This document shows positions 1 through 64,000 of a DNA stretch of 64,000 bases, piece after piece; the first letter of the stretch is position 1, and every line of letters starts with the position of its first letter. The stretch covers positions 987,001-1,051,000 of the forward strand of contig NZ_CP018155.1 of assembly GCF_001889045.1 (NCBI RefSeq). The letters run 5' to 3'. The notes beneath the pieces were generated by a model that was not told the DNA's origin, did not search any database, and was given only the letters and a program-made list of their open reading frames with translations. The stretch is from Tenacibaculum todarodis (GTDB taxonomy: Bacteria > Bacteroidota > Bacteroidia > Flavobacteriales > Flavobacteriaceae). Made by a program: the position numbers and the translations under genes.

Positions 1-382
1 AATACTTTGTTGGGTCCATTTGGATACCTCCTTTTGCTCCTCCATAAGGTAAACCAGCTAAAGATGTTTTCCAAGTCATCCACATTGCCAATGCTTTAAC
101 TGCATCTATATCAATTGTTGGATGATACCTTAAACCTCCTTTATATGGCCCAAGTGCGTTATTATGTTGCACTCTATAACCTTTAAAAATTTCTACTTCT
201 CCATTATCCATTCTTACTGGAAAATGTATAATTAATTCGTTATTGGTAACACTTAAAATCTTTTTAATATTAGGATTTAAATTAACTAGATTAGAAACCT
301 GGTTAAACTGCTCCATAACGTTTTCTAACATGCCTTGTTTAGCCTGCTTTTTTTGTTTTAATTCTTTTACTAAGGTTGTCAT
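1..382 (-). CDS. Glu/Leu/Phe/Val-family dehydrogenase (probable glutamate dehydrogenase), 5' part
   Basis: This is the N-terminal part (about 127 residues) of an amino-acid dehydrogenase; the gene runs off the left edge, so its length is unknown. I translated it by hand from the ATG at 380-382. The visible part has the family's substrate-binding fold: HFPVRMDNGEVEIFKGYRVQ at about residues 53-72, then GPYKGGLRYHP, then PYGGAKGGI close to the break. The lysine of the last motif is the known catalytic lysine of the family. The enzyme interconverts glutamate and 2-oxoglutarate plus ammonium, or catabolises a branched-chain or aromatic amino acid; the specificity pocket is not in view. It starts 2 nt after the stop of the 63-residue gene and is probably co-transcribed with it from the sigma-54 promoter at 607-621. 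That points to nitrogen-responsive expression and favours glutamate dehydrogenase. Confidence 0.85.
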   Translation of the reverse strand, partial: MTTLVKELKQKKQAKQGMLENVMEQFNQVSNLVNLNPNIKKILSVTNNELIIHFPVRMDNGEVEIFKGYRVQHNNALGPYKGGLRYHPTIDIDAVKALAMWMTWKTSLAGLPYGGAKGGIQMDPTKY

Positions 383-384
383 AG

Positions 385-576
385 TTAAATAATTTCAATT
401 TCTTTTTCACTTTGGGTGAATTTTAAATTTGGTAGTAAATTGTTATTATGAGAATTATTTTTAGTTTTCCTCGGTTCAAATTCACTACAAGACCAAATAA
501 ATTTTTTATTTGATGTTAAAGTACATGAAGCTGCATAAATGCATGAATTACATAAACTTTTATTATTAATTTTCAT
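385..576 (-). CDS. Small Cys-rich protein, 63 aa, upstream of the dehydrogenase
   Basis: Unassigned small soluble protein. The N-terminal third has a CNSCIYAASC motif (CxxC-x5-C, residues 9-18) and another Cys at about residue 30 within IWSCSEFEPR. Four cysteines in this arrangement look like a small zinc or iron-sulfur site. The C-terminal half is polar and Asn/Lys-rich and looks flexible. There is no signal peptide or membrane segment. It ends 2 nt before the dehydrogenase start and begins about 19 nt after the start site expected from the sigma-54 promoter at 607-621, so it is the first gene of that transcript. It might modulate the enzyme or sense redox or metal state, but this is a guess from position. 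I am confident it is a real gene because of the cysteine pattern, the spacing and the promoter. Confidence 0.7.
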   Translation of the reverse strand: MKINNKSLCNSCIYAASCTLTSNKKFIWSCSEFEPRKTKNNSHNNNLLPNLKFTQSEKEIEII

Positions 577-606
577 AATTATCTTTTTAATTATAATTAC
601 ACACTG

Positions 607-621
607 GCAAGCTAAGTGCCA
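607..621 (-). promoter_or_regulatory. Sigma-54 (-24/-12) promoter
   Basis: On the minus strand the sequence reads TGGCAC-TTAGC-TTGC, an exact match to the sigma-54 consensus TGGCAC-N5-TTGC with the required GG-N10-GC spacing. Taking the C of the -12 GC at 607, transcription should begin near 595, about 19 nt before the ATG of the 63-residue gene. A sigma-54-dependent activator is encoded directly upstream (759-2084). I see no clear dyad enhancer between them. Confidence 0.75.
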
Positions 622-691
622 CTTTTTAAAACAAAAAAAAAATACAAGTCAAAGCATTCATTGTTAGCGGATTAAATAAACAAAATTTATA

Positions 692-729
692 TATCAAAAA
701 AAAACAGTTGAGGAAATACTCCTCAACTG
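692..729 (-). terminator. Rho-independent terminator of the kinase/regulator operon
   Basis: A 9-bp perfect stem (705-713 with 721-729, CAGTTGAGG/CCTCAACTG) closes a 7-nt loop. On the minus strand it is followed by an uninterrupted run of about 10 T. It lies 30 bp past the regulator stop and separates that operon from the sigma-54 promoter. Confidence 0.85.
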
Positions 730-758
730 CTACATAATTACTCGTTTTTAAATAAGCG

Positions 759-2084
759 TTATTTTAATTTTTCTCGAAGTGTTTTTCTATCAATTTGAAG
801 AATTTTTGCAGCTTTAGTTTTGTTATTATTTGTTGCTTTAAGCACTTTTAAAATATAGTTTTTTTCAAACTCTTTTAAAGATACTAGTTTCTGAGTATTA
901 GAAAAATCTATTTGGTATTTTATGTTGTCTGGTAAATGTTCAACATCTACAAACCTATCACACATAATAATTGCCCTTTGTATAACATTTTCTAACTCTC
1001 TTATGTTTCCTGGCCAATTATAACTTTTAAGAATATCCATTGCTTGTGGAGTAATTTTTAAAAATCGGTCTTTATATTCTATACCATATTTAAATAAGAA
1101 CTTATCTACTAATAATGGAATGTCTGAAACCCGCTCTAATAATGAAGGAACATCTATTTGCACAACAGTAAGTCTATAATACAAATCTTCCCTAAATAAT
1201 TCTTTTTTTATGAGGTCTTTTAAATCTACATTAGTTGCTGCAACTACTCTTACATCTACTTTTTCTGACTTTTGAGAACCTACTCTAACCACTTCTTTTT
1301 CTTGTAAAACACGTAATAACCTTAATTGAGTAGATAAGGATGCATTACCTATTTCATCTAAAAAAATAGTTCCGTTATTAGCTGCCTGAAAAAAACCTTT
1401 CCGATCTTTTTCTGCTCCGGTAAAAGCTCCTTTTACATAACCAAACAATTCAGATTCTAATAAATTTTCTGGTATTGCACCACAATTTACTACAACAAAA
1501 GGCGATGAGGAATATTTACCCATATAATGTATAGAACGTGCAACTAATTCTTTTCCAGTACCACTTTCTCCATGAATAAAAACCGTTGCTTTGTTGTTCT
1601 TTAAACGTTCTATAACGTCCGTAACTTTTTTCATAGCTATTGACGAACCTATTAATTCTCCGTAGGGTTTGGTTTCTATTTCTTGTTTTACAACTTTACT
1701 TTTATCTATTTTCGGTTTTGATTCTAAAGATTTAAAAATAGCAGATTTTAATTCTTCCTTTGTAAAAGGTTTCGTAATATAGTCTGTTGCGCCAGATTTC
1801 ATAACATCTAAAGCTCCATGTATAGAAGGGAAACCAGTTACCACCAATTTAGGGATTTTGGGATAATGTGCAGATGCATATTTTATTAATTCCAAGCCAT
1901 CTACACCTGGCATTTGTAAATCCGTAATTAATAAGTCTATTGAAGTATCTTTTAATATTTCTAATGCTTCTTTTACTGAAATAGCTTTATAAGTATGATA
2001 ATTTAAGGATTGTAAATGCCTCTGAATAAGTTCTAAAATATGAATATCATCATCTACAATTAATATATTTTCTTTGTTTAACAT
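759..2084 (-). CDS. Sigma-54-dependent response regulator (NtrC family)
   Basis: A 441-residue activator with the full NtrC layout. The receiver domain (about 5-118) has the acidic pocket DDD11-13, phosphoacceptor D55 in LLITDLQMPG, T83 and K105. The AAA+ domain (about 143-375) has Walker A GESGTGKE at 172-179, the sigma-54 contact loop GAFTGA at 219-224, Walker B GTIFLDE at 238-244 and a Sensor II region with NWPGNIRELEN. The C-terminal Fis-type helix-turn-helix (about 400-441) ends in AAKILQIDRKTLREKLK. It would be phosphorylated by the kinase encoded 3 nt upstream and open sigma-54 promoters by ATP hydrolysis. The closest target in view is the exact sigma-54 promoter at 607-621, which suggests control of the dehydrogenase operon. 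No key residue is missing. Confidence 0.93.
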   Translation of the reverse strand: MLNKENILIVDDDIHILELIQRHLQSLNYHTYKAISVKEALEILKDTSIDLLITDLQMPGVDGLELIKYASAHYPKIPKLVVTGFPSIHGALDVMKSGATDYITKPFTKEELKSAIFKSLESKPKIDKSKVVKQEIETKPYGELIGSSIAMKKVTDVIERLKNNKATVFIHGESGTGKELVARSIHYMGKYSSSPFVVVNCGAIPENLLESELFGYVKGAFTGAEKDRKGFFQAANNGTIFLDEIGNASLSTQLRLLRVLQEKEVVRVGSQKSEKVDVRVVAATNVDLKDLIKKELFREDLYYRLTVVQIDVPSLLERVSDIPLLVDKFLFKYGIEYKDRFLKITPQAMDILKSYNWPGNIRELENVIQRAIIMCDRFVDVEHLPDNIKYQIDFSNTQKLVSLKEFEKNYILKVLKATNNNKTKAAKILQIDRKTLREKLK

Positions 2085-2087
2085 AGT

Positions 2088-3191
2088 TTAGTTTTTAGGA
2101 AAACTGACAATAAATATTGTTCCTTTTGGTAAATTTGGTTGATGAGTTATAGTTCCTTTATGGCTCTTTATTATTCCATGAACAACACTTAAACCTAAAC
2201 CAGAACCATCTCCGACTGGCTTAGTTGTAAAAAAGGGATTAAAAATATTCTCTGAATTTTTAGCTTCAACTCCTTGCCCTTGATCAGAAATTTTAATTTG
2301 TACTGTTTTAATTTTCTCTTTAACAACAATATTAATTTCACCATTTTCAGGAGAAAAATAAATAGCATTTATCACTAAATTAAAAATTACTTGTGTTAAT
2401 TGAATTTTATCTACTTTTAAATAAATTTCTTCATCAGAATATACAACATTGAAAGCTATATTTTTTTTACTAAAATTAGGCTTTAACAGACTTATTGCTT
2501 CGTCTATAACTTTTTTTATATTTATTGAAGCCATTTGTTGTGGCATTTCACAAGAAAAAAACATTAATTTCTTTACTACTTCTCTAGAGTAAATTGCACT
2601 ATTTATTACTTTTTCTAGATCTTCACTTCCTATTTTATCATCTTTATAACGCTCTTTCAACAACTCTGTAAATCCTAAAATATTAGCCAAAGGTGTATTT
2701 AATTCATGCGCAATACCCGCTGTAATTTCACCCAAAATTGTTAACCTGCCAGCTCTTTCTATTTGTCTTTTGGTTATTTCTTCTTTTTCTTTTACCTCTT
2801 TACGCTCTAAAAAATCTCCAATTTCAGAAGCTATTTTATTTAACAATAGCTTTTCTTCTTCTAAAAAAGCATTTTCTGAAAATTTTAATTTAGAATACCC
2901 AACAGTTACAACTCCTTTAATTTTACCAAAAGGTTTTATTGCTGAAATAATAAATATTGCATCCTCTATTTTTTCTCCTTCAACTATAGTAAAATTATCT
3001 ATTTTAATCTCAACAAAAGCTTCTTTTGGAAACCTTATTGCTTCTTTTAAATTCAAGGAAATTTCTTTCAACAACATTTCAATGTTATCTAGCTTATAAC
3101 TTCTTATTAAAAAGCTTACATTATATAAGCAAGTTAATTCTTTTATCCGTTCTTTTAACTTTTCTTCTAGAACATTTCCTTGAAGCTTCAT
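2088..3191 (-). CDS. Soluble sensor histidine kinase
   Basis: A 367-residue kinase without membrane segments. The N-terminal half begins with a coiled-coil-like helix (1-30) and then a GAF-like sensory region (about 30-135). The dimerisation/phosphoacceptor helix has AGIAHELNTPLAN with H162. The ATPase domain shows N275 in NLVINAIYFS, the G1 box SDQGQG near 302-307, the F-box NPFFTTKP and the G2 box GSGLGLSV at 329-336. It is the first gene of a two-gene operon with the NtrC-type regulator. The absence of transmembrane helices implies a cytoplasmic signal, like NtrB, but there is no recognisable PAS domain and I cannot name the signal. Divergent from the TSUP gene at 3267. Confidence 0.9.
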   Translation of the reverse strand: MKLQGNVLEEKLKERIKELTCLYNVSFLIRSYKLDNIEMLLKEISLNLKEAIRFPKEAFVEIKIDNFTIVEGEKIEDAIFIISAIKPFGKIKGVVTVGYSKLKFSENAFLEEEKLLLNKIASEIGDFLERKEVKEKEEITKRQIERAGRLTILGEITAGIAHELNTPLANILGFTELLKERYKDDKIGSEDLEKVINSAIYSREVVKKLMFFSCEMPQQMASINIKKVIDEAISLLKPNFSKKNIAFNVVYSDEEIYLKVDKIQLTQVIFNLVINAIYFSPENGEINIVVKEKIKTVQIKISDQGQGVEAKNSENIFNPFFTTKPVGDGSGLGLSVVHGIIKSHKGTITHQPNLPKGTIFIVSFPKN

Positions 3192-3214
3192 TTTTTTTAT
3201 ATAGATTATATATA

Positions 3215-3222
3215 CAAATATA
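3215..3222 (-). promoter_or_regulatory. Candidate -7 box for the kinase/regulator operon
   Basis: The minus strand reads TATATTTG, matching the Bacteroidota -7 element TAnnTTTG, 23 nt upstream of the kinase ATG. A convincing -33 TTG at the normal distance is not visible, so the call rests on one half-site. Confidence 0.4.
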
Positions 3223-3266
3223 CCAACAAGTAATAAGTTCTCTAAATAAAAATATATATTCGTTTT

Positions 3267-4034
3267 ATGATATTAGAAACGTTCATAGAAAATTGGTATA
3301 TCATTTTACTTTTTTTTACAGTAGCTGTCTTATATGCTGCTGTTGGTTTTGGTGGTGGATCTAGTTATTTGGCAATTTTAGCTTTAACCGGAATCGCTTT
3401 TACTCAAATTAGATCAACTGCTTTACTTTGTAATATTGTTGTGGTTTTAGGAAATGTTTTTCTCTTTCAAAAGGAAAAATTATTTAATTGGAAAAAAGTA
3501 ATTCCGCTAGTTTTATGGAGTGTTCCATTGGCTTTTGTAGGTGGTTTTTTACAAATTAAACAGACTTTCTTTTTTATCCTTTTAGGCTTTACATTGTTGT
3601 TTGCTGCTATTACTATGTGGATTTCTAAACGAATTATTTCTTCGGAAGAAAAACAAACCAAAATATCAACAACTAAAAACGCAAGTTTTGGCGGAATAAT
3701 TGGTTTTATTTCTGGTATGGTTGGTATTGGTGGCGGAATTTTTCTTGCTCCATTACTCCATTTAACTAATTGGGATTCTCCAAAAAAAATTGCTGCAACT
3801 GCTAGTTTTTTTATTCTAGTTAATTCTATTGCTGGTTTAGCAGGGCAATACACAAACCCTGATTTTATAATTGATTGGAATTTAACTTCAATATTAATAG
3901 TTACAGTGCTTGTTGGCGGACAAATTGGTAATAGAATGAGCAACAAATTATTCACTCCAATTCAACTAAAAAAAGCGACTGCAATTTTAATTGCATTTGT
4001 AAGTATCAGAATTTTGTGGAAATATCTTTTTTGA
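3267..4034 (+). CDS. TSUP-family (TauE/SafE) membrane permease
   Basis: A 255-residue integral membrane protein with about eight hydrophobic helices in two halves. Each half begins with the Gly-rich family motif: AVGFGGGSSY at 25-34 and GMVGIGGGIF at 150-159. A charged cytoplasmic linker (about 120-138, SEEKQTKIS) joins them. Family members export sulfite, sulfoacetate or other organosulfur anions; the substrate here cannot be read from the sequence. Divergent from the histidine kinase and followed 26 nt later by the TerC gene, which has its own promoter overlapping the end of this gene. Confidence 0.88.
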   Translation: MILETFIENWYIILLFFTVAVLYAAVGFGGGSSYLAILALTGIAFTQIRSTALLCNIVVVLGNVFLFQKEKLFNWKKVIPLVLWSVPLAFVGGFLQIKQTFFFILLGFTLLFAAITMWISKRIISSEEKQTKISTTKNASFGGIIGFISGMVGIGGGIFLAPLLHLTNWDSPKKIAATASFFILVNSIAGLAGQYTNPDFIIDWNLTSILIVTVLVGGQIGNRMSNKLFTPIQLKKATAILIAFVSIRILWKYLF

Positions 4035-4042
4035 TATCTTTG
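4013..4042 (+). promoter_or_regulatory. Bacteroidota promoter for the TerC gene
   Basis: TTTG at 4013-4016 is separated by 18 bp from TATCTTTG at 4035-4042, a full match to the -33/-7 consensus. It overlaps the TSUP stop codon and puts the start site about a dozen bases before the TerC ATG. Confidence 0.6.
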
Positions 4043-4060
4043 AACCTCAAATAAAAACAA

Positions 4061-4870
4061 ATGGCAGGAATTATTTTTACACTATTAATGTTAATCTTAT
4101 TACAAGCTGTATTAGGATTCGACAATTTATTATACATTTCATTAGAATCTAAAAAAGCCCCTTTAGCAGATCAAAAAAGAGTTCGTAAAATCGGAATTTT
4201 AATTGCTATTGTATTAAGAATTGTATTATTATTTTTATTAGTTTCTATCATCGATTATTTTCAAGAACCTTTTTCGTTTTTAACTGGTGAAATTAAAGAT
4301 ATTGTAAAATTTGCTTTTAACGGACACAGTATCATCGTTTTACTTGGAGGTGGATTTATTATTTACACCGCAATAAAAGAGATTTGGCATATGATTGGAA
4401 GTGACAATTTAGCTCACGGTGTTGGAGAAGACCCAACAAAAGGAAAAAAATCTTCTAACGCAGTAATTGCAAGTATTGTTTTAATGAATCTTGTTTTTTC
4501 ATTCGATTCAATTTTAGCTGCAATTGGTCTTACAAGTGAAATTGAGAGCAGCACAACTGCTTTTATTGTTATGGCAATTGCTATTGTAATTAGTGGTTTA
4601 CTAATGTTAGTTTTAGCAGATAGAATATCAACTTTTTTAGCAAAAAACAGAATGTATGAAGTATTAGGATTATTTATCCTTTTTATTGTAGGAATAATGT
4701 TGGTTACTGAAGGTGGACATTTAGCGCACATAAAACTTTTTGGAAACGAAATTGTACCAATGAGTAAAACTACGTTCTATTTTGTATTGGCAATTTTAAT
4801 AATTGTAGATGTTGTACAAGGACGTTACCAAAAGAAGTTATTAGCTGAAAATACTACAACTAAAAAATAA
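4061..4870 (+). CDS. TerC-family integral membrane protein
   Basis: A 269-residue membrane protein with seven or so hydrophobic helices. It has the paired acidic motifs of the TerC family inside membrane segments: LGFDNLLYI with D21 and NLVFSFDSILAAIG with D149. TerC proteins are linked to tellurium resistance and to export of manganese or calcium, often for metallation of secreted proteins. The two buried aspartates agree with metal transport; which metal is not visible. Transcribed from its own promoter (4013-4042) and ended by a strong hairpin. Confidence 0.88.
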   Translation: MAGIIFTLLMLILLQAVLGFDNLLYISLESKKAPLADQKRVRKIGILIAIVLRIVLLFLLVSIIDYFQEPFSFLTGEIKDIVKFAFNGHSIIVLLGGGFIIYTAIKEIWHMIGSDNLAHGVGEDPTKGKKSSNAVIASIVLMNLVFSFDSILAAIGLTSEIESSTTAFIVMAIAIVISGLLMLVLADRISTFLAKNRMYEVLGLFILFIVGIMLVTEGGHLAHIKLFGNEIVPMSKTTFYFVLAILIIVDVVQGRYQKKLLAENTTTKK

Positions 4871-4893
4871 TTTTAGTTCTAAAATATATTGAT

Positions 4894-4931
4894 AAAAAAG
4901 GCAGTTACATTTAAATGTAACTGCCTTTTTT
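4894..4931. terminator. Bidirectional rho-independent terminator
   Basis: An almost perfect 19-bp inverted repeat (centre between 4912 and 4913) with GCAGTTACATTT in the arm and A/T runs on both sides, so it can end transcription from either strand. It lies between the convergent TerC and dps genes. Confidence 0.85.
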
Positions 4932-4941
4932 ATTTACTGAA

Positions 4942-4961
4942 AACTGCAACTGCCAACTGCC
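4942..4961. repeat. Short AACTGC(C) tandem repeat
   Basis: Three direct AACTGC/AACTGCC units between the terminator and the dps stop. Similar short repeats occur in flavobacterial intergenic DNA (from memory); no function can be assigned. Confidence 0.5.
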
Positions 4962-4970
4962 AATTGAAAT

Positions 4971-5441
4971 CTAACCTAACCAAGCGTTCATCATCCATAA
5001 GGTTTTTTCTTGTTCTGCAATAAAATCACTCATCATAGAATTTGTACCCTCATCTTCTGCTTCATCAGCTAAATTTAAAATAGAACGCTCTATTTTTAAT
5101 AATTCAGAAATTGAAGTAACAACTAATTGTACAGCTTCATTATCATTAGAAATATTTTTTCCTACAGAAACAGACGCAACCTTAGAGTAATCGCTAAAAG
5201 TATGTAACGGTGTTCCTTGTAATGTTAAAATACGCTCTGCAATTAAATCTACTTTTTCTTGGGCGTCCGTGTAAAATTCTTCAAATTTAACGTGCAATTC
5301 AAAAAAATTTTTCCCTTTAATATTCCAATGCAAACCTCTTACATTCTGATAATACACTTGAAAATTTGCTAGTAATACATTTAATTCGTTAACTAGTTTT
5401 GTTGATTTTTCTTGATCTAATCCTATTATATTTGATTTCAT
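4971..5441 (-). CDS. dps: Dps-family ferritin, DNA-protecting iron storage protein
   Basis: 156 residues, the usual length for Dps. The inter-subunit ferroxidase ligands are all present with canonical spacing: H38 (GLHWN), H50-x3-E54 on one subunit and D65-x10-apart E69 on the partner (VDLIAERIL). Dps dodecamers oxidise ferrous iron with hydrogen peroxide and store it, and many bind DNA; the short N-terminus (MKSNIIGLDQEKS) has few positive residues, so DNA binding is uncertain. Divergently transcribed from oxyR across 105 bp with an LTTR-type operator in the middle, so peroxide induction through OxyR is likely. Confidence 0.92.
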   Translation of the reverse strand: MKSNIIGLDQEKSTKLVNELNVLLANFQVYYQNVRGLHWNIKGKNFFELHVKFEEFYTDAQEKVDLIAERILTLQGTPLHTFSDYSKVASVSVGKNISNDNEAVQLVVTSISELLKIERSILNLADEAEDEGTNSMMSDFIAEQEKTLWMMNAWLG

Positions 5442-5491
5442 AATTTATTAATTTTTATTGTTATACAAATTTCTGAAAAATTTATGAAGAT

Positions 5492-5516
5492 AAACTATAA
5501 TTACAATTGATAGTTT
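5492..5516. promoter_or_regulatory. Predicted OxyR operator between dps and oxyR
   Basis: Perfect dyad AAACTAT-N11-ATAGTTT (arms 5492-5498 and 5510-5516). It fits the LysR-type T-N11-A rule, and the ATAG half-site matches the known OxyR half-site. It sits near the centre of the divergent 105-bp region, where one bound OxyR could control both genes. Confidence 0.65.
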
Positions 5517-5546
5517 TAATATCTTTATCAAAAATTATTATACAAA

Positions 5547-6488
5547 ATGACTATAACTCAATTAAAATATGTTTTGTCTGTTGCAGAATATCACAATTTT
5601 ACAATAGCTGCAGAGCATAGTTTTGTTACACAACCAACATTAAGCATGCAAATTCAGAAATTAGAAGATGAATTGGATGCAAAAATATTTAATCGTTCTA
5701 AAAAACCTATTCAATTAACCGAAGTTGGTAAACGAATAGTTGAACAAGCAAAAGTAATTGTTGATGAAAGTAATAGAATTTTAGATATTGTACATCAGCA
5801 AAAAGGCTATGTTGGTGGCGAGTTTAAACTTGGAATTATACCAACAGTAATGCCAACTTTATTACCAATGTTCTTAAATAATTTTACTAAGAAATATCCA
5901 AAAGTTAAATTAATTATTGAAGAATTAACTACAGAAGAAATTGTTAGAAAATTAACTGATGGTCATATAGATGCTGCAATTGCTGCAACTCCGTTAGAAA
6001 ATGAAGCGATAAAAGAGAAACCATTATATTATGAACCTTTTATTGGCTTAGTTCCTGAAAATCATAGACTTTATAGCAAAAAAGAAATAACTTCTGATGA
6101 ATTAGAAATGGATGATATCTTGTTATTAGAAGACGGTCATTGTTTTAAAGATAGCGTTATAAATTTATGTAGAACTCATAAAGCGGATAACAAAAAAGGA
6201 TTTCAATTAGAAAGCGGAAGTTTTGATACGTTAATCAAACTTTCTAAAGAAGGATTAGGAATGACACTTCTACCCTATTTACATACGTTAGATTTAAGTG
6301 AACTAGACAAAAAACATTTAAGAGCGTTTACGAGTCCGCCTCCAGCAAGAGAAGTAAGTTTAATTTATCATAAATCGCAATTAAAAATGCAATTGATAAA
6401 AGCTTTAAATGACACTATTGATGGTGTAATTAGAGGCGCAATTGCCTTTAGCGATGTACAAATTATTAGTCCGTTACAGAAGAATTAG
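5547..6488 (+). CDS. oxyR: OxyR, hydrogen peroxide-sensing LysR-type regulator
   Basis: 313 residues. The N-terminal winged helix-turn-helix (1-60) includes the recognition helix region QPTLSMQIQKLE, followed by a linker helix and a LysR substrate-binding domain (about 90-300). C199 in EDGHCF and C208 in INLCRT fall at exactly the positions and spacing of the redox cysteines of E. coli OxyR (disulfide 199-208), which separates OxyR from other LTTRs. Oxidation by peroxide would change its contacts with DNA and activate defence genes; the divergent dps is the obvious target. It is followed by a shared terminator. Confidence 0.93.
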   Translation: MTITQLKYVLSVAEYHNFTIAAEHSFVTQPTLSMQIQKLEDELDAKIFNRSKKPIQLTEVGKRIVEQAKVIVDESNRILDIVHQQKGYVGGEFKLGIIPTVMPTLLPMFLNNFTKKYPKVKLIIEELTTEEIVRKLTDGHIDAAIAATPLENEAIKEKPLYYEPFIGLVPENHRLYSKKEITSDELEMDDILLLEDGHCFKDSVINLCRTHKADNKKGFQLESGSFDTLIKLSKEGLGMTLLPYLHTLDLSELDKKHLRAFTSPPPAREVSLIYHKSQLKMQLIKALNDTIDGVIRGAIAFSDVQIISPLQKN

Positions 6489-6495
6489 CAAAATG

Positions 6496-6535
6496 AAAAA
6501 GGTTGAATATGTTTTAAACATTTCAACCTTTTTAT
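6496..6535. terminator. Terminator shared by oxyR and the ABC-F gene
   Basis: Imperfect inverted repeat built on GGTTGAA/TTCAACC with flanking A and T runs, between the convergent oxyR (ends 6488) and ybiT-like gene (ends 6563). Confidence 0.75.
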
Positions 6536-6562
6536 TTTATAACAGTAAACAATCTAACTCAA

Positions 6563-8182
6563 TTAAGAGTACATTTTATTTCGTAATTCTTTAACTTTTG
6601 GATCTGCTAAGTAATCATCAAAAGTCGAGTATTTATCTATAACTCCTTTTGGTGTAATTTCTATAATTCTGTTAGCAACAGTTTGCGCAAACTCGTGATC
6701 ATGTGTAGAGAACAAAATAGTTCCTTTAAAGTTAATTAAAGAATTATTCAAAGCTTGTATAGATTCTAAATCTAAGTGGTTTGTTGGTTCGTCTAACATT
6801 AAAACGTTTGCTCTAGTCATCATCATTCTAGATAACATACAGCGAACTTTTTCTCCTCCAGATAATACATTGCTTTTCTTAAGAGCTTCTTCTCCAGAAA
6901 AAATCATTTTCCCTAAAAAACCACGTATGTGTACTTCCTCGCGTTCTTCTTCAGTTTGTGCATATTGGCGTAACCAATCTACCAAATCTAATTCACCATT
7001 TTGAAAGAATGAAGTATTATCAGCTGGCAAATAAGATTGAGTTGTAGTTACACCCCAAGAAAACTTTCCTGCATCTGGCTCAATATTACCTGAAATTACT
7101 TGGTAAAATTCTGAAACAGCTTTAGAACTCTTAGAAATAATTGCTACTTTATCTCCTTTGTTTAAATTAATATCTACTTTAGAAAATAATGCTTCACCTT
7201 CAAAATTCTTTTCTAATCCTTCAATATTTAATATTTGATCTCCAGCTTCTCTGTCTCTATCAAAAATTATGGCAGGATATCTTCTTGAAGATGGTTTAAT
7301 ATCTTCTACATTTAACTTATCTATCATCTTCTTTCTTGAAGTAGCTTGTTTAGATTTTGCCATATTTGCAGAAAAACGACGAATAAATTCTTCTAATTCT
7401 TTCTTTTTGTCTTCTGCCTTTTTATTTTGTTGTGCACGTTGTTTTGCTGCTAATTGACTAGACTCATACCAAAAAGTATAGTTACCAGAATAATTATTAA
7501 TCTTACCAAAATCTATATCAGAAATATGTGTACAAACCGCATCTAAAAAGTGACGGTCATGCGATACTACAATTACTGTATTATCGTAATTAGCTAAAAA
7601 GTTTTCTAACCAAGCAATCGTTTCAAAATCTAAATCGTTGGTTGGCTCATCCATAATTAATACATCAGGATTACCAAATAAAGCTTGTGCTAATAAAATT
7701 CTTACTTTTTTCTTAGAATCTAAATCTGCCAATAAAGTATAGTGATTATCTTCTTTTATACCTAAGTTAGAAAGTAATGTAGCTGCAGCAGAATCTGCGT
7801 TCCAACCATCCATTTCTTCAAACTTAACTTGAAGTTCACCAATTTTCTCTGCATTTTCATCTGTATAATCTGCATATAAAGCATCAATTTCAGATTTAAT
7901 TTTATGCAATTCTTTATTTCCCATTAATACAGCTTCTAGTGCTGTAAATTCATCAAAAGCATAGTGATCTTGGGTTAAAACGGACATCCTTTTTCCAGGC
8001 TCTAAATGAACATGGCCAGAAGTTGGCTCTTGTACTCCAGATAAAATCTTTAAGAAAGTAGATTTCCCTGCTCCGTTGGCACCTATAATTCCATAGCAAT
8101 TACCTTGTACAAATTTGGTATTTACTTCATCAAACAAAATTCTTTTTCCGAATTGTACAGATAAATTAGAAACTGATAACAT
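6563..8182 (-). CDS. ABC-F ATPase, YbiT type
   Basis: 539 residues with two ABC domains joined by a charged helical linker (about 240-300), no membrane domain, and the closest remembered match to E. coli YbiT across its length. ABC-F proteins act on the ribosome near the E site. Domain 1 has Walker A GANGAGKST (34-42), Q70 and Walker B VLIMDEP (174-180), but its signature is LADLD (about 151-155) instead of LSGG. Domain 2 has LSGGEK (440-445) and Walker B VLMLDEPTNHLD (460-471), but its Walker A position (about 349-358) reads ISKSSKAVSE with no P-loop, and its Q-loop reads YLPADN. The defective signature 1 and Walker A 2 belong to the same composite ATP site, so only one site should hydrolyse ATP. 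Monocistronic, with a strong promoter at 8206-8235. Confidence 0.9.
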   Translation of the reverse strand: MLSVSNLSVQFGKRILFDEVNTKFVQGNCYGIIGANGAGKSTFLKILSGVQEPTSGHVHLEPGKRMSVLTQDHYAFDEFTALEAVLMGNKELHKIKSEIDALYADYTDENAEKIGELQVKFEEMDGWNADSAAATLLSNLGIKEDNHYTLLADLDSKKKVRILLAQALFGNPDVLIMDEPTNDLDFETIAWLENFLANYDNTVIVVSHDRHFLDAVCTHISDIDFGKINNYSGNYTFWYESSQLAAKQRAQQNKKAEDKKKELEEFIRRFSANMAKSKQATSRKKMIDKLNVEDIKPSSRRYPAIIFDRDREAGDQILNIEGLEKNFEGEALFSKVDINLNKGDKVAIISKSSKAVSEFYQVISGNIEPDAGKFSWGVTTTQSYLPADNTSFFQNGELDLVDWLRQYAQTEEEREEVHIRGFLGKMIFSGEEALKKSNVLSGGEKVRCMLSRMMMTRANVLMLDEPTNHLDLESIQALNNSLINFKGTILFSTHDHEFAQTVANRIIEITPKGVIDKYSTFDDYLADPKVKELRNKMYS

Positions 8183-8205
8183 TTATTACGCTTTTAAAAT
8201 TTTGG

Positions 8206-8235
8206 CAAAAATAGTTTTTTCGCATTGATTTTCAA
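8206..8235 (-). promoter_or_regulatory. Bacteroidota promoter for the ABC-F gene
   Basis: On the minus strand, TTG (8235-8233), 19 bp, then TATTTTTG (8213-8206), an exact match to the -33/-7 consensus, 24 bp upstream of the ATG. Confidence 0.65.
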
Positions 8236-8377
8236 TGTTTTTTTTAGGTTGATTTTTCAGATATACCTTAAATTTTCGTCATATTTTAAAAGTGTTTTAA
8301 CAACGAATTAACATCTCCATCTTAATTTTGATAGTATTTTTGTTACGAGATAGTTTTTTTGAATTTTAATATTTTTA

Positions 8378-9733
8378 ATGAGATATTTAGTACCCTTTAT
8401 ACTATTAATTACTGCTTTTGGCTGTAAAACCAAAGAACACAAAGCAACCTATTTTGGTGGTAAAATTTTACACCCAAAATCTAACAATGTTATTTTATTC
8501 GATTTTGAAAAAGCATTAGACACAATTTACCTTAAAGATGATAATACATTTCTTGGAAAAATTGATAGTTTAAAAGAAGGCTTATTCTACTTTAAGCATG
8601 GGCCAGAACATCAATATATTTATTTAGAACCACAAGATAGTTTATTATTACGCTTAAATACTTGGGATTTTGATGAATCTTTAGTTTACAGTGGAACAAG
8701 TGCAGCTAAAAACAACACTTTAATTGAATCTTTTTTACAAAATGAAAAAGAAGAAAAATTGTTTTATGATTTAGTAAAAGAAAAGCCTGAAGGTTATATT
8801 GAAAAGGTAAATGAATTAATAGCTTCAAAAGATAAAAAAATAGCAAACTATAAAATTCAACACCCTGATGTTTCTGAAAAGTTTTTGAAAATTTTAGACA
8901 TTAGCCATAAATACCCTATTTACACACAAGTAGAAGATTATATAATAGAAAAGGAAAGCTCTCAAGACACCGTAAAACTTAGCTCTAAGTTTTTTAAACA
9001 TAGAAATGATGTTTATATGGGCTTAGATTCTATAATGTTTTTTAATGCGTATAGTGAGTATGTTATGACACGTATATATAGTAATACGTATCAGCAAGGC
9101 TATAAGAAAAATACAGATGAATTTACTGTTGCTTTATTAAAGAATATTGATGCTAACATAAAAACAGAGGAATTAAAGAATGTCTATTTACGTCATGCAA
9201 CAATTCGTCATTTTTACAATAAGTCTAGTTGTACTTTAAATAAAGATGCGTTTTACACCTTCTTTAAATTGAGTAGTAATATTGAAGATAAAAAACAAAT
9301 TCAGCGTTTATTAAATGACGCTAAAAACCTTAACAAAGGAGACAAATTACCTGATTTTAATGCAATTAGTTATGCTGGAGTTACCAAAAGCAGTAAAAAT
9401 TTAATTAAAAATAAAAAATGTGTTCTTTATTTTAGAAATCCTACACACTATTCTGATGAATGGGTAGCAAAACGTATCACATTTTTAGAGAACAATAATC
9501 CAAAAAGTTCTTTCATTATTATTAATGTAACTAATAATAAAAATTATACTGTAAAAGGTATTGATATTAGTAAACAATACTATTTACCTACAGAAAGTGC
9601 CGCAAAACAATTCTTAACAAGTAATTATCCAAGAACTATTTTGGTAAATAACAAAGGAATTGTTGTTAATGGTTTTGGTGCTTTATCTTCTAAAAAAATC
9701 AATCAACAAATAGCCGATTTAGAAAAAAACTAA
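8378..9733 (+). CDS. Lipoprotein with C-terminal thioredoxin-like domain lacking CxxC
   Basis: 451 residues. The N-terminus (MRYLVPFILLITAFGC) is a short lipoprotein signal with the lipid-attachment cysteine at C16. No family was recognised for the middle (about 30-310), which is rich in Lys, Asp and aromatic residues. From about 315 to 451 the pattern resembles a TlpA/thioredoxin-like fold: KGDKLPDFNAISY, then KKCVLYFRNPTHYSDEW, and near the end YPRTILVNNKGIVV where thioredoxins have their cis-proline strand. At the active-site position there is NPTHYS in place of CxxC, so disulfide chemistry is unlikely. Probably an envelope lipoprotein with a binding or structural role. Monocistronic and divergent from the ABC-F gene. 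Confidence 0.72.
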   Translation: MRYLVPFILLITAFGCKTKEHKATYFGGKILHPKSNNVILFDFEKALDTIYLKDDNTFLGKIDSLKEGLFYFKHGPEHQYIYLEPQDSLLLRLNTWDFDESLVYSGTSAAKNNTLIESFLQNEKEEKLFYDLVKEKPEGYIEKVNELIASKDKKIANYKIQHPDVSEKFLKILDISHKYPIYTQVEDYIIEKESSQDTVKLSSKFFKHRNDVYMGLDSIMFFNAYSEYVMTRIYSNTYQQGYKKNTDEFTVALLKNIDANIKTEELKNVYLRHATIRHFYNKSSCTLNKDAFYTFFKLSSNIEDKKQIQRLLNDAKNLNKGDKLPDFNAISYAGVTKSSKNLIKNKKCVLYFRNPTHYSDEWVAKRITFLENNNPKSSFIIINVTNNKNYTVKGIDISKQYYLPTESAAKQFLTSNYPRTILVNNKGIVVNGFGALSSKKINQQIADLEKN

Positions 9734-9762
9734 TAAATTAAGGCTAACCATTAAATTTAACC

Positions 9763-9770
9763 TACCTTTG
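9763..9770 (+). promoter_or_regulatory. -7 box for the DEAD-box helicase gene
   Basis: TACCTTTG followed by CA, a close match to the flavobacterial TAnnTTTG box. The start site would lie near 9776, leaving a leader of about 90 nt. No clear -33 TTG at the standard spacing. Confidence 0.5.
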
Positions 9771-9773
9771 CAC

Positions 9774-9855
9774 GATTTTAAATTTCACTGTGTGAAATAA
9801 AATCACGTCGAATTATAAACGGTGAATTTACAGTTGGCATTCTGTAGATTCTACA
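9774..9855 (+). promoter_or_regulatory. Structured 5' leader of the DEAD-box helicase mRNA
   Basis: Hairpin 1 pairs 9774-9788 with 9792-9804 (13 bp, a 2-nt bulge and a 3-nt loop). Hairpin 2 pairs TGTAG with CTACA at 9843-9855, ending 12 nt before the ATG. Leader structure in helicase and cold-shock mRNAs is often regulatory; here it is only a prediction from the inverted repeats. Confidence 0.45.
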
Positions 9856-9867
9856 AAAAATACAGAT

Positions 9868-11682
9868 ATGACCACATTTTTAGACTTAGGTTTACAAGAA
9901 CCTATTACAAGAGCTTTAATTGATTTAGGATATGAAAAGCCTACAGTAATTCAAGAAAAAGCAATTCCACAAATTATTTCTTCTGATACAGATTTAAAAG
10001 CATTTGCTCAAACTGGTACAGGAAAAACCGCAGCTTTTAGTTTACCTATTATAGAGTTAGCTGATCAAACAAACTCAAATGTACAGGCAATTATATTGTC
10101 TCCAACTCGTGAGTTAGCGGTACAAATTGGTAAAAACATTGAAGATTTTACTAAATATTTACCAAACTTAAAAGTAACAACAGTTTACGGTGGTTCTAAT
10201 ATAGACGAACAAATTAGAAAACTTAAAAGAGGTGTTCAAATTGTAGTTGGAACTCCTGGTAGAACAGTTGATTTAATTAACAGAAGAGCCTTAAAATTAG
10301 GTAATGTAAAATGGTTAGTTTTAGATGAAGCTGATGAAATGCTTAACATGGGTTTCAAAGATGAACTTGATAAAGTTTTAGATGCAACTCCAGACAGCAA
10401 ACAAACCTTATTATTTTCTGCAACTTTTCCAAGAGAAGTAGAATCTATTGCAAGAAATTATATGACACAGCCTGTTGAAATAACTTCAGGTGAAAAAAAC
10501 ACAGGTTCAGATAATGTTTCTCATGAATACTATTTAGTTTCGGAGAGAACACGCTACCAAGCATTAAAAAGAATTTCTGATTTAAATCCTGATATTTATG
10601 CAATTATTTTCTGTAGAACTCGTAGAGAAACACAAGAAGTTGCAGATAAATTAATACAAGACGGTTATAGTGCTGACTCTTTACATGGAGATTTATCTCA
10701 AGGACAAAGAGACTCTGTAATGGAGAAATTTCGTGCTAAAACTATACAAATATTAGTAGCAACAGATGTTGCAGCACGTGGTATTGATGTTAATGATTTA
10801 ACACACGTTATCAACCATAAATTACCAGACCAAATAGAAAACTACAATCACCGAAGCGGACGTACAGGACGTGCAGGAAGTAAAGGTATTTCTATTGCTT
10901 TAGTTAGTAAAAAAGAACAAGGTAGATTACGTTCTATTGAACGTATAATCAAAAAGAAATTTGCTCACACACAAGTTCCTACTGGTAAACAAATTTGTCA
11001 GAATCAATTATTACACTTAATTGATAAAGTACAAAAAACTGAAGTAAACGAAGGTGAACTTAATGAGTTCTTACCAAGTATTTATGAGAAATTAGAAGGA
11101 TTAACTCGTGAAGAGTTAGTTCAGAAATTTGTCTCTTTAGAGTTTAACAAATTCTTATCGTACTACGAAAACTCTAAAGATTTAAATGACATGTCTTCTA
11201 ACAGAGATAGCTCTAGAAGAGGAGCTTCTAACGAAAACATGACACGTTTCTTTATTAATATTGGTAGAAAAGATAAATTAAATCCTGCAAGATTAATTGG
11301 TTTAATTAACGACCAAAACATTGGTAATAAAGTAGAAATTGGAGCTATTGATATTTTAGATACGTTCTCTTTCTTTGAATTAGATAAAAACTTTGAAGCT
11401 GCAACTTTAGATGCTTTCCAAGCAAACTCTCCAGATTTTGAAGGAAGAGGTGTAAACATTGAAATCACTAAAAAACGTGAAGGCGGTGGAAGAAAACGCG
11501 GCGGCGGTGGAAGAAGATCTTTTGGCGGCGGTGATAGAAAAAGTGGTGGCGGAAGTTTTGGAAGACGTAGAAGTTCTGAAGGTTCTAGTAACAAAAGATC
11601 TTCTAGATCTTCTGATAGACCAGATAGAAGTACAAAAGATAAAAATACTGGCGGTTTCGGAAGAAGACGTAGAGAAAGATAA
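9868..11682 (+). CDS. DEAD-box ATP-dependent RNA helicase with DbpA-type RNA-binding domain
   Basis: 604 residues, CsdA/DeaD-like. The core has the Q motif (F4 and Q29 region), motif I AQTGTGKT (47-54), Ia PTRELAVQ (79-86), GG and TPGR (129-132), II DEAD (153-156), III SAT (184-186) and VI HRSGRTGRAG near residue 330. After the core, about 455-535 (TRFFINIGRKDKLNPARL onwards) matches the DbpA-type RRM that binds structured RNA. The last 70 or so residues are an RGG/RS-rich basic tail, typical of RNA chaperone helicases. Likely roles are ribosome assembly, RNA decay or cold adaptation. The gene stands alone, with its own promoter and leader, and ends at a strong terminator. Confidence 0.93.
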   Translation: MTTFLDLGLQEPITRALIDLGYEKPTVIQEKAIPQIISSDTDLKAFAQTGTGKTAAFSLPIIELADQTNSNVQAIILSPTRELAVQIGKNIEDFTKYLPNLKVTTVYGGSNIDEQIRKLKRGVQIVVGTPGRTVDLINRRALKLGNVKWLVLDEADEMLNMGFKDELDKVLDATPDSKQTLLFSATFPREVESIARNYMTQPVEITSGEKNTGSDNVSHEYYLVSERTRYQALKRISDLNPDIYAIIFCRTRRETQEVADKLIQDGYSADSLHGDLSQGQRDSVMEKFRAKTIQILVATDVAARGIDVNDLTHVINHKLPDQIENYNHRSGRTGRAGSKGISIALVSKKEQGRLRSIERIIKKKFAHTQVPTGKQICQNQLLHLIDKVQKTEVNEGELNEFLPSIYEKLEGLTREELVQKFVSLEFNKFLSYYENSKDLNDMSSNRDSSRRGASNENMTRFFINIGRKDKLNPARLIGLINDQNIGNKVEIGAIDILDTFSFFELDKNFEAATLDAFQANSPDFEGRGVNIEITKKREGGGRKRGGGGRRSFGGGDRKSGGGSFGRRRSSEGSSNKRSSRSSDRPDRSTKDKNTGGFGRRRRER

Positions 11683-11696
11683 AATATTTATCACAT

Positions 11697-11736
11697 AAAA
11701 AAAGAGCAATTCTAAATTTAGAATTGCTCTTTTTTT
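11697..11736. terminator. Bidirectional terminator between helicase and recQ
   Basis: Perfect inverted repeat (GAGCAATTCTAAA with its complement, 11704-11729) flanked by seven A and seven T, between convergent genes. Confidence 0.88.
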
Positions 11737-11769
11737 ATACTTTACTTTTAAGTTAAGAATTGGTAGCTG

Positions 11770-13965
11770 CTAATTAGCAACTTCATTCGTAAACTTAATT
11801 CGCATTAAACGTAATTCATCTAAATCATATTCTCCATCAAATTCATCTAAAGCATCTTGAATTTTATCTGTTTCTGCTTCCATAAAATAATCGTGAATTT
11901 CTTCTTGCTGATCTTCATCTAATAAATCATCAACAGCATACGAGATATTTAACTTGGTACCAGAAAAAATAATAGCTTCCATTTCCTTAATAAGCTCTTC
12001 TAGTTTTAAACCTTTTGCTTTAGCAATATCTTCAAGTGGTAATTTTCTATCTGTATTTTGAATGATATACAATTTTAGTCCAGAGTTTACACCTGTACTT
12101 TTTACAATTAAATCGTCTGGTCTTGTAATATCATTATCTTCAACATAAGTTGTAATTAATTTTACAAAATCTTTACCAAACTTACGAGCTTTACCTTCAC
12201 CAACTCCATGAACCTTAGAAAGTTCTTCTAAATTGATTGGGTATTTTAAAGCCATATCTGCTAAAGAAGGGTCTTGAAAAACTGCAAATGGCGGTACATT
12301 ATGTTTTTTAGCAACTTGCTTTCGTAAGTCTTTTAAAAACTTAACTAATTTTTCATCAGTTCCTCCTGCTGCTTTTGGATTTGTAATTATGCTTCCATCA
12401 TCTTTTACATTATAAGAATGATCTTCAGTCATCATAAATGAAGTTGGATTTTTAGCAAAACCTTTTCCTTCATCTGTTAATTTAATAACTCCGTATTGTT
12501 CAATTTCTTTTCTAATTAGGTTTACAACCAATATTTGACGAATTAATGCCATCCAATACAATGCAGTTCTCTCCTTACCTACTCCAAAAAATGGTTGGGC
12601 TGTGGTTTTATGAGATTTCAACAGTGCGTTTTCTTTACCAATAATGGTATTTACAATTTCTTTTGCTTTGTATTGTTGATTGGTTTTAGCAACAACATCT
12701 AAAATTGTTACAACATCATCTTTCGCTTCACTTTTTTTCTTCGGATTTCTAGTATTATCATCCATATCCGCACCAAGTCCGTTAATTTCATCGAATTCTT
12801 CACCGAAATAATGCAATAAATATTTACGCCTATTCATAGACGTTTCTGCATAACCTACAACCTCCTGTAATAATGCATGACCAATTTCTTGCTCAGCCAC
12901 AGGCTTGTTAGCCATAAATTTCTCTAACTTTTCTATGTCTTTATATGCATAAAAAGTTAAACAAATCCCTTCTCCGTCATCACGTCCTGCTCTACCTGTT
13001 TCTTGGTAATAACTTTCTAAACTTTTTGGTATATCATGATGTATTACATAACGAACATCTGGTTTGTCAATTCCCATACCAAATGCAATGGTAGCTACAA
13101 CTACGTCGCAATCTTCCATTAAGAACATATCTTGATGTTTTGCACGCGTTTTTGCATCAAAACCAGCATGATATGGCACTGCATTAATTCCGTTTACTTG
13201 TAAAACTTGAGCAATTTCCTCAACTTTCTTTCTACTTAAACAGTACACAATTCCAGATTTTCCTGGATGTTGTTTAATAAAACGGATTATATCTTTTTCT
13301 ATTTCATTCGTTTTTGGACGTACTTCATAGAATAAATTAGGTCTATTAAAGGATGCTTTAAAAGTATTAGCATCACTCATACCTAAAGTTTTAAGAATAT
13401 CTTCTTGTACTTTTTCGGTAGCAGTTGCAGTTAAACCAATAATTGGTACATTGTCTATCTGCTTAATTATATGACGTAAATTTCTATATTCTGGTCTAAA
13501 GTCGTGCCCCCATTCAGAAATACAATGTGCTTCATCAATTGCAACAAAAGATATTTTTTGTGTTCTTAAAAATGAAGCATATTCTTCTTTTATTAAAGAC
13601 TCAGGAGCTACATACAATAATTTTGTAATGCCCGACGCAATGTCTTCTTTAACTTGATTTACTTCTGATTTATTTAAGGATGAATTTAAAACATGTGCAA
13701 TACCATGATGTTCAGAAATACCACGAATGGCATCTACTTGATTTTTCATTAAGGCAATTAAAGGAGAAACTACAATTGCTGTACCTTCTTTCATCAATGC
13801 TGGTAATTGATAACACAGAGATTTCCCTCCACCAGTTGGCATAATTACAAATGTATTTTCGTTTTTTAAAATACTTGTAATTACTTGTTCCTGTAAACCT
13901 TTAAATTGGCTAAAACCAAAAAACTTTTTTAACGGACCGTATAAGTCCAAAGAATCACTATTCAT
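11770..13965 (-). CDS. recQ: RecQ-family ATP-dependent DNA helicase, zinc cysteines missing
   Basis: 731 residues, longer than the 610 or so of E. coli RecQ. The helicase core has Walker A PTGGGKS (43-49), DEAH (144-147) with the RecQ aromatic-rich loop CISEWGHDF (148-156), and motif VI QETGRAGRD (321-329). The zinc-binding region that follows has lost its cysteines: residues 374-410 keep the MNRRKYLLHYFGE helix, but the four ligands are absent and an acidic MDDN segment stands in their place. A winged-helix RQC region (about 415-510) and an HRDC domain (about 535-605, with VPPFAVFQDPSLADM) follow, then an acidic C-terminal extension. The protein unwinds DNA 3' to 5' in recombination and fork repair. 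Divergent from kdsD across 143 bp. Confidence 0.93.
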   Translation of the reverse strand: MNSDSLDLYGPLKKFFGFSQFKGLQEQVITSILKNENTFVIMPTGGGKSLCYQLPALMKEGTAIVVSPLIALMKNQVDAIRGISEHHGIAHVLNSSLNKSEVNQVKEDIASGITKLLYVAPESLIKEEYASFLRTQKISFVAIDEAHCISEWGHDFRPEYRNLRHIIKQIDNVPIIGLTATATEKVQEDILKTLGMSDANTFKASFNRPNLFYEVRPKTNEIEKDIIRFIKQHPGKSGIVYCLSRKKVEEIAQVLQVNGINAVPYHAGFDAKTRAKHQDMFLMEDCDVVVATIAFGMGIDKPDVRYVIHHDIPKSLESYYQETGRAGRDDGEGICLTFYAYKDIEKLEKFMANKPVAEQEIGHALLQEVVGYAETSMNRRKYLLHYFGEEFDEINGLGADMDDNTRNPKKKSEAKDDVVTILDVVAKTNQQYKAKEIVNTIIGKENALLKSHKTTAQPFFGVGKERTALYWMALIRQILVVNLIRKEIEQYGVIKLTDEGKGFAKNPTSFMMTEDHSYNVKDDGSIITNPKAAGGTDEKLVKFLKDLRKQVAKKHNVPPFAVFQDPSLADMALKYPINLEELSKVHGVGEGKARKFGKDFVKLITTYVEDNDITRPDDLIVKSTGVNSGLKLYIIQNTDRKLPLEDIAKAKGLKLEELIKEMEAIIFSGTKLNISYAVDDLLDEDQQEEIHDYFMEAETDKIQDALDEFDGEYDLDELRLMRIKFTNEVAN

Positions 13966-14108
13966 TTTTAAGAATTAGTTTGAGTAAAAAATGTGAAGTA
14001 ATTTACAAAAAAAAATAGATATTAAAACATCTAATTTAATCTTATATTTAAAAATAAATAATACGTATTTTTACAGTCTGATTTTTAGACACAAAACCAT
14101 TCAAAATT

Positions 14109-15080
14109 TTGAAAGATTTCAGTTCAATATTGGCTACTGCCAAAGAAACAATTCTCTTAGAAAGCACTTCGATAGCAAATTTAACTACTTTATTAGATAG
14201 TGATTTTGAAGAAGCTGTAAAATATATTTACAATACCAATGGACGTGTTATTGTTACTGGTATTGGTAAAAGTGCTAATATTGCTACTAAAATTGTAGCT
14301 ACTTTAAACTCTACCGGAACTCCAGCAATTTTTATGCACGCTGCCGATGCAATTCATGGAGATTTGGGTATTATCCAAAAAGGAGATGCTGTAATATGTA
14401 TTTCTAAAAGTGGAAATACACCTGAAATTAAGGTTTTAGTTCCATTAATTAAGAATTCTAATAATAAAGTAATTGCCATAACTGGTAATAAAGATTCTTT
14501 TCTAGGGAAGAATGCAGATTATACTTTAAATTCTTTTGTAGAAAAAGAAGCTTGCCCTAATAATTTAGCGCCAACAACAAGCACAACAGCTCAATTAGTA
14601 ATGGGAGATGCACTTGCAGTTTGCCTATTAGATTTACGCGGTTTTACGAGTAAAGATTTTGCCAAATATCATCCAGGAGGCGCATTAGGGAAACGATTAT
14701 ATTTACGTGTTTCTGATTTAATTGATAAAAACGAAAAACCCCAAGTTGTTTCAAACGATGTGGTTGCAAAAGTAATTGTAGAGATTTCTGAAAAACGATT
14801 GGGTGTAACAGCTGTTACTTCTTCCGAAGGAAAAATTGAAGGAATTATAACTGATGGAGATATAAGACGAATGCTTAATAAAACTACCAAAATTGATAGT
14901 TTAACAGCTAATGATATAATGAGTAAAAATCCAAAAACAATTAACCAAACAGCAATGGCTGTTGATGCTTTGGAAACACTAGAAAACAACAGTATAACAC
15001 AAATTTTAGTTACTGACGATAACAAAAAGTATGTTGGTGTTGTTCATTTACACGATTTACTAAAAGAAGGAATATTTTAA
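14109..15080 (+). CDS. kdsD: D-arabinose-5-phosphate isomerase (KdsD/KpsF family)
   Basis: 323 residues. The SIS sugar-isomerase domain (about 30-170) has VTGIGKSANIATKIVATLN and the phosphate-binding ISKSGNTPEI, followed by the HPGGALGKRL motif near 190 and two CBS domains (about 205-323). It converts ribulose 5-phosphate to arabinose 5-phosphate, the first committed step to Kdo for the lipopolysaccharide core. The start used here is TTG (14109-14111); no in-frame ATG gives a family-length N-terminus. First gene of an envelope operon: tatC starts 1 nt after its stop. Divergent from recQ. Confidence 0.92.
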   Translation: MKDFSSILATAKETILLESTSIANLTTLLDSDFEEAVKYIYNTNGRVIVTGIGKSANIATKIVATLNSTGTPAIFMHAADAIHGDLGIIQKGDAVICISKSGNTPEIKVLVPLIKNSNNKVIAITGNKDSFLGKNADYTLNSFVEKEACPNNLAPTTSTTAQLVMGDALAVCLLDLRGFTSKDFAKYHPGGALGKRLYLRVSDLIDKNEKPQVVSNDVVAKVIVEISEKRLGVTAVTSSEGKIEGIITDGDIRRMLNKTTKIDSLTANDIMSKNPKTINQTAMAVDALETLENNSITQILVTDDNKKYVGVVHLHDLLKEGIF

Positions 15081-15081
15081 A

Positions 15082-15906
15082 ATGGCTGTAGAAAAAGAAA
15101 TGTCTTTTTTAGACCATCTTGAAGAATTAAGATGGCATTTGGTAAGAAGTTTTGTAGCTATATTTATTGTAGGTATACTTGTATTTACTTTCCAAACTTT
15201 TATTTTTGATACGGTTTTATTTGCGCATTTAAGACCTGATTTTCCAACCTATCAATTTTTATGTAAAGTTTTTAGTGCTATTGGAATTGATAGTAGTTTT
15301 TGTGACTTATCATTTAGTCAAACCTTACAAAGTTTAAATCCTACACAGCAATTAATGACTGCGGTTTGGACGTCTTTAATTCTTGGTTTTATCTTTTCAT
15401 TTCCTTATATTTTATGGGAATTTTGGAAATTTATTGCACCGGGTTTACATAGCAGTGAACGAAAAAAATCTAAAGGTTTTATTTTTGTTTCCTCTTTTTT
15501 ATTCTTTCTTGGAGTGCTTTTTAGTTACTATGTAATTTTACCAATGTCAGTTTATTTCTTTTACAATTATCAAATTTCCGACTTAGTTGTAAATAATTTT
15601 AAACTAGATGGTTATGTAAGCTTAATCACCAATACTCTTTTAGGAGTTGCAGTATTTTTTGAGTTACCTGTAGTAATCTATTTTTTATCAAAAATTGGTT
15701 TAGTTACTCCAGAATTCCTAAGAACTTATAGAAAACACGCTTTAGTTGTAGTTTTAGTTTTATCAGCAATTATTACACCTCCAGACGTAGCAAGCCAAAT
15801 AATTGTGGCAGTTCCAATTATGATTTTATACGAAATTAGTATTTACGTTTCAAAATTTGTTATCAAAAAACAACAAAAAAATGTCGAAAAAAATCCAAGA
15901 GTTTAA
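15082..15906 (+). CDS. tatC: TatC, Sec-independent protein translocase subunit
   Basis: 274 residues, six hydrophobic helices. The N-terminus has the TatC signature MSFLDHLEELRWHLVRS (about 7-23), whose acidic residues contact the twin-arginine signal, and the conserved FxF-PYILWEFWKFIAPGL region near 115. Compared with E. coli TatC there is an insertion in the first periplasmic loop (about 45-80, with three cysteines), which I recall as common in Bacteroidota TatC. It forms the receptor of the folded-protein export complex; no tatA is in the window. It lies between kdsD (1 nt) and the CMD gene, whose start overlaps its 3' end by 26 nt. Confidence 0.95.
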   Translation: MAVEKEMSFLDHLEELRWHLVRSFVAIFIVGILVFTFQTFIFDTVLFAHLRPDFPTYQFLCKVFSAIGIDSSFCDLSFSQTLQSLNPTQQLMTAVWTSLILGFIFSFPYILWEFWKFIAPGLHSSERKKSKGFIFVSSFLFFLGVLFSYYVILPMSVYFFYNYQISDLVVNNFKLDGYVSLITNTLLGVAVFFELPVVIYFLSKIGLVTPEFLRTYRKHALVVVLVLSAIITPPDVASQIIVAVPIMILYEISIYVSKFVIKKQQKNVEKNPRV

Positions 15907-16231
15907 TGAATATCGTTCAAAAATGAACGAGAAAATTTTAGCTACAGATAATAAAGTAATAAAAAGAATTTTCAATTTAGATACCAATGCTTTTAAAGAA
16001 GGACACCTTCCTGTAAAGACAAAGGAGTTATTAGGTTTAGTAGCGTCAGCAGTTTTAAGATGTGATGATTGTATTCAATATCACCTAGAATCGGCTATGG
16101 AAAGTGGAGTTTCTAAAGAAGAAATGATGGAAACAATGTCTATTGCTAATTTAGTTGGTGGTACAATTGTAATTCCGCATTTAAGAAAAGCGCTAGAATA
16201 TTGGGAGCTTTTAGAAGAAGAAAAACAGTAA
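15881..16231 (+). CDS. Carboxymuconolactone decarboxylase (AhpD-like) family protein
   Basis: 116 residues from the ATG at 15881, chosen because the protein then starts MSKKIQEFNEYR like its relatives; an in-frame start at 15857 would add eight residues inside tatC. The all-helical fold has the redox motif CDDCIQYH (CxxC-x3-H), the proton relay and peroxidatic/resolving cysteines known from AhpD. A role as a thiol antioxidant or disulfide reductase is plausible; the substrate is unknown. It overlaps tatC by 26 nt, so it is probably translationally coupled. It is often found beside tatC and lptB in flavobacteria (from memory). Confidence 0.85.
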   Translation: MSKKIQEFNEYRSKMNEKILATDNKVIKRIFNLDTNAFKEGHLPVKTKELLGLVASAVLRCDDCIQYHLESAMESGVSKEEMMETMSIANLVGGTIVIPHLRKALEYWELLEEEKQ

Positions 16232-16275
16232 GCGGTATTCAGTAAGCGGTATTCAGTATTCAGTATTCAGTATTC
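16227..16275. repeat. Short tandem repeat after the CMD gene
   Basis: Two 14-bp AGTAAGCGGTATTC units (16227-16240, 16241-16254) followed by three 7-bp AGTATTC units (16255-16275). The first unit contains the stop codon of the CMD gene. The short unit is an internal deletion of the long one, which suggests slippage. Confidence 0.75.
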
Positions 16276-16370
16276 AAAACTAAAAAAATTACAATAAAAT
16301 TAAGAAGTTAAGATTATCTAATTCTTATTTTTGAATTCAATCTTTTAATATTTAATCTTTCAATAATAAA

Positions 16371-17105
16371 ATGATTTTAAAAGCGGACAATATTCAAAAA
16401 ATATATGGTAGCCGAAAGGTTGTAAAAGGTATTTCTCTTGAAGTTAAACAAGGAGAAATTATTGGCCTTTTAGGACCAAATGGAGCTGGAAAAACAACTT
16501 CATTTTACATGATTGTAGGTATGGTAAAGCCAAACGGTGGAACTATTTATTTAAATGATGAAGTTATTACGGAAGACGCCATGTACAAACGCGCCCAGAA
16601 AGGAATTGGATATTTAGCACAAGAAGCTTCTGTTTTTAGAAAACTATCTGTTGAAGACAATATTATGTCGGTTTTAGAATTTACCGATAGAACAAAAAAG
16701 CAACAAAAAGAACGCTTAGAAGAACTTATTGAAGAGTTTAGTTTAGGTCATGTTCGTAAAAACAGAGGTGATTTACTTTCTGGTGGAGAACGTAGAAGAA
16801 CAGAAATTGCACGTTGTTTAGCTTCTGACCCTAATTTTATTTTATTAGACGAACCTTTTGCCGGTGTAGATCCTATTGCTGTTGAAGATATTCAAGGAAT
16901 TGTTGCGCAATTAAAAAATAAAAATATTGGTATTTTAATTACAGATCATGATGTACAAGCAACTTTAGCAATTACAGATCGTTCTTACTTAATGTATCAA
17001 GGTAGTATTTTAAAAGAAGGAACTCCAGAAGAATTAGCTGCTGACGAAACTGTACGTAAAGTATATCTTGGTAAAGACTTTGAGTTAAAGAAAAAGAAAT
17101 TTTAA
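16371..17105 (+). CDS. lptB: LptB, ATPase of the lipopolysaccharide export machine
   Basis: 244 residues, standard LptB length. Walker A GPNGAGKTT (about 34-42), Q-loop LAQEASVF, signature LSGGERRR, Walker B FILLDEPFAGVDP and the H-loop TDHDV. The PFAGVDPIAVEDIQ stretch after Walker B is typical of LptB and separates it from other ABC ATPases. It powers LptFG to extract LPS from the inner membrane. Separated by 139 bp from the CMD gene, so it may have its own promoter. Its function fits with kdsD upstream and with the surface-glycan locus further on. Confidence 0.95.
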   Translation: MILKADNIQKIYGSRKVVKGISLEVKQGEIIGLLGPNGAGKTTSFYMIVGMVKPNGGTIYLNDEVITEDAMYKRAQKGIGYLAQEASVFRKLSVEDNIMSVLEFTDRTKKQQKERLEELIEEFSLGHVRKNRGDLLSGGERRRTEIARCLASDPNFILLDEPFAGVDPIAVEDIQGIVAQLKNKNIGILITDHDVQATLAITDRSYLMYQGSILKEGTPEELAADETVRKVYLGKDFELKKKKF

Positions 17106-17126
17106 GCCAATTAAATTAGCTGCTTT

Positions 17127-17855
17127 CTATTTTTTAATAAGTGATAATAATACATACAATACTATTATTAAAGGAATTGCTACATAATGAAGCAATACAA
17201 TTAATACTATAGAAGCAATTAAAAAAGAGTACTTAATTATATTCTTTTTGAATGAAAAATCTTTAAATTTTAAAGAGAACAAAGGTAATTTGGCATTCAT
17301 TATATAACTTAAAAGTAAAGTTATTACTATTAAAAACCATTTATTTTGCACCAATTCTACGAAGAAGCTTTGTGTCGAATATTCAGCAATTAAAGGTAAA
17401 GAAATTACAAACAAACTCATTGCTGGTGTTGGTAAACCAATAAAACTTTCAGTCTGATTTTCATCTAAATTAAATTTAGCTAAACGATAACAAGCTCCCA
17501 AAGTTAATAGCAAACCAAGGTACGGGATATAACTTCCTGTTAAACCTTCTGAATCCACTCCAAAATAACCAACAGCATCTTTATCAAATGCATTAACAAG
17601 CATTTGTAACATTATAATTCCCGGCACAACACCACTTGTAACCATATCTGCCAAAGAATCTAATTGCTTACCTAATTCTCCTTGAACATTTAATAAACGA
17701 GCTGCAAAACCATCAAAAAAGTCAAACCCAATACCAATAGCAACCAATAACGCTGCGCCTTCAAAATCTCCTTTAACGGCAAAAATTGCAGCAACTGTTC
17801 CACAGAAAAGGTTTCCTAAGGTTAGTAAATTTGGAATGTGTCTTTTAATATTCAT
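17127..17855 (-). CDS. pssA: CDP-alcohol phosphatidyltransferase, probable phosphatidylserine synthase
   Basis: 242 residues, all membrane-embedded. The family catalytic motif D-G-x2-A-R-x8-G-x3-D-x3-D is complete: DGFAARLLNVQGELGKQLDS-LAD at about residues 48-71. The N-terminus IKRHIPNLLTLGNLFCG matches PssA proteins of Gram-negative non-enterobacteria. It condenses CDP-diacylglycerol with serine for phosphatidylethanolamine synthesis. Another CDP-alcohol acceptor cannot be ruled out by motif alone. Convergent with lptB (21 bp apart) and divergent from the hydrolase gene. Confidence 0.88.
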   Translation of the reverse strand: MNIKRHIPNLLTLGNLFCGTVAAIFAVKGDFEGAALLVAIGIGFDFFDGFAARLLNVQGELGKQLDSLADMVTSGVVPGIIMLQMLVNAFDKDAVGYFGVDSEGLTGSYIPYLGLLLTLGACYRLAKFNLDENQTESFIGLPTPAMSLFVISLPLIAEYSTQSFFVELVQNKWFLIVITLLLSYIMNAKLPLFSLKFKDFSFKKNIIKYSFLIASIVLIVLLHYVAIPLIIVLYVLLSLIKK

Positions 17856-17889
17856 CTTTGTTAGTTTTCAACGAAAATATAAAATACGA

Positions 17890-17919
17890 TTGTCATTTTT
17901 CAAAATTTTATCATATTTG
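17890..17919 (+). promoter_or_regulatory. Candidate promoter for the YheT-like gene
   Basis: TTG at 17890-17892, 19 bp, then CATATTTG at 17912-17919. The spacing is ideal and the -7 box has one mismatch (C for T). Confidence 0.45.
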
Positions 17920-17939
17920 TTAAAATAATTGTTGAGAAA

Positions 17940-18914
17940 ATGCCAATACTAAAAACTGACTTCACTCCTGCACTTCCATTTCGTAACGGTCATTTTAACA
18001 CCATGTATCGTCCGTTATTTATGAAAGAATCAAATAACTATAAACGAAAAAGAATTACCACTTGGGACAACGATTTTTTAGATTTAGATTTTTCTTTTAC
18101 AAATTCTGAGTCTATCGTTTTATTAATACATGGTTTAGAAGGTAGTTCTGAATCTCATTATATGGTTTCTACCGCTAATTTACTCAATAACAACAAATTT
18201 GATACTGTTTGCTTAAATCTACGTGGTTGTAGCGGAGAAGATAATTTACTGCTACAAACTTATCATTCAGGTAAAACTGATGATGTTAATTTTGTAGTAG
18301 ATTACCTAGTTGAAAACTACAATTACAAACAAATTGTAGTTGTTGGCTACAGTCTTGGCGGAAATATGACACTTAAATATTTAGGTGAATTTGCTAAAAC
18401 GCTTCCGAAAGAAGTTAAAGGAGGAATTGCCGTTTCTGTTCCTATTGATATTACAACCGCACAAGTTGAAATGAATAAACTCAAAAACAAATTGTACATG
18501 CAAGAGTTTATGAGAACCATGAAAATTAAACTTTTAGAAAAAGCAGAAAAGTTTCCTGATTATACATTAAATAAAAAACTGCTGTACAAAGCCACTAAGT
18601 TTAGACATATAGAAAAACAATTTACTGTGCCTGTTTTTGGATTTGAAAGCTCTGAAGATTATTGGGAAAAAGCAAGTTGTAAACCTTACATTCCTAAAAT
18701 TAAGGTTCCGTCTCTTCTTATAAACGCTAAAGACGATAGTTTTTTATCAAAAGAATGTTATCCAACTAAAGAAGCAGAAAACTCTTCTCTTTTTCATTTT
18801 ATGGAAACTAATTACGGCGGTCATGTTGGTTTTATGAGTTCATTTACAGCAAAAGAAAATACTTGGCTAGAGAATGAAATTCTAACATTTATTAAAAATA
18901 AATTACTTCTTTAA
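17940..18914 (+). CDS. YheT-like alpha/beta hydrolase
   Basis: 324 residues of the YheT/ABHD1-3 group. The oxyanion region LIHGLEGSSESHY is near residues 62-74, and the nucleophile elbow GYSLGGNMT (about 139-147) carries the catalytic Ser. Later ASP (AKDDSFL) and HIS (NYGGHVGF) motifs complete the triad. The N-terminal part, with FRNGHFNTMYRPLF, is the family's YheT motif. Probably a lipid or ester hydrolase in the cytoplasm; the substrate is not known. No signal peptide. Confidence 0.85.
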   Translation: MPILKTDFTPALPFRNGHFNTMYRPLFMKESNNYKRKRITTWDNDFLDLDFSFTNSESIVLLIHGLEGSSESHYMVSTANLLNNNKFDTVCLNLRGCSGEDNLLLQTYHSGKTDDVNFVVDYLVENYNYKQIVVVGYSLGGNMTLKYLGEFAKTLPKEVKGGIAVSVPIDITTAQVEMNKLKNKLYMQEFMRTMKIKLLEKAEKFPDYTLNKKLLYKATKFRHIEKQFTVPVFGFESSEDYWEKASCKPYIPKIKVPSLLINAKDDSFLSKECYPTKEAENSSLFHFMETNYGGHVGFMSSFTAKENTWLENEILTFIKNKLLL

Positions 18915-18985
18915 CTTGCAATAAATCTATAAAAACACAGTTATTTTAATAGGAATTCAGATATTTGTAAATAACCCATTTTAAT

Positions 18986-20047
18986 TTGAAAACACGACTC
19001 CTTTTTTTACTATTCTTACCACTTATTGCAAACGCTCAGTTTAGAAATTATTCCAATGAATTTTTAAATATTGGTGTTGACGCAAAAGCACTTGGTATGA
19101 GCAAAGCAGTTGTTGCTTCTACTAATGATGTAAATTCTACTTATTGGAATCCAGCTGGTTTAGTTAATTTAGAAGACGCACAAGGCTCTTTAATGCACGC
19201 CTCTTATTTTGCAGGAATTGCAAATTATAATTTTGCTGCATATGCAAAGCCAATAGATGACAGAAGTGCTATTGGTATTTCTATAATTCGTTTTGGTGTA
19301 GATGATATTTTAAACACTACACAGTTAATTGACAGTCAAGGAAATATTGATTACAATAGAATTAGCTTGTTCTCTGCTGCAGATTATGCATTTAACGTTT
19401 CTTATGCTCGGAATTTAATTCATAAAGATTTACATATTGGTGTAAACGCTAAAATTGTACGTAGAATTATTGGGGAATTTGCTTCTTCTTGGGGATTTGG
19501 TTTTGATGCAGGATTACAGTTTGAGCGAAACGATTGGAAATTTGGGTTAATGCTTAGAGACATTACTACAACCTTTAATTCTTGGTCTATAGATGAAGAA
19601 GAGTTTGAAAAAATTAAAAGTGCCATTCCAGATGAAAATCAGGAATTACCAGAAACAACAGAAATAACAAAACCAAAAGCACAATTTGGTGTTGCAAAAA
19701 CATTTAGAGTTGGACGTTATCTTAATTTACTTACAGAAGTAGATTTAAATATGCGTTTTGCTAAAACAAACGATATTATTTCTTCAGAAATTGTAAGTAT
19801 AGATCCAGCTGTTGGATTTCAATTAGATTATGATAATATAGTATTTTTACGTGCTGGAATTGGTAATTTTCAAAAAGTTGAAGAGTTTGGAGAGGAATCT
19901 ACTTCTGTACAACCAAATCTTGGAGTTGGCTTTTTATACAAAGGAATTCAAATTGATTATGCACTTACAAATATAGGAAGTGTTGGTAACGCCTTATATT
20001 CTAATATCTTTTCAGTAAAAATAGATTTTAGCGCTTTTAGACCTTAA
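18986..20047 (+). CDS. PorV/PorQ-family outer-membrane beta-barrel protein
   Basis: 353 residues with a cleavable signal (MKTRLLFLLFLPLIANAQ) and a start region FRNYSNEFLNIGVDAKALGMS typical of the PorV/PorQ (UPF0164) barrels, followed by STYWNPAGL and alternating amphipathic strands. It ends in FSVKIDFSAFRP, with an aromatic residue near the C-terminus as expected for a barrel. PorV and PorQ work with T9SS in shuttling and surface attachment; this paralogue cannot be assigned more closely. The start is TTG: an in-frame stop lies at 18968-18970 and no ATG is available between. The DUF4105 gene begins 5 nt after the stop, so the two are co-transcribed. Confidence 0.82.
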   Translation: MKTRLLFLLFLPLIANAQFRNYSNEFLNIGVDAKALGMSKAVVASTNDVNSTYWNPAGLVNLEDAQGSLMHASYFAGIANYNFAAYAKPIDDRSAIGISIIRFGVDDILNTTQLIDSQGNIDYNRISLFSAADYAFNVSYARNLIHKDLHIGVNAKIVRRIIGEFASSWGFGFDAGLQFERNDWKFGLMLRDITTTFNSWSIDEEEFEKIKSAIPDENQELPETTEITKPKAQFGVAKTFRVGRYLNLLTEVDLNMRFAKTNDIISSEIVSIDPAVGFQLDYDNIVFLRAGIGNFQKVEEFGEESTSVQPNLGVGFLYKGIQIDYALTNIGSVGNALYSNIFSVKIDFSAFRP

Positions 20048-20052
20048 TATTA

Positions 20053-21234
20053 ATGAAAAAAATAATTCTACTTCTTGTTTTTCTATTAAACATTCAATTT
20101 GCTTTTTCACAATCAATTCAACTTTCAGAAAACGCTGAAGTAAGTATTATTACTGTTGGTCCTGGTAAAGTTTTATATGAAAAATTTGGGCATTCTGCTA
20201 TTAGAATTAAAGATAGATCTTTAAACATCGATAGAATTTATAATTATGGAATGTTTGATTTTAATGCTCCAAATTTTTATTCAAATTTCACTAAAGGAAG
20301 ATTAATTTATAAACTAGCAGCATATCCTTTTCATTATTTTGTTAAAAGTAATAATGAAGACAAACGTTGGATAAAAGAACAAGTTTTAAACCTTCCACCA
20401 GAACAAAATCAAGCTTTTTTTACATTTTTGAATAACAATGCGAAACCAGAAAATGCTAATTATGAGTACGATCCTTTTTTTGAAAATTGTGCCACAAAAA
20501 TGCCCGATATTGTTCAGCAAATACTAAACAATAAAGTATCATTTACTGAAGATTTTGTGACTAAAAAACAATCTTTAAGGCAACTAATGAATGATGAGAT
20601 TCACTGGAATACTTGGGGAAGTTTAGGTATAAATGTTGCATTAGGAAGTAAACTAGATAAAATTGTAACTGCAAAAGAATATATGTATTTACCTGATTTT
20701 GTATTTAAATCTTTTAAAAACGCAGAATATTTTGATAAAAATCAACCAAAACAGTTAGTTTTAAAAGAAAATACAATTTTAAACTTTAAAGAAATAACTC
20801 CAGAAGCAGATGCTATAAGCCCGCTTTTAGTTTTTGTTGTCTTTATGTTAATCGGATTTTTTATTACTTTTAAAGATGTAAAAAATAACACTCGAACTAA
20901 ATGGTTTGATTTTTTACTTTTTTTTATAACGGGAATAGTTGGCTTACTAGTTGTGTTTTTATGGTTTTTCACAAATCATTCTACTACACCAAATAACTTT
21001 AATTTTCTTTGGGCGTTTGCTTTAAACTTAATTGTAGCTTTTTATCTTTTAAAGAATAACCCTCCAAAATGGGTTAGAAAATATGTCCTTTTATTATTAG
21101 TTTTACTTTTTATAATTCCAATAATTTGGATTGTAAAAATTCAATTATTTGCATTTAGCCTATTACCAATATTTATTTTGCTATTAGTAAGATATTTTTT
21201 CCTTCAGAAAAACTTATTGACCTTTCATGAATAA
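20053..21234 (+). CDS. DUF4105 (Lnb-like) protein with C-terminal membrane domain
   Basis: 393 residues. Signal peptide (1-20), then a periplasmic DUF4105 domain (about 25-235) with the family's FGHSAIRIKD near 46-55, YNYGMFDF and the YDPFFENCATKM motif near 137-148. His and Cys in these motifs recall NlpC/P60-like cysteine hydrolases, so a papain-like active site is possible. From about 258 to the end there are four hydrophobic helices. Coupled to the PorV/PorQ-like gene 5 nt upstream. Its last 21 nt overlap the 3' end of the convergent glycosylphosphotransferase gene. Confidence 0.78.
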   Translation: MKKIILLLVFLLNIQFAFSQSIQLSENAEVSIITVGPGKVLYEKFGHSAIRIKDRSLNIDRIYNYGMFDFNAPNFYSNFTKGRLIYKLAAYPFHYFVKSNNEDKRWIKEQVLNLPPEQNQAFFTFLNNNAKPENANYEYDPFFENCATKMPDIVQQILNNKVSFTEDFVTKKQSLRQLMNDEIHWNTWGSLGINVALGSKLDKIVTAKEYMYLPDFVFKSFKNAEYFDKNQPKQLVLKENTILNFKEITPEADAISPLLVFVVFMLIGFFITFKDVKNNTRTKWFDFLLFFITGIVGLLVVFLWFFTNHSTTPNNFNFLWAFALNLIVAFYLLKNNPPKWVRKYVLLLLVLLFIIPIIWIVKIQLFAFSLLPIFILLLVRYFFLQKNLLTFHE

Positions 21235-22593
21235 AACCGTAGAAATGGTTTTAATTAAAATTTTAAAGTCTAAGAAAAGACTTCTTTCTTTAATATAATA
21301 AATATCGTAGCGTAGCTTTTTTTCTTGTTCTTCAATACTTGCTGCATACGGAAAATTAACTTGTGCCCAACCTGTTAAACCTGGTCTTATTACATTTCTA
21401 ATAGAATAAAAAGGAATTTTTTCTTCTAAACTACTAATAAAAAAAGATTGCTCTGGTCTTGGGCCAATTAAGCTCATATCTCCCTTTAAAATATTGTAAA
21501 ATTGTGGAACTTCATCTATTCTGGTTTTTCTTAAAAATCGTCCAAAAGATGTTATTCTATGATCATTTTTTGTTGCCCAAACGGGTCCATCATTTATTGT
21601 AGGAACCATAGTTCTTAATTTCAAAATCTCAAAAGGTTTACCACCTTTTCCAACTCTTTCTTGAGTATAAAAAAAAGCGCCTCTATTTCCAATAAGATTC
21701 CCAATAAATATTATTGGAATTAATATTATAAAAAAAACAATACCAATTGAAGAAAAAAGAATATCTAATGCTCTATGAAAAAAAAGATACAATCTATTAT
21801 CGCTATTAGTACTAAAGTTAATGTATTTATAAAAATCATTTGTTAAATACTCTTTTGGAACTGAAAAGGTTATTTCTTCATAAAAACTTTCAAAACTCTT
21901 AATATTTACGGCTTCTTCAAAAAGGTGAATTAGTTGTAATTTTAATTGATTTGTTATTTCTTCAGAAAAACCTTTGGTAGAAATTATCATTTCATTTACA
22001 GATTTTTCAATTAAAATATTTTCTAAAACTATATCGTTTATATTAATATAATTATCAAAGCCTTCTATTTTTTTATCAGAAATATAAGCAGCAATTTTAT
22101 GAAATCCTTTGTTCTTAGTTGTTTTCAAAAGATATTCCATTTTTGAAGAATGACCAACTAAAACAATTGATTTGTAAAGTGTTTTAGAAAAAAATAACGT
22201 AGCATATAATAATCTCCAAATAACTAAAGGAATTGTTATTAAAAAGAAAAAATATAAAATTTGCAATCTATTAACAGGTAAAGAAGGTGTTATATATGGC
22301 GTTAAAATATAAAATAGTGTTGTTGATAAAGTTGCAATAATTACACTTCTAACAGTTTGAAACTTGTTGTTTGAAATGTTTAAATTATATAATTGAAATA
22401 TTTCTCCAAACAGGAGAAAATATATAACTAAGATTAAAAGCCACTTTGTAACTTCTTCTGAATTAAAATATATATACTCAGTCTTAAAAAAATGAAAACC
22501 TAAAAATAAGCCAGAAATTAGAACAAAAACATCTACTATTCTTAGTAGAATTTTGCGTTCAGAAATATCGAGATAATTATTATTTTTCCTCAT
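21214..22593 (-). CDS. Polyprenyl-phosphate sugar-1-phosphate transferase (WcaJ/WbaP type)
   Basis: 459 residues. Four N-terminal hydrophobic helices (about 12-125), a Rossmann-like CoA-binding-type domain (about 140-230), a membrane hairpin (about 270-295), then the catalytic bacterial sugar transferase domain with RVGKGGKPFEILKLRTM, RKTRIDEVPQFYN and GDMSLIGPRPE. It moves a hexose- or N-acetylhexosamine-1-phosphate onto undecaprenyl phosphate and so starts repeat-unit assembly in the inner membrane; the sugar cannot be told from sequence. It is the last gene of the locus. Its 3' end overlaps the convergent DUF4105 gene by 21 nt. Confidence 0.92.
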   Translation of the reverse strand: MRKNNNYLDISERKILLRIVDVFVLISGLFLGFHFFKTEYIYFNSEEVTKWLLILVIYFLLFGEIFQLYNLNISNNKFQTVRSVIIATLSTTLFYILTPYITPSLPVNRLQILYFFFLITIPLVIWRLLYATLFFSKTLYKSIVLVGHSSKMEYLLKTTKNKGFHKIAAYISDKKIEGFDNYININDIVLENILIEKSVNEMIISTKGFSEEITNQLKLQLIHLFEEAVNIKSFESFYEEITFSVPKEYLTNDFYKYINFSTNSDNRLYLFFHRALDILFSSIGIVFFIILIPIIFIGNLIGNRGAFFYTQERVGKGGKPFEILKLRTMVPTINDGPVWATKNDHRITSFGRFLRKTRIDEVPQFYNILKGDMSLIGPRPEQSFFISSLEEKIPFYSIRNVIRPGLTGWAQVNFPYAASIEEQEKKLRYDIYYIKERSLFLDFKILIKTISTVLFMKGQ

Positions 22594-22642
22594 TAAATTA
22601 TAAAATTGTATTTATCAAAAATAGAAATAAAAATATTACTAA

Positions 22643-23389
22643 TTATTGATATTTTTTAAAACCTTTATATGCCCAATTTAGTAAGTAATAACTAGATTGA
22701 AGTATTGATAATTTTTCAACATTTCTGTAAAAATTCCATTGGGGCTTTAATAGTCTTTTTTTATTTCTTGAGTGAGATTTTTTTCGAATCCTATAAGATG
22801 CAAGAGTTTCTTTATTCCCATAAGCATATTCTATTTTTTTTAAATACTTTAGCCACAAACCCATATCTTGCCTATAGGTTATATTTGGCATTGTTTCTTT
22901 ACCTAACTTTTCTACATCTATAAATGCTGTTAAACAACTTATAGAGTTTGTTTTTAAAATATCATAATAAGTTACTCTTTCAGGAACAATAAAATCTTTA
23001 TAAATTGGTTCTAATGTTTTTTCATGAACTCGTCTATATGAAGAAAAAACAAACCCTTCTGAACTTTTAATTTTCTTTAAAGATGTCTCTAAAAACTTCG
23101 GAAACCATAAATCGTCACTGTCTAAAAAAGCTAAATACCTTCCACTTGCTTTTTTTATAGAATTATTTCTTGCAATTGCAGGGCCAGAGTTTTCTATTGA
23201 AAAAAGTTTAATTCTTTTATCGGTTTTAATTAATTCTTTAATAATTTCTACCGAATTATCTGTAGAACCATCATCAGTAATTAACATTTCCCAATTAGTA
23301 AATGTTTGATTTTGAGTGCTTTTAATAGTTTCTGAAATAAATTTCTCAGAGTTATAACACGGTGTAATTATTGAAACTAAATTGTTCAT
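22643..23389 (-). CDS. Family 2 glycosyltransferase
   Basis: 248 residues, single GT-A domain. It begins VSIITPCYNSEKFI, with TDDGSTDNSVEI near 37-48 and the nucleotide-sugar/metal motif FLDSDDLW near 90-97. The C-terminal part is short and basic (RKKSHSRNKKRL), with no membrane helix. Length and the DSDD motif agree with a transferase adding one sugar to a lipid-linked acceptor; donor and linkage are unknown. It starts 2 nt after the stop of the CapK-like gene. Confidence 0.85.
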   Translation of the reverse strand: MNNLVSIITPCYNSEKFISETIKSTQNQTFTNWEMLITDDGSTDNSVEIIKELIKTDKRIKLFSIENSGPAIARNNSIKKASGRYLAFLDSDDLWFPKFLETSLKKIKSSEGFVFSSYRRVHEKTLEPIYKDFIVPERVTYYDILKTNSISCLTAFIDVEKLGKETMPNITYRQDMGLWLKYLKKIEYAYGNKETLASYRIRKKSHSRNKKRLLKPQWNFYRNVEKLSILQSSYYLLNWAYKGFKKYQ

Positions 23390-23391
23390 TT

Positions 23392-24675
23392 TTAGGGAAT
23401 TTCTGAAACAAAACTTTTCATTTTTTTTCCTTCTGATAAGAGATTTTGGCTGTCTAAAATTACAAATTCTATATCTTTAGTAAAATATTTCTCTATTTCT
23501 TTTCTAAGTAATTCTACTTCAAATTTAAGCAGTTTTTGTTCAACTTTAAAGATTAATTTCCCTTTTTCTTTTTGAATAGCTTGATAATTAAGTTGAATGT
23601 TTTCTTTCTTATCTAAATTCTTAAAAATATAATAAAATGTAAAACTTGGATACACGTTTTCTTTACCATACACATCACTACCAATTCTACCGGTAACTTC
23701 TTCCAAAATTTGATGCTGCATACCACAATCGCATTTTTTTTCATTTGATGCTAATCGAATATAATCTCCTAATTTATATCTAATTATAGGGAATGACTGC
23801 ATTTGTAAATTTGTAACAATCAACTCGTTTCCAATCTCTTCAAGCAACACACCTTCCATATTTACATGCATGTTTCCAAACTTACATTCAAAAGCGATTA
23901 TACCAGACTCAGTTGCTCCATATTCACTAATCATTTTAACTCCAAATGCTTTTCTAATTTCAGTTTGATAAGAATCAAAAATCTTTTCTGAAGTACCTTT
24001 TACCATTTTAATTCCGCTAGGTTTAGGTATATTTTTTTGGTTAATTAATTTTGCAGCATGATAAATAGCCGATGAATATCCATGAATATAGGTTGCTTTA
24101 TCTAACTTTTTAACAAACTTATTAAAGGTTTCTTTTTCATAATTAAAAATGCGAAATCTATTTTGTAAATAATCTTTAAATGTTGTTTTAATTTTATCTT
24201 TAAATGAAAAATTAAATCCCCAGAAATATCCGTTTTTATCCCATGGATTAACGTTATACCAAGAATAACCTCGCATTACTGAAGCTCTATTAAAAGAATC
24301 TGCACTTTCTTCTCTGTTGAAAGACAAAGAATTGCCTGTACTTCCGGAAGTTATTGCTTTAAAACGTCTTTTGAACTTTTTATTAGTATGAATTTCTTTA
24401 TTAAATTTTAATACATCTTCCTTTTCTAAAACAGGTATTTTAGAAATATCTTTTAACGATTTAATATCTTGAGGCTTTAAATTATTAGTATCAAATAGTT
24501 TTTTATAATATTTAGATTGATAATAAGCAACCTCAATTAATTCTTTAAGTTTTTTAAATTGATATACTTCAAGTTCTTTTTTAGTCCATTTTTCTGAGTT
24601 CTTCAAAAAAACATACCATTCAGAAATTGATGGATTTCTATACTGTTGCCCTATTTTATAAAGCCATTTAAACAT
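23392..24675 (-). CDS. CapK/PaaK-like adenylate-forming enzyme
   Basis: 427 residues, phenylacetate-CoA ligase-like. The AMP-binding P-loop is TSGSTGNSLSF (about 109-119), with SEYGATESG (about 251-259) as the adenylate motif and KLGDYIRL near 307 as the conserved Gly-Asp motif. CKFGNMHVN and CDCGMQH supply cysteines that may bind zinc, as in related proteins. Such genes recur in capsule clusters under the name CapK; they probably activate a carboxylic acid for attachment to a sugar, but no reaction has been shown for this group to my knowledge. Directly adjacent to its neighbours on both sides. Confidence 0.8.
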   Translation of the reverse strand: MFKWLYKIGQQYRNPSISEWYVFLKNSEKWTKKELEVYQFKKLKELIEVAYYQSKYYKKLFDTNNLKPQDIKSLKDISKIPVLEKEDVLKFNKEIHTNKKFKRRFKAITSGSTGNSLSFNREESADSFNRASVMRGYSWYNVNPWDKNGYFWGFNFSFKDKIKTTFKDYLQNRFRIFNYEKETFNKFVKKLDKATYIHGYSSAIYHAAKLINQKNIPKPSGIKMVKGTSEKIFDSYQTEIRKAFGVKMISEYGATESGIIAFECKFGNMHVNMEGVLLEEIGNELIVTNLQMQSFPIIRYKLGDYIRLASNEKKCDCGMQHQILEEVTGRIGSDVYGKENVYPSFTFYYIFKNLDKKENIQLNYQAIQKEKGKLIFKVEQKLLKFEVELLRKEIEKYFTKDIEFVILDSQNLLSEGKKMKSFVSEIP

Positions 24676-25686
24676 TTATGATAGTATTTTTATCCATTCT
24701 TTTCTAACTTCTGTCCACGCAAAACTCTCTGCCTTTTTCCTTGCATTTATAGCAAGTTCTAAATTATTATCTTTTATTAAACTTATAATAGCATTCGCCA
24801 TCTGTTCAGGGTTATTTTTCTCAACCAAAATACCATCTACAGTATTATTAATTAAATATGGCAAACCACAAACATTTGTGCTAATAACAGGCAAACCTAA
24901 CGCCATTGCCTCCATTACACTTACTGGAGTATTGTCTACATTGGTAGTATTTATAAAAACATCAAATTCAGTAGATTTTTTATGCCATTCTTCTTTTGGT
25001 AAAACACCTGTAAATTCTATATTTTCTTCTAAATTATAGCTAGTTACTAATGCTTTTACTTGTTTAATTGAACCGTCTTTATCGGGTCCAACCATAGATA
25101 ATTTAACTTCTGGAAAAGTTAGTTTTAATATTTTTAAAACTTCTATTGCTAATTTAGGGTTATAAATTTTAGCAAAAGCTCTAACGTATAGTAATTTTGG
25201 TGTTAATTTTTTTCTTGACTTAAAATCATACTGCTCTATTTCTATGGGATTAGGAATAAATGCAACTTTATAATCCATTTTTTCAAATTCACTTTTTAAA
25301 TAATTTGAAGGTGCTATATTTTTATATGAATTGTTGAATAGTAGTTTTGATAAACTTGGAGATCTTTTTATTCTATGAGGAAGATTTCCTCCATGTAAAA
25401 TTGGTATGTACTTTAAGTTGAATAACCTTGCTAGTTGTGATGTGAAAAAAGCATAATAAAATGCTGAAGTACTAAATGTATCAATAAGAACATAATCTAC
25501 TTTACCGCTATATTTATAAACTGAAAAACACATGTTAATCAACCTTAAAAGTTGATTTTTTTTAGATGAGGATTTAACAATAGCATATCCTTCAGTAATT
25601 AATAAACTACTTAAGGTTTCCATAGCTGAATTGTATTTAGAATTTTTAGCTAAATCATTGCCTATATAAAGAATTGTGTTACTCAT
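24676..25686 (-). CDS. Family 4 glycosyltransferase
   Basis: 336 residues from the ATG at 25684-25686 (MSNTILYIGNDL); an in-frame start at 25701 would add five residues inside the upstream gene. GT-B fold. The acceptor half has YIPILHGGNLPHRIKR, and the C-terminal GT4 domain has LLYVRAFAKIYNPKLAIEVL and the donor-binding EAMALGLPVISTNVCGLPYLI (E-x7-E type motif). Retaining glycosyltransferase, donor not predictable. Overlaps the end of the O-antigen ligase gene by 8 nt. Confidence 0.85.
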   Translation of the reverse strand: MSNTILYIGNDLAKNSKYNSAMETLSSLLITEGYAIVKSSSKKNQLLRLINMCFSVYKYSGKVDYVLIDTFSTSAFYYAFFTSQLARLFNLKYIPILHGGNLPHRIKRSPSLSKLLFNNSYKNIAPSNYLKSEFEKMDYKVAFIPNPIEIEQYDFKSRKKLTPKLLYVRAFAKIYNPKLAIEVLKILKLTFPEVKLSMVGPDKDGSIKQVKALVTSYNLEENIEFTGVLPKEEWHKKSTEFDVFINTTNVDNTPVSVMEAMALGLPVISTNVCGLPYLINNTVDGILVEKNNPEQMANAIISLIKDNNLELAINARKKAESFAWTEVRKEWIKILS

Positions 25687-27001
25687 CATCTGTAATAACA
25701 ATTAAACTTAATGCGTAAATAAAGCTTGGAAAAGCAACTCTCATTGCGGAATGACTTATGGTTAAAAACCAAAATAATAAAAAGGAAGTTAAAAATGCTC
25801 TTTGAAAATTACTACTTTTCCGAATATGAAATAAAGGAGGTGTAAATAGAATAATTAAAATAATTACACCTATTAGACCATGCTCTTCTAACAATCTACT
25901 TATTTCATTATGCGACGCTAATGCAATCTTAATATCTAATGCTTCTCTACTATATTTACCATTACCTACTCCAATACCAAAGATTGGAGAATCATAAAAA
26001 TTCTGCAATTGTAGTGAAAGTATTTTTCCTCTACCAGATGTAATATCTTTTTGTCCACCAATAGCATTTTTACCCAAATATCTATTATTTATCATGCCTC
26101 CAGTTATACCAGAAGTATAAATCCAAATACCAACAGTAAATAAGAAAATTAATCCCGAATACTTTAGAACTGCTTTTCTTGTAAAATTATTATACAAGAA
26201 CATAAAACCCAAAAAGAGCATAATAGCTATAATACCTGTCAAAATACCTCCCCTTGAAAAAGTTAGCAAACCTCTATAGGTAAAGTATATCAAAATTATA
26301 GCATCTAAATATAAATACCCAGTAAGTTTGGCTTTTAAGAATAAAAAAACTGTAATGATAAAAATCCCTAAACCTAATATAGTTGCTACCTGGTTAGGTC
26401 CAAAACCACCAGATGTATAAAAGTTTGCATCGGTTCCAAAAACCAATTCACTTAAGTCTGGAGTTCTTAAATACATAAACGAAACCATAGATATAATGGG
26501 TAAAGTCATGTATTTTAAAGCATTTAAAAGTGTACTTATAGCTATTTTTTTATGATAAAAGTAAACAGAACAAATTCCTAGAAGGATAGGTCCACTTAAA
26601 TTAAAAACAATAGCTTTTCTTATGGATTCTCCAAACGGAACTTCAGTTAAAATTATACCTAGAAATAATAGCATTACATAGAATATATAAGAAACAGGAG
26701 CTGTTTTTTTTTCGTTTCCAAAAAACATTCCTAAGATTAAAAAAAGTGCAACTCCGTATTTACCTATTTCATAAACGACACTTCCGCCTGTCATTCTCAA
26801 AAAAACTTCAGCCCCAACTAGGTAAGAAGCAAGCATAAAAGCTTCTTCATTTCTATTTTTTGTTCTTAATAATATAAAAAAACCTGCTGCAACAATTACA
26901 ATATTATATAGCTTAGAAAAAGTTGAAAACGTAGCAAAAAAACCAATAACAATATGTATTATTAGTAGTGTAATTTCTGTATTTGTGATTCTTTTTAACA
27001 C
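25679..27001 (-). CDS. O-antigen ligase/polymerase (WaaL/Wzy-type membrane protein)
   Basis: 440 residues with about 11 hydrophobic helices. A large periplasmic loop (about 300-375) carries SPIFGIGVGNGKYSRE and LASHNEISRLLEEHGLIGV, the family Wzy_C pattern with the functional His and downstream Glu. WaaL ligates finished O-antigen to the lipid A core and Wzy polymerises repeat units; sequence does not separate them. Because the locus encodes an ABC exporter and no Wzx flippase, WaaL-like ligation is the more consistent reading, though a polymerase with a flippase elsewhere remains possible. Overlaps both neighbouring genes by a few bases. Confidence 0.85.
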   Translation of the reverse strand: MLKRITNTEITLLIIHIVIGFFATFSTFSKLYNIVIVAAGFFILLRTKNRNEEAFMLASYLVGAEVFLRMTGGSVVYEIGKYGVALFLILGMFFGNEKKTAPVSYIFYVMLLFLGIILTEVPFGESIRKAIVFNLSGPILLGICSVYFYHKKIAISTLLNALKYMTLPIISMVSFMYLRTPDLSELVFGTDANFYTSGGFGPNQVATILGLGIFIITVFLFLKAKLTGYLYLDAIILIYFTYRGLLTFSRGGILTGIIAIMLFLGFMFLYNNFTRKAVLKYSGLIFLFTVGIWIYTSGITGGMINNRYLGKNAIGGQKDITSGRGKILSLQLQNFYDSPIFGIGVGNGKYSREALDIKIALASHNEISRLLEEHGLIGVIILIILFTPPLFHIRKSSNFQRAFLTSFLLFWFLTISHSAMRVAFPSFIYALSLIVITDDE

Positions 27002-28065
27002 AAGTTTTTATAAATATTGATTAGTTGGGTTACAAAACTTTCTTTAGAAAATTCCTCTTTAACTTTTACATGTAGCCCATAAGATACTTTTTCTCTTAAT
27101 AAATTATCTGTAATTAATTTATTTAATTTTTCTGAGAAAAGGAGATAGTTTTCAGGTGTTACTATAGATTCTGAATTAATAACAACCTTATTAGATTCTC
27201 CAACGTTAGTAACTAAAACAGGTAATTTAGCTAAACCGTATTCCAATAAAGCAACTGGTAAACCTTCCGATTTAGATGATAACACTCCAATTGTAGCTTG
27301 AGCTAAAATGTTTTTTATATCTGATTTAGCATTGTACATAAAAATAGAATCGACTAATTTATTATCTATTATGAAATTTTGTATCGATTTAGAATATGAA
27401 TCGTTGTAAATTTTACCGACAAGATGCAATGTCCATACCGGATTTTTCTCTTGTACAATTTTAAATGCTTTTAATAAAGTTATATGGTCTTTTTGAGCTC
27501 TAAAACCAGCAACATGAACTATCCTTTTACCTTCTTCTCCTTTTAAATTAGTTAGCTTTTCTTCAGTGTTAAAAAAAGCAAAGTTATTTAACATAAGGTT
27601 TTTTTTAGCAAATAGGTTTTCTACTGCCCATTCTTTTAAGTTTACATTTACTGATATTATAACTTGAAAAAATCTTGAAAATACACTTAATGGAACTATT
27701 TTTCTATTTTCTAAAAACTCACTATTTCCATAATGATCGTGCCAAACAATCTTAACTTTAGGGTATAAGATTTTTACACAAAAAGCTATAAATGAAGATG
27801 TAGCGTGTGCATGAATAATTGAAATTTGATTTTTCTTAATATAGTTTTTCAATTTTAAAATAGCCTTAAAATCAAAAGTAGATTTCCTGTTTAAAAAAAT
27901 GTAATTTACGTTCTTAGAAACTTTATCTTTTAATAAGCCTTCTTTTCTAGTTACACATAAATGTGACTCTATGTCTTCTTTTGCTAATAAATTAGCAATA
28001 TTAACCGCCAAAACTTCTGCTCCGCCAATATCTAGAGAATCTATGAGTTGAATTGCTTTTATCAA
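26995..28065 (-). CDS. Family 4 glycosyltransferase
   Basis: 356 residues, GT-B fold. The N-terminus QLIDSLDIGGAEVLAVNIA has the glycine-rich GGAE motif of the GT4 family, followed by IHAHATSS and WHDHYGNSE. The C-terminal domain has VAGFRAQKDHITLLKAFKI and the donor motif SSKSEGLPVALLEYG (about 262-276). Predicted to be a peripheral inner-membrane enzyme adding a sugar with retention. Shares a 4-nt ATGA overlap with the propeller gene upstream and overlaps the ligase gene downstream by 7 nt. Confidence 0.87.
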   Translation of the reverse strand: MIKAIQLIDSLDIGGAEVLAVNIANLLAKEDIESHLCVTRKEGLLKDKVSKNVNYIFLNRKSTFDFKAILKLKNYIKKNQISIIHAHATSSFIAFCVKILYPKVKIVWHDHYGNSEFLENRKIVPLSVFSRFFQVIISVNVNLKEWAVENLFAKKNLMLNNFAFFNTEEKLTNLKGEEGKRIVHVAGFRAQKDHITLLKAFKIVQEKNPVWTLHLVGKIYNDSYSKSIQNFIIDNKLVDSIFMYNAKSDIKNILAQATIGVLSSKSEGLPVALLEYGLAKLPVLVTNVGESNKVVINSESIVTPENYLLFSEKLNKLITDNLLREKVSYGLHVKVKEEFSKESFVTQLINIYKNLC

Positions 28066-29057
28066 TTTAATAACCAGTTTTTAAAATCTAAAAAGTTCCA
28101 TTTTAAAGGGCCTCTAATATTCAACTTTTTTTTGTCATTTAACTTTTTATTTCCATCAAAAACATAATACCAATTATTTTCAACTTTTTGCATATCTATA
28201 TGATGCATTCCAAAATTAAATTCTTCTATAGTATCGTTTCTTTTTAAGAAAAAAGGTTCTACTCTTTTAAATGAATGCTTATTATTTTTATCAAAATCTA
28301 ATTCATACAAAGAAACTCCATAACCATAACCATGTGTTGAATTTTGTAAAGGAACAATTATTTTACCTTCATCATTTTTAATAATTCTTCCTCCAGGTCT
28401 AGCTTCCGTTCCTAAAGTTACAATTGGGTCTTTATGTAATTTCCAATTACCAAATAACGAATTAGATTGATACATAAACAAGTTTAAATTATCATCTGAT
28501 GCAACTAAGAAATTTAATGAATCTGATAAATATATAGACGGATCCTTTAATCTTACATTTTTAACCAAAGTATCTACAATTTGCCAATTATAAGGGAAAT
28601 TTAGTGCTTTGTATAACAGAACGTTATTTGCCGATTTTGTTTCTGGCAACATATAAAATTCATTTTTGTGCTTAAAAACATTCGGATAGGATAAATGAAA
28701 AGGCTCGTCTAAAACAGTTCCTTTGTAAGTATAATTAATTCCGTCTAATGAAGTTAACAAGGCAATTTCTGCATTGTCTGTTTTCTTTTGGTGTTCAAAA
28801 AAAAGGTAAAACATATCTTTTTCTTTGATGAAAAATGGATCTGCTAAAAAACGAGTATCAGGATTCTCTTTTTCTAATTTTTGGTACGAATATATTTTAG
28901 CATTTTCTAAAACATTTAAATCATTAAAATTCTTTGATGAAGAACCATAACCAACAGACCAACTGCCACCTTTATAGGAATAAAACGGAGTTCTATAATT
29001 AATTACCAACAAGAGCAATACAATTAACAGTACTAATATTTTAGTTAGTTTATTCAT
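28062..29057 (-). CDS. Membrane-anchored GINT1-like beta-propeller protein
   Basis: 331 residues. An N-terminal signal anchor (about 5-20, ILVLLIVLLLLVINY) and a region of repeated Asp-Pro blades: RFLADPFFIKEKDMFYLFFE near 75-94, SYPNVFKHKNEFYMLPET, LKDPSIYL, and a closing FGMHHIDMQKVENNWYYVFD. This pattern matches the five-bladed propeller of the glucosamine inositolphosphorylceramide transferase N-terminal family, related in fold to GH43 glycosidases. In bacteria these domains occur in polysaccharide clusters with glycosyl- or formyltransferases. Function is not established; binding or trimming of the glycan on the periplasmic side is a guess from fold and topology. Confidence 0.68.
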   Translation of the reverse strand: MNKLTKILVLLIVLLLLVINYRTPFYSYKGGSWSVGYGSSSKNFNDLNVLENAKIYSYQKLEKENPDTRFLADPFFIKEKDMFYLFFEHQKKTDNAEIALLTSLDGINYTYKGTVLDEPFHLSYPNVFKHKNEFYMLPETKSANNVLLYKALNFPYNWQIVDTLVKNVRLKDPSIYLSDSLNFLVASDDNLNLFMYQSNSLFGNWKLHKDPIVTLGTEARPGGRIIKNDEGKIIVPLQNSTHGYGYGVSLYELDFDKNNKHSFKRVEPFFLKRNDTIEEFNFGMHHIDMQKVENNWYYVFDGNKKLNDKKKLNIRGPLKWNFLDFKNWLLN

Positions 29058-30171
29058 CCAATAATAATTTATGAATACTAGTAGAAAACAACTCTAATGT
29101 ATATTTTTGAGACCATTTTCTAGCTTCTTCAACTTTAAACTGGTACGCTGTTTTATTCTTTATTAATTCTTTAATTTTTGAAACTATTAAATTTACATCA
29201 CTTTCAACTAAAACGCCTCTATTTCCATAATCTAACATAAAAGGCACACAAGAAACTGGAGACGAAATTGGTAAACAACTCCAAAACATAGCTTCTGCAA
29301 CTACTTTTGGCCAACCTTCAGACTTTGATATAAAAAGAAGAAAGTGCGCTTGCTTATAAGCACCTTTTACTTCTTCTTTAGGTTTGTTTCCATGTAAAAA
29401 AACCGTATTAGCAAGCAATTTGTTTTCAATATATTTTTTTACAGTCTTAAATTCGTCTCCAAAACCATACATATTTAACTTTACATTAAACCCTTCATTT
29501 TTTAATATTTCAATTACTTTTACACTTAATAATGGCTGTTTCCCTTTACTAAATGCACCAACATATATAAAGTTAATTTTGTTATTTAGATTTTTCTCTT
29601 GAAGTTTTACAATTTCATTTTCGCTATAAGAAGCAGTAAAAAAAGGAAGTATATTTTTTGATTGATGCTCCCATTCTCCATATACTAAAACTTTACAGTT
29701 TCTAGTTAAAAAAGTATTCGATAGTATCCATTTTTGAAGACGATAACTTAAAGGCTGTTTGCTCTTTGGATCCCAATTACCTGCATATTTTGCTGTTTTA
29801 GGTTTATTTGAAAAAAATATCTGGACAAAACAACCTAACAAACCTATATTCCCTGGACAACGTAAATGAATGTGATCTGCTTTTTTCATAACTGAAAAAA
29901 TTTTAAATAAAATACCAGGAATTACAATCAAAGATTTTAATATATTTTTGACAGAAGTTATATCAAAAATGGGTATTTCTTCAAACTTTATGTTAGAATG
30001 ATGATAAGTTGATTCAATTGGGTTTACTTTTTTTGAAGATTTTGGAGCAACTAAAATAATTTCATCTACATATTTTCCCCATAAGTTCATTTCTCTAACA
30101 TAAGGTTCATAAGCAAAATATTTTTCATTTTGCTTTTTATGTAAAACATGTGTAATTATGGCAAATTTCAT
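29050..30171 (-). CDS. Family 4 glycosyltransferase
   Basis: 373 residues, GT-B fold. The N-terminal half has IHLRCPGNIGLLGC and KYAGNWDP, a pattern seen in several polysaccharide GT4 enzymes. The C-terminal domain has INFIYVGAFSKGKQPLLSV, then FLHGNKPKEEV and the donor-site stretch ISKSEGWPKVVAEAMFW with both conserved glutamates. No membrane helix. It overlaps the propeller gene by 8 nt at its 3' end and the upstream GT2 gene by one base, so coupling is tight. Donor and acceptor unknown. Confidence 0.87.
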   Translation of the reverse strand: MKFAIITHVLHKKQNEKYFAYEPYVREMNLWGKYVDEIILVAPKSSKKVNPIESTYHHSNIKFEEIPIFDITSVKNILKSLIVIPGILFKIFSVMKKADHIHLRCPGNIGLLGCFVQIFFSNKPKTAKYAGNWDPKSKQPLSYRLQKWILSNTFLTRNCKVLVYGEWEHQSKNILPFFTASYSENEIVKLQEKNLNNKINFIYVGAFSKGKQPLLSVKVIEILKNEGFNVKLNMYGFGDEFKTVKKYIENKLLANTVFLHGNKPKEEVKGAYKQAHFLLFISKSEGWPKVVAEAMFWSCLPISSPVSCVPFMLDYGNRGVLVESDVNLIVSKIKELIKNKTAYQFKVEEARKWSQKYTLELFSTSIHKLLLDE

Positions 30172-31163
30172 TATTTAACTTTAGGCTTATTAAAAATTAA
30201 ACTGAACCAACCTACTACTCTACCTAAAGTTTCAGTAAAAGCTTCTTTTTTTTCTGAAGTTGTAACTATGTTTGAAGCTCTTATTACTGTTAAAACTAAA
30301 GAGGTTAAATTCCATTTTAAACGAGCATTTAAAGTCGGTTTTGGGTATTTTACATGCCAAACATACCAGCCGTTTCTAATGACCATTTTACCATACTTAA
30401 ATTTATTTGGTCTTCCTTCTGTTGCATGATGATGTTCAACTTTTGCATTTGTATTCAAATATATTTTACCTTTTTTAGCTAAACGTAAAGAAAAATCGGC
30501 ATCTTCATACAAACCATAACCTTCAAAATAAGTTGAGAAACTCATTTTAGAAAAAATTTCTTTTCTGTAGGATGAAATTCCTCCCATAATTTGTTCTATT
30601 TCATACGTTTTTCCTGAAGGCGGTAAAAAACTTACCGAACGACCATGAGAAAACGTTGGCATAAAACCAGGCAAAGTATTATCTAACAAACCTAACTTAT
30701 TTCTAAGCTTAAACCTGCTACTTTCTTTTCTTGCAAAACCATCAAAAACATAATACTTATTAGATAAATTGGAAACATTTTTATTCCATACTATTTCATT
30801 AGTTGCATAACCGCCAACAGCCATAGCATTTGGAAACTTGGTATATGTTTTTATCAATTCTTCAAAATAATTGGAATCAAGAACAATATCATCATCCAAA
30901 AAACAAATAATTTCTGAATGCTCAGCAACTTTAGATATTCCAAAATTACGTTGCTTGGTTAATCCTCTTTGTTCTTCTTCAACTAGAAAATAGTTAAGAT
31001 TTTTAAATGATTTACTTAAAAATAATTCTTGTGTATTTGTATCAACAGAACCATCAACAATAATTATCTCGTCTGGATATAAAGTTTGTTCCTTTACAGA
31101 GTTTAGCAATGTTACAATTGCTTTTGGACGCATATATGTGCAAACTATTAAACTAAACTTCAT
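30171..31163 (-). CDS. Family 2 glycosyltransferase
   Basis: 330 residues, GT-A fold. It begins FSLIVCTYMRPKAIVTLL, with IIVDGSVDTNTQE near 35-47 and CFLDDDIVLD (about 88-97) as the DDD metal/nucleotide motif. Further on, YEDADFSLRLAKKG (about 220-233) is the conserved acidic ED motif that supplies the catalytic base. The His-rich VEHHHATEGR after it is typical of this subgroup. Inverting enzyme, sugar unknown. Its start overlaps the end of the 515-residue gene by 11 nt. Confidence 0.87.
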   Translation of the reverse strand: MKFSLIVCTYMRPKAIVTLLNSVKEQTLYPDEIIIVDGSVDTNTQELFLSKSFKNLNYFLVEEEQRGLTKQRNFGISKVAEHSEIICFLDDDIVLDSNYFEELIKTYTKFPNAMAVGGYATNEIVWNKNVSNLSNKYYVFDGFARKESSRFKLRNKLGLLDNTLPGFMPTFSHGRSVSFLPPSGKTYEIEQIMGGISSYRKEIFSKMSFSTYFEGYGLYEDADFSLRLAKKGKIYLNTNAKVEHHHATEGRPNKFKYGKMVIRNGWYVWHVKYPKPTLNARLKWNLTSLVLTVIRASNIVTTSEKKEAFTETLGRVVGWFSLIFNKPKVK

Positions 31164-32700
31164 TCTTTAATAGTTTTTGAGCCCAATTAACACTTAAATT
31201 CCACTTTCTAATTATAGAGTGAAAATATTTAACAGGATTTTTTATTGATTGTGATTTATAAAATTTAATAAACAAATTTGTTTTGTAACCTTGTTGTTGT
31301 TCTTTTGTTAAATGTTTTAAATTATAAGCCATTACAGTTGGTGATGGTTTTGGTTTATCGCTTTCCCAAGCTAAAATTGGCTTATGTCTAAAACCACCTA
31401 TTGGTGCTTTTAAGTGGAGCATTTTAACGGATGGAATATCTAAAATTTCTGCTCCTAAATTACGTAATTGCATCCCAAAATCGGCGTCTTCTCCGTAACC
31501 AAACTCGTGTTCTTTTTTAAAACTACATTTTTTTACAAAAGAAGATTTTACAAGACTTGTTCCTGAACCAAACGTTGTTGCTAAAGTTGTTGTTAAAACA
31601 TCTGGTTTCTGTCCTTTTTGTAAGCATGAAAACACAATGCCATCTGGTTGAGATTGGTTAAATTCTTGAAATGATCTTTCAAGTAAATCATTTTTAAAAC
31701 GAATATCATCATCTGCAAAAAACACAAAATTAGAAGTTACCTTACACAATCCAATATTACGAGCATTACAAGCTCCTAATTGATGTGTAAAGGTATGATC
31801 TATTTCAAAATTCCACTTATCCTTTAAATAATCTAAACTAGAAACTGCTGTTGTATCAGGGTTTTGTTCAACAATAATAACTTTTTTTGGTAAAAATGTT
31901 TGCTTATTTAAATCTAACAAAACATCTTTCAAATATTTTTCTCTTCCTAAAGTTGGAATTAAAACATCAACTGAAAAATCATTTTTATTAATTTTAACTT
32001 TATTAGATTGAATTTTTATATCATCGAAACTAAGCTCATTTGGGGTTATTAATTTGATGAAAAAACTTGATATAAATGAAACAATTGGGAACATTTTTTC
32101 ATACACAATCAAATTAAAAAAAAGTAAAAACAACCACCTAGTTTTATAACAGCTTTTAACAAATGAAAACAACTCTTTAAGTGTAACTTTTTCTGATAAA
32201 TTATCAGATGACTCTTGATTTTTATCAATTAATAAATTAGGTTCAGAAGCACAAATTAACCCTTTCTGAATTCCTTGTTTTGCTACTACATTTAAAAATA
32301 GTTTAAATGATTTATAATTTCTTAAACCCTTATATTTATTAAGAACTGAACTGTTAATTCCTCCAACATTGGTAGACATAAACCAAGTTGAAAAACGTAC
32401 ATTCTTTTTAACATTTATAAAAACACTTTGCTCAACATAACCTATTTTAGAATTAAAAACTACATCAGGAACTGCATAAGAAGCCATTATTAAATTATGG
32501 TGAAAAACAGTGTTTAAAACAGCTTTATTTAAGTTGCTCTTTAATTCTAAATTACACCAAATAATAAATTTATTTGTATGTAAATTACTTAATAAGAACA
32601 TAGTTTCTACAATGCTTTCCGTTACAACAGAAATTGTAGTATTCGATTCTAAATCTAGAATCTCTTTAACCTTATTTTTATGATGATATATAATTATCAT
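31153..32700 (-). CDS. Two-part protein: unassigned N-terminal domain plus family 2 glycosyltransferase
   Basis: 515 residues, about 200 more than a usual single-domain GT2. The C-terminal 270 residues are a clear GT-A enzyme: VDVLIPTLGREKYLKDVL near 247-264, GACNARNIGL, FFADDDIRF as the metal motif and GYGEDADFGMQLRNLG as the catalytic acidic motif. The first 240 residues have no family I recognise; parts (TNKFIIWCNLELK, FSTWFMSTNVGGIN) could be a degenerate second sugar-nucleotide fold or an acceptor-binding module. A hydrophobic stretch near 190-215 may sit on the membrane. Directly adjacent to the GT4 gene upstream. Confidence 0.8.
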   Translation of the reverse strand: MIIIYHHKNKVKEILDLESNTTISVVTESIVETMFLLSNLHTNKFIIWCNLELKSNLNKAVLNTVFHHNLIMASYAVPDVVFNSKIGYVEQSVFINVKKNVRFSTWFMSTNVGGINSSVLNKYKGLRNYKSFKLFLNVVAKQGIQKGLICASEPNLLIDKNQESSDNLSEKVTLKELFSFVKSCYKTRWLFLLFFNLIVYEKMFPIVSFISSFFIKLITPNELSFDDIKIQSNKVKINKNDFSVDVLIPTLGREKYLKDVLLDLNKQTFLPKKVIIVEQNPDTTAVSSLDYLKDKWNFEIDHTFTHQLGACNARNIGLCKVTSNFVFFADDDIRFKNDLLERSFQEFNQSQPDGIVFSCLQKGQKPDVLTTTLATTFGSGTSLVKSSFVKKCSFKKEHEFGYGEDADFGMQLRNLGAEILDIPSVKMLHLKAPIGGFRHKPILAWESDKPKPSPTVMAYNLKHLTKEQQQGYKTNLFIKFYKSQSIKNPVKYFHSIIRKWNLSVNWAQKLLKNEV

Positions 32701-33834
32701 TTACAATAATTCTTTGTAAAATTCAATGTTTTCTTTTGTTTTGTCTAGCAAATTAAAAGTACTGATTATCCTTTTTCTAGCGTTTTCTGCCATTAATTTA
32801 GAATTAGTATCATTCAATAAACTCAATATTTTATCTACAAATTCATTATGATTTTTTGGGTCAACCATAAAGCCAGTTTCACCGTTAATCATCAATTCTT
32901 TAGCCCAACCAATATTAGAAGTTATTAGTTTTTTTTCTAAAGCCATTGCTTCTAACCAAGTCATTGGAAAAGCTTCAGCAAAACTTGGTAAAACTATAAT
33001 TTCTGACTGGTTAATGTATTTTTTCACTTCATAATAAGGAACAGAACTTATATACCTAAAATTCTTTTTTGCTTTTTCTGATAACTCCGTTTTAAAAAGT
33101 TTTAGAGTAGACTCTTTTTTTAAAATATCAACAGTATCTCTTCCTAAAAAAGTTAATTGTATTTCTGAGTCTTGAGCAACCAATTTATTAAAAACATTGG
33201 CAATTTCTAAAACACCTTTTTTACGAATAATTGTTCCAAAATATAACAATGTCTTCTTTTGAATATTTTGATGATTTGGTTGAAATAATTCAGTGTCCAT
33301 AGCATTATGAATAACTTTTATTTCCTTTTTTATGTTGAATAATTCTTTTGTTTTTTCTGCAACAAACTGACTTACACCAACAATCTTATCAGCTCCTTTT
33401 AAAGCCTTATTTTCAAAATAAAAATTTTTAAACTTTACTTTTCTGTTATCTAAATTACAGAAATAAGTGTCAGATCCATGAAGCCTTAAAACTAAAGGAA
33501 TATTAAACTTCATAAAAGCTGTAAAACCAGTCCAATCAGACGCTTCCAAAACATCAATATTATTATCAGCTACAATTTTATTAATATAATTTTGAGTATG
33601 TTTTCTATTAGTTAACCAGGTTAAAAAAGGAGACTTCTTTTGTGCTATTAGATAAACAGTAATTCCATTTTCTTTAAAAGTTTTTGTTTCATTTTGACTG
33701 TATAAGAAAATAGAAACCGTATGCTTATTTAAAACCAATTGTTCTGATAAACTTTTGATAAACGTAGCAATACCACCAATAGCTTTTTGGTTATTTTTAT
33801 ATTGATATTCTGGTGTTATAAAACCTATATGCAT
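32701..33834 (-). CDS. Family 4 glycosyltransferase
   Basis: 377 residues, GT-B fold. The N-terminus IGFITPEYQYKNNQKAIGGI carries the glycine-rich nucleotide-sugar loop (GGIATFIKSL), with LRLHGSDTYF at the acceptor side. The C-terminal domain has KKTLLYFGTIIRKKGVLEIA and the E-x7-E donor motif PSFAEAFPMTWLEAMALEK. Similar in layout to PimB/WbnH-like enzymes of polysaccharide loci. It overlaps the next upstream GT4 gene by 10 nt. Retaining; donor not predictable. Confidence 0.88.
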   Translation of the reverse strand: MHIGFITPEYQYKNNQKAIGGIATFIKSLSEQLVLNKHTVSIFLYSQNETKTFKENGITVYLIAQKKSPFLTWLTNRKHTQNYINKIVADNNIDVLEASDWTGFTAFMKFNIPLVLRLHGSDTYFCNLDNRKVKFKNFYFENKALKGADKIVGVSQFVAEKTKELFNIKKEIKVIHNAMDTELFQPNHQNIQKKTLLYFGTIIRKKGVLEIANVFNKLVAQDSEIQLTFLGRDTVDILKKESTLKLFKTELSEKAKKNFRYISSVPYYEVKKYINQSEIIVLPSFAEAFPMTWLEAMALEKKLITSNIGWAKELMINGETGFMVDPKNHNEFVDKILSLLNDTNSKLMAENARKRIISTFNLLDKTKENIEFYKELL

Positions 33835-34895
33835 GGAATAATTTTTAGGTGTTCTTCTACCATTTTTTCTATATAAAACTCATCTTCAATAAGCTTACTT
33901 ACATCAATCGTAATTTTTTCTTTTCCAGATAAAATAGCTGTTAAAATACTTGCAAGTTTTGTATAATCTTTAGGTTTAAAAATGTAACCATTTACTTGGT
34001 CTTTTAAAACTTCTAAATTGCCACCAACAGTAGTTGTAATAACAGGCACGTTTGCAGATAAACTTTCTAAAATAGACAAACTAAAACATTCCATATATGT
34101 TGGCTGAATCATATAATTATAATTAGCAAATAAAATATTTAACTCAGAAGAACTTCCTTTAAAATTTACAATCTTTTCTAACTGAAAGTCATTAGTCAAT
34201 GTCTTTAATTGATACTCAAATGGTCCTTCTCCATAAATATCAATCTGTGTGTTTTTTAATAGGTTTTTATCTATTAAACTTAATGCTTTTAATAAATCTT
34301 GAATTCCTTTATTGTAAGTTAAATGTGCAACAACTATAAAATTATGTGCTAAGTCTTTATCCTTTTTCTTAAAAACTGTAGTATCTATTCCGTTATAAAT
34401 AACCTGAGTTTTTTGTTTGAGGTTTTTTCCGTAATCTTTTAAAATATGATAAAAAGTGTATTTAGAGACTCCAACAAATTGATTAATATACTTTGAATAC
34501 AAAAGACCGTCAATACGTTTTTTTATACTTTTCTTTAACGAATACCCTTTTAAAGGTCTTGCATTGTGGTCTACAGCAATTGTATAAGAATTAGGGTGTA
34601 ATTCTTTAAATTGTTTATAATACTTAGTACAAAGTTGCGTAAAATGTGTAATTATCACATCATACTTTATATTTTTTTCTTTTGAAGAATCTATAAACTT
34701 TTGTTCAACAGACGTTCCTTCAGAAGAAATAATAGACAATCCTTGATAAAAATCAAACTCTTCATAATGAGAGAAATACCAATCAACTTGATGATTAACC
34801 TCTAAACATTTTTTATTAAATAACTTATAGAAACGATCCATCCCTCCAATTCTATTGGGCTTAAGTACGTAATTACAAATAATTGCTATTTTCAC
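33825..34895 (-). CDS. Family 4 glycosyltransferase
   Basis: 356 residues, GT-B fold. N-terminal half with NRIGGMDRFYKLF and TIAVDHNARPLKGYS; C-terminal GT4 domain with FIVVAHLTYNKGIQDLLKAL, then DIYGEGPFEYQLK and the donor motif YMECFSLSILESLSANVPVI. The GGMDRF loop and the CFSLSILES stretch resemble enzymes that add N-acetylhexosamine or galactose, but that resemblance is weak. Starts 1 nt before the epimerase stop, which places it in the same translational unit as wecB. Confidence 0.86.
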   Translation of the reverse strand: MKIAIICNYVLKPNRIGGMDRFYKLFNKKCLEVNHQVDWYFSHYEEFDFYQGLSIISSEGTSVEQKFIDSSKEKNIKYDVIITHFTQLCTKYYKQFKELHPNSYTIAVDHNARPLKGYSLKKSIKKRIDGLLYSKYINQFVGVSKYTFYHILKDYGKNLKQKTQVIYNGIDTTVFKKKDKDLAHNFIVVAHLTYNKGIQDLLKALSLIDKNLLKNTQIDIYGEGPFEYQLKTLTNDFQLEKIVNFKGSSSELNILFANYNYMIQPTYMECFSLSILESLSANVPVITTTVGGNLEVLKDQVNGYIFKPKDYTKLASILTAILSGKEKITIDVSKLIEDEFYIEKMVEEHLKIIPCI

Positions 34896-36014
34896 TTAAA
34901 ATGATTTTAAAATTTCAACTATTTTAGATGAAGCTGTTCCGTTTCCATAAGGATTTTCTTTTGATATCATCTTAGAATAAACCTCCTTATTCTCTAATAA
35001 TTTTACAGCTTGGCTAACTATTACTTCTTTAGAAGTACCAACTAACTTTACGACACCACTTTCTACCGCTTCTTGCCTTTCTGTAACATTTCTAGTAACC
35101 AAAACAGGTTTTTTTAATGATGGTGCTTCTTCCTGTATTCCGCCACTATCTGTAATAATTAGATACGATTTATTGAGTAACCAAATAAACGCTTCATAAT
35201 TAAGCGGGTCAATTAAATGTACATTTGTATTGTTTTTTAAAATTTGATGAACTGTCTTTTGTACATTAGGATTTAAATGAACGGGATAAATAATTTGAAC
35301 ATCTTCTCTTTGTGATAACTCTTTTAAAGCTTCACAAAATGATTTAAATTTCTCGCCAAAACTTTCTCTTCTGTGTCCAGTAACAACAATTAACTTTTTT
35401 GTTGAATTAATTACTTGCTGTAATTTTTCAATGTCAACGTTGTTCTCATTTACATTTTTTATTCCCCATAAAAGAGCATCAATTACAGTATTACCTGTTA
35501 CAAAAATAGCTTTCTCGGAAACCTTTTCTGCTAATAAGTTTTTAGCCGATGCTTCTGTTGGAGCAAAATGAAAATCGGCTATTCTCCCTGTTATTTGTCT
35601 ATTTATTTCCTCTGGAAAAGGAGCTTGTCTATTATACGTTCTTAATCCGGCTTCTACATGACCAACTTTAATTTCTCTATAAAAAGAAGCCATAGCAACA
35701 ATAGAACTAGTTGTTGTATCTCCATGCACTAAAACAATATCTGGTTTAAAATTTTCTAAAACAATATCTATTTCAGTAAAAATCCTACCACTTAATTGGT
35801 TTAGGTTTTGATTGGGTTGCATTAAGTTTAAATCGAAATCTGGTTTAATTTTAAAAAAACTTAATACTTGATCTAGCATTTCTCTATGTTGTGCTGTTAC
35901 ACATACTTTTACAATAAAAGAACTTTCTTTTTTAAGTTCTTTTACTAAAGGCGCCATTTTTATAGCTTCAGGGCGTGTACCAAAAACAACTAATATTTTT
36001 TTTATATCTACCAT
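34896..36014 (-). CDS. wecB: UDP-N-acetylglucosamine 2-epimerase, non-hydrolysing
   Basis: 372 residues from the ATG at 36012-36014 (MVDIKKILVVFGTRPEAIK); an in-frame start at 36026 would add four residues overlapping the acyltransferase gene further. Family motifs are all present: GTRPEAIKMAPLVKEL, VHGDTTTSSIVA, HVEAGLRT, PEEINRQITGRIADFHFAPT, GNTVIDAL, VTGHRRESFG and DSGGIQEEAPSLKKPVL. It interconverts UDP-GlcNAc and UDP-ManNAc. No UDP-ManNAc dehydrogenase (WecC) is in the window, so UDP-ManNAc may be used directly or oxidised by an enzyme encoded elsewhere. Distinct from the hydrolysing NeuC in the same locus. Confidence 0.93.
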   Translation of the reverse strand: MVDIKKILVVFGTRPEAIKMAPLVKELKKESSFIVKVCVTAQHREMLDQVLSFFKIKPDFDLNLMQPNQNLNQLSGRIFTEIDIVLENFKPDIVLVHGDTTTSSIVAMASFYREIKVGHVEAGLRTYNRQAPFPEEINRQITGRIADFHFAPTEASAKNLLAEKVSEKAIFVTGNTVIDALLWGIKNVNENNVDIEKLQQVINSTKKLIVVTGHRRESFGEKFKSFCEALKELSQREDVQIIYPVHLNPNVQKTVHQILKNNTNVHLIDPLNYEAFIWLLNKSYLIITDSGGIQEEAPSLKKPVLVTRNVTERQEAVESGVVKLVGTSKEVIVSQAVKLLENKEVYSKMISKENPYGNGTASSKIVEILKSF

Positions 36015-36601
36015 TCTTTCCTCCAATCTATATTATTTTTAACAACTTTAGCAGGATTACCAGCTATAATACTATTTGTTTCTAAATAATTTTTAGTCAC
36101 TACGCTACCTAGGCCTATTAAATTTACATTTCCAATTTTAACTCCTGGTGCTATAGATACGTTTGACGCTACATAAACATTATTTCCTATAAAAACAGTA
36201 AGATCCTTATCTAATTTAGTATGAATAGAACCATGTGTCCAAATCTGACTATTTTTCCCTGCTAACCATGTGTTTTCTCCTATAGTTACATTATTGTATA
36301 AGTCTATAAAATGGTCATTAATTATTCTACTTTTTTTACCTATTGTAAAATTAGCCGAACCTATTATTTTATTCCCGCTATGAATACTAACTCCGTTATC
36401 AATTTTTAAAATGTTACAAGATATATTATTATTGCCTCTAATTAATACATTATTACCAATTTCAACTTTTTTTGCATTAATAACACATTTACCAATTTTA
36501 ACATTACTTCCTATTTTATATCCTAAAAAGAATCTGTAAAAAAAGACCCTCAAACTATTTGATGGAAGTCTTTTTACAATAGCAAAAAATATTTTTTTCA
36601 T
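36008..36601 (-). CDS. Hexapeptide-repeat acyltransferase
   Basis: 197 residues of left-handed beta-helix type, with many isoleucine/valine-x4 hexapeptide turns from about 30 to 180 (KIGSNVKIGKCVI, VSIAPGVKIGNVNLIGLGSVV). IWTHGSIHTKLD (about 118-129) supplies a probable catalytic histidine, and the end IIAGNPAKVVK is the signature of maltose/galactoside/NodL-type O-acetyltransferases. It likely O-acetylates a sugar of the polysaccharide or a sugar nucleotide. Its place beside wecB and the neu genes makes a sialic acid or N-acetylhexosamine acceptor attractive but unproven. Confidence 0.82.
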   Translation of the reverse strand: MKKIFFAIVKRLPSNSLRVFFYRFFLGYKIGSNVKIGKCVINAKKVEIGNNVLIRGNNNISCNILKIDNGVSIHSGNKIIGSANFTIGKKSRIINDHFIDLYNNVTIGENTWLAGKNSQIWTHGSIHTKLDKDLTVFIGNNVYVASNVSIAPGVKIGNVNLIGLGSVVTKNYLETNSIIAGNPAKVVKNNIDWRKEW

Positions 36602-37987
36602 TTAGAATGATTTTAAAGCTTCAACTATTCTCTTACTTGTACCTTCTAAAGGTTTTCCTATTTCTAAATCAATTAGATTTTTTCTATACGCTTTCCTTAA
36701 ATTAGGTTGGGTTAATGCTTCTTTAATTTGTTCATGTAATTCTTCTTCATTTTTTGCAATTGTAATAGCTTTACTATTTATAACATGTTCTAAATGTGCA
36801 TATTTTAAAAACAATTGATCATTATAAAGCCCATTTTCTTCATTACCAAAAACAGTATAAATAACAGGTTTATCAAATAACAAAAAATCTAATCCCATAG
36901 TAGAACACATATTTATGTTTAAATCAGAAAATTCTAACAACGCCCTTAAATCTTTAACATCTTCAATTGATGGAATACGTTGCGACCAAGATTCTGCATG
37001 ATTGTTTCTTGCTAATTCCCACTTAGGAATATTCCATATAATTTCTGGAAATTTACTTTTAATTTCCTCAAATCTTAAACCATCTTCTGCTGGTGAAGTT
37101 CTAACCAAAAGTTGTAAATTTAATTTTGGATTATTAATAAGATATTGCATTACAGAGGCAATATGAACACTATCATTTGCACCAATACTTTTATCTGCAC
37201 AACTATAACAAATTATGCCTTTAGTAGTATCTAAATTAAATTTTTTGAAGAAACTTGATCTATCAATTTTGTACTTGTCCATTGCATATGGTTCAAATTG
37301 TGGTGTTCCAATTACGTTGATTTCTTCTTCTTTAATCTCGGAGTAAAAGTGTTTTAATTCTTTTCTCATTAAATTACTCCAAACTAAATAATAATCAAAA
37401 TTTGAAGCCATTCTACCTTTTGAAGCTAAATTATCCCAACTAAAAATAAAGGCTGCTGTTTTTATTTTTAGTTTTTGAGCAACATAAACTAAAGGAGCTA
37501 TATAAGGAGGTCTTTGATGTGTAAAAAATAATAAATCAAAATTTTCTTGTTTTAAAACATCTTGATATTGATTGGTAATTCTATTTCTCGAAAATGTAAA
37601 GTTTTGTAATTTCTGATAGGTTTGAATATTTTTTTCAGAATGAAAAAAACGAGTAAACTTATAAATTAATCGTGTACCGTAACCTCTTGTGGTTTTTAAT
37701 TTAGATTTATTTATACTTAAGTTATGCTGAATTCCAAAATTTCCTTTTGCATGTAATTTTAAATGTGCTACTTCTTTAGTTTTTCTAAAAAACCATGTTT
37801 TATATTGTTCATTAAAAACTTCTAATTCTATAATATTACATGTTGTGTGTCCTTTATAAACCTCAGCTGGCAAGCAGGACAATATAACAATGCTATCAAA
37901 TTCTTTTGTAGCTTCCTCTAGAAAATTACTTAAAATATAATTCCTAAAACCTACACCATCTGTTATAACTAACCCTAATTTTTTCAT
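36602..37987 (-). CDS. Unassigned GT-B-like protein next to neuC
   Basis: 461 residues, no named family recognised. The layout looks like two Rossmann-type halves: an N-terminal half with VITDGVGFRNYI and FDLLFFTHQRPPYIAP; a middle with AFIFSWDNLASKGRM, YYLVWSNLMRKEL and VIGTPQFEPY; and a C-terminal half with CSTMGLDFLLFDKPVIY (about 370-386). This succession resembles CDP-glycerol/KDO-type and UDP-GlcNAc-epimerase-like GT-B enzymes, so a glycosyltransferase is likely. The gene is coupled to neuC by a one-base stop/start overlap and is followed directly by the acyltransferase. As the locus makes CMP-sialic acid but has no known sialyltransferase, this is the leading candidate for it (inference). 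Confidence 0.6.
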   Translation of the reverse strand: MKKLGLVITDGVGFRNYILSNFLEEATKEFDSIVILSCLPAEVYKGHTTCNIIELEVFNEQYKTWFFRKTKEVAHLKLHAKGNFGIQHNLSINKSKLKTTRGYGTRLIYKFTRFFHSEKNIQTYQKLQNFTFSRNRITNQYQDVLKQENFDLLFFTHQRPPYIAPLVYVAQKLKIKTAAFIFSWDNLASKGRMASNFDYYLVWSNLMRKELKHFYSEIKEEEINVIGTPQFEPYAMDKYKIDRSSFFKKFNLDTTKGIICYSCADKSIGANDSVHIASVMQYLINNPKLNLQLLVRTSPAEDGLRFEEIKSKFPEIIWNIPKWELARNNHAESWSQRIPSIEDVKDLRALLEFSDLNINMCSTMGLDFLLFDKPVIYTVFGNEENGLYNDQLFLKYAHLEHVINSKAITIAKNEEELHEQIKEALTQPNLRKAYRKNLIDLEIGKPLEGTSKRIVEALKSF

Positions 37988-39111
37988 TATAATTTAATAA
38001 ATTGTTTTTGGTGATTAGTTTCCCAAAAAGATTCCATCTTTAATGTATTTAAAAATGCTTGAGCACTATTACCTGTTCCAAATGCTTTAACTTCTATTGG
38101 TGTACTAATTTTACTTTTTGTTATTGCATCTAGTATTTCTTGCTCACTATAATTAGTGTTAATGATAGATTCTAAAGCAGAACGATTATCTTGCCTAGTT
38201 CCTATATTAATAGTAGGAATACCATAGTAAGGCGCTTCTCTAATGCCTGCACTACTATTTCCTATTATAAATTCTGCATTTTTGAGTAAGGTTAAAAAAT
38301 ATTCGAATCTAACAGATGGAAATACTCTAAAACGGTCATTTTTCATAAGTTTTTTGTAAGTATTTATTATAACCTTACTTCCTAAATCATTATTAGGAAA
38401 AATAACTACGTAGTTTTTTTCACTTTTAATTAAGGCTTTAACAAAGTTATTAGAGTATAATTCTATGTTATTATACTCTGTTGTTACAGGATGGAACATT
38501 GCTACTGCATAGTTAGAGAATTGAATGTTATAATATGTTTTTACGGTATTTAAATCTGGTAAATTATTAGAAAACATTATATCAATATCTGGAGAACCAA
38601 TAGTATAAATAGATTCAGACAATTCCCCCATTTGTTTTAAGAGTTTTTTTGCTTTTTCATTTGCTACAAAATGAATATGGCTCATTTTACTAGTTGCATG
38701 ACGAATAAGTTCGTCTATTGTACCAGATAATTCTCCTCCTTCTATATGTGCTACTAAAATATTATTTAAACTCCCAACAATTGCTCCTGCTAATGCTTCT
38801 ACTCTATCTCCATGAATAACAATTAAGTCTGGTTTAGTTTTTTTAACAAATTCCGAAAAACCTGAAATAGTCTTAGCCAAAGTTAAATCCATTGTGGCTT
38901 CATGTGTATGGTTATTAAATGTAGCGATGTTTTTAAAACCACAACGTTCTACTTCAATAAGTGTATAACCATAATCTTCTAACATATGCATTCCGGTAAC
39001 AAAAATATGAGCTTCAAAATTTTCTTGAACCTCAATAATTTCTATTAACGATTTTATTTTACCAAAATCTGCACGGGTGCCTGTTAAAAATGCTATTTTT
39101 TTATTTGACAT
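37987..39111 (-). CDS. neuC: UDP-N-acetylglucosamine 2-epimerase, hydrolysing (NeuC)
   Basis: 374 residues. It starts KKIAFLTGTRADFGKIKSL, with TGTRADFGK characteristic of NeuC rather than WecB (GTRPEA). Further motifs: VIHGDRVEALAGAIVGS, AHIEGGELSGTIDELIRH, MFHPVTTE and GNSSAGIREAPYYGIP followed by INIGTRQDNR. It cleaves UDP-GlcNAc to ManNAc plus UDP, the first step to N-acetylneuraminate. A close relative acting on a bacillosamine derivative for legionaminic acid is the alternative, but the aminotransferase and dehydratase of that route are absent here. Confidence 0.9.
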   Translation of the reverse strand: MSNKKIAFLTGTRADFGKIKSLIEIIEVQENFEAHIFVTGMHMLEDYGYTLIEVERCGFKNIATFNNHTHEATMDLTLAKTISGFSEFVKKTKPDLIVIHGDRVEALAGAIVGSLNNILVAHIEGGELSGTIDELIRHATSKMSHIHFVANEKAKKLLKQMGELSESIYTIGSPDIDIMFSNNLPDLNTVKTYYNIQFSNYAVAMFHPVTTEYNNIELYSNNFVKALIKSEKNYVVIFPNNDLGSKVIINTYKKLMKNDRFRVFPSVRFEYFLTLLKNAEFIIGNSSAGIREAPYYGIPTINIGTRQDNRSALESIINTNYSEQEILDAITKSKISTPIEVKAFGTGNSAQAFLNTLKMESFWETNHQKQFIKL

Positions 39112-39140
39112 TGATTATGCTTACTACTTTTTTTTCAAAA

Positions 39141-40076
39141 TTATTTTAATAAAGAATCTCCTTTTCCTATAAATTTATAACTAATACTTGCAGTGATAAA
39201 TTTTATTAACCAAATAAAATATAACTTATGTTTTAAAGGGTTATTAAATACAAATTTTAAGATATCAAGTTCATTGGTTCTTAAGGATCTATAATTTTTA
39301 TATAGTTCTATATATACAAACATCAATGTATTAACAGATACTCCATATTCTTTTAATTTAATAATTCTTTGCTTTAAAACATTATGAATACTTAATGCTA
39401 CATCTTTAGAAAAATTATTAGAAATTGTATCAGAATGTTGTCTATAACCAACTAAAAAATCATCTAAAAAACATATTCTTATATCACTTTTCATTAACAT
39501 TCTTATATGAAAATCTCTATCTTGTCCTTTTAATAATTTTTCTGACATTAACGTTTTATTATTAAGGTATGCTTTACTCCACATAGGGTCACATACATAC
39601 CAACTACATTTTAATTGTACAAAATCTTCTAATAAATTAGAACTGTTAACGGTTCTCTTTTCTTGTCCAATTATATTAGTTATAAGATCTTTAAAAAATT
39701 CAGTCTTAGATATTACACAGTTTATATTTTTATTTTTTAAAAAACAGTTTACTTTCAATTCTAAAAATTTATGATACATAATATCATCACTATCAAACCA
39801 ATTAATATAATCGCCTTTTGCAACAGAAAAACCGTAATTTCTACAGCTATTTGCACCCTTAATTAAATTACTAGGGCGTTTATATATTTTAATTCTATCA
39901 TCTTTTTTTTGATATTTTTCTAATAAATCAATAGTTCCATCTGTACTTCCATCATCAACCAAAATACATTCCCAATTTGTATAACTTTGTGATATAACAG
40001 AATCTAAAGTTTCTTCGATTAAATAAACTCTATTATAAATAGGAATTAGTATAGAAACTAAAGGGTTACTTTTCAT
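39141..40076 (-). CDS. Family 2 glycosyltransferase within the sialic acid genes
   Basis: 311 residues, GT-A fold. VSILIPIYNRVYLIEETLDS at the N-terminus, ILVDDGSTDGTIDLL near 36-50 and WFDSDDIMY (about 92-100) as the metal site. The remainder has GQDRDFHIRML, the acidic motif with the probable catalytic base. Set between neuB and neuC, so it is presumably co-expressed with CMP-sialic acid synthesis, though GT2 enzymes normally use UDP or dTDP sugars and not CMP-sialic acid. More AT-rich than the flanking neu genes by eye. Confidence 0.85.
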   Translation of the reverse strand: MKSNPLVSILIPIYNRVYLIEETLDSVISQSYTNWECILVDDGSTDGTIDLLEKYQKKDDRIKIYKRPSNLIKGANSCRNYGFSVAKGDYINWFDSDDIMYHKFLELKVNCFLKNKNINCVISKTEFFKDLITNIIGQEKRTVNSSNLLEDFVQLKCSWYVCDPMWSKAYLNNKTLMSEKLLKGQDRDFHIRMLMKSDIRICFLDDFLVGYRQHSDTISNNFSKDVALSIHNVLKQRIIKLKEYGVSVNTLMFVYIELYKNYRSLRTNELDILKFVFNNPLKHKLYFIWLIKFITASISYKFIGKGDSLLK

Positions 40077-40121
40077 TTTTTTACACTTTATTTATTATAA
40101 TATTAAATTCATCTTTAATAT

Positions 40122-41168
40122 TTATAATTCTATTAAGCTCCATGTTAATTGTTCATCATCTTTAATAGCTTCTTTAGCTATTTTCCCTAAAACATTATCA
40201 AAATCTTCAGCTAAAATCTCACCAGTTCCTGGTCTTTTAACCCAAATGTTATCTTTGGTAAAAACCTCTCCCTTTTTAATTGGTTTAATAGTACAAACTG
40301 TTGCAAAAGCAAAATCTATAGTTACTTGCTCTTCTTTTGCAGGTTGTTTTGTACCTCCTCGCATTAATGCCATTTCTGCACTTCCAATTATTAATTCTTT
40401 ACATCCTTGCTCATCCATACTGCAAACAATATCCGGACCTGTACGTTGCATGTGGTCTGTAAAATGACGTTCTAAAATTGAACCTCCAAGTGCTACTGCT
40501 CCTAAACAAGCATTGTTATTTAAAGTATGGTCACTTAAACCAAATACTTTATCTGGAAATGCTTCATGCAGTTCCATCATGGCTCCAAAACGCACTAAAT
40601 GTGTAGGTGTTGGATATAAATTTGTAGTATGTAATAAAGCAACTGGCACTTTATGTTTATCAAAAATAGCGACTGCTTTTTCTACACTCTCAATAGTATT
40701 CATTCCTGTACTTAAAATTACTGGCTTTCCAAATTGTGCAATATGTTCTAATAATGGATAATTATTACATTCTCCAGAGCCTATTTTATAAGCAGGAATA
40801 TCGAATTTCTTCAATCGTTCTGCTGCTGCTCTAGAAAATGGTGTAGAAATAAAAATCATTCCTTTAGATTCTACATAATTTTTAAGAACTAGTTCGTCTT
40901 CTTCATTTAAAGAACAACGTTCCATAATTTCGTAAATGGAAACATCTGCATTACCAGGAATTACTTTTTTAGCTGCACCACTCATTTCATCTTCTACAAT
41001 ATGCGTTTGATGTTTTATAACCTCAACACCTGCTCTATGCGCTGCATCTACCATTTCCTTTGCTATTTGCAAAGAACCTTCATGGTTTATGCCAATTTCT
41101 GCAATAACCAAAGGTGGAAAATCTTGTCCAACTTTACGACCTGCAATTTCTATATATGGTTTATTCAT
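40122..41168 (-). CDS. neuB: N-acetylneuraminate synthase
   Basis: 348 residues from the ATG at 41166-41168 ([14 protein letters not shown]); an in-frame start at 41222 would run 54 nt further into neuA and lacks family support. The TIM barrel has [71 protein letters not shown] and [11 protein letters not shown]; the C-terminal antifreeze-like SAF domain (about 285-348) has [10 protein letters not shown]. It condenses ManNAc with phosphoenolpyruvate to Neu5Ac. The sequence is strikingly like meningococcal NeuB (from memory), in particular the long shared stretch around [15 protein letters not shown], which argues for true Neu5Ac rather than legionaminate. Overlaps neuA by 8 nt. Confidence 0.93.
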
Positions 41169-41838
41169 TTTTGTGTTTATTATAAAGGTATTCTGCAAAA
41201 TCAAAATCTTCTTGTGTATCAATGTCTATACTAGCAAATGGATGATTAATTTCCATTGGAAATGCATCTTCTGTAATAATTTTGTCATTTAAAATATGTT
41301 CTACTTTTGTAATGTAGAGCAAACCATTTTCAAAAAATAAAGGTTCTAAATCTTGACTGCGTTGTCCGGGTTTATAAGTAGATGGTACAAATTTATTATT
41401 TATAATCTTTCCTAGCTTATGTTTGTTTTTACTAACAGTCATAAGACTACCAAAATTTCCTGCTGTAAAAATTTTAAAAGCATCTTGTAATAAATTCTTA
41501 GGCCTTAATGGATTTGTTGGTTGTAATAAAATTACATTATCATATTTTTTTCCTAAAACCTCTATACTATGTTTCATTACAGCGACAGATGGTGTCAAAT
41601 CTCCAGAAATTTCTTTTGGTCTATCCACCACAGTTACATTATGTTCTAATGCTATTTTTTTTATTTCTGGATGATCTGTAGATACTATAATATCTAAATT
41701 TAGACCACTATTCTCTTTAGCAAAATTAATACTATGTGCCACTAATGAAACTCCTTCTAACAACATTATATTCTTATTAGGTAATCTTTTGGATCCTCCT
41801 CTAGCAGGTATTATTACTGCGTTTTTCATCGTTTTCAT
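41161..41838 (-). CDS. neuA: CMP-N-acetylneuraminate cytidylyltransferase
   Basis: 225 residues; the start may be three codons later ([17 protein letters not shown]). The N-terminal motif [14 protein letters not shown] binds CTP; further motifs are [33 protein letters not shown] (about 104-114) and the metal-site [14 protein letters not shown] near the end. It activates Neu5Ac with CTP, giving the donor for sialylation. Shorter than E. coli NeuA because the second esterase domain is absent, as in many species. First gene of the neuA-neuB pair, preceded by a 96-bp gap, the longest inside the locus. Confidence 0.92.
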
Positions 41839-41934
41839 CTAAAACATTAATTCTAATGGTTAATTATTATTTTTTTATTATGATTAATCCTTAACAAACT
41901 AGACGTACTATTTCTGCTATTGTAAAAATCATAA

Positions 41935-42837
41935 TTATTTTTCTGGAGACCAATAAATCTTTGTTGGTGATAATTTTTGATACTCTTTTAATTCCTTTTT
42001 AGTAAATCTATTTTTAAGTTTATAAATATTAGGCAAGTTAAGAAACAAATCTACTTTTGCTTGTAATAAGGCTATTAATACTCTAAAATCTCCCTTAAAA
42101 ACCTTAGATTTTAACTGCATATAAATTGAATATAAAATCTTTTTAGGGATTTTTGATTTTGGATAAAAAAGAAAATACAAATACCATCCTGATCGAATAG
42201 ACCTCCTTAACCTAAGGTTATAATCTTTTGTCTTTTTCCTTGCTTTATTATCTACTCTATGGTGCACTAATATTTTTGGTACATAATGAATTTCAATATC
42301 TTTTTTAAACAATTGATAGGATGCAAAGTCTTCTTCTCCATAAAACTGAAACCAAGCAGGATACTCTGGTATTGATTCCCAACTTTCTTTTCTCCAAACA
42401 TGTCCACAACCTACAAAACCTTTAACTCTTTCTGGTGTGTTTTTACTTGCTGTTTTAAAAGGCAAATTTTTGCTCCAAAAAATTCTACAAGCTATAACAC
42501 CACATTCTAAGTTTTTTAGAAAATAATCTTCTATATTTTCTAAAACATTATCGGACAAAAAATTAGCATCATCATCTAAAGAAATAACATAATTACCTTT
42601 AGATAAGCTATTTAAAACATTTCTATTATAGATTAAACCAAGGCTTTTATCATTAAAAATTAAAGTATGTTTTTTATAGGATTCTTTTAAAAAATCTTGA
42701 GTTCCATCTGAAGAAAAATCATCTACAATTAAAAGTTCTACATCTTCTCTTTCTAATAAACTATTAAGAGAATTTAAAGTGAATTTTAAATCGTTAATTC
42801 GGTTTTTTGTAGTGATTACAATAGAAAACTTAATCAT
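41935..42837 (-). CDS. Family 2 glycosyltransferase
   Basis: 300 residues, GT-A fold. FSIVITTKNRINDLKFTLNS at the N-terminus, LIVDDFSSDGTQDFL near 36-50, SLDDDANFL as metal motif (about 89-97) and FYGEEDFASYQLFKKD (about 166-181) for the catalytic base. The stretch between, with GFVGCGHVWRKESW, and the basic C-terminal helix region match GT2 enzymes of flavobacterial surface-glycan loci. Inverting; donor unknown. Overlaps the upstream gene by 8 nt. Confidence 0.87.
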   Translation of the reverse strand: MIKFSIVITTKNRINDLKFTLNSLNSLLEREDVELLIVDDFSSDGTQDFLKESYKKHTLIFNDKSLGLIYNRNVLNSLSKGNYVISLDDDANFLSDNVLENIEDYFLKNLECGVIACRIFWSKNLPFKTASKNTPERVKGFVGCGHVWRKESWESIPEYPAWFQFYGEEDFASYQLFKKDIEIHYVPKILVHHRVDNKARKKTKDYNLRLRRSIRSGWYLYFLFYPKSKIPKKILYSIYMQLKSKVFKGDFRVLIALLQAKVDLFLNLPNIYKLKNRFTKKELKEYQKLSPTKIYWSPEK

Positions 42838-44083
42838 TAATTATAGTTTTAAGTTGTTTGTCTAAAAACTGAACATCTACATAATCTTCTAAATCTTTTC
42901 TATTTAATTTTTGATTTTCGCCTTTTAACCAATTTAAGTATAACGTTTCAATGTGTTGCGCTATTAGCTCAACATTATCTGCTTCCGATACAAATTTATA
43001 TTGATTTCCCAATAAGCGTTTCGTTTCACTATAATGTGGCCCTAATAATAATATTGGTTTATCTGCTGAAACACAGTGCGGAAATTTACCCGGTAAAAAT
43101 GGACTAATTTCCGATTTTGATTCTAAAATAATATTTACAGATACCTTCTTTTGAAGTTCATTTATAATTTCAAAATCTACATATCCATCTATATAAATTG
43201 TATCATTTTTTATTGTGCTTAAATATTCTTTATGATAACTATTTGGCCCAATTAATAACAATTGAGAAGTATTATTAGCTTCTTTATTGTTTTCTAAAAA
43301 TTTTAAATACCCTTCAATTAAACCTTTTGGGCTTCTTTGTTTCATTAAATTACCCGCATGTAATAATGAAAACTTAGTAGCATTAAAATGATTTGGTAAA
43401 TTGATATCAGCCAACTTATTACTTTCTATATTTTGGTGTGGTATAATAACACCTGTATTAAGAAAGTTTGGGTAATAACTTCCCATCCATTCTTTTAGTA
43501 ACAAACTTGGAAATGCAGAATACTTTGCTTTTTCTGATACTTCTCTAAAAAATGCTTCTTTAAATTTGTATCCTTTTTCTACCCAATTATAAGGCCTTGG
43601 ATAATAATGAAACGGATAAGGATCATGCACATAAGCTAACCATTTGTTTTGCAACTTTGGTAACTTTAACATTGCATAATGTGGTCTAAAACTAGCGCCT
43701 TTACTTAAAGTGATAATTAAATCTTCTGAGTTATAATGTTCTTTTAATGCCTTAGAAATACTTTTAGTATCATTAAAAAAAGTAAATGAATGTCCAAATA
43801 TATTTTCTAAAAAATTAGACATATCAACTTTTAAAACTCTACTTATAACTCTTTGTGTTCTGCTTAAAAGATAGTTTATAAAAAACTTTGTTTCTTTAAT
43901 ATTTACACATTCAATATTATTATCTAAACGTATTTCTTTCCGAGAATAATGTAAAACTTTTACCTTATAGCCTAATTTATAAATATTGTTAATTAAAGCA
44001 ACATTGGCTTTTGAGCCACTGCTATCATTAACATCTATAGATTCAGATAAGATTAGAACTGATTTTACTGTATTATTTTTCAT
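42830..44083 (-). CDS. GT-B glycosyltransferase (GT4-like)
   Basis: 417 residues. N-terminal half with LILSESIDVNDSSGSKANVALIN, where the usual GG loop is replaced by SSGSK, and WLAYVHDPYPFHYYPRP, a motif that also occurs in other polysaccharide GT4-like enzymes. C-terminal half with FSLLHAGNLMKQRSPKGLIEGY, then LLIGPNSYHKEYL and PFLPGKFPHCVSADKPILLL as the donor site. The donor motif is weaker than in the other GT4 proteins of this locus, so the subfamily is uncertain. Overlaps both flanking genes by about 10 nt. Confidence 0.75.
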   Translation of the reverse strand: MKNNTVKSVLILSESIDVNDSSGSKANVALINNIYKLGYKVKVLHYSRKEIRLDNNIECVNIKETKFFINYLLSRTQRVISRVLKVDMSNFLENIFGHSFTFFNDTKSISKALKEHYNSEDLIITLSKGASFRPHYAMLKLPKLQNKWLAYVHDPYPFHYYPRPYNWVEKGYKFKEAFFREVSEKAKYSAFPSLLLKEWMGSYYPNFLNTGVIIPHQNIESNKLADINLPNHFNATKFSLLHAGNLMKQRSPKGLIEGYLKFLENNKEANNTSQLLLIGPNSYHKEYLSTIKNDTIYIDGYVDFEIINELQKKVSVNIILESKSEISPFLPGKFPHCVSADKPILLLGPHYSETKRLLGNQYKFVSEADNVELIAQHIETLYLNWLKGENQKLNRKDLEDYVDVQFLDKQLKTIIND

Positions 44084-44927
44084 TAAAATACAACCTTTTT
44101 AATGAAACTATTCTAAACAAAAAACCTTTGAACAAGCCTTCTGTTATACTATAATATATTGCTTTACTTTTTATAAATTGTTTTCTAAACCTTAAATTTC
44201 TTGCAGTGTCTTTATTAGAACCCTGACTTATATGCACAATTTCTGCTTTTGGTTCAATCATACACTTAGTATTTGGTAACTTTTGTTTTATTCTAAAACA
44301 GAGTTCTGTTTCTTCAAAATATAAGAAAAAACGTTTATCAAATACACCAATTTTATCTAACACTTCTTTTCTGACAAAAAAGTCTGCTCCAGATACATAG
44401 TCAACTTCAATAGAAGTCTTAGGAGGTCTAGGTATATTATTTATACTTCTAGGTTTCTTATATTTATAAAAGTGTTTTAAAAATGAATTATTAATGAAAT
44501 TTTGATAATCTGGAAAGCTACCTGCAAAAACATTTGTTTCTAAATTCTGTTTAAACAACATACCTCCTACAACTGCAACATTTTTATTTTTAGCACTCTC
44601 CATAAAATCAAATAAAATCTTAATCGCATTATTTAATAAATATGTGTCTGTATTTAACAAGAAACAATATTTTCCTTTTGCAATTCTAAGACCAACGTTA
44701 TTTGCTCTTCCAAAACCTTCATTGGTTTTATTTTCTATTAATTTTATAGATGGAAAACTTTCAGATATAAGCTTTACAGACTCATCTTTTGAGTCATTAT
44801 CTACAACAATTATTTCATATAAAATACCTGATGTGTTTTTTATAACAGAAGCTATTGCTTGGCAAGTAAGTTTTGCTGTATTATAATTAACAAATATTAT
44901 ACTAACATCTATTATTTTATTTTTCAT
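44073..44927 (-). CDS. Family 2 glycosyltransferase, rhamnosyltransferase-like
   Basis: 284 residues from the ATG at 44925-44927 (MKNKIIDVSIIFVNYN); in-frame starts at 44942 and 44930 would lengthen the overlap with the upstream gene. VSIIFVNYNTAKLTCQAI, IVVDNDSKDESVKLI, then EGFGRANNVGLRIAKGKY and LLNTDTYLL as the DxD-like site, and YFEETELCFRIK as the catalytic acidic motif. This set (VNYN, NEGFGRANNVG, NTD) is that of the WbbL-like rhamnosyltransferase group, though the donor need not be rhamnose. Confidence 0.85.
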   Translation of the reverse strand: MKNKIIDVSIIFVNYNTAKLTCQAIASVIKNTSGILYEIIVVDNDSKDESVKLISESFPSIKLIENKTNEGFGRANNVGLRIAKGKYCFLLNTDTYLLNNAIKILFDFMESAKNKNVAVVGGMLFKQNLETNVFAGSFPDYQNFINNSFLKHFYKYKKPRSINNIPRPPKTSIEVDYVSGADFFVRKEVLDKIGVFDKRFFLYFEETELCFRIKQKLPNTKCMIEPKAEIVHISQGSNKDTARNLRFRKQFIKSKAIYYSITEGLFKGFLFRIVSLKRLYFNEK

Positions 44928-45723
44928 CATAATGCTTCTCAATTAAAACTCCATTTTCATCAACTCTCCAAGATCCAGATTTACTTGCTGTTTTCATATA
45001 ATAAATCTCCTCATTAGTAAGATTTTTATTGTTTAAGTACCAACCCATATGTCTTGCTAAAAAGGGTGTTTTGGTTCTTATAGCTCTATAGAAATTATTA
45101 AATTTAAATGTTTGTTTTGGCCTATATAATGCAAAAGTAGTGTCTATATCTGCTATATAATCTTCTTCTAAATCTTTATCAACCCAAAATTTTTTTTCCC
45201 AATTAATTACTTTTTCCTTATTAGAATTGTGATTTGGTAAATCATCTATTTTAAGACTAAAACCAACTTTAGTTATATCTTTATTACTATCTAACTTCTT
45301 CTTAAAATAAGATAGAAAATCTTGAGGGCACTTTTCTATAGGAATAACATCTGGATCTGTTACAACATAATAACCTTTTCCATAAAAATTAAAATATTCT
45401 TTATTATTCCAAAAAACTCTATGACCTTGATTCTTCTTATTTTTTAATACAGAGACTGTATTTTCAATTTCAGAATAATATTCTAATAGAGGTGGATAAG
45501 TTGATAAGTTATCTATTATTACAATATTATTATATTCGAATTTTATTAAAAATGAAACAAGTTTTTTTAAATTTTCTAATTGATTAAAATTTATTATTAC
45601 AATTGGTATTTTTTTGTAATCTTTAATTTGTTCTCTTACTATTTTATTAAAATTACTATTGTAAAAATCCCACCAAATAAATAACTTCTTTTTAATATAT
45701 AGTTTCAAAAAATTACTTCTCAT
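44917..45723 (-). CDS. GT-A-like glycosyltransferase
   Basis: 268 residues. After a basic N-terminal helix (1-30) comes IPIVIINFNQLENLKKLVSF and NIVIIDNLSTYPPLLEYY, an atypical GT-A start, then YYVVTDPDVIPIEKCPQDFL with the DPD metal motif (about 119-121). The C-terminal half has IDTTFALYRPK and RHMGWYLN. These features are shared with a group of small hypothetical transferases beside Wzm/Wzt in Bacteroidota (from memory). Probably a sugar transferase; substrate unknown. Its start overlaps the end of wzt by 11 nt. Confidence 0.72.
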   Translation of the reverse strand: MRSNFLKLYIKKKLFIWWDFYNSNFNKIVREQIKDYKKIPIVIINFNQLENLKKLVSFLIKFEYNNIVIIDNLSTYPPLLEYYSEIENTVSVLKNKKNQGHRVFWNNKEYFNFYGKGYYVVTDPDVIPIEKCPQDFLSYFKKKLDSNKDITKVGFSLKIDDLPNHNSNKEKVINWEKKFWVDKDLEEDYIADIDTTFALYRPKQTFKFNNFYRAIRTKTPFLARHMGWYLNNKNLTNEEIYYMKTASKSGSWRVDENGVLIEKHYDEK

Positions 45724-47014
45724 AAACCTTATTATTTAATAAAAAATAACCATGTTGTTTACCTCTAGGTACTTTATTGGTGTTATAAAAATCTGTTTCT
45801 ATTACAGAAAAGATAATTTCATTTTTTAAGAAATCAAAAACATTATTTTTAGCATCTGCTCCCCATAAAGAAAGACAGTAATCCATTGCTCTAAAATTAA
45901 AATTAGCAATTTCAAACTGAATCTTATTATTTCCTTCTTTTAAAATTATTTTTTGTTGCGTAAACTCGTTACTTACATTAGAAACAGGGTTATTCATTGC
46001 GTCAGAAATATCTAATGAAATAAAAACTTCTCTTAATTCTTTAAAATTACTAATTTCAATATCTATAAATACCTTTTCACTACCAGAATATACTTTATTT
46101 ATATCGTTATATAAAACACCTTTATACAAACTAGATAGTTTTATACTTTTAAATTTGGCAGATTTATCTCCTCTTCTAAATTTTAAATCAATTAAGTTTT
46201 CATATTTTTTTATAGAAGATTCTTTATTTAAATACTTTATAATTCCATTCTCTACATTTCCTTCAAAAGACACTTTTCCATCTTCTAATGTAATTAGTCT
46301 TGTACATAAATTTTGAATTGCCATCATATCATGACTCACAAACAAAACCGTTCTTCCGTCTCCTTGAGAAATATCTTGCATCTTACCAATTGCTTTCTTT
46401 TGAAATTCTGCGTCTCCAACAGCTAAAACTTCATCAACCACTAAAATATCGGGTTCTAAATGTGCAGCAACTGCAAAAGCTAAACGTACTTTCATTCCGC
46501 TAGAATACCGTTTTACTGGCGTATCTACATAACGTTCACAACCAGAAAAATCTATAATTTCATCTAATTTAGACGCTATTTCTTTTTTGGTCATTCCTAA
46601 GATTGCACCATTTAAAAAGATATTTTCTCTACCAGTCATTTCTGGATGAAAACCGGTACCAACCTCTAACAAAGAAGCAATTCTTCCTTTAGATTTTATA
46701 CTTCCTGTTGTTGGTCCTGTTACTTTAGATAATATTTTTAGAAGTGTAGATTTTCCTGCTCCGTTTTTACCTATAATTCCAAGAACTTCACCTCGTTTAA
46801 CTTCAAAATTAATATCTTTTAATGCCCAAACATATTCCGAAGAGCCTTTAGCACTTCTATCGTTAGCTTCTCCTATTTTTAAATACGGATCTTCTTTTCC
46901 TCTAATTTTTGCCCACCATCTATTTAAATCGTGGCTTATAGTTCCTGTACCAACCGTTCCTAAACGATATTGTTTAGATAAATTTTCAACCTTTAAAATT
47001 ACATCATCTTTCAT
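45713..47014 (-). CDS. wzt: Wzt-like ATPase of polysaccharide ABC exporter, with glycan-binding domain
   Basis: 433 residues from the ATG at 47012-47014 (MKDDVILKVENLSKQY); an in-frame start at 47029 lies within wzm. The ATPase domain (about 1-255) has Walker A IIGKNGAGKST, the polysaccharide-exporter loop GTGFHPEMTGRENIFLNG, signature YSSGMKVRLAFAVAAH and Walker B ILVVDEVLAVGD. From about 265 to the end is a beta-sandwich resembling the Wzt C-terminal domain, which in E. coli O9a binds the capped end of the O-chain and licenses export. A glycan with a defined terminal modification is therefore likely. Pairs with wzm. Confidence 0.92.
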   Translation of the reverse strand: MKDDVILKVENLSKQYRLGTVGTGTISHDLNRWWAKIRGKEDPYLKIGEANDRSAKGSSEYVWALKDINFEVKRGEVLGIIGKNGAGKSTLLKILSKVTGPTTGSIKSKGRIASLLEVGTGFHPEMTGRENIFLNGAILGMTKKEIASKLDEIIDFSGCERYVDTPVKRYSSGMKVRLAFAVAAHLEPDILVVDEVLAVGDAEFQKKAIGKMQDISQGDGRTVLFVSHDMMAIQNLCTRLITLEDGKVSFEGNVENGIIKYLNKESSIKKYENLIDLKFRRGDKSAKFKSIKLSSLYKGVLYNDINKVYSGSEKVFIDIEISNFKELREVFISLDISDAMNNPVSNVSNEFTQQKIILKEGNNKIQFEIANFNFRAMDYCLSLWGADAKNNVFDFLKNEIIFSVIETDFYNTNKVPRGKQHGYFLLNNKVYEK

Positions 47015-47015
47015 C

Positions 47016-47870
47016 TTAAATAGTATCAATAAAGGTTTTTTCAGTTTTATTAAAAATAAGCAACCCTAATAAAAAAATAATTATTGAAATTGAAACCATA
47101 TACACAAGTTGTAAAATAGAGACAACCCCAGTTCCTAAAACAATATTTCTAAAAGTTTCTATAACCGTTGTCATAGGATTATATTCAACAATCCAAGCAT
47201 ATTCTGGCGCTTTCTGTTTAACAATTTCTAACGGATACATTACCGCAGACAAGTACATTAATAATTGCACACCAAAGCCAATTAAAAAGGTTAAATCTCT
47301 ATATTTTGTAACCATAGAAGAAATTACCATTCCCAATCCTAAGCCTAACAATCCCATAGAAATAACCAAAAATGGTAAATAAATAATTTGCCAATTTAGA
47401 TTTACTTCCATCCCTTTAAAAGCATAAATAGCATAAAAAAAAGCGAATATCAATAGCTGAATCCCAAATTTTAATAAATTTGAAACCACTACAGACATCG
47501 GCATTATTACTCTCGGAAAATAAACTTTTCCAAAAATATTTTCATTCTTTTTAAAAGTATCCGAAGTATTAGTTAAGCAATCTTTAAAATAATTCCAAGC
47601 TGTAATTCCTGCTAAGTTGAATAAAAATGAAGGAACCTCTCCTGTAGAAATATTAGCAATATTATTAAAAACCAAAGTAAAAATTATGGAAGTAAATAAT
47701 GGTTGAATAATGTACCAAAGTGGGCCTAAAATAGTTTGCTTGTAAACTGTAATTACATCTCTTTTTACAAACAAAAAAAGCAAATCTCGATATTGCCAAA
47801 CTTCTTTTAGATTTAAGTCTAATAAGTTTGTTTTGGGCGTAATTTCAAAAAGCCAATCATTTTTTTTCAT
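47016..47870 (-). CDS. wzm: Wzm-like permease of polysaccharide ABC exporter
   Basis: 284 residues, ABC-2 type with six hydrophobic helices. The N-terminal amphipathic region reads LLDLNLKEVWQYRDLLFLFVKRDV, a characteristic Wzm/TagG start, followed by GPLWYIIQPL, LAGITAWNYF and YNPMTTVIETFRNIVLG near the end. With Wzt it moves the undecaprenyl-linked glycan across the inner membrane. First gene of the locus, 24 nt or so from a consensus -7 box at 47914-47921 allowing for the leader; its stop overlaps the start region of wzt. Confidence 0.92.
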   Translation of the reverse strand: MKKNDWLFEITPKTNLLDLNLKEVWQYRDLLFLFVKRDVITVYKQTILGPLWYIIQPLFTSIIFTLVFNNIANISTGEVPSFLFNLAGITAWNYFKDCLTNTSDTFKKNENIFGKVYFPRVIMPMSVVVSNLLKFGIQLLIFAFFYAIYAFKGMEVNLNWQIIYLPFLVISMGLLGLGLGMVISSMVTKYRDLTFLIGFGVQLLMYLSAVMYPLEIVKQKAPEYAWIVEYNPMTTVIETFRNIVLGTGVVSILQLVYMVSISIIIFLLGLLIFNKTEKTFIDTI

Positions 47871-47913
47871 TATTATTTAGGGGATAATAATTTTGAATTA
47901 TACTCATTAAATA

Positions 47914-47921
47914 CAAATATA
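47914..47921 (-). promoter_or_regulatory. Candidate -7 box for the polysaccharide locus
   Basis: The minus strand reads TATATTTG (TAnnTTTG consensus), 43 nt upstream of the wzm ATG. No TTG at the standard -33 spacing; the nearest is 28 bp away. Confidence 0.42.
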
Positions 47922-48000
47922 ATTTAAATTATGAATTACTAATTTTATTCAAGTCTTTTTTTTAAAAAATAATAGCTATAAATAGTACATATTTAATTTT

Positions 48001-48096
48001 AGCGTTACTTTTATTTTTCAAAACAAAAAAATAAAAGTCGGGCTTTACACTCTATCTTTTGTAAACACAAAAGGATGCCGTTTCAATCCCTAACGC
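48001..48096. ncRNA. Structured intergenic element with two hairpins (possible Flavobacteria RNA motif)
   Basis: The element is bounded by AGCGTTA (48001-48007) and TAACGC (48091-48096), which can pair. Inside are a 12-bp perfect stem (48007-48018 with 48027-48038, 8-nt loop) and a 7-bp stem (48056-48062 with 48067-48073, loop AAAC), with single-stranded GTCGGGCTTTACACTC and GGATGCCGTTTCAATCCC between. Read on the minus strand it starts GCGTTAGGGATTGAAACGGC, a stretch I recall from many flavobacterial intergenic regions. It might be a member of a known Flavobacteria RNA family such as Flavo-1, but I could not compare it. Transcribed strand unknown. Confidence 0.5.
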
Positions 48097-48109
48097 AAGC
48101 TTATTAATT

Positions 48110-48577
48110 ATGGAAAACTCTAACTTAGAAATTATAGCATTTCAACCAAAACACGCTAAAGCATTTCACGATTTAAATGTAGAATGGTTAGAAAAATATT
48201 TTTATGTAGAACCTTATGATAAAAAGGTTTTAAGCAATCCACAAGAATATATTATTGATAACGGTGGCTTTATTTTTGTTGCCAAGTATAACAATGAAGT
48301 AGCGGGTGTTGTAGCATTCATCAACCAAAAAACATTTTTTGAATTGAGTAAAATGGCAGTTTCTCCAAAATACCAAGGTTTAAAAATTGGTTTAAAACTA
48401 ATGGATTTCTGTATCAATTTTGCTAAAAAACAACAATGGAAAAGTGTTACTTTATATTCGCACAGAAGTTTAAAAGCAGCAATAAACTTATACCATAAAG
48501 TAGGCTTTAAAGAGATTCCTTTAGAAACCGATTCTCATTATGAGCGTTCCGATATTAAGATGCTTTTAACACTGTAA
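48110..48577 (+). CDS. GNAT-family N-acetyltransferase
   Basis: 155 residues with the GNAT order: beta strands with GGFIFVAKYNNEVAGVVAFI (about 51-70), then KMAVSPKYQGLKIGLKLMDF (motif A, acetyl-CoA pyrophosphate binding with Q/R-x-x-G-x-G/A as QGLKIG), and LYHKVGFKEIPL at the C-terminus. Acetyl-donor binding is clear and the acceptor unknown. Lies alone on the plus strand; its stop is 8 nt from the convergent VWA gene stop, with no terminator between. More similar in base composition to the housekeeping part than to the adhesin genes. Confidence 0.85.
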   Translation: MENSNLEIIAFQPKHAKAFHDLNVEWLEKYFYVEPYDKKVLSNPQEYIIDNGGFIFVAKYNNEVAGVVAFINQKTFFELSKMAVSPKYQGLKIGLKLMDFCINFAKKQQWKSVTLYSHRSLKAAINLYHKVGFKEIPLETDSHYERSDIKMLLTL

Positions 48578-48585
48578 ATAATTTA

Positions 48586-50841
48586 TTAAATCTCATTGTT
48601 AGGAGTAGAATCGATGTCATCCTCTTTATCTAATATTATTTCCGCAGTATTAGAGAATGTTCCAGCATCATTTACTGTAACCGCTAATTTTAATTCAAAA
48701 ACATCTCCATTTGCAACAACAGTGTTTTTTAAATCCCAAACACCACTTGTATGGTTAAAGGCAGTTCCCGCAGGAATTGTAGATCCAGATCCATTATAAG
48801 TTAACCCAGTTGGAAGAGCATTTAAAACTTCTATTCCATGAGCATCAACTGGCCCATCATTTTTAAGTTTTAGAGTATAAAATATTGTTTCTCCAACTTT
48901 TGGTAAAGCATTATTAACACTTATTTTTAAACTTAAATCTGCTATACAAGAAACAATAATATTCTGTGTTGCCGTAGTACTATTTCCGCTAGAATCTGTA
49001 AACGTCCAAGTAACAACAGTTGTTCCTCTTGTTGTAATTGGAAAGTTTGTTGTTGTTGTTCCTGTAATAGTTCCTTCACAAACATCTGTCGTTGTTGGCG
49101 CTGTTGGTGTTGCACTACAATTAAAAGATTCGTCTAAAAGTGTTGGTGTTTCTGGGGCTAAAATATCTTTTGCAGTAACTGTTATTGTTTTGATTATCTC
49201 ACAATCATTTTCATCAGTAACTGTTACAGTATAATCTCCATCAACTAAACTCGCTCTGTCTTCTGTATTAGGCCCATCACTCCAAGAATATGTATAAGAA
49301 CCTTCTCCTCCTGATACTGATATATTAATTTCTCCATCATTAGTACCTGTACAACTTGCCTCAGTAATAGTTTCAGAAATAGACAATAATGCTGGTAAAA
49401 TAATACTAGTTTCATCACTTACCATTTCTGCAGGGCAATTAGATTGATATGTTCCATTATATGCCAACTCTGCTTTAAAATTTCCTGTAAAATCTTCATT
49501 CCCTGCATAAGTAAAGGAACCAGATTCTGTATTTGAAGTCCCTATTTCCAAACCATTTAAAAAGAATTTCCACGAATAATTATTTGCAGTTGGCGTACAA
49601 CTTAATTGGTTAATTGTAGCTGAATAATCTATAGTATCACACCCGTTTCTTGTTAAATTTGCTGTTGCTTCTGGACAAGGGATACAAACTTCTGGATTAT
49701 TAAATACTCTTGTTTCTTCTAAACAACTTGAATTTATGTATTTCATAATAGAAACACCCGGGTCAGTTATACCACAAGTTTCTGTAGTAGCATTAATAGA
49801 ATATTTTAAAGTAACCGTTTCATTAACTATCTTATCAATATTCCACTCAATTTTTTGCCCAATTACGTCTACAATTCCTTTACTAGCCGTTAAAGAATTG
49901 GGTACAATTCCAAAACTTGTTGGTATTTGATCATCAACTAAAGATTCTCCAGGAAGAGCTGTAGCTGCTGTTACTAATTGATTTAATATTTGATCATAAA
50001 TTGTAGTTAAATCTGCAGCATTATCAGTATAAAAAGCTCCGCTATTTTGTATAGCGTCTAGTGTATTCTTTGATATCGTTTCTTGTGTAGTATCTAAACC
50101 TCCAGTAAAACCAACTGTAAAGACATTTTGATTATAATCCGCACCACCCACATTCAATGTTTTTAAATTATTGGCTGCAGCAATTGCCGCTGTTTGACAT
50201 TGAGTATTTAATGTATTTGGACTACATTGATTGGTTGAAGGGTTTTGGTTTGTATTGGTATTATCAAAAGTTGCAACACCATCAGTTAATAAAATAACAC
50301 TTCTAGAAGTTTTACAATCAAAAGTACCTTGAGGACTTGGTGGCTCTAATGCATTTTTTGCTTTAACAAATGCATCTTCAATGTTTGTTCCTCCACCAGC
50401 AGAGATAGCATTTATTTGGTTAATTATATTTTGTTTACCACTTACATTTGTTAAATTAATTTCTGTATTTGCAAAAGTATTATAAGTTACAATTGCTACT
50501 TTATTTAACTGATTAGGATCATTAATTGGGTCAAAAATATTATTAACAAAATCAATTGCAGCGTCTTGAGCAAATTCTAAAATTGTTGAATCATTTGAGT
50601 TTACAACTCCATCTCCATTACTATCAACTCTACTGTTCATACTCCCAGAATTATCAATTAACAAGACAACTTCTTGTGGTGCTTTTGATGGAGTACCAAC
50701 TATAGTTAAGGTAATATCAAATTGTTTACAGTTTGTTGCATTCTCAATAATTTCTTTATTAATTATAATTTCTTGACCATAATTTACTTTGTAAACAAGA
50801 AAGAATACGATTATTAAAATAAGTCTAAAACTTTTTTTCAT
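48586..50841 (-). CDS. Exported VWA/SprB/HYR/DUF11 surface protein without T9SS signal
   Basis: 751 residues. Signal peptide (1-22), then a von Willebrand A domain (about 52-290) with the MIDAS motif DNSGSMNS at 63-70, SAGGGTNIEDAF for the conserved Thr, and LLTDG. A linking region with cysteines follows (about 350-480), then one SprB repeat (about 485-560; SGGEGSYTYSWSDGP), one HYR-like domain (about 565-640; TTVVTWTFTDSSGNSTTATQ) and a final DUF11 domain (about 645-751) ending DDIDSTPNNEI. VWA domains bind ligands through a metal ion, so adhesion is likely. Unlike the giant adhesin, there is no CHU_C or other T9SS C-terminal domain: the protein stops at the end of the DUF11 domain. Probably co-transcribed with the 173-residue gene 26 nt upstream. 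Confidence 0.85.
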   Translation of the reverse strand: MKKSFRLILIIVFFLVYKVNYGQEIIINKEIIENATNCKQFDITLTIVGTPSKAPQEVVLLIDNSGSMNSRVDSNGDGVVNSNDSTILEFAQDAAIDFVNNIFDPINDPNQLNKVAIVTYNTFANTEINLTNVSGKQNIINQINAISAGGGTNIEDAFVKAKNALEPPSPQGTFDCKTSRSVILLTDGVATFDNTNTNQNPSTNQCSPNTLNTQCQTAAIAAANNLKTLNVGGADYNQNVFTVGFTGGLDTTQETISKNTLDAIQNSGAFYTDNAADLTTIYDQILNQLVTAATALPGESLVDDQIPTSFGIVPNSLTASKGIVDVIGQKIEWNIDKIVNETVTLKYSINATTETCGITDPGVSIMKYINSSCLEETRVFNNPEVCIPCPEATANLTRNGCDTIDYSATINQLSCTPTANNYSWKFFLNGLEIGTSNTESGSFTYAGNEDFTGNFKAELAYNGTYQSNCPAEMVSDETSIILPALLSISETITEASCTGTNDGEINISVSGGEGSYTYSWSDGPNTEDRASLVDGDYTVTVTDENDCEIIKTITVTAKDILAPETPTLLDESFNCSATPTAPTTTDVCEGTITGTTTTNFPITTRGTTVVTWTFTDSSGNSTTATQNIIVSCIADLSLKISVNNALPKVGETIFYTLKLKNDGPVDAHGIEVLNALPTGLTYNGSGSTIPAGTAFNHTSGVWDLKNTVVANGDVFELKLAVTVNDAGTFSNTAEIILDKEDDIDSTPNNEI

Positions 50842-50867
50842 GACGTTATACTTTTTGGTAACTAAAA

Positions 50868-51389
50868 TTACCTTAATTCTGGATTTGGGATGTACGTTTT
50901 AAGAATTGTAGAAACAATTACACCTTTACATTCAGGGGAAGAAACTTTAACCTTAGTTAAATTCCATTTATTAACGCTTTCATTATCAACTTTACTTAAC
51001 TTAACTTTAAAAAGGTATTTTTCTCCTGGCTTTAATACAATTTCACCTATTGATTTATTCTTATTATTTAAAGTTAAAACCTTTAATTTTGATGTTTCAA
51101 TTGCTTTTTTAGGTTTTGAAGAACGTCTTTGCGCTTTTTTTAATCCTTCTTTTGTATTTTCAATTTCAACTTTATAGCTAGTTTTTTTATTAGAAGTATT
51201 AATAAGAATTAACTTATAATTTATACTTTCTTTAAAAATTGATTTGGAATTTCTATTATTCTCAACTTTTAAAATAGCTGTACATTTATTTAAAAGATTA
51301 CTTTTAGGAAATGGCTTTGTGATTTTAGTTAAGGATACATTAACTAAAACTATACATATAACACTTATATATTTTATAACTCTTTTCAT
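50868..51389 (-). CDS. Small exported protein of unknown function
   Basis: 173 residues, no family recognised. Hydrophobic N-terminal signal (about 6-22, YISVICIVLVNVSL) without a lipobox. The mature part is very basic (Lys-rich) and strand-like: YKLILINTSNKKTSYKVEIE, LKPGEKYLFKVKL and KVKVSSPECKGVIVSTILK, a pattern of a single immunoglobulin-like sandwich. Two cysteines (about 36 and 154) could form a disulfide. First gene of a two-gene unit with the VWA protein; it may assist or bind it, which is a guess from position only. Confidence 0.65.
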   Translation of the reverse strand: MKRVIKYISVICIVLVNVSLTKITKPFPKSNLLNKCTAILKVENNRNSKSIFKESINYKLILINTSNKKTSYKVEIENTKEGLKKAQRRSSKPKKAIETSKLKVLTLNNKNKSIGEIVLKPGEKYLFKVKLSKVDNESVNKWNLTKVKVSSPECKGVIVSTILKTYIPNPELR

Positions 51390-51526
51390 TAATATTGTTT
51401 TAAATTACAAATCCTATTCCATTTTTGGATTTAGATTTAATAACTATTATTTTGACACAATAATTTGCTTAAAGTCACATTAATGTAAGAGTGTATTCTA
51501 GGAGAATTTCTTTTTTTTTTAGAAAA

Positions 51527-51548
51527 AAATGCTAAGAAAATAGCATTT
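51527..51548 (-). terminator. Possible second terminator or attenuator hairpin
   Basis: AAATGCT (51527-51533) pairs with AGCATTT (51542-51548) around an 8-nt loop; on the minus strand a T-rich tract follows. It lies 138 bp upstream of the small exported protein gene. Confidence 0.4.
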
Positions 51549-51645
51549 AAAACATGGAGAAAATTTCTTTTTCTTAATATAAATCTACAGTTAAAAACTT
51601 ATGTAAAATTATTTTTTACGTTAATTTACACAATAGAACAAACAA

Positions 51646-51671
51646 AAACTTCAGCCAAATGGCTGAAGTTT
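51646..51671 (-). terminator. Terminator of the T9SS adhesin operon
   Basis: Perfect 11-bp stem (AAACTTCAGCC with GGCTGAAGTTT) around a 4-nt loop, followed on the minus strand by a T-rich tail. It is 82 bp past the stop of the OmpA-family gene. Confidence 0.85.
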
Positions 51672-51752
51672 ATTGACATAAAGTAGTAATATTGGGGGAA
51701 TTGGAAACTAATTCAAGGAAAATAACTGAGGGTTAATTTCTACTTCATGATT

Positions 51753-54014
51753 TTATTTTTTTTGACTTTTTACTTCTATATTTTTCCCTCCACTAACTAT
51801 ATAGAAATATGAACGTCTATTTTCTTGATGTTCTTCTTTAGAGCATCGTACGCCATCTGAACATTTATTTAATAATTGATCTTCTCCAAAACCTGTTGCA
51901 CTTTCAATTCTACCAGCACTTATACCTCTAGAAATAATATAACTTCCTGTAGATTTTGCTCTTCGGTCAGATAACAGTCTATTGTAGGATTTTTTACCAC
52001 GACTGTCTGTATGTGCTTCAATTTTAATAACCATTTCTGGATTATTATTCATTACTGTTACAATATTTTCGAGTTCAAAAGCTGCATCTTCTCTAATGTT
52101 ATACTTATCGTAATCAAAAAATATCGGGTTAATAACTATTTGATTACCTACAATTAAAGCCGTTAACACTAAATCTACATCGTTACTTTTACCATCTTCT
52201 GTAGTTGTGTATAATAATTTTTTATCTGATCTGTGATCTATTTTACTTCCTTGTATTGTTAGGCTAGTTTTACAAGGCGCATTACTAAACGTGTAGTTTC
52301 CTTTAGTATCACTTATAGTTTCTTCAATAATTCTACCTGAACTTTCAATAAGTTTTACCGTTGCTCCTGCTATTATTTCTCCTGTTCTTTTTTCTGTAAC
52401 TGTACCAGTAATACTTTGGCTACATAACAAAGATTTTAAAGGAATGTTTACTGTATTTTCCAAACCATCTTTACCAGAAGTTTGATGTGTTTTTTGATTT
52501 GGCGCAAAAGTTTCTTTGGAAGCTTTTATAGTATAACTTTCTCCACAATCTGCTTCTAAAAAATTATACTTTCCGTTATCATTAGTAACAAATTGATCTA
52601 TTTTTTTTCCGTTTGTATCAATTATTTCTACCAATGCGCCAGATATTGGATCACCTGTTTTAAGGTTTGTAATAACACCCGTAATAGTTTGTGTACAACT
52701 TGCTACAATAAAACTATAAATATCATCATCTCCTTTACCTCCTTTTCTATTGGATGAGAAAAAACCTTTATTTTTTTCTTTATTGGTAGTAAAACCAAAA
52801 TCATCCATTTTACTATTAAATGGAGCGTGTATATTTTTTACTTCACTAAAACCTTTATCTTTTGTAAGTTTTGTTTCAAATATATCTAAAGCTCCTAAAC
52901 CTAAATGTCCATCAGAAGAAAAATACAAAACACTGTCTTTACTCATATAAGGAAACATTTCTCTTCCTTCTGTATTAACATTTTTTCCTAAATTTTCTGG
53001 CTCGCCATACGTATTTCCATTAATTGAAACTTTATATAAATCTGTACTTCCGTAGCCATTTGGCATATCTGAAATAAAATAAAGTTCTTTTTCATTAGGA
53101 CTTAAAGCCGGATGACCAATTGAAAAATCATTACTATTAAAAGGTAACTCTGTAATATTGTCCCATTTTCCATTTATTAAACGAGCTTTATATATTTTTA
53201 GAAATACTTCTCTATCTTTATTCTTTCCTAGTTTTTTACCATTATAATTATCTCTGGTAAAGTACATTGTTAAGCCATCTTTGGTTAGTATTGCATTGGC
53301 TTCATGAAACTTTGTTTGAACAGGTTCATCTAAAACTACCTTATCAATTAACTCTAAAACTTTTCCTTTATCTGTACCTCCTTCTAGGGTTTGCTCTTCT
53401 TTTTTAGCTATAAAAATATCTAAATATGGCTGTTCATTCCATCTATAAATTCTATTATTGGTTCCTTTACTTGGAGCTGAAGAAGAGAAATAAAAATTAT
53501 CTTCATGTATAAACCCACCAAAATCTGAGTATTTTGTATTTAACGATACATTATGTACATTAATAACTTCTTTCTTTTTTTTCTGATACACTGTATCTGA
53601 ATAAACATTTACATAGTTTGGTGTTAATTCTAAATTCTCATATCTAGTATCATCTGGCAGCAACTTTTTAAAAGCTTTCATTGCATCATCAGATTCTTTA
53701 TATTTTCCATTACTTTTTAAAGATTTTGCATATTTAAATAAGTATTCCGGATCAACATAACTCTTATAATTTGTAATTAGCTTTTGATACCATTTTTCTG
53801 CTTTATCCATTTCTGAATTAAAATAATAGGAATCTGCTAAGCGTTGTAAAACTCTTTTTGTAGTGTCTCCATCCTGTATTAATTCTTTATATAATTCAGC
53901 AGATTTTACATACGCAAAATCTTCAAAATATCTATTTGCTAAATATCTACGCTGTCCAAAAGATTGGATTGTAATAAGTAAAACAAGAGTTAATAGTAGT
54001 TTTGGTGTTTTCAT
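51753..54014 (-). CDS. OmpA-family protein with TPR, PD40 and carboxypeptidase-regulatory-like domains
   Basis: 753 residues from the ATG at 54012-54014, chosen because the protein then begins with a signal peptide (MKTPKLLLTLVLLITIQSFGQ); an in-frame start 60 nt upstream lies inside the PorP/SprF gene. Order: TPR-like helices (about 25-130), a six-bladed WD40/PD40-type propeller (about 150-440; GHPALSPNEKELYFISD, EMFPYMSKDSVLYFSSDG), two CarboxypepD-like beta-sandwich modules (about 445-630) and a C-terminal OmpA peptidoglycan-binding domain (about 640-745; IEAHTDSRG, LSDRRAKST). This layout is that of PorE-like proteins found after PorP/SprF genes, which anchor T9SS parts to peptidoglycan. 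Third gene of the adhesin operon. Confidence 0.9.
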   Translation of the reverse strand: MKTPKLLLTLVLLITIQSFGQRRYLANRYFEDFAYVKSAELYKELIQDGDTTKRVLQRLADSYYFNSEMDKAEKWYQKLITNYKSYVDPEYLFKYAKSLKSNGKYKESDDAMKAFKKLLPDDTRYENLELTPNYVNVYSDTVYQKKKKEVINVHNVSLNTKYSDFGGFIHEDNFYFSSSAPSKGTNNRIYRWNEQPYLDIFIAKKEEQTLEGGTDKGKVLELIDKVVLDEPVQTKFHEANAILTKDGLTMYFTRDNYNGKKLGKNKDREVFLKIYKARLINGKWDNITELPFNSNDFSIGHPALSPNEKELYFISDMPNGYGSTDLYKVSINGNTYGEPENLGKNVNTEGREMFPYMSKDSVLYFSSDGHLGLGALDIFETKLTKDKGFSEVKNIHAPFNSKMDDFGFTTNKEKNKGFFSSNRKGGKGDDDIYSFIVASCTQTITGVITNLKTGDPISGALVEIIDTNGKKIDQFVTNDNGKYNFLEADCGESYTIKASKETFAPNQKTHQTSGKDGLENTVNIPLKSLLCSQSITGTVTEKRTGEIIAGATVKLIESSGRIIEETISDTKGNYTFSNAPCKTSLTIQGSKIDHRSDKKLLYTTTEDGKSNDVDLVLTALIVGNQIVINPIFFDYDKYNIREDAAFELENIVTVMNNNPEMVIKIEAHTDSRGKKSYNRLLSDRRAKSTGSYIISRGISAGRIESATGFGEDQLLNKCSDGVRCSKEEHQENRRSYFYIVSGGKNIEVKSQKK

Positions 54015-54027
54015 ATCTTGATTTTTT

Positions 54028-54963
54028 TTAAAAGAATCTTGGAGATTTAACTGGTCCTTCTCTAAATATCTCATAACGCAACATTACTTCATGAGTTCCT
54101 GAGTTATAATTACTGTAGTTTGATGTTGTTAAGTCATAAGCATAACCAATGTTTAATCCATCGCTTACTTGAAAACCTAATAATGCACTTATAGAATCGT
54201 CCCATCTCCAGGCTAATCCTGCTCTAAACTTTTCATTAAACAAAAAGTTTGCTGAAATATCTAATGATAATGGTGCTCCTTCTACTCCTTTTAACAAAGC
54301 GGCTGGTTTAAACTTAATATTTTCACTTAAATCAAAAACATAACCTGTTATTAAAAAGAAATGTAAACGCTCAACAGCTACACTTTCAATATTATCATCG
54401 TAATGATCTGTTCTTATAAAGTTTGGTACTGCTAAACCTACATACCATTTTGGTTTATGAAAATAAACTCCTGCTCCTAATGTTGGTAAGAACTTGTTGT
54501 TTATATTGGTGTTAAATCTTGGTTCTGGACTCTGAAAAGTTCCTCTACTCCAATCTACATTCAATAAACGTCCTCCAAATTTTAACCCTAAAGCTAAGTT
54601 TCCATCTTCACCTGTTCTAATAGTATATGAGACATTGGCATCGATATAAGTTTCATGTGATGGTCCTAATTTATCATTCACCAAGTTGATTCCTAAACCT
54701 ACTCCGGAATAGCCTAATGGAGTATCATAACTTAATGTTTGAGTGTCTGGTGCTCCATCAAAACCAACCCATTGAGTTCTTCCCAAAGCAGTTACTGTGG
54801 TATGACCACGAGATCCTGCATAGGCAGGATTCACGCTCATTGTATTATACATATACTGTGTAAATTGTGGATCTTGCTGTGAAAACCCGTCTACTGATAT
54901 TAATAGCAGAATTAATACAGGAACAATTAATTTTTGGATGTTCATTCTTGATATTGCTTTCAT
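54028..54963 (-). CDS. PorP/SprF-family type IX secretion outer-membrane protein
   Basis: 311 residues from the ATG at 54961-54963, 11 nt after the adhesin stop; a start at 54945 is also possible, and an in-frame start at 55002 overlaps the adhesin gene. Signal peptide, then the family start QQDPQFTQYMYNTMSVNPAYAGSRG and amphipathic strands such as VGLGINLVNDKLGP and MLRYEIF near the end. PorP/SprF proteins are beta-barrels each needed for secretion or attachment of the adhesin encoded beside them (SprF for SprB in Flavobacterium johnsoniae). The adhesin here is the giant DUF11 protein upstream. Confidence 0.92.
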   Translation of the reverse strand: MKAISRMNIQKLIVPVLILLLISVDGFSQQDPQFTQYMYNTMSVNPAYAGSRGHTTVTALGRTQWVGFDGAPDTQTLSYDTPLGYSGVGLGINLVNDKLGPSHETYIDANVSYTIRTGEDGNLALGLKFGGRLLNVDWSRGTFQSPEPRFNTNINNKFLPTLGAGVYFHKPKWYVGLAVPNFIRTDHYDDNIESVAVERLHFFLITGYVFDLSENIKFKPAALLKGVEGAPLSLDISANFLFNEKFRAGLAWRWDDSISALLGFQVSDGLNIGYAYDLTTSNYSNYNSGTHEVMLRYEIFREGPVKSPRFF

Positions 54964-54974
54964 AACTTTTTCTT

Positions 54975-57900
54975 TTATTGTCCTCTGCTTATTGTTAACC
55001 ATCCTTTAAACTGAGGGAAGCCATCTCCTAAATTTAGGATATAGAAATATGTACCATCTGGAAGACCTTCTTTTCTATTTATTACATTATTTCCATTTGA
55101 TATCCCTGTCCATTTATTATCATAACCTTTAACATTATAGACTTCTCTCCCCCATCTATTATAGATTTGTAATGTGTTATTAGGATATTTATCCAAACAA
55201 TCTATTTTAAAATAATCATTTACTCCATCTCCATTTGGACTAAATACATTATAAATTGTTAAACAAATTGGTTTAGTTTCTGCTGTATCAATATTATTAT
55301 CTGATACAAAATCATCCTGATCTACATTTATAATTGTAGTAGTATTAATATAATCTCCACTTGGATAATCTGCAAATTCATTAACTTGAACAGTTAATAA
55401 TAAAGTTACAGTTGTGTTTCCTGGAACTGTTCCAATATTCCATTCACCATTTGTATCATTATAGGTGCTTCCTGGTGCATCTGTTGTATGAGATACATAA
55501 ATATATCCTTCTGGTAATAAATCTTCTACAATTACTCCAGTTGCTTCCATTACTGTAGGATTTGTAACTGAAATAGTAAACATAACTTCATGATTTACAA
55601 TCGGATTAACTTCATCAACAGTTTTAGTTATACTTAAATCTATTGGTAATCTTAACAGAATACTATCGTAATCATCTTCAGTAATAACTCCGTTGTTTGG
55701 TGTACTATCTGGGTCAAAATTAATACTACGAACAACTTCTGCTTCTACAAGATGCTCATTATCTAAAAGTTGAGGTGTTAGAACAGTTACATCAATTTCT
55801 AATTTTTTCGTTTCATCAACTTCTATATCACCTATTTCCCAAATTCCATCTTGTACATTATAATTTCCATTTCTATGAATGATATATTCCAATCCAGATG
55901 GTAAAAGACTTTTTACTCTAACATTTGTACTTCTATTTGGCCCATCATTAGTTAACTCTATAGTATATACTACAGTTTCACCAACATCTGCAACTTCTTT
56001 ATCAGAAGTTAAATCTATTCTTAAATCAGATACAAATTTAACTTTTGGATCAGCAGAATCGTGGTCATCTTCAGAAAGAATACCATTGTTTGGTGTAGAG
56101 TCTGGATCAAAATTATCACTTGCAATTACTTCAGCAAAATTAGTGAATGGCCCATCAGGATTTATTGTAGCTAAAACAGTTAAAACTACAGATTCGTTAA
56201 TACCTAAAGTTGGAATAGTCCATTCTGTACTAGCATAAACTGTACCTGTTGTCGTACTAGAATTCACCATTGTATAACCAGCTGGCAATTCATCTTTTAC
56301 AACAATCCCAGTAGCATTATTAGGCCCACTATTAGTTACAGTTATTGTAAATTCAACTGTATCAAAAGGTGTTGGCCCACCACTTCCATCAGCATCAGTA
56401 ATTAATACTACTTTTTTATCTAAACTGATGTCTGATGTTGGTTGAACCCCATCTTCTCCTGGCTCTTCTCCATCTCCATCATCTTCATCATCTGGATCGT
56501 TTTCTACGTTTCCATCATTGTCTGTATCTACGCCATTGTTTGGTGTAGAATCTGGATCAAAATTATCACTCGCCGTTACTTCGGCTAAGTTTACATAATC
56601 TCCTGTTGCATTAATTATTGCTTCTACTGCCAACGTTACTGTTGCTTGGTTCGCAATCGTTCCAATTGCCCAAACTCCGGTTGTTGTATCATAGGTTCCT
56701 TGACTTGCTGTGTTACCTAGCATTGTGTAACCATCTGGTAATTGATCGGTTACTGCTATGCCTGTTGCATCATTGGGTCCGTTATTAGTTACACTTACCG
56801 TAAATACAACTGTATCGTTTGGTGTTGGTGTTCCACTTGCGTCAGCATCAACTGTTACTTCAGAAGTTTTATCTAAACTGATGTCTGATGTTGGTTGTAC
56901 ACCATCGTCTCCTGGGATTTCTCCATCTCCATCATCTTCATCATCTGGATCGTTTTCTACATTGCCATCATTGTCCGTATCTACGCCATTGTCTGGTGTT
57001 GAATCTGGGTCAAAATTATCACTTGCTGTTACTTCCGCTAAGTTTACATAATCTCCTGTTGCATTAATTATTGCTTCTACTGCCAACGTTACTGTTGCTT
57101 GGTTCGTAATCGTTCCAATTGCCCAAACTCCGGTTGTTGTATCATAGGTTCCTTGACTTGCTGTGTTACCTAGCATTGTGTAACCATCTGGTAATTGATC
57201 GGTTACTGCTATACCTGTTGCATCATTGGGTCCGTTATTAGTTACACTTACCGTAAATACAACTGTATCGTTTGGTGTTGGTGTTCCACTTGCGTCAGCA
57301 TCAACTATTACTTCAGAAGTTTTATCTAAACTGATGTCTGATGTTGGTTGAACGCCATCGTCTCCTGGCTCTTCTCCATCTCCATCATCTTCATCATCTG
57401 GATCGTTTTCTACGTTGCCATCATTGTCCGTATCTACGCCATTGTTTGGTGTTGAATCTGGATCGAAGTTATCACTTGCCGTTACTTCCGCTAAGTTCGT
57501 GTATTCTCCTGTTGCATTAATCGTTGCTGTGATTACTAAGGTTACCGTTGCTTGATTCGCTATGGTTCCAATTGTCCAAACCCCTGTGTTGGTATCGTAA
57601 CTTCCTTGACTTGGTGTGTTGTCTGTTAAGGTATATCCTGTTGGGATTTGATCCGTTACCACAACGCCTGGTGCTTCATTCGGGCCATTGTTGTTTACTG
57701 AAATTGTAAACTCAACCGTATCGCCTGGACTTGGTGTGGTGCTATTATCCGCATCAACCGTAATCGCTGATGTTTTGTCTAAACTGATGTCTGAGGTTGG
57801 TTGTACGCCATCGTCTCCTGGTAATTCTCCATCTCCATCATCTTCATCATCGGGATCGTTTTCTACATTTCCATCATTGTCCGTATCTACGCCATTGTTT

Positions 57901-60900
57901 GGTGTAGAATCTGGATCGAAGTTATCACTTGCCGTTACTTCCGCTAGGTTCGTATACTCTCCTGTTGCATTAATCGTTGCTGTGATTGTTAAGGTTACCG
58001 TTGCTTGGTTTGCTATCGTTCCAATGGTCCAAATTCCTGTGTTGCTATCGTAACTTCCTTGACTTGGCGTATTACCTGTCATGGTATATCCATCTGGTAA
58101 TTCATCCGTTACCACAACGCCTGGTGCTTCGTTCGGGCCGTTGTTGTTTACGGAAATTGTAAACTCAACCGTATCGCCTGGACTTGGTGTTGTACTTGCA
58201 TCTGCATCGTTCGTAATTGCTGATGTTTTGTCTAAACTGATATCCGACGTTGGTTGTACGCCATCGTCTCCTGGTAATTCTCCATCTCCATCATCTTCAT
58301 CGTCTGGATCGTTTTCTACATTTCCATCATTGTCCGTATCTACGCCATTGTTTGGGGTTGAATCTGGATCGAAGTTATCACTTGCCGTTACTTCGGCTAA
58401 GTTCGTGTATTCTCCTGTTGCATTAATCGTTGCTGTGATTGTTAAGGTTACCGTTGCTTGATTCGCTATGGTTCCAATTGTCCAAACTCCTGTGTTGGTA
58501 TCGTAACTTCCTTGACTTGCAGTGTTGTCTGTTAAGGTATATCCTGTTGGGATTTGATCCGTTACCACAACGCCTGGTGCTTCGTTTGGTCCGTTGTTGT
58601 TTACTGAAATTGTAAACTCAACCGTATCGCCTGGACTTGGTGTTGTACTTGCATCTGCATCGTTCGTAATTGCTGATGTTTTGTCTAAACTGATATCCGA
58701 CGTTGGTTGTACGCCATCGTCTCCTGGTAATTCTCCATCTCCATCATCTTCATCATCGGGATCGTTTTCTACGTTGCCATCATTGTCTGTATCTACGCCA
58801 TTGTTTGGTGTAGAATCTGGATCGAAGTTATCACTTGCCGTTACTTCGGCTAAGTTCGTGTATTCTCCTGTTGCATTAATCGTTGCTGTGATTGTTAAGG
58901 TTACCGTTGCTTGATTCGCTATGGTTCCAATTGTCCAAACTCCTGTGTTGGTATCGTAACTTCCTTGACTTGGCGTATTACCTGTCATGGTATATCCATC
59001 TGGTAATTCATCCGTTACCACAACGCCTGGTGCTTCGTTCGGGCCGTTGTTGTTTACGGAAATTGTAAACTCAACCGTATCGCCTGGACTTGGTGTTGTA
59101 CTTGCATCTGCATCGTTCGTAATTGCTGATGTTTTGTCTAAACTGATATCCGACGTTGGTTGTACGCCATCGTCTCCTGGTAATTCTCCATCTCCATCGT
59201 CTTCATCGTCAGGATCGTTTTCTACATTTCCATCATTGTCTGTATCTACGCCATTGTTTGGTGTAGAATCTGGATCGAAGTTATCACTTGCCGTTACTTC
59301 AGCTAAGTTCGTGTATTCTCCTGTTGCATTAATCGTTGCTGTGATTGTTAAGGTTACCGTTGCTTGATTCGCTATGGTTCCAATTGTCCAAACTCCTGTG
59401 TTGGTATCGTAACTTCCTTGACTTGGCGTATTACCTGTCATGGTATATCCATCTGGTAATTCATCCGTTACCACAACGCCTGGTGCTTCGTTCGGGCCGT
59501 TGTTGTTTACTGAAATTGTAAACTCAACCGTGTCGCCTGGACTTGGTGTGGTGCTATTATCCGCATCAACGGTGATTGCTGATGTTTTGTCTAAACTGAT
59601 ATCTGAGGTTGGTTGTACGCCATCGTCTCCTGGTAATTCTCCATCTCCATCGTCTTCATCGTCAGGATCGTTTTCTACATTTCCATCATTGTCTGTATCT
59701 ACGCCATTGTTTGGTGTAGAATCTGGATCGAAGTTATCACTTGCCGTTACTTCAGCTAAGTTCGTGTATTCTCCTGTTGCATTAATCGTTGCTGTGATTG
59801 TTAAGGTTACCGTTGCTTGATTCGCTATGGTTCCAATTGTCCAAACTCCTGTGTTGGTATCGTAACTTCCTTGACTTGGCGTATTACCTGTCATGGTATA
59901 TCCATCTGGTAATTCATCCGTTACCACAACGCCTGGTGCTTCGTTCGGGCCGTTGTTGTTTACTGAAATTGTAAACTCAACCGTGTCGCCTGGACTTGGT
60001 GTGGTGCTATTATCCGCATCAACGGTGATTGCTGATGTTTTGTCTAAACTGATATCTGAGGTTGGTTGTACGCCATCGTCTCCTGGTAATTCTCCATCTC
60101 CATCATCTTCATCGTCTGGATCGTTTTCTACGTTTCCATCATTGTCCGTATCTACGCCATTGTTTGGGGTAGAATCTGGATCGAAGTTATCACTTGCCGT
60201 TACTTCCGCTAGGTTCGTATACTCTCCTGTTGCATTAATCGTTGCTGTGATTGTTAGTGTTACTGTTGCTTGGTTTGCTATCGTTCCGATGGTCCAAACT
60301 CCTGTGTTGCTATCGTAACTTCCTTGACTTGCAGTGTTATTGGTTAACGTGTATCCTGTTGGGATTTGATCCGTTACCACAACGCCTGGTGCTTCGTTCG
60401 GGCCGTTGTTGTTTACTGAAATTGTAAACTCAACCGTGTCGCCTGGACTTGGTGTTGTACTTGCATCTGCATCGTTCGTAATTGCTGATGTTTTGTCTAA
60501 ACTGATATCCGACGTTGGTTGTACGCCATCGTCTCCTGGTAATTCTCCATCTCCATCGTCTTCATCGTCAGGATCGTTTTCTACATTTCCATCATTGTCT
60601 GTATCTACGCCATTGTTTGGTGTAGAATCTGGATCGAAGTTATCACTTGCCGTTACTTCAGCTAAGTTCGTGTATTCTCCTGTTGCATTAATCGTTGCTG
60701 TGATTGTTAAGGTTACCGTTGCTTGATTCGCTATGGTTCCAATTGTCCAAACTCCTGTGTTGGTATCGTAACTTCCTTGACTTGGCGTATTACCTGTCAT
60801 GGTATATCCATCTGGTAATTCATCCGTTACCACAACGCCTGGTGCTTCGTTCGGGCCGTTGTTGTTTACTGAAATTGTAAACTCAACCGTGTCGCCTGGA

Positions 60901-63900
60901 CTTGGTGTGGTGCTATTATCCGCATCAACCGTAATCGCTGATGTTTTGTCTAAACTGATGTCTGAGGTTGGTTGTACGCCATCGTCTCCTGGTAATTCTC
61001 CATCTCCATCGTCTTCATCGTCTGGATCGTTTTCTACATTTCCATCATTGTCCGTATCTACGCCATTGTTTGGGGTTGAATCTGGATCGAAGTTATCACT
61101 TGCCGTTACTTCAGCTAAGTTCGTGTATTCTCCTGTTGCATTAATCGTTGCTGTGATTACTAAGGTTACCGTTGCTTGGTTTGCTATCGTTCCAATGGTC
61201 CAAATTCCTGTGTTGGTATCGTAACTTCCTTGACTTGCAGTGTTATTGGTTAACGTGTATCCTGTTGGTATTTGATCCGTTACCACAACGCCTGGTGCTT
61301 CATTCGGGCCGTTGTTGTTTACTGAAATTGTAAACTCAACCGTGTCGCCTGGACTTGGTGTGGTGCTATTATCCGCATCAACCGTAATCGCTGATGTTTT
61401 GTCTAAACTGATGTCTGAGGTTGGTTGTACGCCATCGTCTCCTGGTAATTCTCCATCTCCATCATCTTCATCATCTGCATCGTCTTCTACATTTCCATCA
61501 TTGTCCGTATCTACGCCATTGTTTGGTGTAGAATCTGGATCGAAGTTATCACTTGCCGTTACTTCGGCTAAGTTCGTGTATTCTCCTGTTGCATTAATCG
61601 TTGCTGTGATTGTTAGTGTTACCGTTGCTTGGTTTGCTATGGTTCCAATTGTCCAAACTCCTGTGTTGGTATCGTAACTTCCTTGACTTGGCGTATTACC
61701 TGTCATGGTATATCCATCTGGTAATTCATCCGTTACCACAACGCCTGGTGCTTCATTCGGGCCGTTGTTGTTTACTGAAATTGTAAACTCAACCGTGTCG
61801 CCTGGACTTGGTGTGGTGCTATTATCTGCATCAACTGTGATTGCTGATGTTTTGTCTAAACTGATGTCTGAGGTTGGTTGTACACCATCGTCTCCTGGGA
61901 TTTCTCCATCTCCATCGTCTTCATCGTCTGGATCGTTTTCTACATTTCCATCATTGTCCGTATCTACGCCATTGTTTGGGGTTGAATCTGGATCGAAGTT
62001 ATCACTTGCCGTTACTTCCGCTAGGTTCGTGTATTCTCCTGTAGCATTAATCGTTGCTTCAATAACTAAGGTTACCGTTGCTTGATTCGCTATGCTTCCA
62101 ATTGTCCAAACCCCTGTGTTGGTATCGTAACTTCCTTGACTTGCAGTGTTATTTGTTAACGTGTATCCTGTTGGGATTTGATCCGTTACCACAACGCCTG
62201 GTGCTTCGTTTGGTCCGTTGTTGTTTACTGAAATTGTAAATTCAACCGTATCGCCTGGACTTGGTGTTGTGCTATTATCTGCATCAACGGTGATTGCTGA
62301 TGTTTTGTCTAAACTGATGTCTGAGGTTGGTTGTACACCATCGTCTCCTGGGATTTCTCCATCTCCATCGTCTTCATCGTCTGGATCGTTTTCTACGTTT
62401 CCATCATTGTCTGTATCTACGCCATTGTTTGGTGTAGAATCTGGATCGAAATTATCACTTGCCGTTACTTCAGCTAAGTTCGTGTATTCTCCTGTTGCAT
62501 TAATCGTTGCTGTGATTGTTAGTGTTACTGTTGCTTGGTTTGCTATGGTTCCAATTGTCCAAACTCCTGTGTTGGTATCGTAACTTCCTTGACTTGGCGT
62601 ATTACCTGTCATGGTATATCCATCTGGTAATTCATCCGTTACCACAACGCCTGGTGCTTCGTTTGGTCCGTTGTTGTTTACTGAAATTGTAAACTCAACC
62701 GTATCGCCTGGACTTGGTGTTGTACTTGCATCTGCATCGTTCGTAATTGCTGATGTTTTGTCTAAACTGATATCCGACGTTGGTTGTACGCCATCGTCTC
62801 CTGGTAATTCTCCATCTCCATCGTCTTCATCGTCTGGATCGTTTTCTACGTTTCCATCATTGTCTGTATCTACGCCATTGTTTGGGGTTGAATCTGGATC
62901 GAAGTTATCACTTGCCGTTACTTCCGCTAGGTTCGTGTATTCTCCTGTTGCATTAATCGTTGCTGTGATTACTAAGGTTACCGTTGCTTGGTTTGCTATC
63001 GTTCCAATGGTCCAAATTCCTGTGTTGGTATCGTAACTTCCTTGACTTGCAGTGTTATTGGTTAACGTGTATCCTGTTGGTATTTGATCCGTTACCACAA
63101 CGCCTGGTGCTTCATTCGGGCCGTTGTTGTTTACTGAAATTGTAAACTCAACCGTGTCGCCTGGACTTGGTGTGGTGCTATTATCCGCATCAACCGTAAT
63201 CGCTGATGTTTTATCTAAACTGATATCCGACGTTGGTTGTACGCCATCGTCTCCTGGTAATTCTCCATCTCCATCGTCTTCATCGTCAGGATCGTTTTCT
63301 ACATTTCCATCATTGTCTGTATCTACGCCATTGTTTGGTGTAGAATCTGGATCGAAGTTATCACTTGCCGTTACTTCAGCTAAGTTCGTGTATTCTCCTG
63401 TTGCATTAATCGTTGCTGTGATTGTTAAGGTTACCGTTGCTTGATTCGCTATGGTTCCAATTGTCCAAACTCCTGTGTTGGTATCGTAACTTCCTTGACT
63501 TGGCGTATTACCTGTCATGGTATATCCATCTGGTAATTCATCCGTTACCACAACGCCTGGTGCTTCGTTCGGGCCGTTGTTGTTTACTGAAATTGTAAAC
63601 TCAACCGTGTCGCCTGGACTTGGTGTGGTGCTATTATCCGCATCAACGGTGATTGCTGATGTTTTGTCTAAACTGATATCTGAGGTTGGTTGTACGCCAT
63701 CGTCTCCTGGTAATTCTCCATCTCCATCATCTTCATCGTCTGGATCGTTTTCTACGTTTCCATCATTGTCCGTATCTACGCCATTGTTTGGGGTAGAATC
63801 TGGATCGAAGTTATCACTTGCCGTTACTTCCGCTAGGTTCGTATACTCTCCTGTTGCATTAATCGTTGCTGTGATTGTTAGTGTTACTGTTGCTTGGTTT

Positions 63901-64000
63901 GCTATCGTTCCGATGGTCCAAACTCCTGTGTTGCTATCGTAACTTCCTTGACTTGCAGTGTTATTGGTTAACGTGTATCCTGTTGGGATTTGATCCGTTA
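54975..64000 (-). CDS. Giant DUF11-repeat surface adhesin with type-B T9SS C-terminal domain, 3' part
   Basis: At least 3008 codons, open without a stop to the right edge, so N-terminus and true length lie outside; the GTG at 63551 is only an internal repeat codon. The C-terminal 95 residues are a CHU_C/gliding-motility-type sorting domain (VFSPNGDGVNDYFKI, then LQIYNRWGREVY and GTYFYIL). Before it come two single diverged DUF11 domains (about 55.3-56.0 kb) and a third near 56.1-56.4 kb, then the tandem array of 151-residue units. Each unit is a DUF11 beta-sandwich (VEFTISVNNNGPNEAPGVVV, TNLAEVTASDNFDPDSTPNN) plus an acidic linker (DTDNDGNVENDPDDEDDGDG). It is expected on the cell surface, exported by T9SS with the PorP/SprF protein encoded next, and to serve as a long stalk for adhesion or gliding. 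The ligand-binding part is not in view. Confidence 0.93.
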   Translation of the reverse strand, partial: TDQIPTGYTLTNNTASQGSYDSNTGVWTIGTIANQATVTLTITATINATGEYTNLAEVTASDNFDPDSTPNNGVDTDNDGNVENDPDDEDDGDGELPGDDGVQPTSDISLDKTSAITVDADNSTTPSPGDTVEFTISVNNNGPNEAPGVVVTDELPDGYTMTGNTPSQGSYDTNTGVWTIGTIANQATVTLTITATINATGEYTNLAEVTASDNFDPDSTPNNGVDTDNDGNVENDPDDEDDGDGELPGDDGVQPTSDISLDKTSAITVDADNSTTPSPGDTVEFTISVNNNGPNEAPGVVVTDQIPTGYTLTNNTASQGSYDTNTGIWTIGTIANQATVTLVITATINATGEYTNLAEVTASDNFDPDSTPNNGVDTDNDGNVENDPDDEDDGDGELPGDDGVQPTSDISLDKTSAITNDADASTTPSPGDTVEFTISVNNNGPNEAPGVVVTDELPDGYTMTGNTPSQGSYDTNTGVWTIGTIANQATVTLTITATINATGEYTNLAEVTASDNFDPDSTPNNGVDTDNDGNVENDPDDEDDGDGEIPGDDGVQPTSDISLDKTSAITVDADNSTTPSPGDTVEFTISVNNNGPNEAPGVVVTDQIPTGYTLTNNTASQGSYDTNTGVWTIGSIANQATVTLVIEATINATGEYTNLAEVTASDNFDPDSTPNNGVDTDNDGNVENDPDDEDDGDGEIPGDDGVQPTSDISLDKTSAITVDADNSTTPSPGDTVEFTISVNNNGPNEAPGVVVTDELPDGYTMTGNTPSQGSYDTNTGVWTIGTIANQATVTLTITATINATGEYTNLAEVTASDNFDPDSTPNNGVDTDNDGNVEDDADDEDDGDGELPGDDGVQPTSDISLDKTSAITVDADNSTTPSPGDTVEFTISVNNNGPNEAPGVVVTDQIPTGYTLTNNTASQGSYDTNTGIWTIGTIANQATVTLVITATINATGEYTNLAEVTASDNFDPDSTPNNGVDTDNDGNVENDPDDEDDGDGELPGDDGVQPTSDISLDKTSAITVDADNSTTPSPGDTVEFTISVNNNGPNEAPGVVVTDELPDGYTMTGNTPSQGSYDTNTGVWTIGTIANQATVTLTITATINATGEYTNLAEVTASDNFDPDSTPNNGVDTDNDGNVENDPDDEDDGDGELPGDDGVQPTSDISLDKTSAITNDADASTTPSPGDTVEFTISVNNNGPNEAPGVVVTDQIPTGYTLTNNTASQGSYDSNTGVWTIGTIANQATVTLTITATINATGEYTNLAEVTASDNFDPDSTPNNGVDTDNDGNVENDPDDEDDGDGELPGDDGVQPTSDISLDKTSAITVDADNSTTPSPGDTVEFTISVNNNGPNEAPGVVVTDELPDGYTMTGNTPSQGSYDTNTGVWTIGTIANQATVTLTITATINATGEYTNLAEVTASDNFDPDSTPNNGVDTDNDGNVENDPDDEDDGDGELPGDDGVQPTSDISLDKTSAITVDADNSTTPSPGDTVEFTISVNNNGPNEAPGVVVTDELPDGYTMTGNTPSQGSYDTNTGVWTIGTIANQATVTLTITATINATGEYTNLAEVTASDNFDPDSTPNNGVDTDNDGNVENDPDDEDDGDGELPGDDGVQPTSDISLDKTSAITNDADASTTPSPGDTVEFTISVNNNGPNEAPGVVVTDELPDGYTMTGNTPSQGSYDTNTGVWTIGTIANQATVTLTITATINATGEYTNLAEVTASDNFDPDSTPNNGVDTDNDGNVENDPDDEDDGDGELPGDDGVQPTSDISLDKTSAITNDADASTTPSPGDTVEFTISVNNNGPNEAPGVVVTDQIPTGYTLTDNTASQGSYDTNTGVWTIGTIANQATVTLTITATINATGEYTNLAEVTASDNFDPDSTPNNGVDTDNDGNVENDPDDEDDGDGELPGDDGVQPTSDISLDKTSAITNDADASTTPSPGDTVEFTISVNNNGPNEAPGVVVTDELPDGYTMTGNTPSQGSYDSNTGIWTIGTIANQATVTLTITATINATGEYTNLAEVTASDNFDPDSTPNNGVDTDNDGNVENDPDDEDDGDGELPGDDGVQPTSDISLDKTSAITVDADNSTTPSPGDTVEFTISVNNNGPNEAPGVVVTDQIPTGYTLTDNTPSQGSYDTNTGVWTIGTIANQATVTLVITATINATGEYTNLAEVTASDNFDPDSTPNNGVDTDNDGNVENDPDDEDDGDGEEPGDDGVQPTSDISLDKTSEVIVDADASGTPTPNDTVVFTVSVTNNGPNDATGIAVTDQLPDGYTMLGNTASQGTYDTTTGVWAIGTITNQATVTLAVEAIINATGDYVNLAEVTASDNFDPDSTPDNGVDTDNDGNVENDPDDEDDGDGEIPGDDGVQPTSDISLDKTSEVTVDADASGTPTPNDTVVFTVSVTNNGPNDATGIAVTDQLPDGYTMLGNTASQGTYDTTTGVWAIGTIANQATVTLAVEAIINATGDYVNLAEVTASDNFDPDSTPNNGVDTDNDGNVENDPDDEDDGDGEEPGEDGVQPTSDISLDKKVVLITDADGSGGPTPFDTVEFTITVTNSGPNNATGIVVKDELPAGYTMVNSSTTTGTVYASTEWTIPTLGINESVVLTVLATINPDGPFTNFAEVIASDNFDPDSTPNNGILSEDDHDSADPKVKFVSDLRIDLTSDKEVADVGETVVYTIELTNDGPNRSTNVRVKSLLPSGLEYIIHRNGNYNVQDGIWEIGDIEVDETKKLEIDVTVLTPQLLDNEHLVEAEVVRSINFDPDSTPNNGVITEDDYDSILLRLPIDLSITKTVDEVNPIVNHEVMFTISVTNPTVMEATGVIVEDLLPEGYIYVSHTTDAPGSTYNDTNGEWNIGTVPGNTTVTLLLTVQVNEFADYPSGDYINTTTIINVDQDDFVSDNNIDTAETKPICLTIYNVFSPNGDGVNDYFKIDCLDKYPNNTLQIYNRWGREVYNVKGYDNKWTGISNGNNVINRKEGLPDGTYFYILNLGDGFPQFKGWLTISRGQ
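56420..64000. repeat. Tandem array of 453-bp units coding for DUF11 plus acidic linker
   Basis: The anchor TAAACTGAT (encoding ISLD) recurs at a constant 453-bp step from about 56421 to 63669: 17 occurrences, 16 full periods, no indel. Units up to about 57.4 kb are diverged (GTPTPNDTVVF type); those from there to the right edge are near-identical, with differences mostly at a few sites. The array continues past the window. Visibly richer in G and C than the neighbouring genes. Confidence 0.95.

Follow-up and report, generated by a model that had tools for sequence, protein, structure and literature searches.

A complete conserved unit of kinase, activator, candidate enhancer, promoter and target genes lies on the minus strand of the analysed DNA, and it very probably constitutes a self-contained two-component/sigma-54 module that drives the adjoining operon. 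The kinase and activator genes are followed by tandem dyads, a predicted -24/-12 promoter at a near-fixed distance and then the operon, a layout shown by sequence comparison with relatives. The module is of a known kind, namely a two-component sigma-54 activator adjoining its target, and literature searches restricted to open-licence papers found no account of this flavobacterial example. The held enhancer distance and the overlap of enhancer and terminator provide concrete predictions, and the four-cysteine mini-protein represents a small family without an annotation model.

Locus organization

The window, that is, the whole 64-kb stretch of DNA that was analysed, comprises bases 987001-1051000 of the 3.02-Mb single-contig genome of Tenacibaculum todarodis. 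Read along the minus strand, the elements are the kinase, the activator, the candidate enhancer with hairpin, the sigma-54 box, the mini-protein gene and the glutamate dehydrogenase gene, in this order (Table 1). Past the window edge, the operon continues with genes for a Rnk/GreA-like protein of 137 aa and a familyless protein of 125 aa. The span originally singled out (607-3191) omits the operon itself, which lies at 576 and below, and the candidate enhancer dyads within that span were overlooked.

Table 1. Features of the sigma-54 module and their positions in the window
Feature	Position	Strand	Remarks
Soluble histidine kinase, 367 aa	2088..3191	-	Phospho-His 162
NtrC-type response regulator, 441 aa	759..2084	-	Receiver, AAA+ with GAFTGA, Fis-type HTH
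Candidate enhancer (UAS) site 1, GAGTAATTATGTAGC	729..743	-	Degenerate here, 5/10; equivalent stronger in most relatives
Candidate enhancer (UAS) site 2, GAGGAGTATTTCCTC	710..724	-	8/10; 19 bp after site 1
Intrinsic-terminator-like hairpin, then nine T	703..731	-	Overlaps UAS site 2
Predicted sigma-54 -24/-12 promoter, TGGCACTTAGCTTGC	607..621	-	10/10
Four-cysteine mini-protein, 63 aa	385..576	-	C-x2-C-x5-C-x11-C-S-E-F
Glutamate dehydrogenase, N-terminal part	1..382	-	Gene leaves window; full 432 aa at L002:17382-16084

Sigma-54 promoter

The box TGGCACTTAGCTTGC is a perfect -24/-12 match and the sole exact one in 64 kb, in agreement with the original prediction. It lies 30 bp upstream of the mini-protein gene, and the transcript start is predicted near 595. 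Taken alone, an exact box in 64 kb would be suggestive only, because looser matches (up to two mismatches) are not enriched in the window, with 19 observed against 25 expected. At up to one mismatch, the consensus has 56+53 matches in the whole genome, compared with 11+10 for a reversed control pattern; eight of the genome-wide matches form one tandem repeat near 124-128 kb. The genome encodes one rpoN, the presence of which has no discriminating power because all 199 family genomes possess the gene.

In 27 of 30 family loci, a box of at least 8/10 lies no more than 90 bp from the start codon of the mini-protein gene. A wider set of 41 loci (the present one, L072-L091 and L126-L145) was picked for holding the mini-protein or the kinase, and the activator is present in all of them except L089. 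Boxes were scored with a T at position 6 counting as half, the search range extended 330 bp past the activator stop, and 800 mononucleotide shuffles served as control. A box of at least 8/10 follows the activator stop in 35/40 loci against 4.5% of the shuffles, and one of at least 9 in 22/40 against 0/800; the distance from activator stop to box is 124-151 bp in 32 of the 40. As the loci are related by descent, these counts do not represent independent events. The box of L079 at 186, one of the 35, is probably spurious, and the good box of this locus adjoins its mini-protein gene. Loci L077 and L089 have weak boxes, and in L090, L137 and L138 the promoter precedes an extra Rnk-like gene.

The absence of enrichment among near-matches in the window would suit a chance match, with the operon under a housekeeping sigma factor. 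However, the box, its position and the enhancer spacing are conserved across genera, which makes such an arrangement extremely unlikely, and a chance box as such is rejected on the conservation of the box in relatives. As judged from the sequences, a -24/-12 promoter is conserved beside the activator.

Tandem dyads as candidate enhancer

The intergenic stretches show a tandem pair of 15-bp dyads (type GGGTA-N5-TMCCC) directly 3' of the activator gene. In family loci the mean score of the pair is 15.7 of 20, compared with 11.0 in shuffles. Because the pattern was derived from these 40 family loci themselves, separate tests come only from the genus loci and from the moved promoters; it was therefore tested on 25 of the 26 same-genus loci, the remaining one having no activator within reach upstream. 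All 25 have a pair scoring at least 13, a level reached by 2.8% of shuffles. A score of at least 14 occurs in 31/40 family loci and 19/25 genus loci, versus 6/260 other 3' flanks. The two dyads are spaced 19 bp apart in 20 of the 31 loci scoring at least 14, and 18-21 bp apart in the remainder.

The distance between the centre of site 2 and the box was scored in 30 of the 40 loci, where it is 95-99 bp; T. todarodis is among the ten outside this set, with site 2 centred 96 bp from the -24 box and a weak pair of 13/20, a score that 2.8% of shuffles reach. L086 and L080 are misfits to the dyad-box spacing. Between dyads and box, the spacer is constant in length (87-91 bp) and nearly random in sequence, with an identity of 0.378 against 0.322 when shuffled (122 pairs), compared with 0.59 for the dyads and 0.65 for the box. 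Held length combined with near-random sequence is as expected of an activator-binding enhancer at a held distance.

The dyads also follow the promoter when it is displaced. In L079 and L083, intervening genes separate the promoter from the activator, and the dyads stay at the promoter with site 2 at 98-99 bp from the box, and L140 has dyads 98-99 bp from the box of a second promoter. Two Polaribacter loci that hold the mini-protein gene, L198 and L199, have no kinase or activator match within 5 kb upstream. L199 carries a dyad pair of 14/20 at 94 bp from its box; in L198 a pair likened by eye to the genus site lies at the same distance, but with a score of 12 it ranks below a second pair of that stretch. 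Seven other boxes of the T. todarodis genome were checked and none has a good dyad pair, the best scoring 11/20. By their sequence, the dyads look like paired upstream activator sites and are treated here as candidates.

Hairpin overlapping the second dyad

The hairpin had been described as a clean terminator. It is real, with a folding energy of -18.3 kcal/mol, z values of -3.7 and -4.6 in two stretches and nine T after it, but its core is dyad site 2 and it thus overlaps the candidate enhancer. A simple rule places a terminator over the dyads in 3/39 loci (T. todarodis, L126 and L145) and a separate terminator, starting about 79-87 nt past the activator stop, in 8/39.

The strength of the T. 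todarodis hairpin, the similar T-tracts in same-genus relatives and the terminators over the dyads of L126 and L145 would all agree with dyads whose sole role is to terminate the activator transcript at the RNA level, in which case the sigma-54 promoter would be real and its enhancers would lie elsewhere. This is quite improbable in view of the small number of loci with a terminator over the dyads and the larger number with a separate one. Moreover, the dyads mostly accompany the promoter, because the moved or second promoters of L079, L083 and L140 keep them, as does L199 in the absence of a nearby activator gene. The L198 stretch folds no better than shuffles (z -0.15), and the dyad-box distance is constant. 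Dyads as mere terminators are accordingly disfavoured, since they are found at moved promoters and mostly without a terminator. They are better regarded as candidate activator sites, one of which seems to serve also as a terminator in this genus.

Kinase and activator

Domains and hydropathy confirm the soluble kinase and the GAFTGA-containing activator of the original prediction. The kinase has HisKA and HATPase domains and adjoins the activator. It is considered soluble because its most hydrophobic 19-residue window, at 1.42, is below the membrane-helix level. Cys21 (K-E-L-x-C-L-Y) and Cys214 (F-F-S-C-E-M-P) are invariant in 30/30 kinase orthologues. A thiol-based signal may thus be sensed, although conserved residues can also be structural, and the earlier description of the switch as redox-linked is likewise left open by these two cysteines.

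The GAFTGA motif of the activator lies at residue 219. The protein is below the NCBIfam equivalog cut-offs for NtrC (TIGR01818; 393.5 vs 558.6 bits) and for ZraR (NF007689; 391.4 vs 760 bits), and ZraR is among its closest models. The genome encodes two other true activators. One lacks a receiver and its gene lies four ORFs upstream of groES/groEL; the other has a receiver and is located near a peroxidase gene. Either of them could in principle act at this promoter.

Dehydrogenase and operon cassette

The dehydrogenase resembles solved glutamate dehydrogenases over its full length (1b3b_A, E 1.2e-123, residues 17-432). It reaches no NCBIfam equivalog cut-off, the best score being 457 of 750 bits; it is termed a glutamate dehydrogenase by homology, with predicted activity. 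Four further genes with an ELFV dehydrogenase domain are present in the genome.

Within 6.5 kb past the activator in 40 loci, the operon is a variable cassette. Its members are the Rnk/GreA-like protein (35 loci), the dehydrogenase (31), the mini-protein (30, including short divergent forms), one or two familyless helical proteins (30), an approximately 120-aa protein with a signal-like N-terminus as judged by eye (13) and a universal stress protein (11). The Rnk-like protein matches PF01272, and its best NCBIfam model is 'nucleoside diphosphate kinase regulator' at 91.9 bits, under the cut-off of 109; the universal stress protein matches PF00582. Where about 1.5 kb beside the mini-protein was read, the full-length dehydrogenase is missing in 8/26 genus loci, four of which have short remnants, and L142 and L143 also lack it. 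The promoter, the mini-protein and the Rnk-like gene persist where the dehydrogenase is absent, and by this comparison of loci the unit can do without the dehydrogenase.

These losses bear on the possibility of an NtrBC-like nitrogen-assimilation switch with glutamate dehydrogenase as its essential output. The presence of the dehydrogenase in most of the 40 loci is in line with such a switch, and the available parts of two sources place glutamate dehydrogenase under sigma-54 in Bacillus subtilis (PMC3162934) and report such control for Bacillota (PMC12316311). It is nonetheless unlikely, given that the rest of the unit remains in loci without a full-length dehydrogenase, that the genome has four other genes with this dehydrogenase domain and that the activator does not satisfy the NtrC equivalog model. 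Because the operon is a variable cassette, nitrogen alone explains it less well than a general stress or metabolic response. The nitrogen link of the original prediction hence does not hold as worded, considering the eight genus loci and the Rnk/GreA-like and universal stress proteins among the other members. Its pairing of promoter and activator and its expectation of conservation stand, and its reading of the terminator has changed.

Four-cysteine mini-protein

The mini-protein was found in 30/199 family genomes by a single-sequence search and in 32/199 by a profile. The kinase occurs in 45 of the 199, and all 32 mini-protein genomes are among these 45 (P about 7e-27 if genomes are independent). 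No mini-protein match was obtained in 13/45 kinase genomes; in three of them the kinase hit is weak or partial, and L128 and L131, also among the 13, contain short divergent C-E-H-F forms. A scan of the phylum found the mini-protein in 4/395 genomes, all of the same family. Activator and dehydrogenase both lie within 1.5 kb of the mini-protein in 26/30 family genomes, and the proposed conservation of box, 63-residue gene and dehydrogenase beside the two-component genes holds in the relatives checked. That the mini-protein opens the transcript is the usual case, as it is the first recognised gene in 25/40 loci.

The mini-protein matched neither a Pfam or NCBIfam model nor a solved chain. A protein search scored 145 candidates out of 5.8 billion; 116 were retained, and the named matches are 'hypothetical' or 'uncharacterized', with one 'Zn-ribbon'. 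One locus (L070) has two copies in one chain. The structure model is poor (pLDDT 55), no signal peptide is visible by eye, and the four cysteines are invariant in 30/30. Their C-x2-C-x5-C spacing recalls FNR. The mini-protein is probably an adaptor of the response that, judging from the cysteines, would bind metal (Zn or Fe-S), rather than a dedicated subunit of the dehydrogenase.

A role as an obligate dehydrogenase subunit is disfavoured because the mini-protein is kept where the dehydrogenase is lost. Among seven dehydrogenase-less loci, pairwise omega is 0.13-0.36 in the 15/21 pairs with dS of at least 0.4 and 0.17-0.90 in the six closer pairs. Selection on the mini-protein looks purifying even without the dehydrogenase, although the dehydrogenase may have been lost too recently for omega to show a difference. 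In four of the seven loci (L175, L177, L182 and L184), the C-terminal tail of the mini-protein is also shortened, and a link between this tail and the dehydrogenase is compatible with these sequences.

The mini-protein might also exert feedback on the kinase, in the manner of ZraP on ZraSR. Its frequent first position, its confinement to kinase-bearing genomes in the family and the ZraR model close to the activator point in this direction; ZraP is zinc-binding and is termed a repressor of ZraSR in a title cited in the available part of the source (PMC4987338). Feedback is possible but doubtful, as a match is missing in the 13 kinase genomes, with the weak hits and divergent forms noted above, and as ZraP is periplasmic whereas the mini-protein has no apparent signal peptide.

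Proposed mechanism

The best-supported reading of the sequences is that the phosphorylated activator, bound to the candidate dyads, would drive sigma-54 polymerase at 621-607. The soluble kinase would sense a cytoplasmic signal, such as redox or energy/nutrient stress, and phosphorylate the activator. The activator would then assemble on both dyads, whose centres lie about 122 and 141 bp upstream of the predicted start, and remodel the sigma-54 RNA polymerase at the box. The held spacings would keep the enhancer at one distance and on one helical face. In this genus, the second dyad may have developed into a terminator hairpin at which the activator transcript ends as well.

A wider proposal can be made tentatively. 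The module would be a family-wide, undescribed sigma-54 stress switch of marine flavobacteria; its rigid-geometry enhancer (a 19-bp dyad spacing, with 97 +/- 2 bp between site 2 and the promoter) would differ from the flexible ones usual for the class; one enhancer site would have turned into the activator terminator in one genus; and the Cys4 mini-protein would be a redox or metal sensor feeding back on a cysteine-sensing soluble kinase. That all of these parts hold together is rather doubtful.

Comparison with known systems

NtrBC consists of a kinase and a receiver-AAA+-HTH activator, with paired dyads upstream of the sigma-54 promoter. The present module likewise combines a kinase and a receiver-AAA+-HTH activator with paired dyads, which are candidate sites here, and the dyad sequence is unlike the NtrC site. 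No glutamine synthetase or PII gene was noticed.

In B. subtilis, sigma-54 control of glutamate dehydrogenase is that of SigL/RocR. The glutamate dehydrogenase of that species is under sigma-54 with a dedicated enhancer according to the accessible portion of the source (PMC3162934), and the enhancer of the present module is a candidate one. The title of a paper cited there locates the B. subtilis enhancer downstream of the gene (PMC3162934). In contrast, a two-component response regulator serves as the activator here, and the candidate enhancer lies upstream, in the interval from the activator gene to the promoter.

Outside Pseudomonadota, sigma-54 regulation is said to have received less study (PMC12316311). 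The regulon predicted for Flavobacteriia in that source includes stress genes such as chaperones and proteases (PMC12316311), and boxes of T. todarodis also occur before HSP70 (dnaK), Clp ATPase and cold-shock genes. In the part of the predicted regulon that was available, glutamate dehydrogenase is named for Bacillota only and this module is undescribed (PMC12316311).

The nearest system in layout is ZraS/ZraR-zraP of enterobacteria, as far as the available excerpt describes it (PMC4987338). In both, a kinase and a sigma-54 activator adjoin the sigma-54 promoter of a small metal-associated protein, and ZraSR-zraP belongs to a stress response (PMC4987338). ZraP is a zinc-binding chaperone expressed from a divergent sigma-54 promoter; in the same excerpt, the ZraSR promoters are divergent and ZraP is periplasmic, unlike the arrangement found here (PMC4987338). 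The genes of the present module are co-directional, its kinase is soluble, and its target is a multi-gene cassette with a dehydrogenase.

The cassette in relatives

The glutamate dehydrogenase gene is apparently lost in place in seven relatives' loci (L171, L172, L173, L175, L177, L182 and L184). All 7 retain the promoter, the Cys4 mini-protein and the Rnk-like gene, and the mini-protein tail is shorter in 4 of them. An extra TGGCAC half-element lies 10-12 bp upstream of the module's -24/-12 box in relatives' loci from several genera (L046, L047, L050, L053, L054 and L062). Several of the family-less helical cassette proteins, compared by eye, have in common the motif E-C-x-D-x-x-C-D ... H-E, and on this motif they could be metal-binding helical bundles. 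Neither the ferritin-like gene (Dps-type by eye) nor the LysR-family gene near the module belongs to the gene clusters recurring across relatives' loci.

Coordinates of the features
Feature	Position	Locus or setting
Helical cassette protein without family	L002:15652-15275	own genome; relatives in L075-L090
Ferritin-like gene and LysR-family regulator	window 4971-6488	near module
Intergenic sigma-54-type box	C1:137571	L018, own genome
Intergenic sigma-54-type box	C1:294286	L025, own genome
Intergenic sigma-54-type box	C1:575331	L004, own genome
TGACACATCAATTGCA copies	C1:124319-128363	L010-L017, own genome
Receiver-less sigma-54 activator and groES/groEL	C1:1669000-1679000	L194, own genome

Other sigma-54-type boxes in the genome

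Among the matches listed, TGACACATCAATTGCA occurs in 8 copies spaced by multiples of 237 bp, which constitute a long tandem repeat and inflate the box count of this genome. HSP70 (dnaK), a Clp ATPase and a cold-shock gene each lie 61-70 bp downstream of an intergenic box, and none of these three boxes has good dyads of the kinase/activator module. Elsewhere, groES/groEL are found four ORFs downstream of a receiver-less sigma-54 activator, which is a candidate regulator of the chaperone boxes. Sigma-54 dependence has been predicted for flavobacterial chaperones and proteases (PMC12316311), and the boxes before HSP70, the Clp ATPase and the cold-shock gene agree with that prediction.
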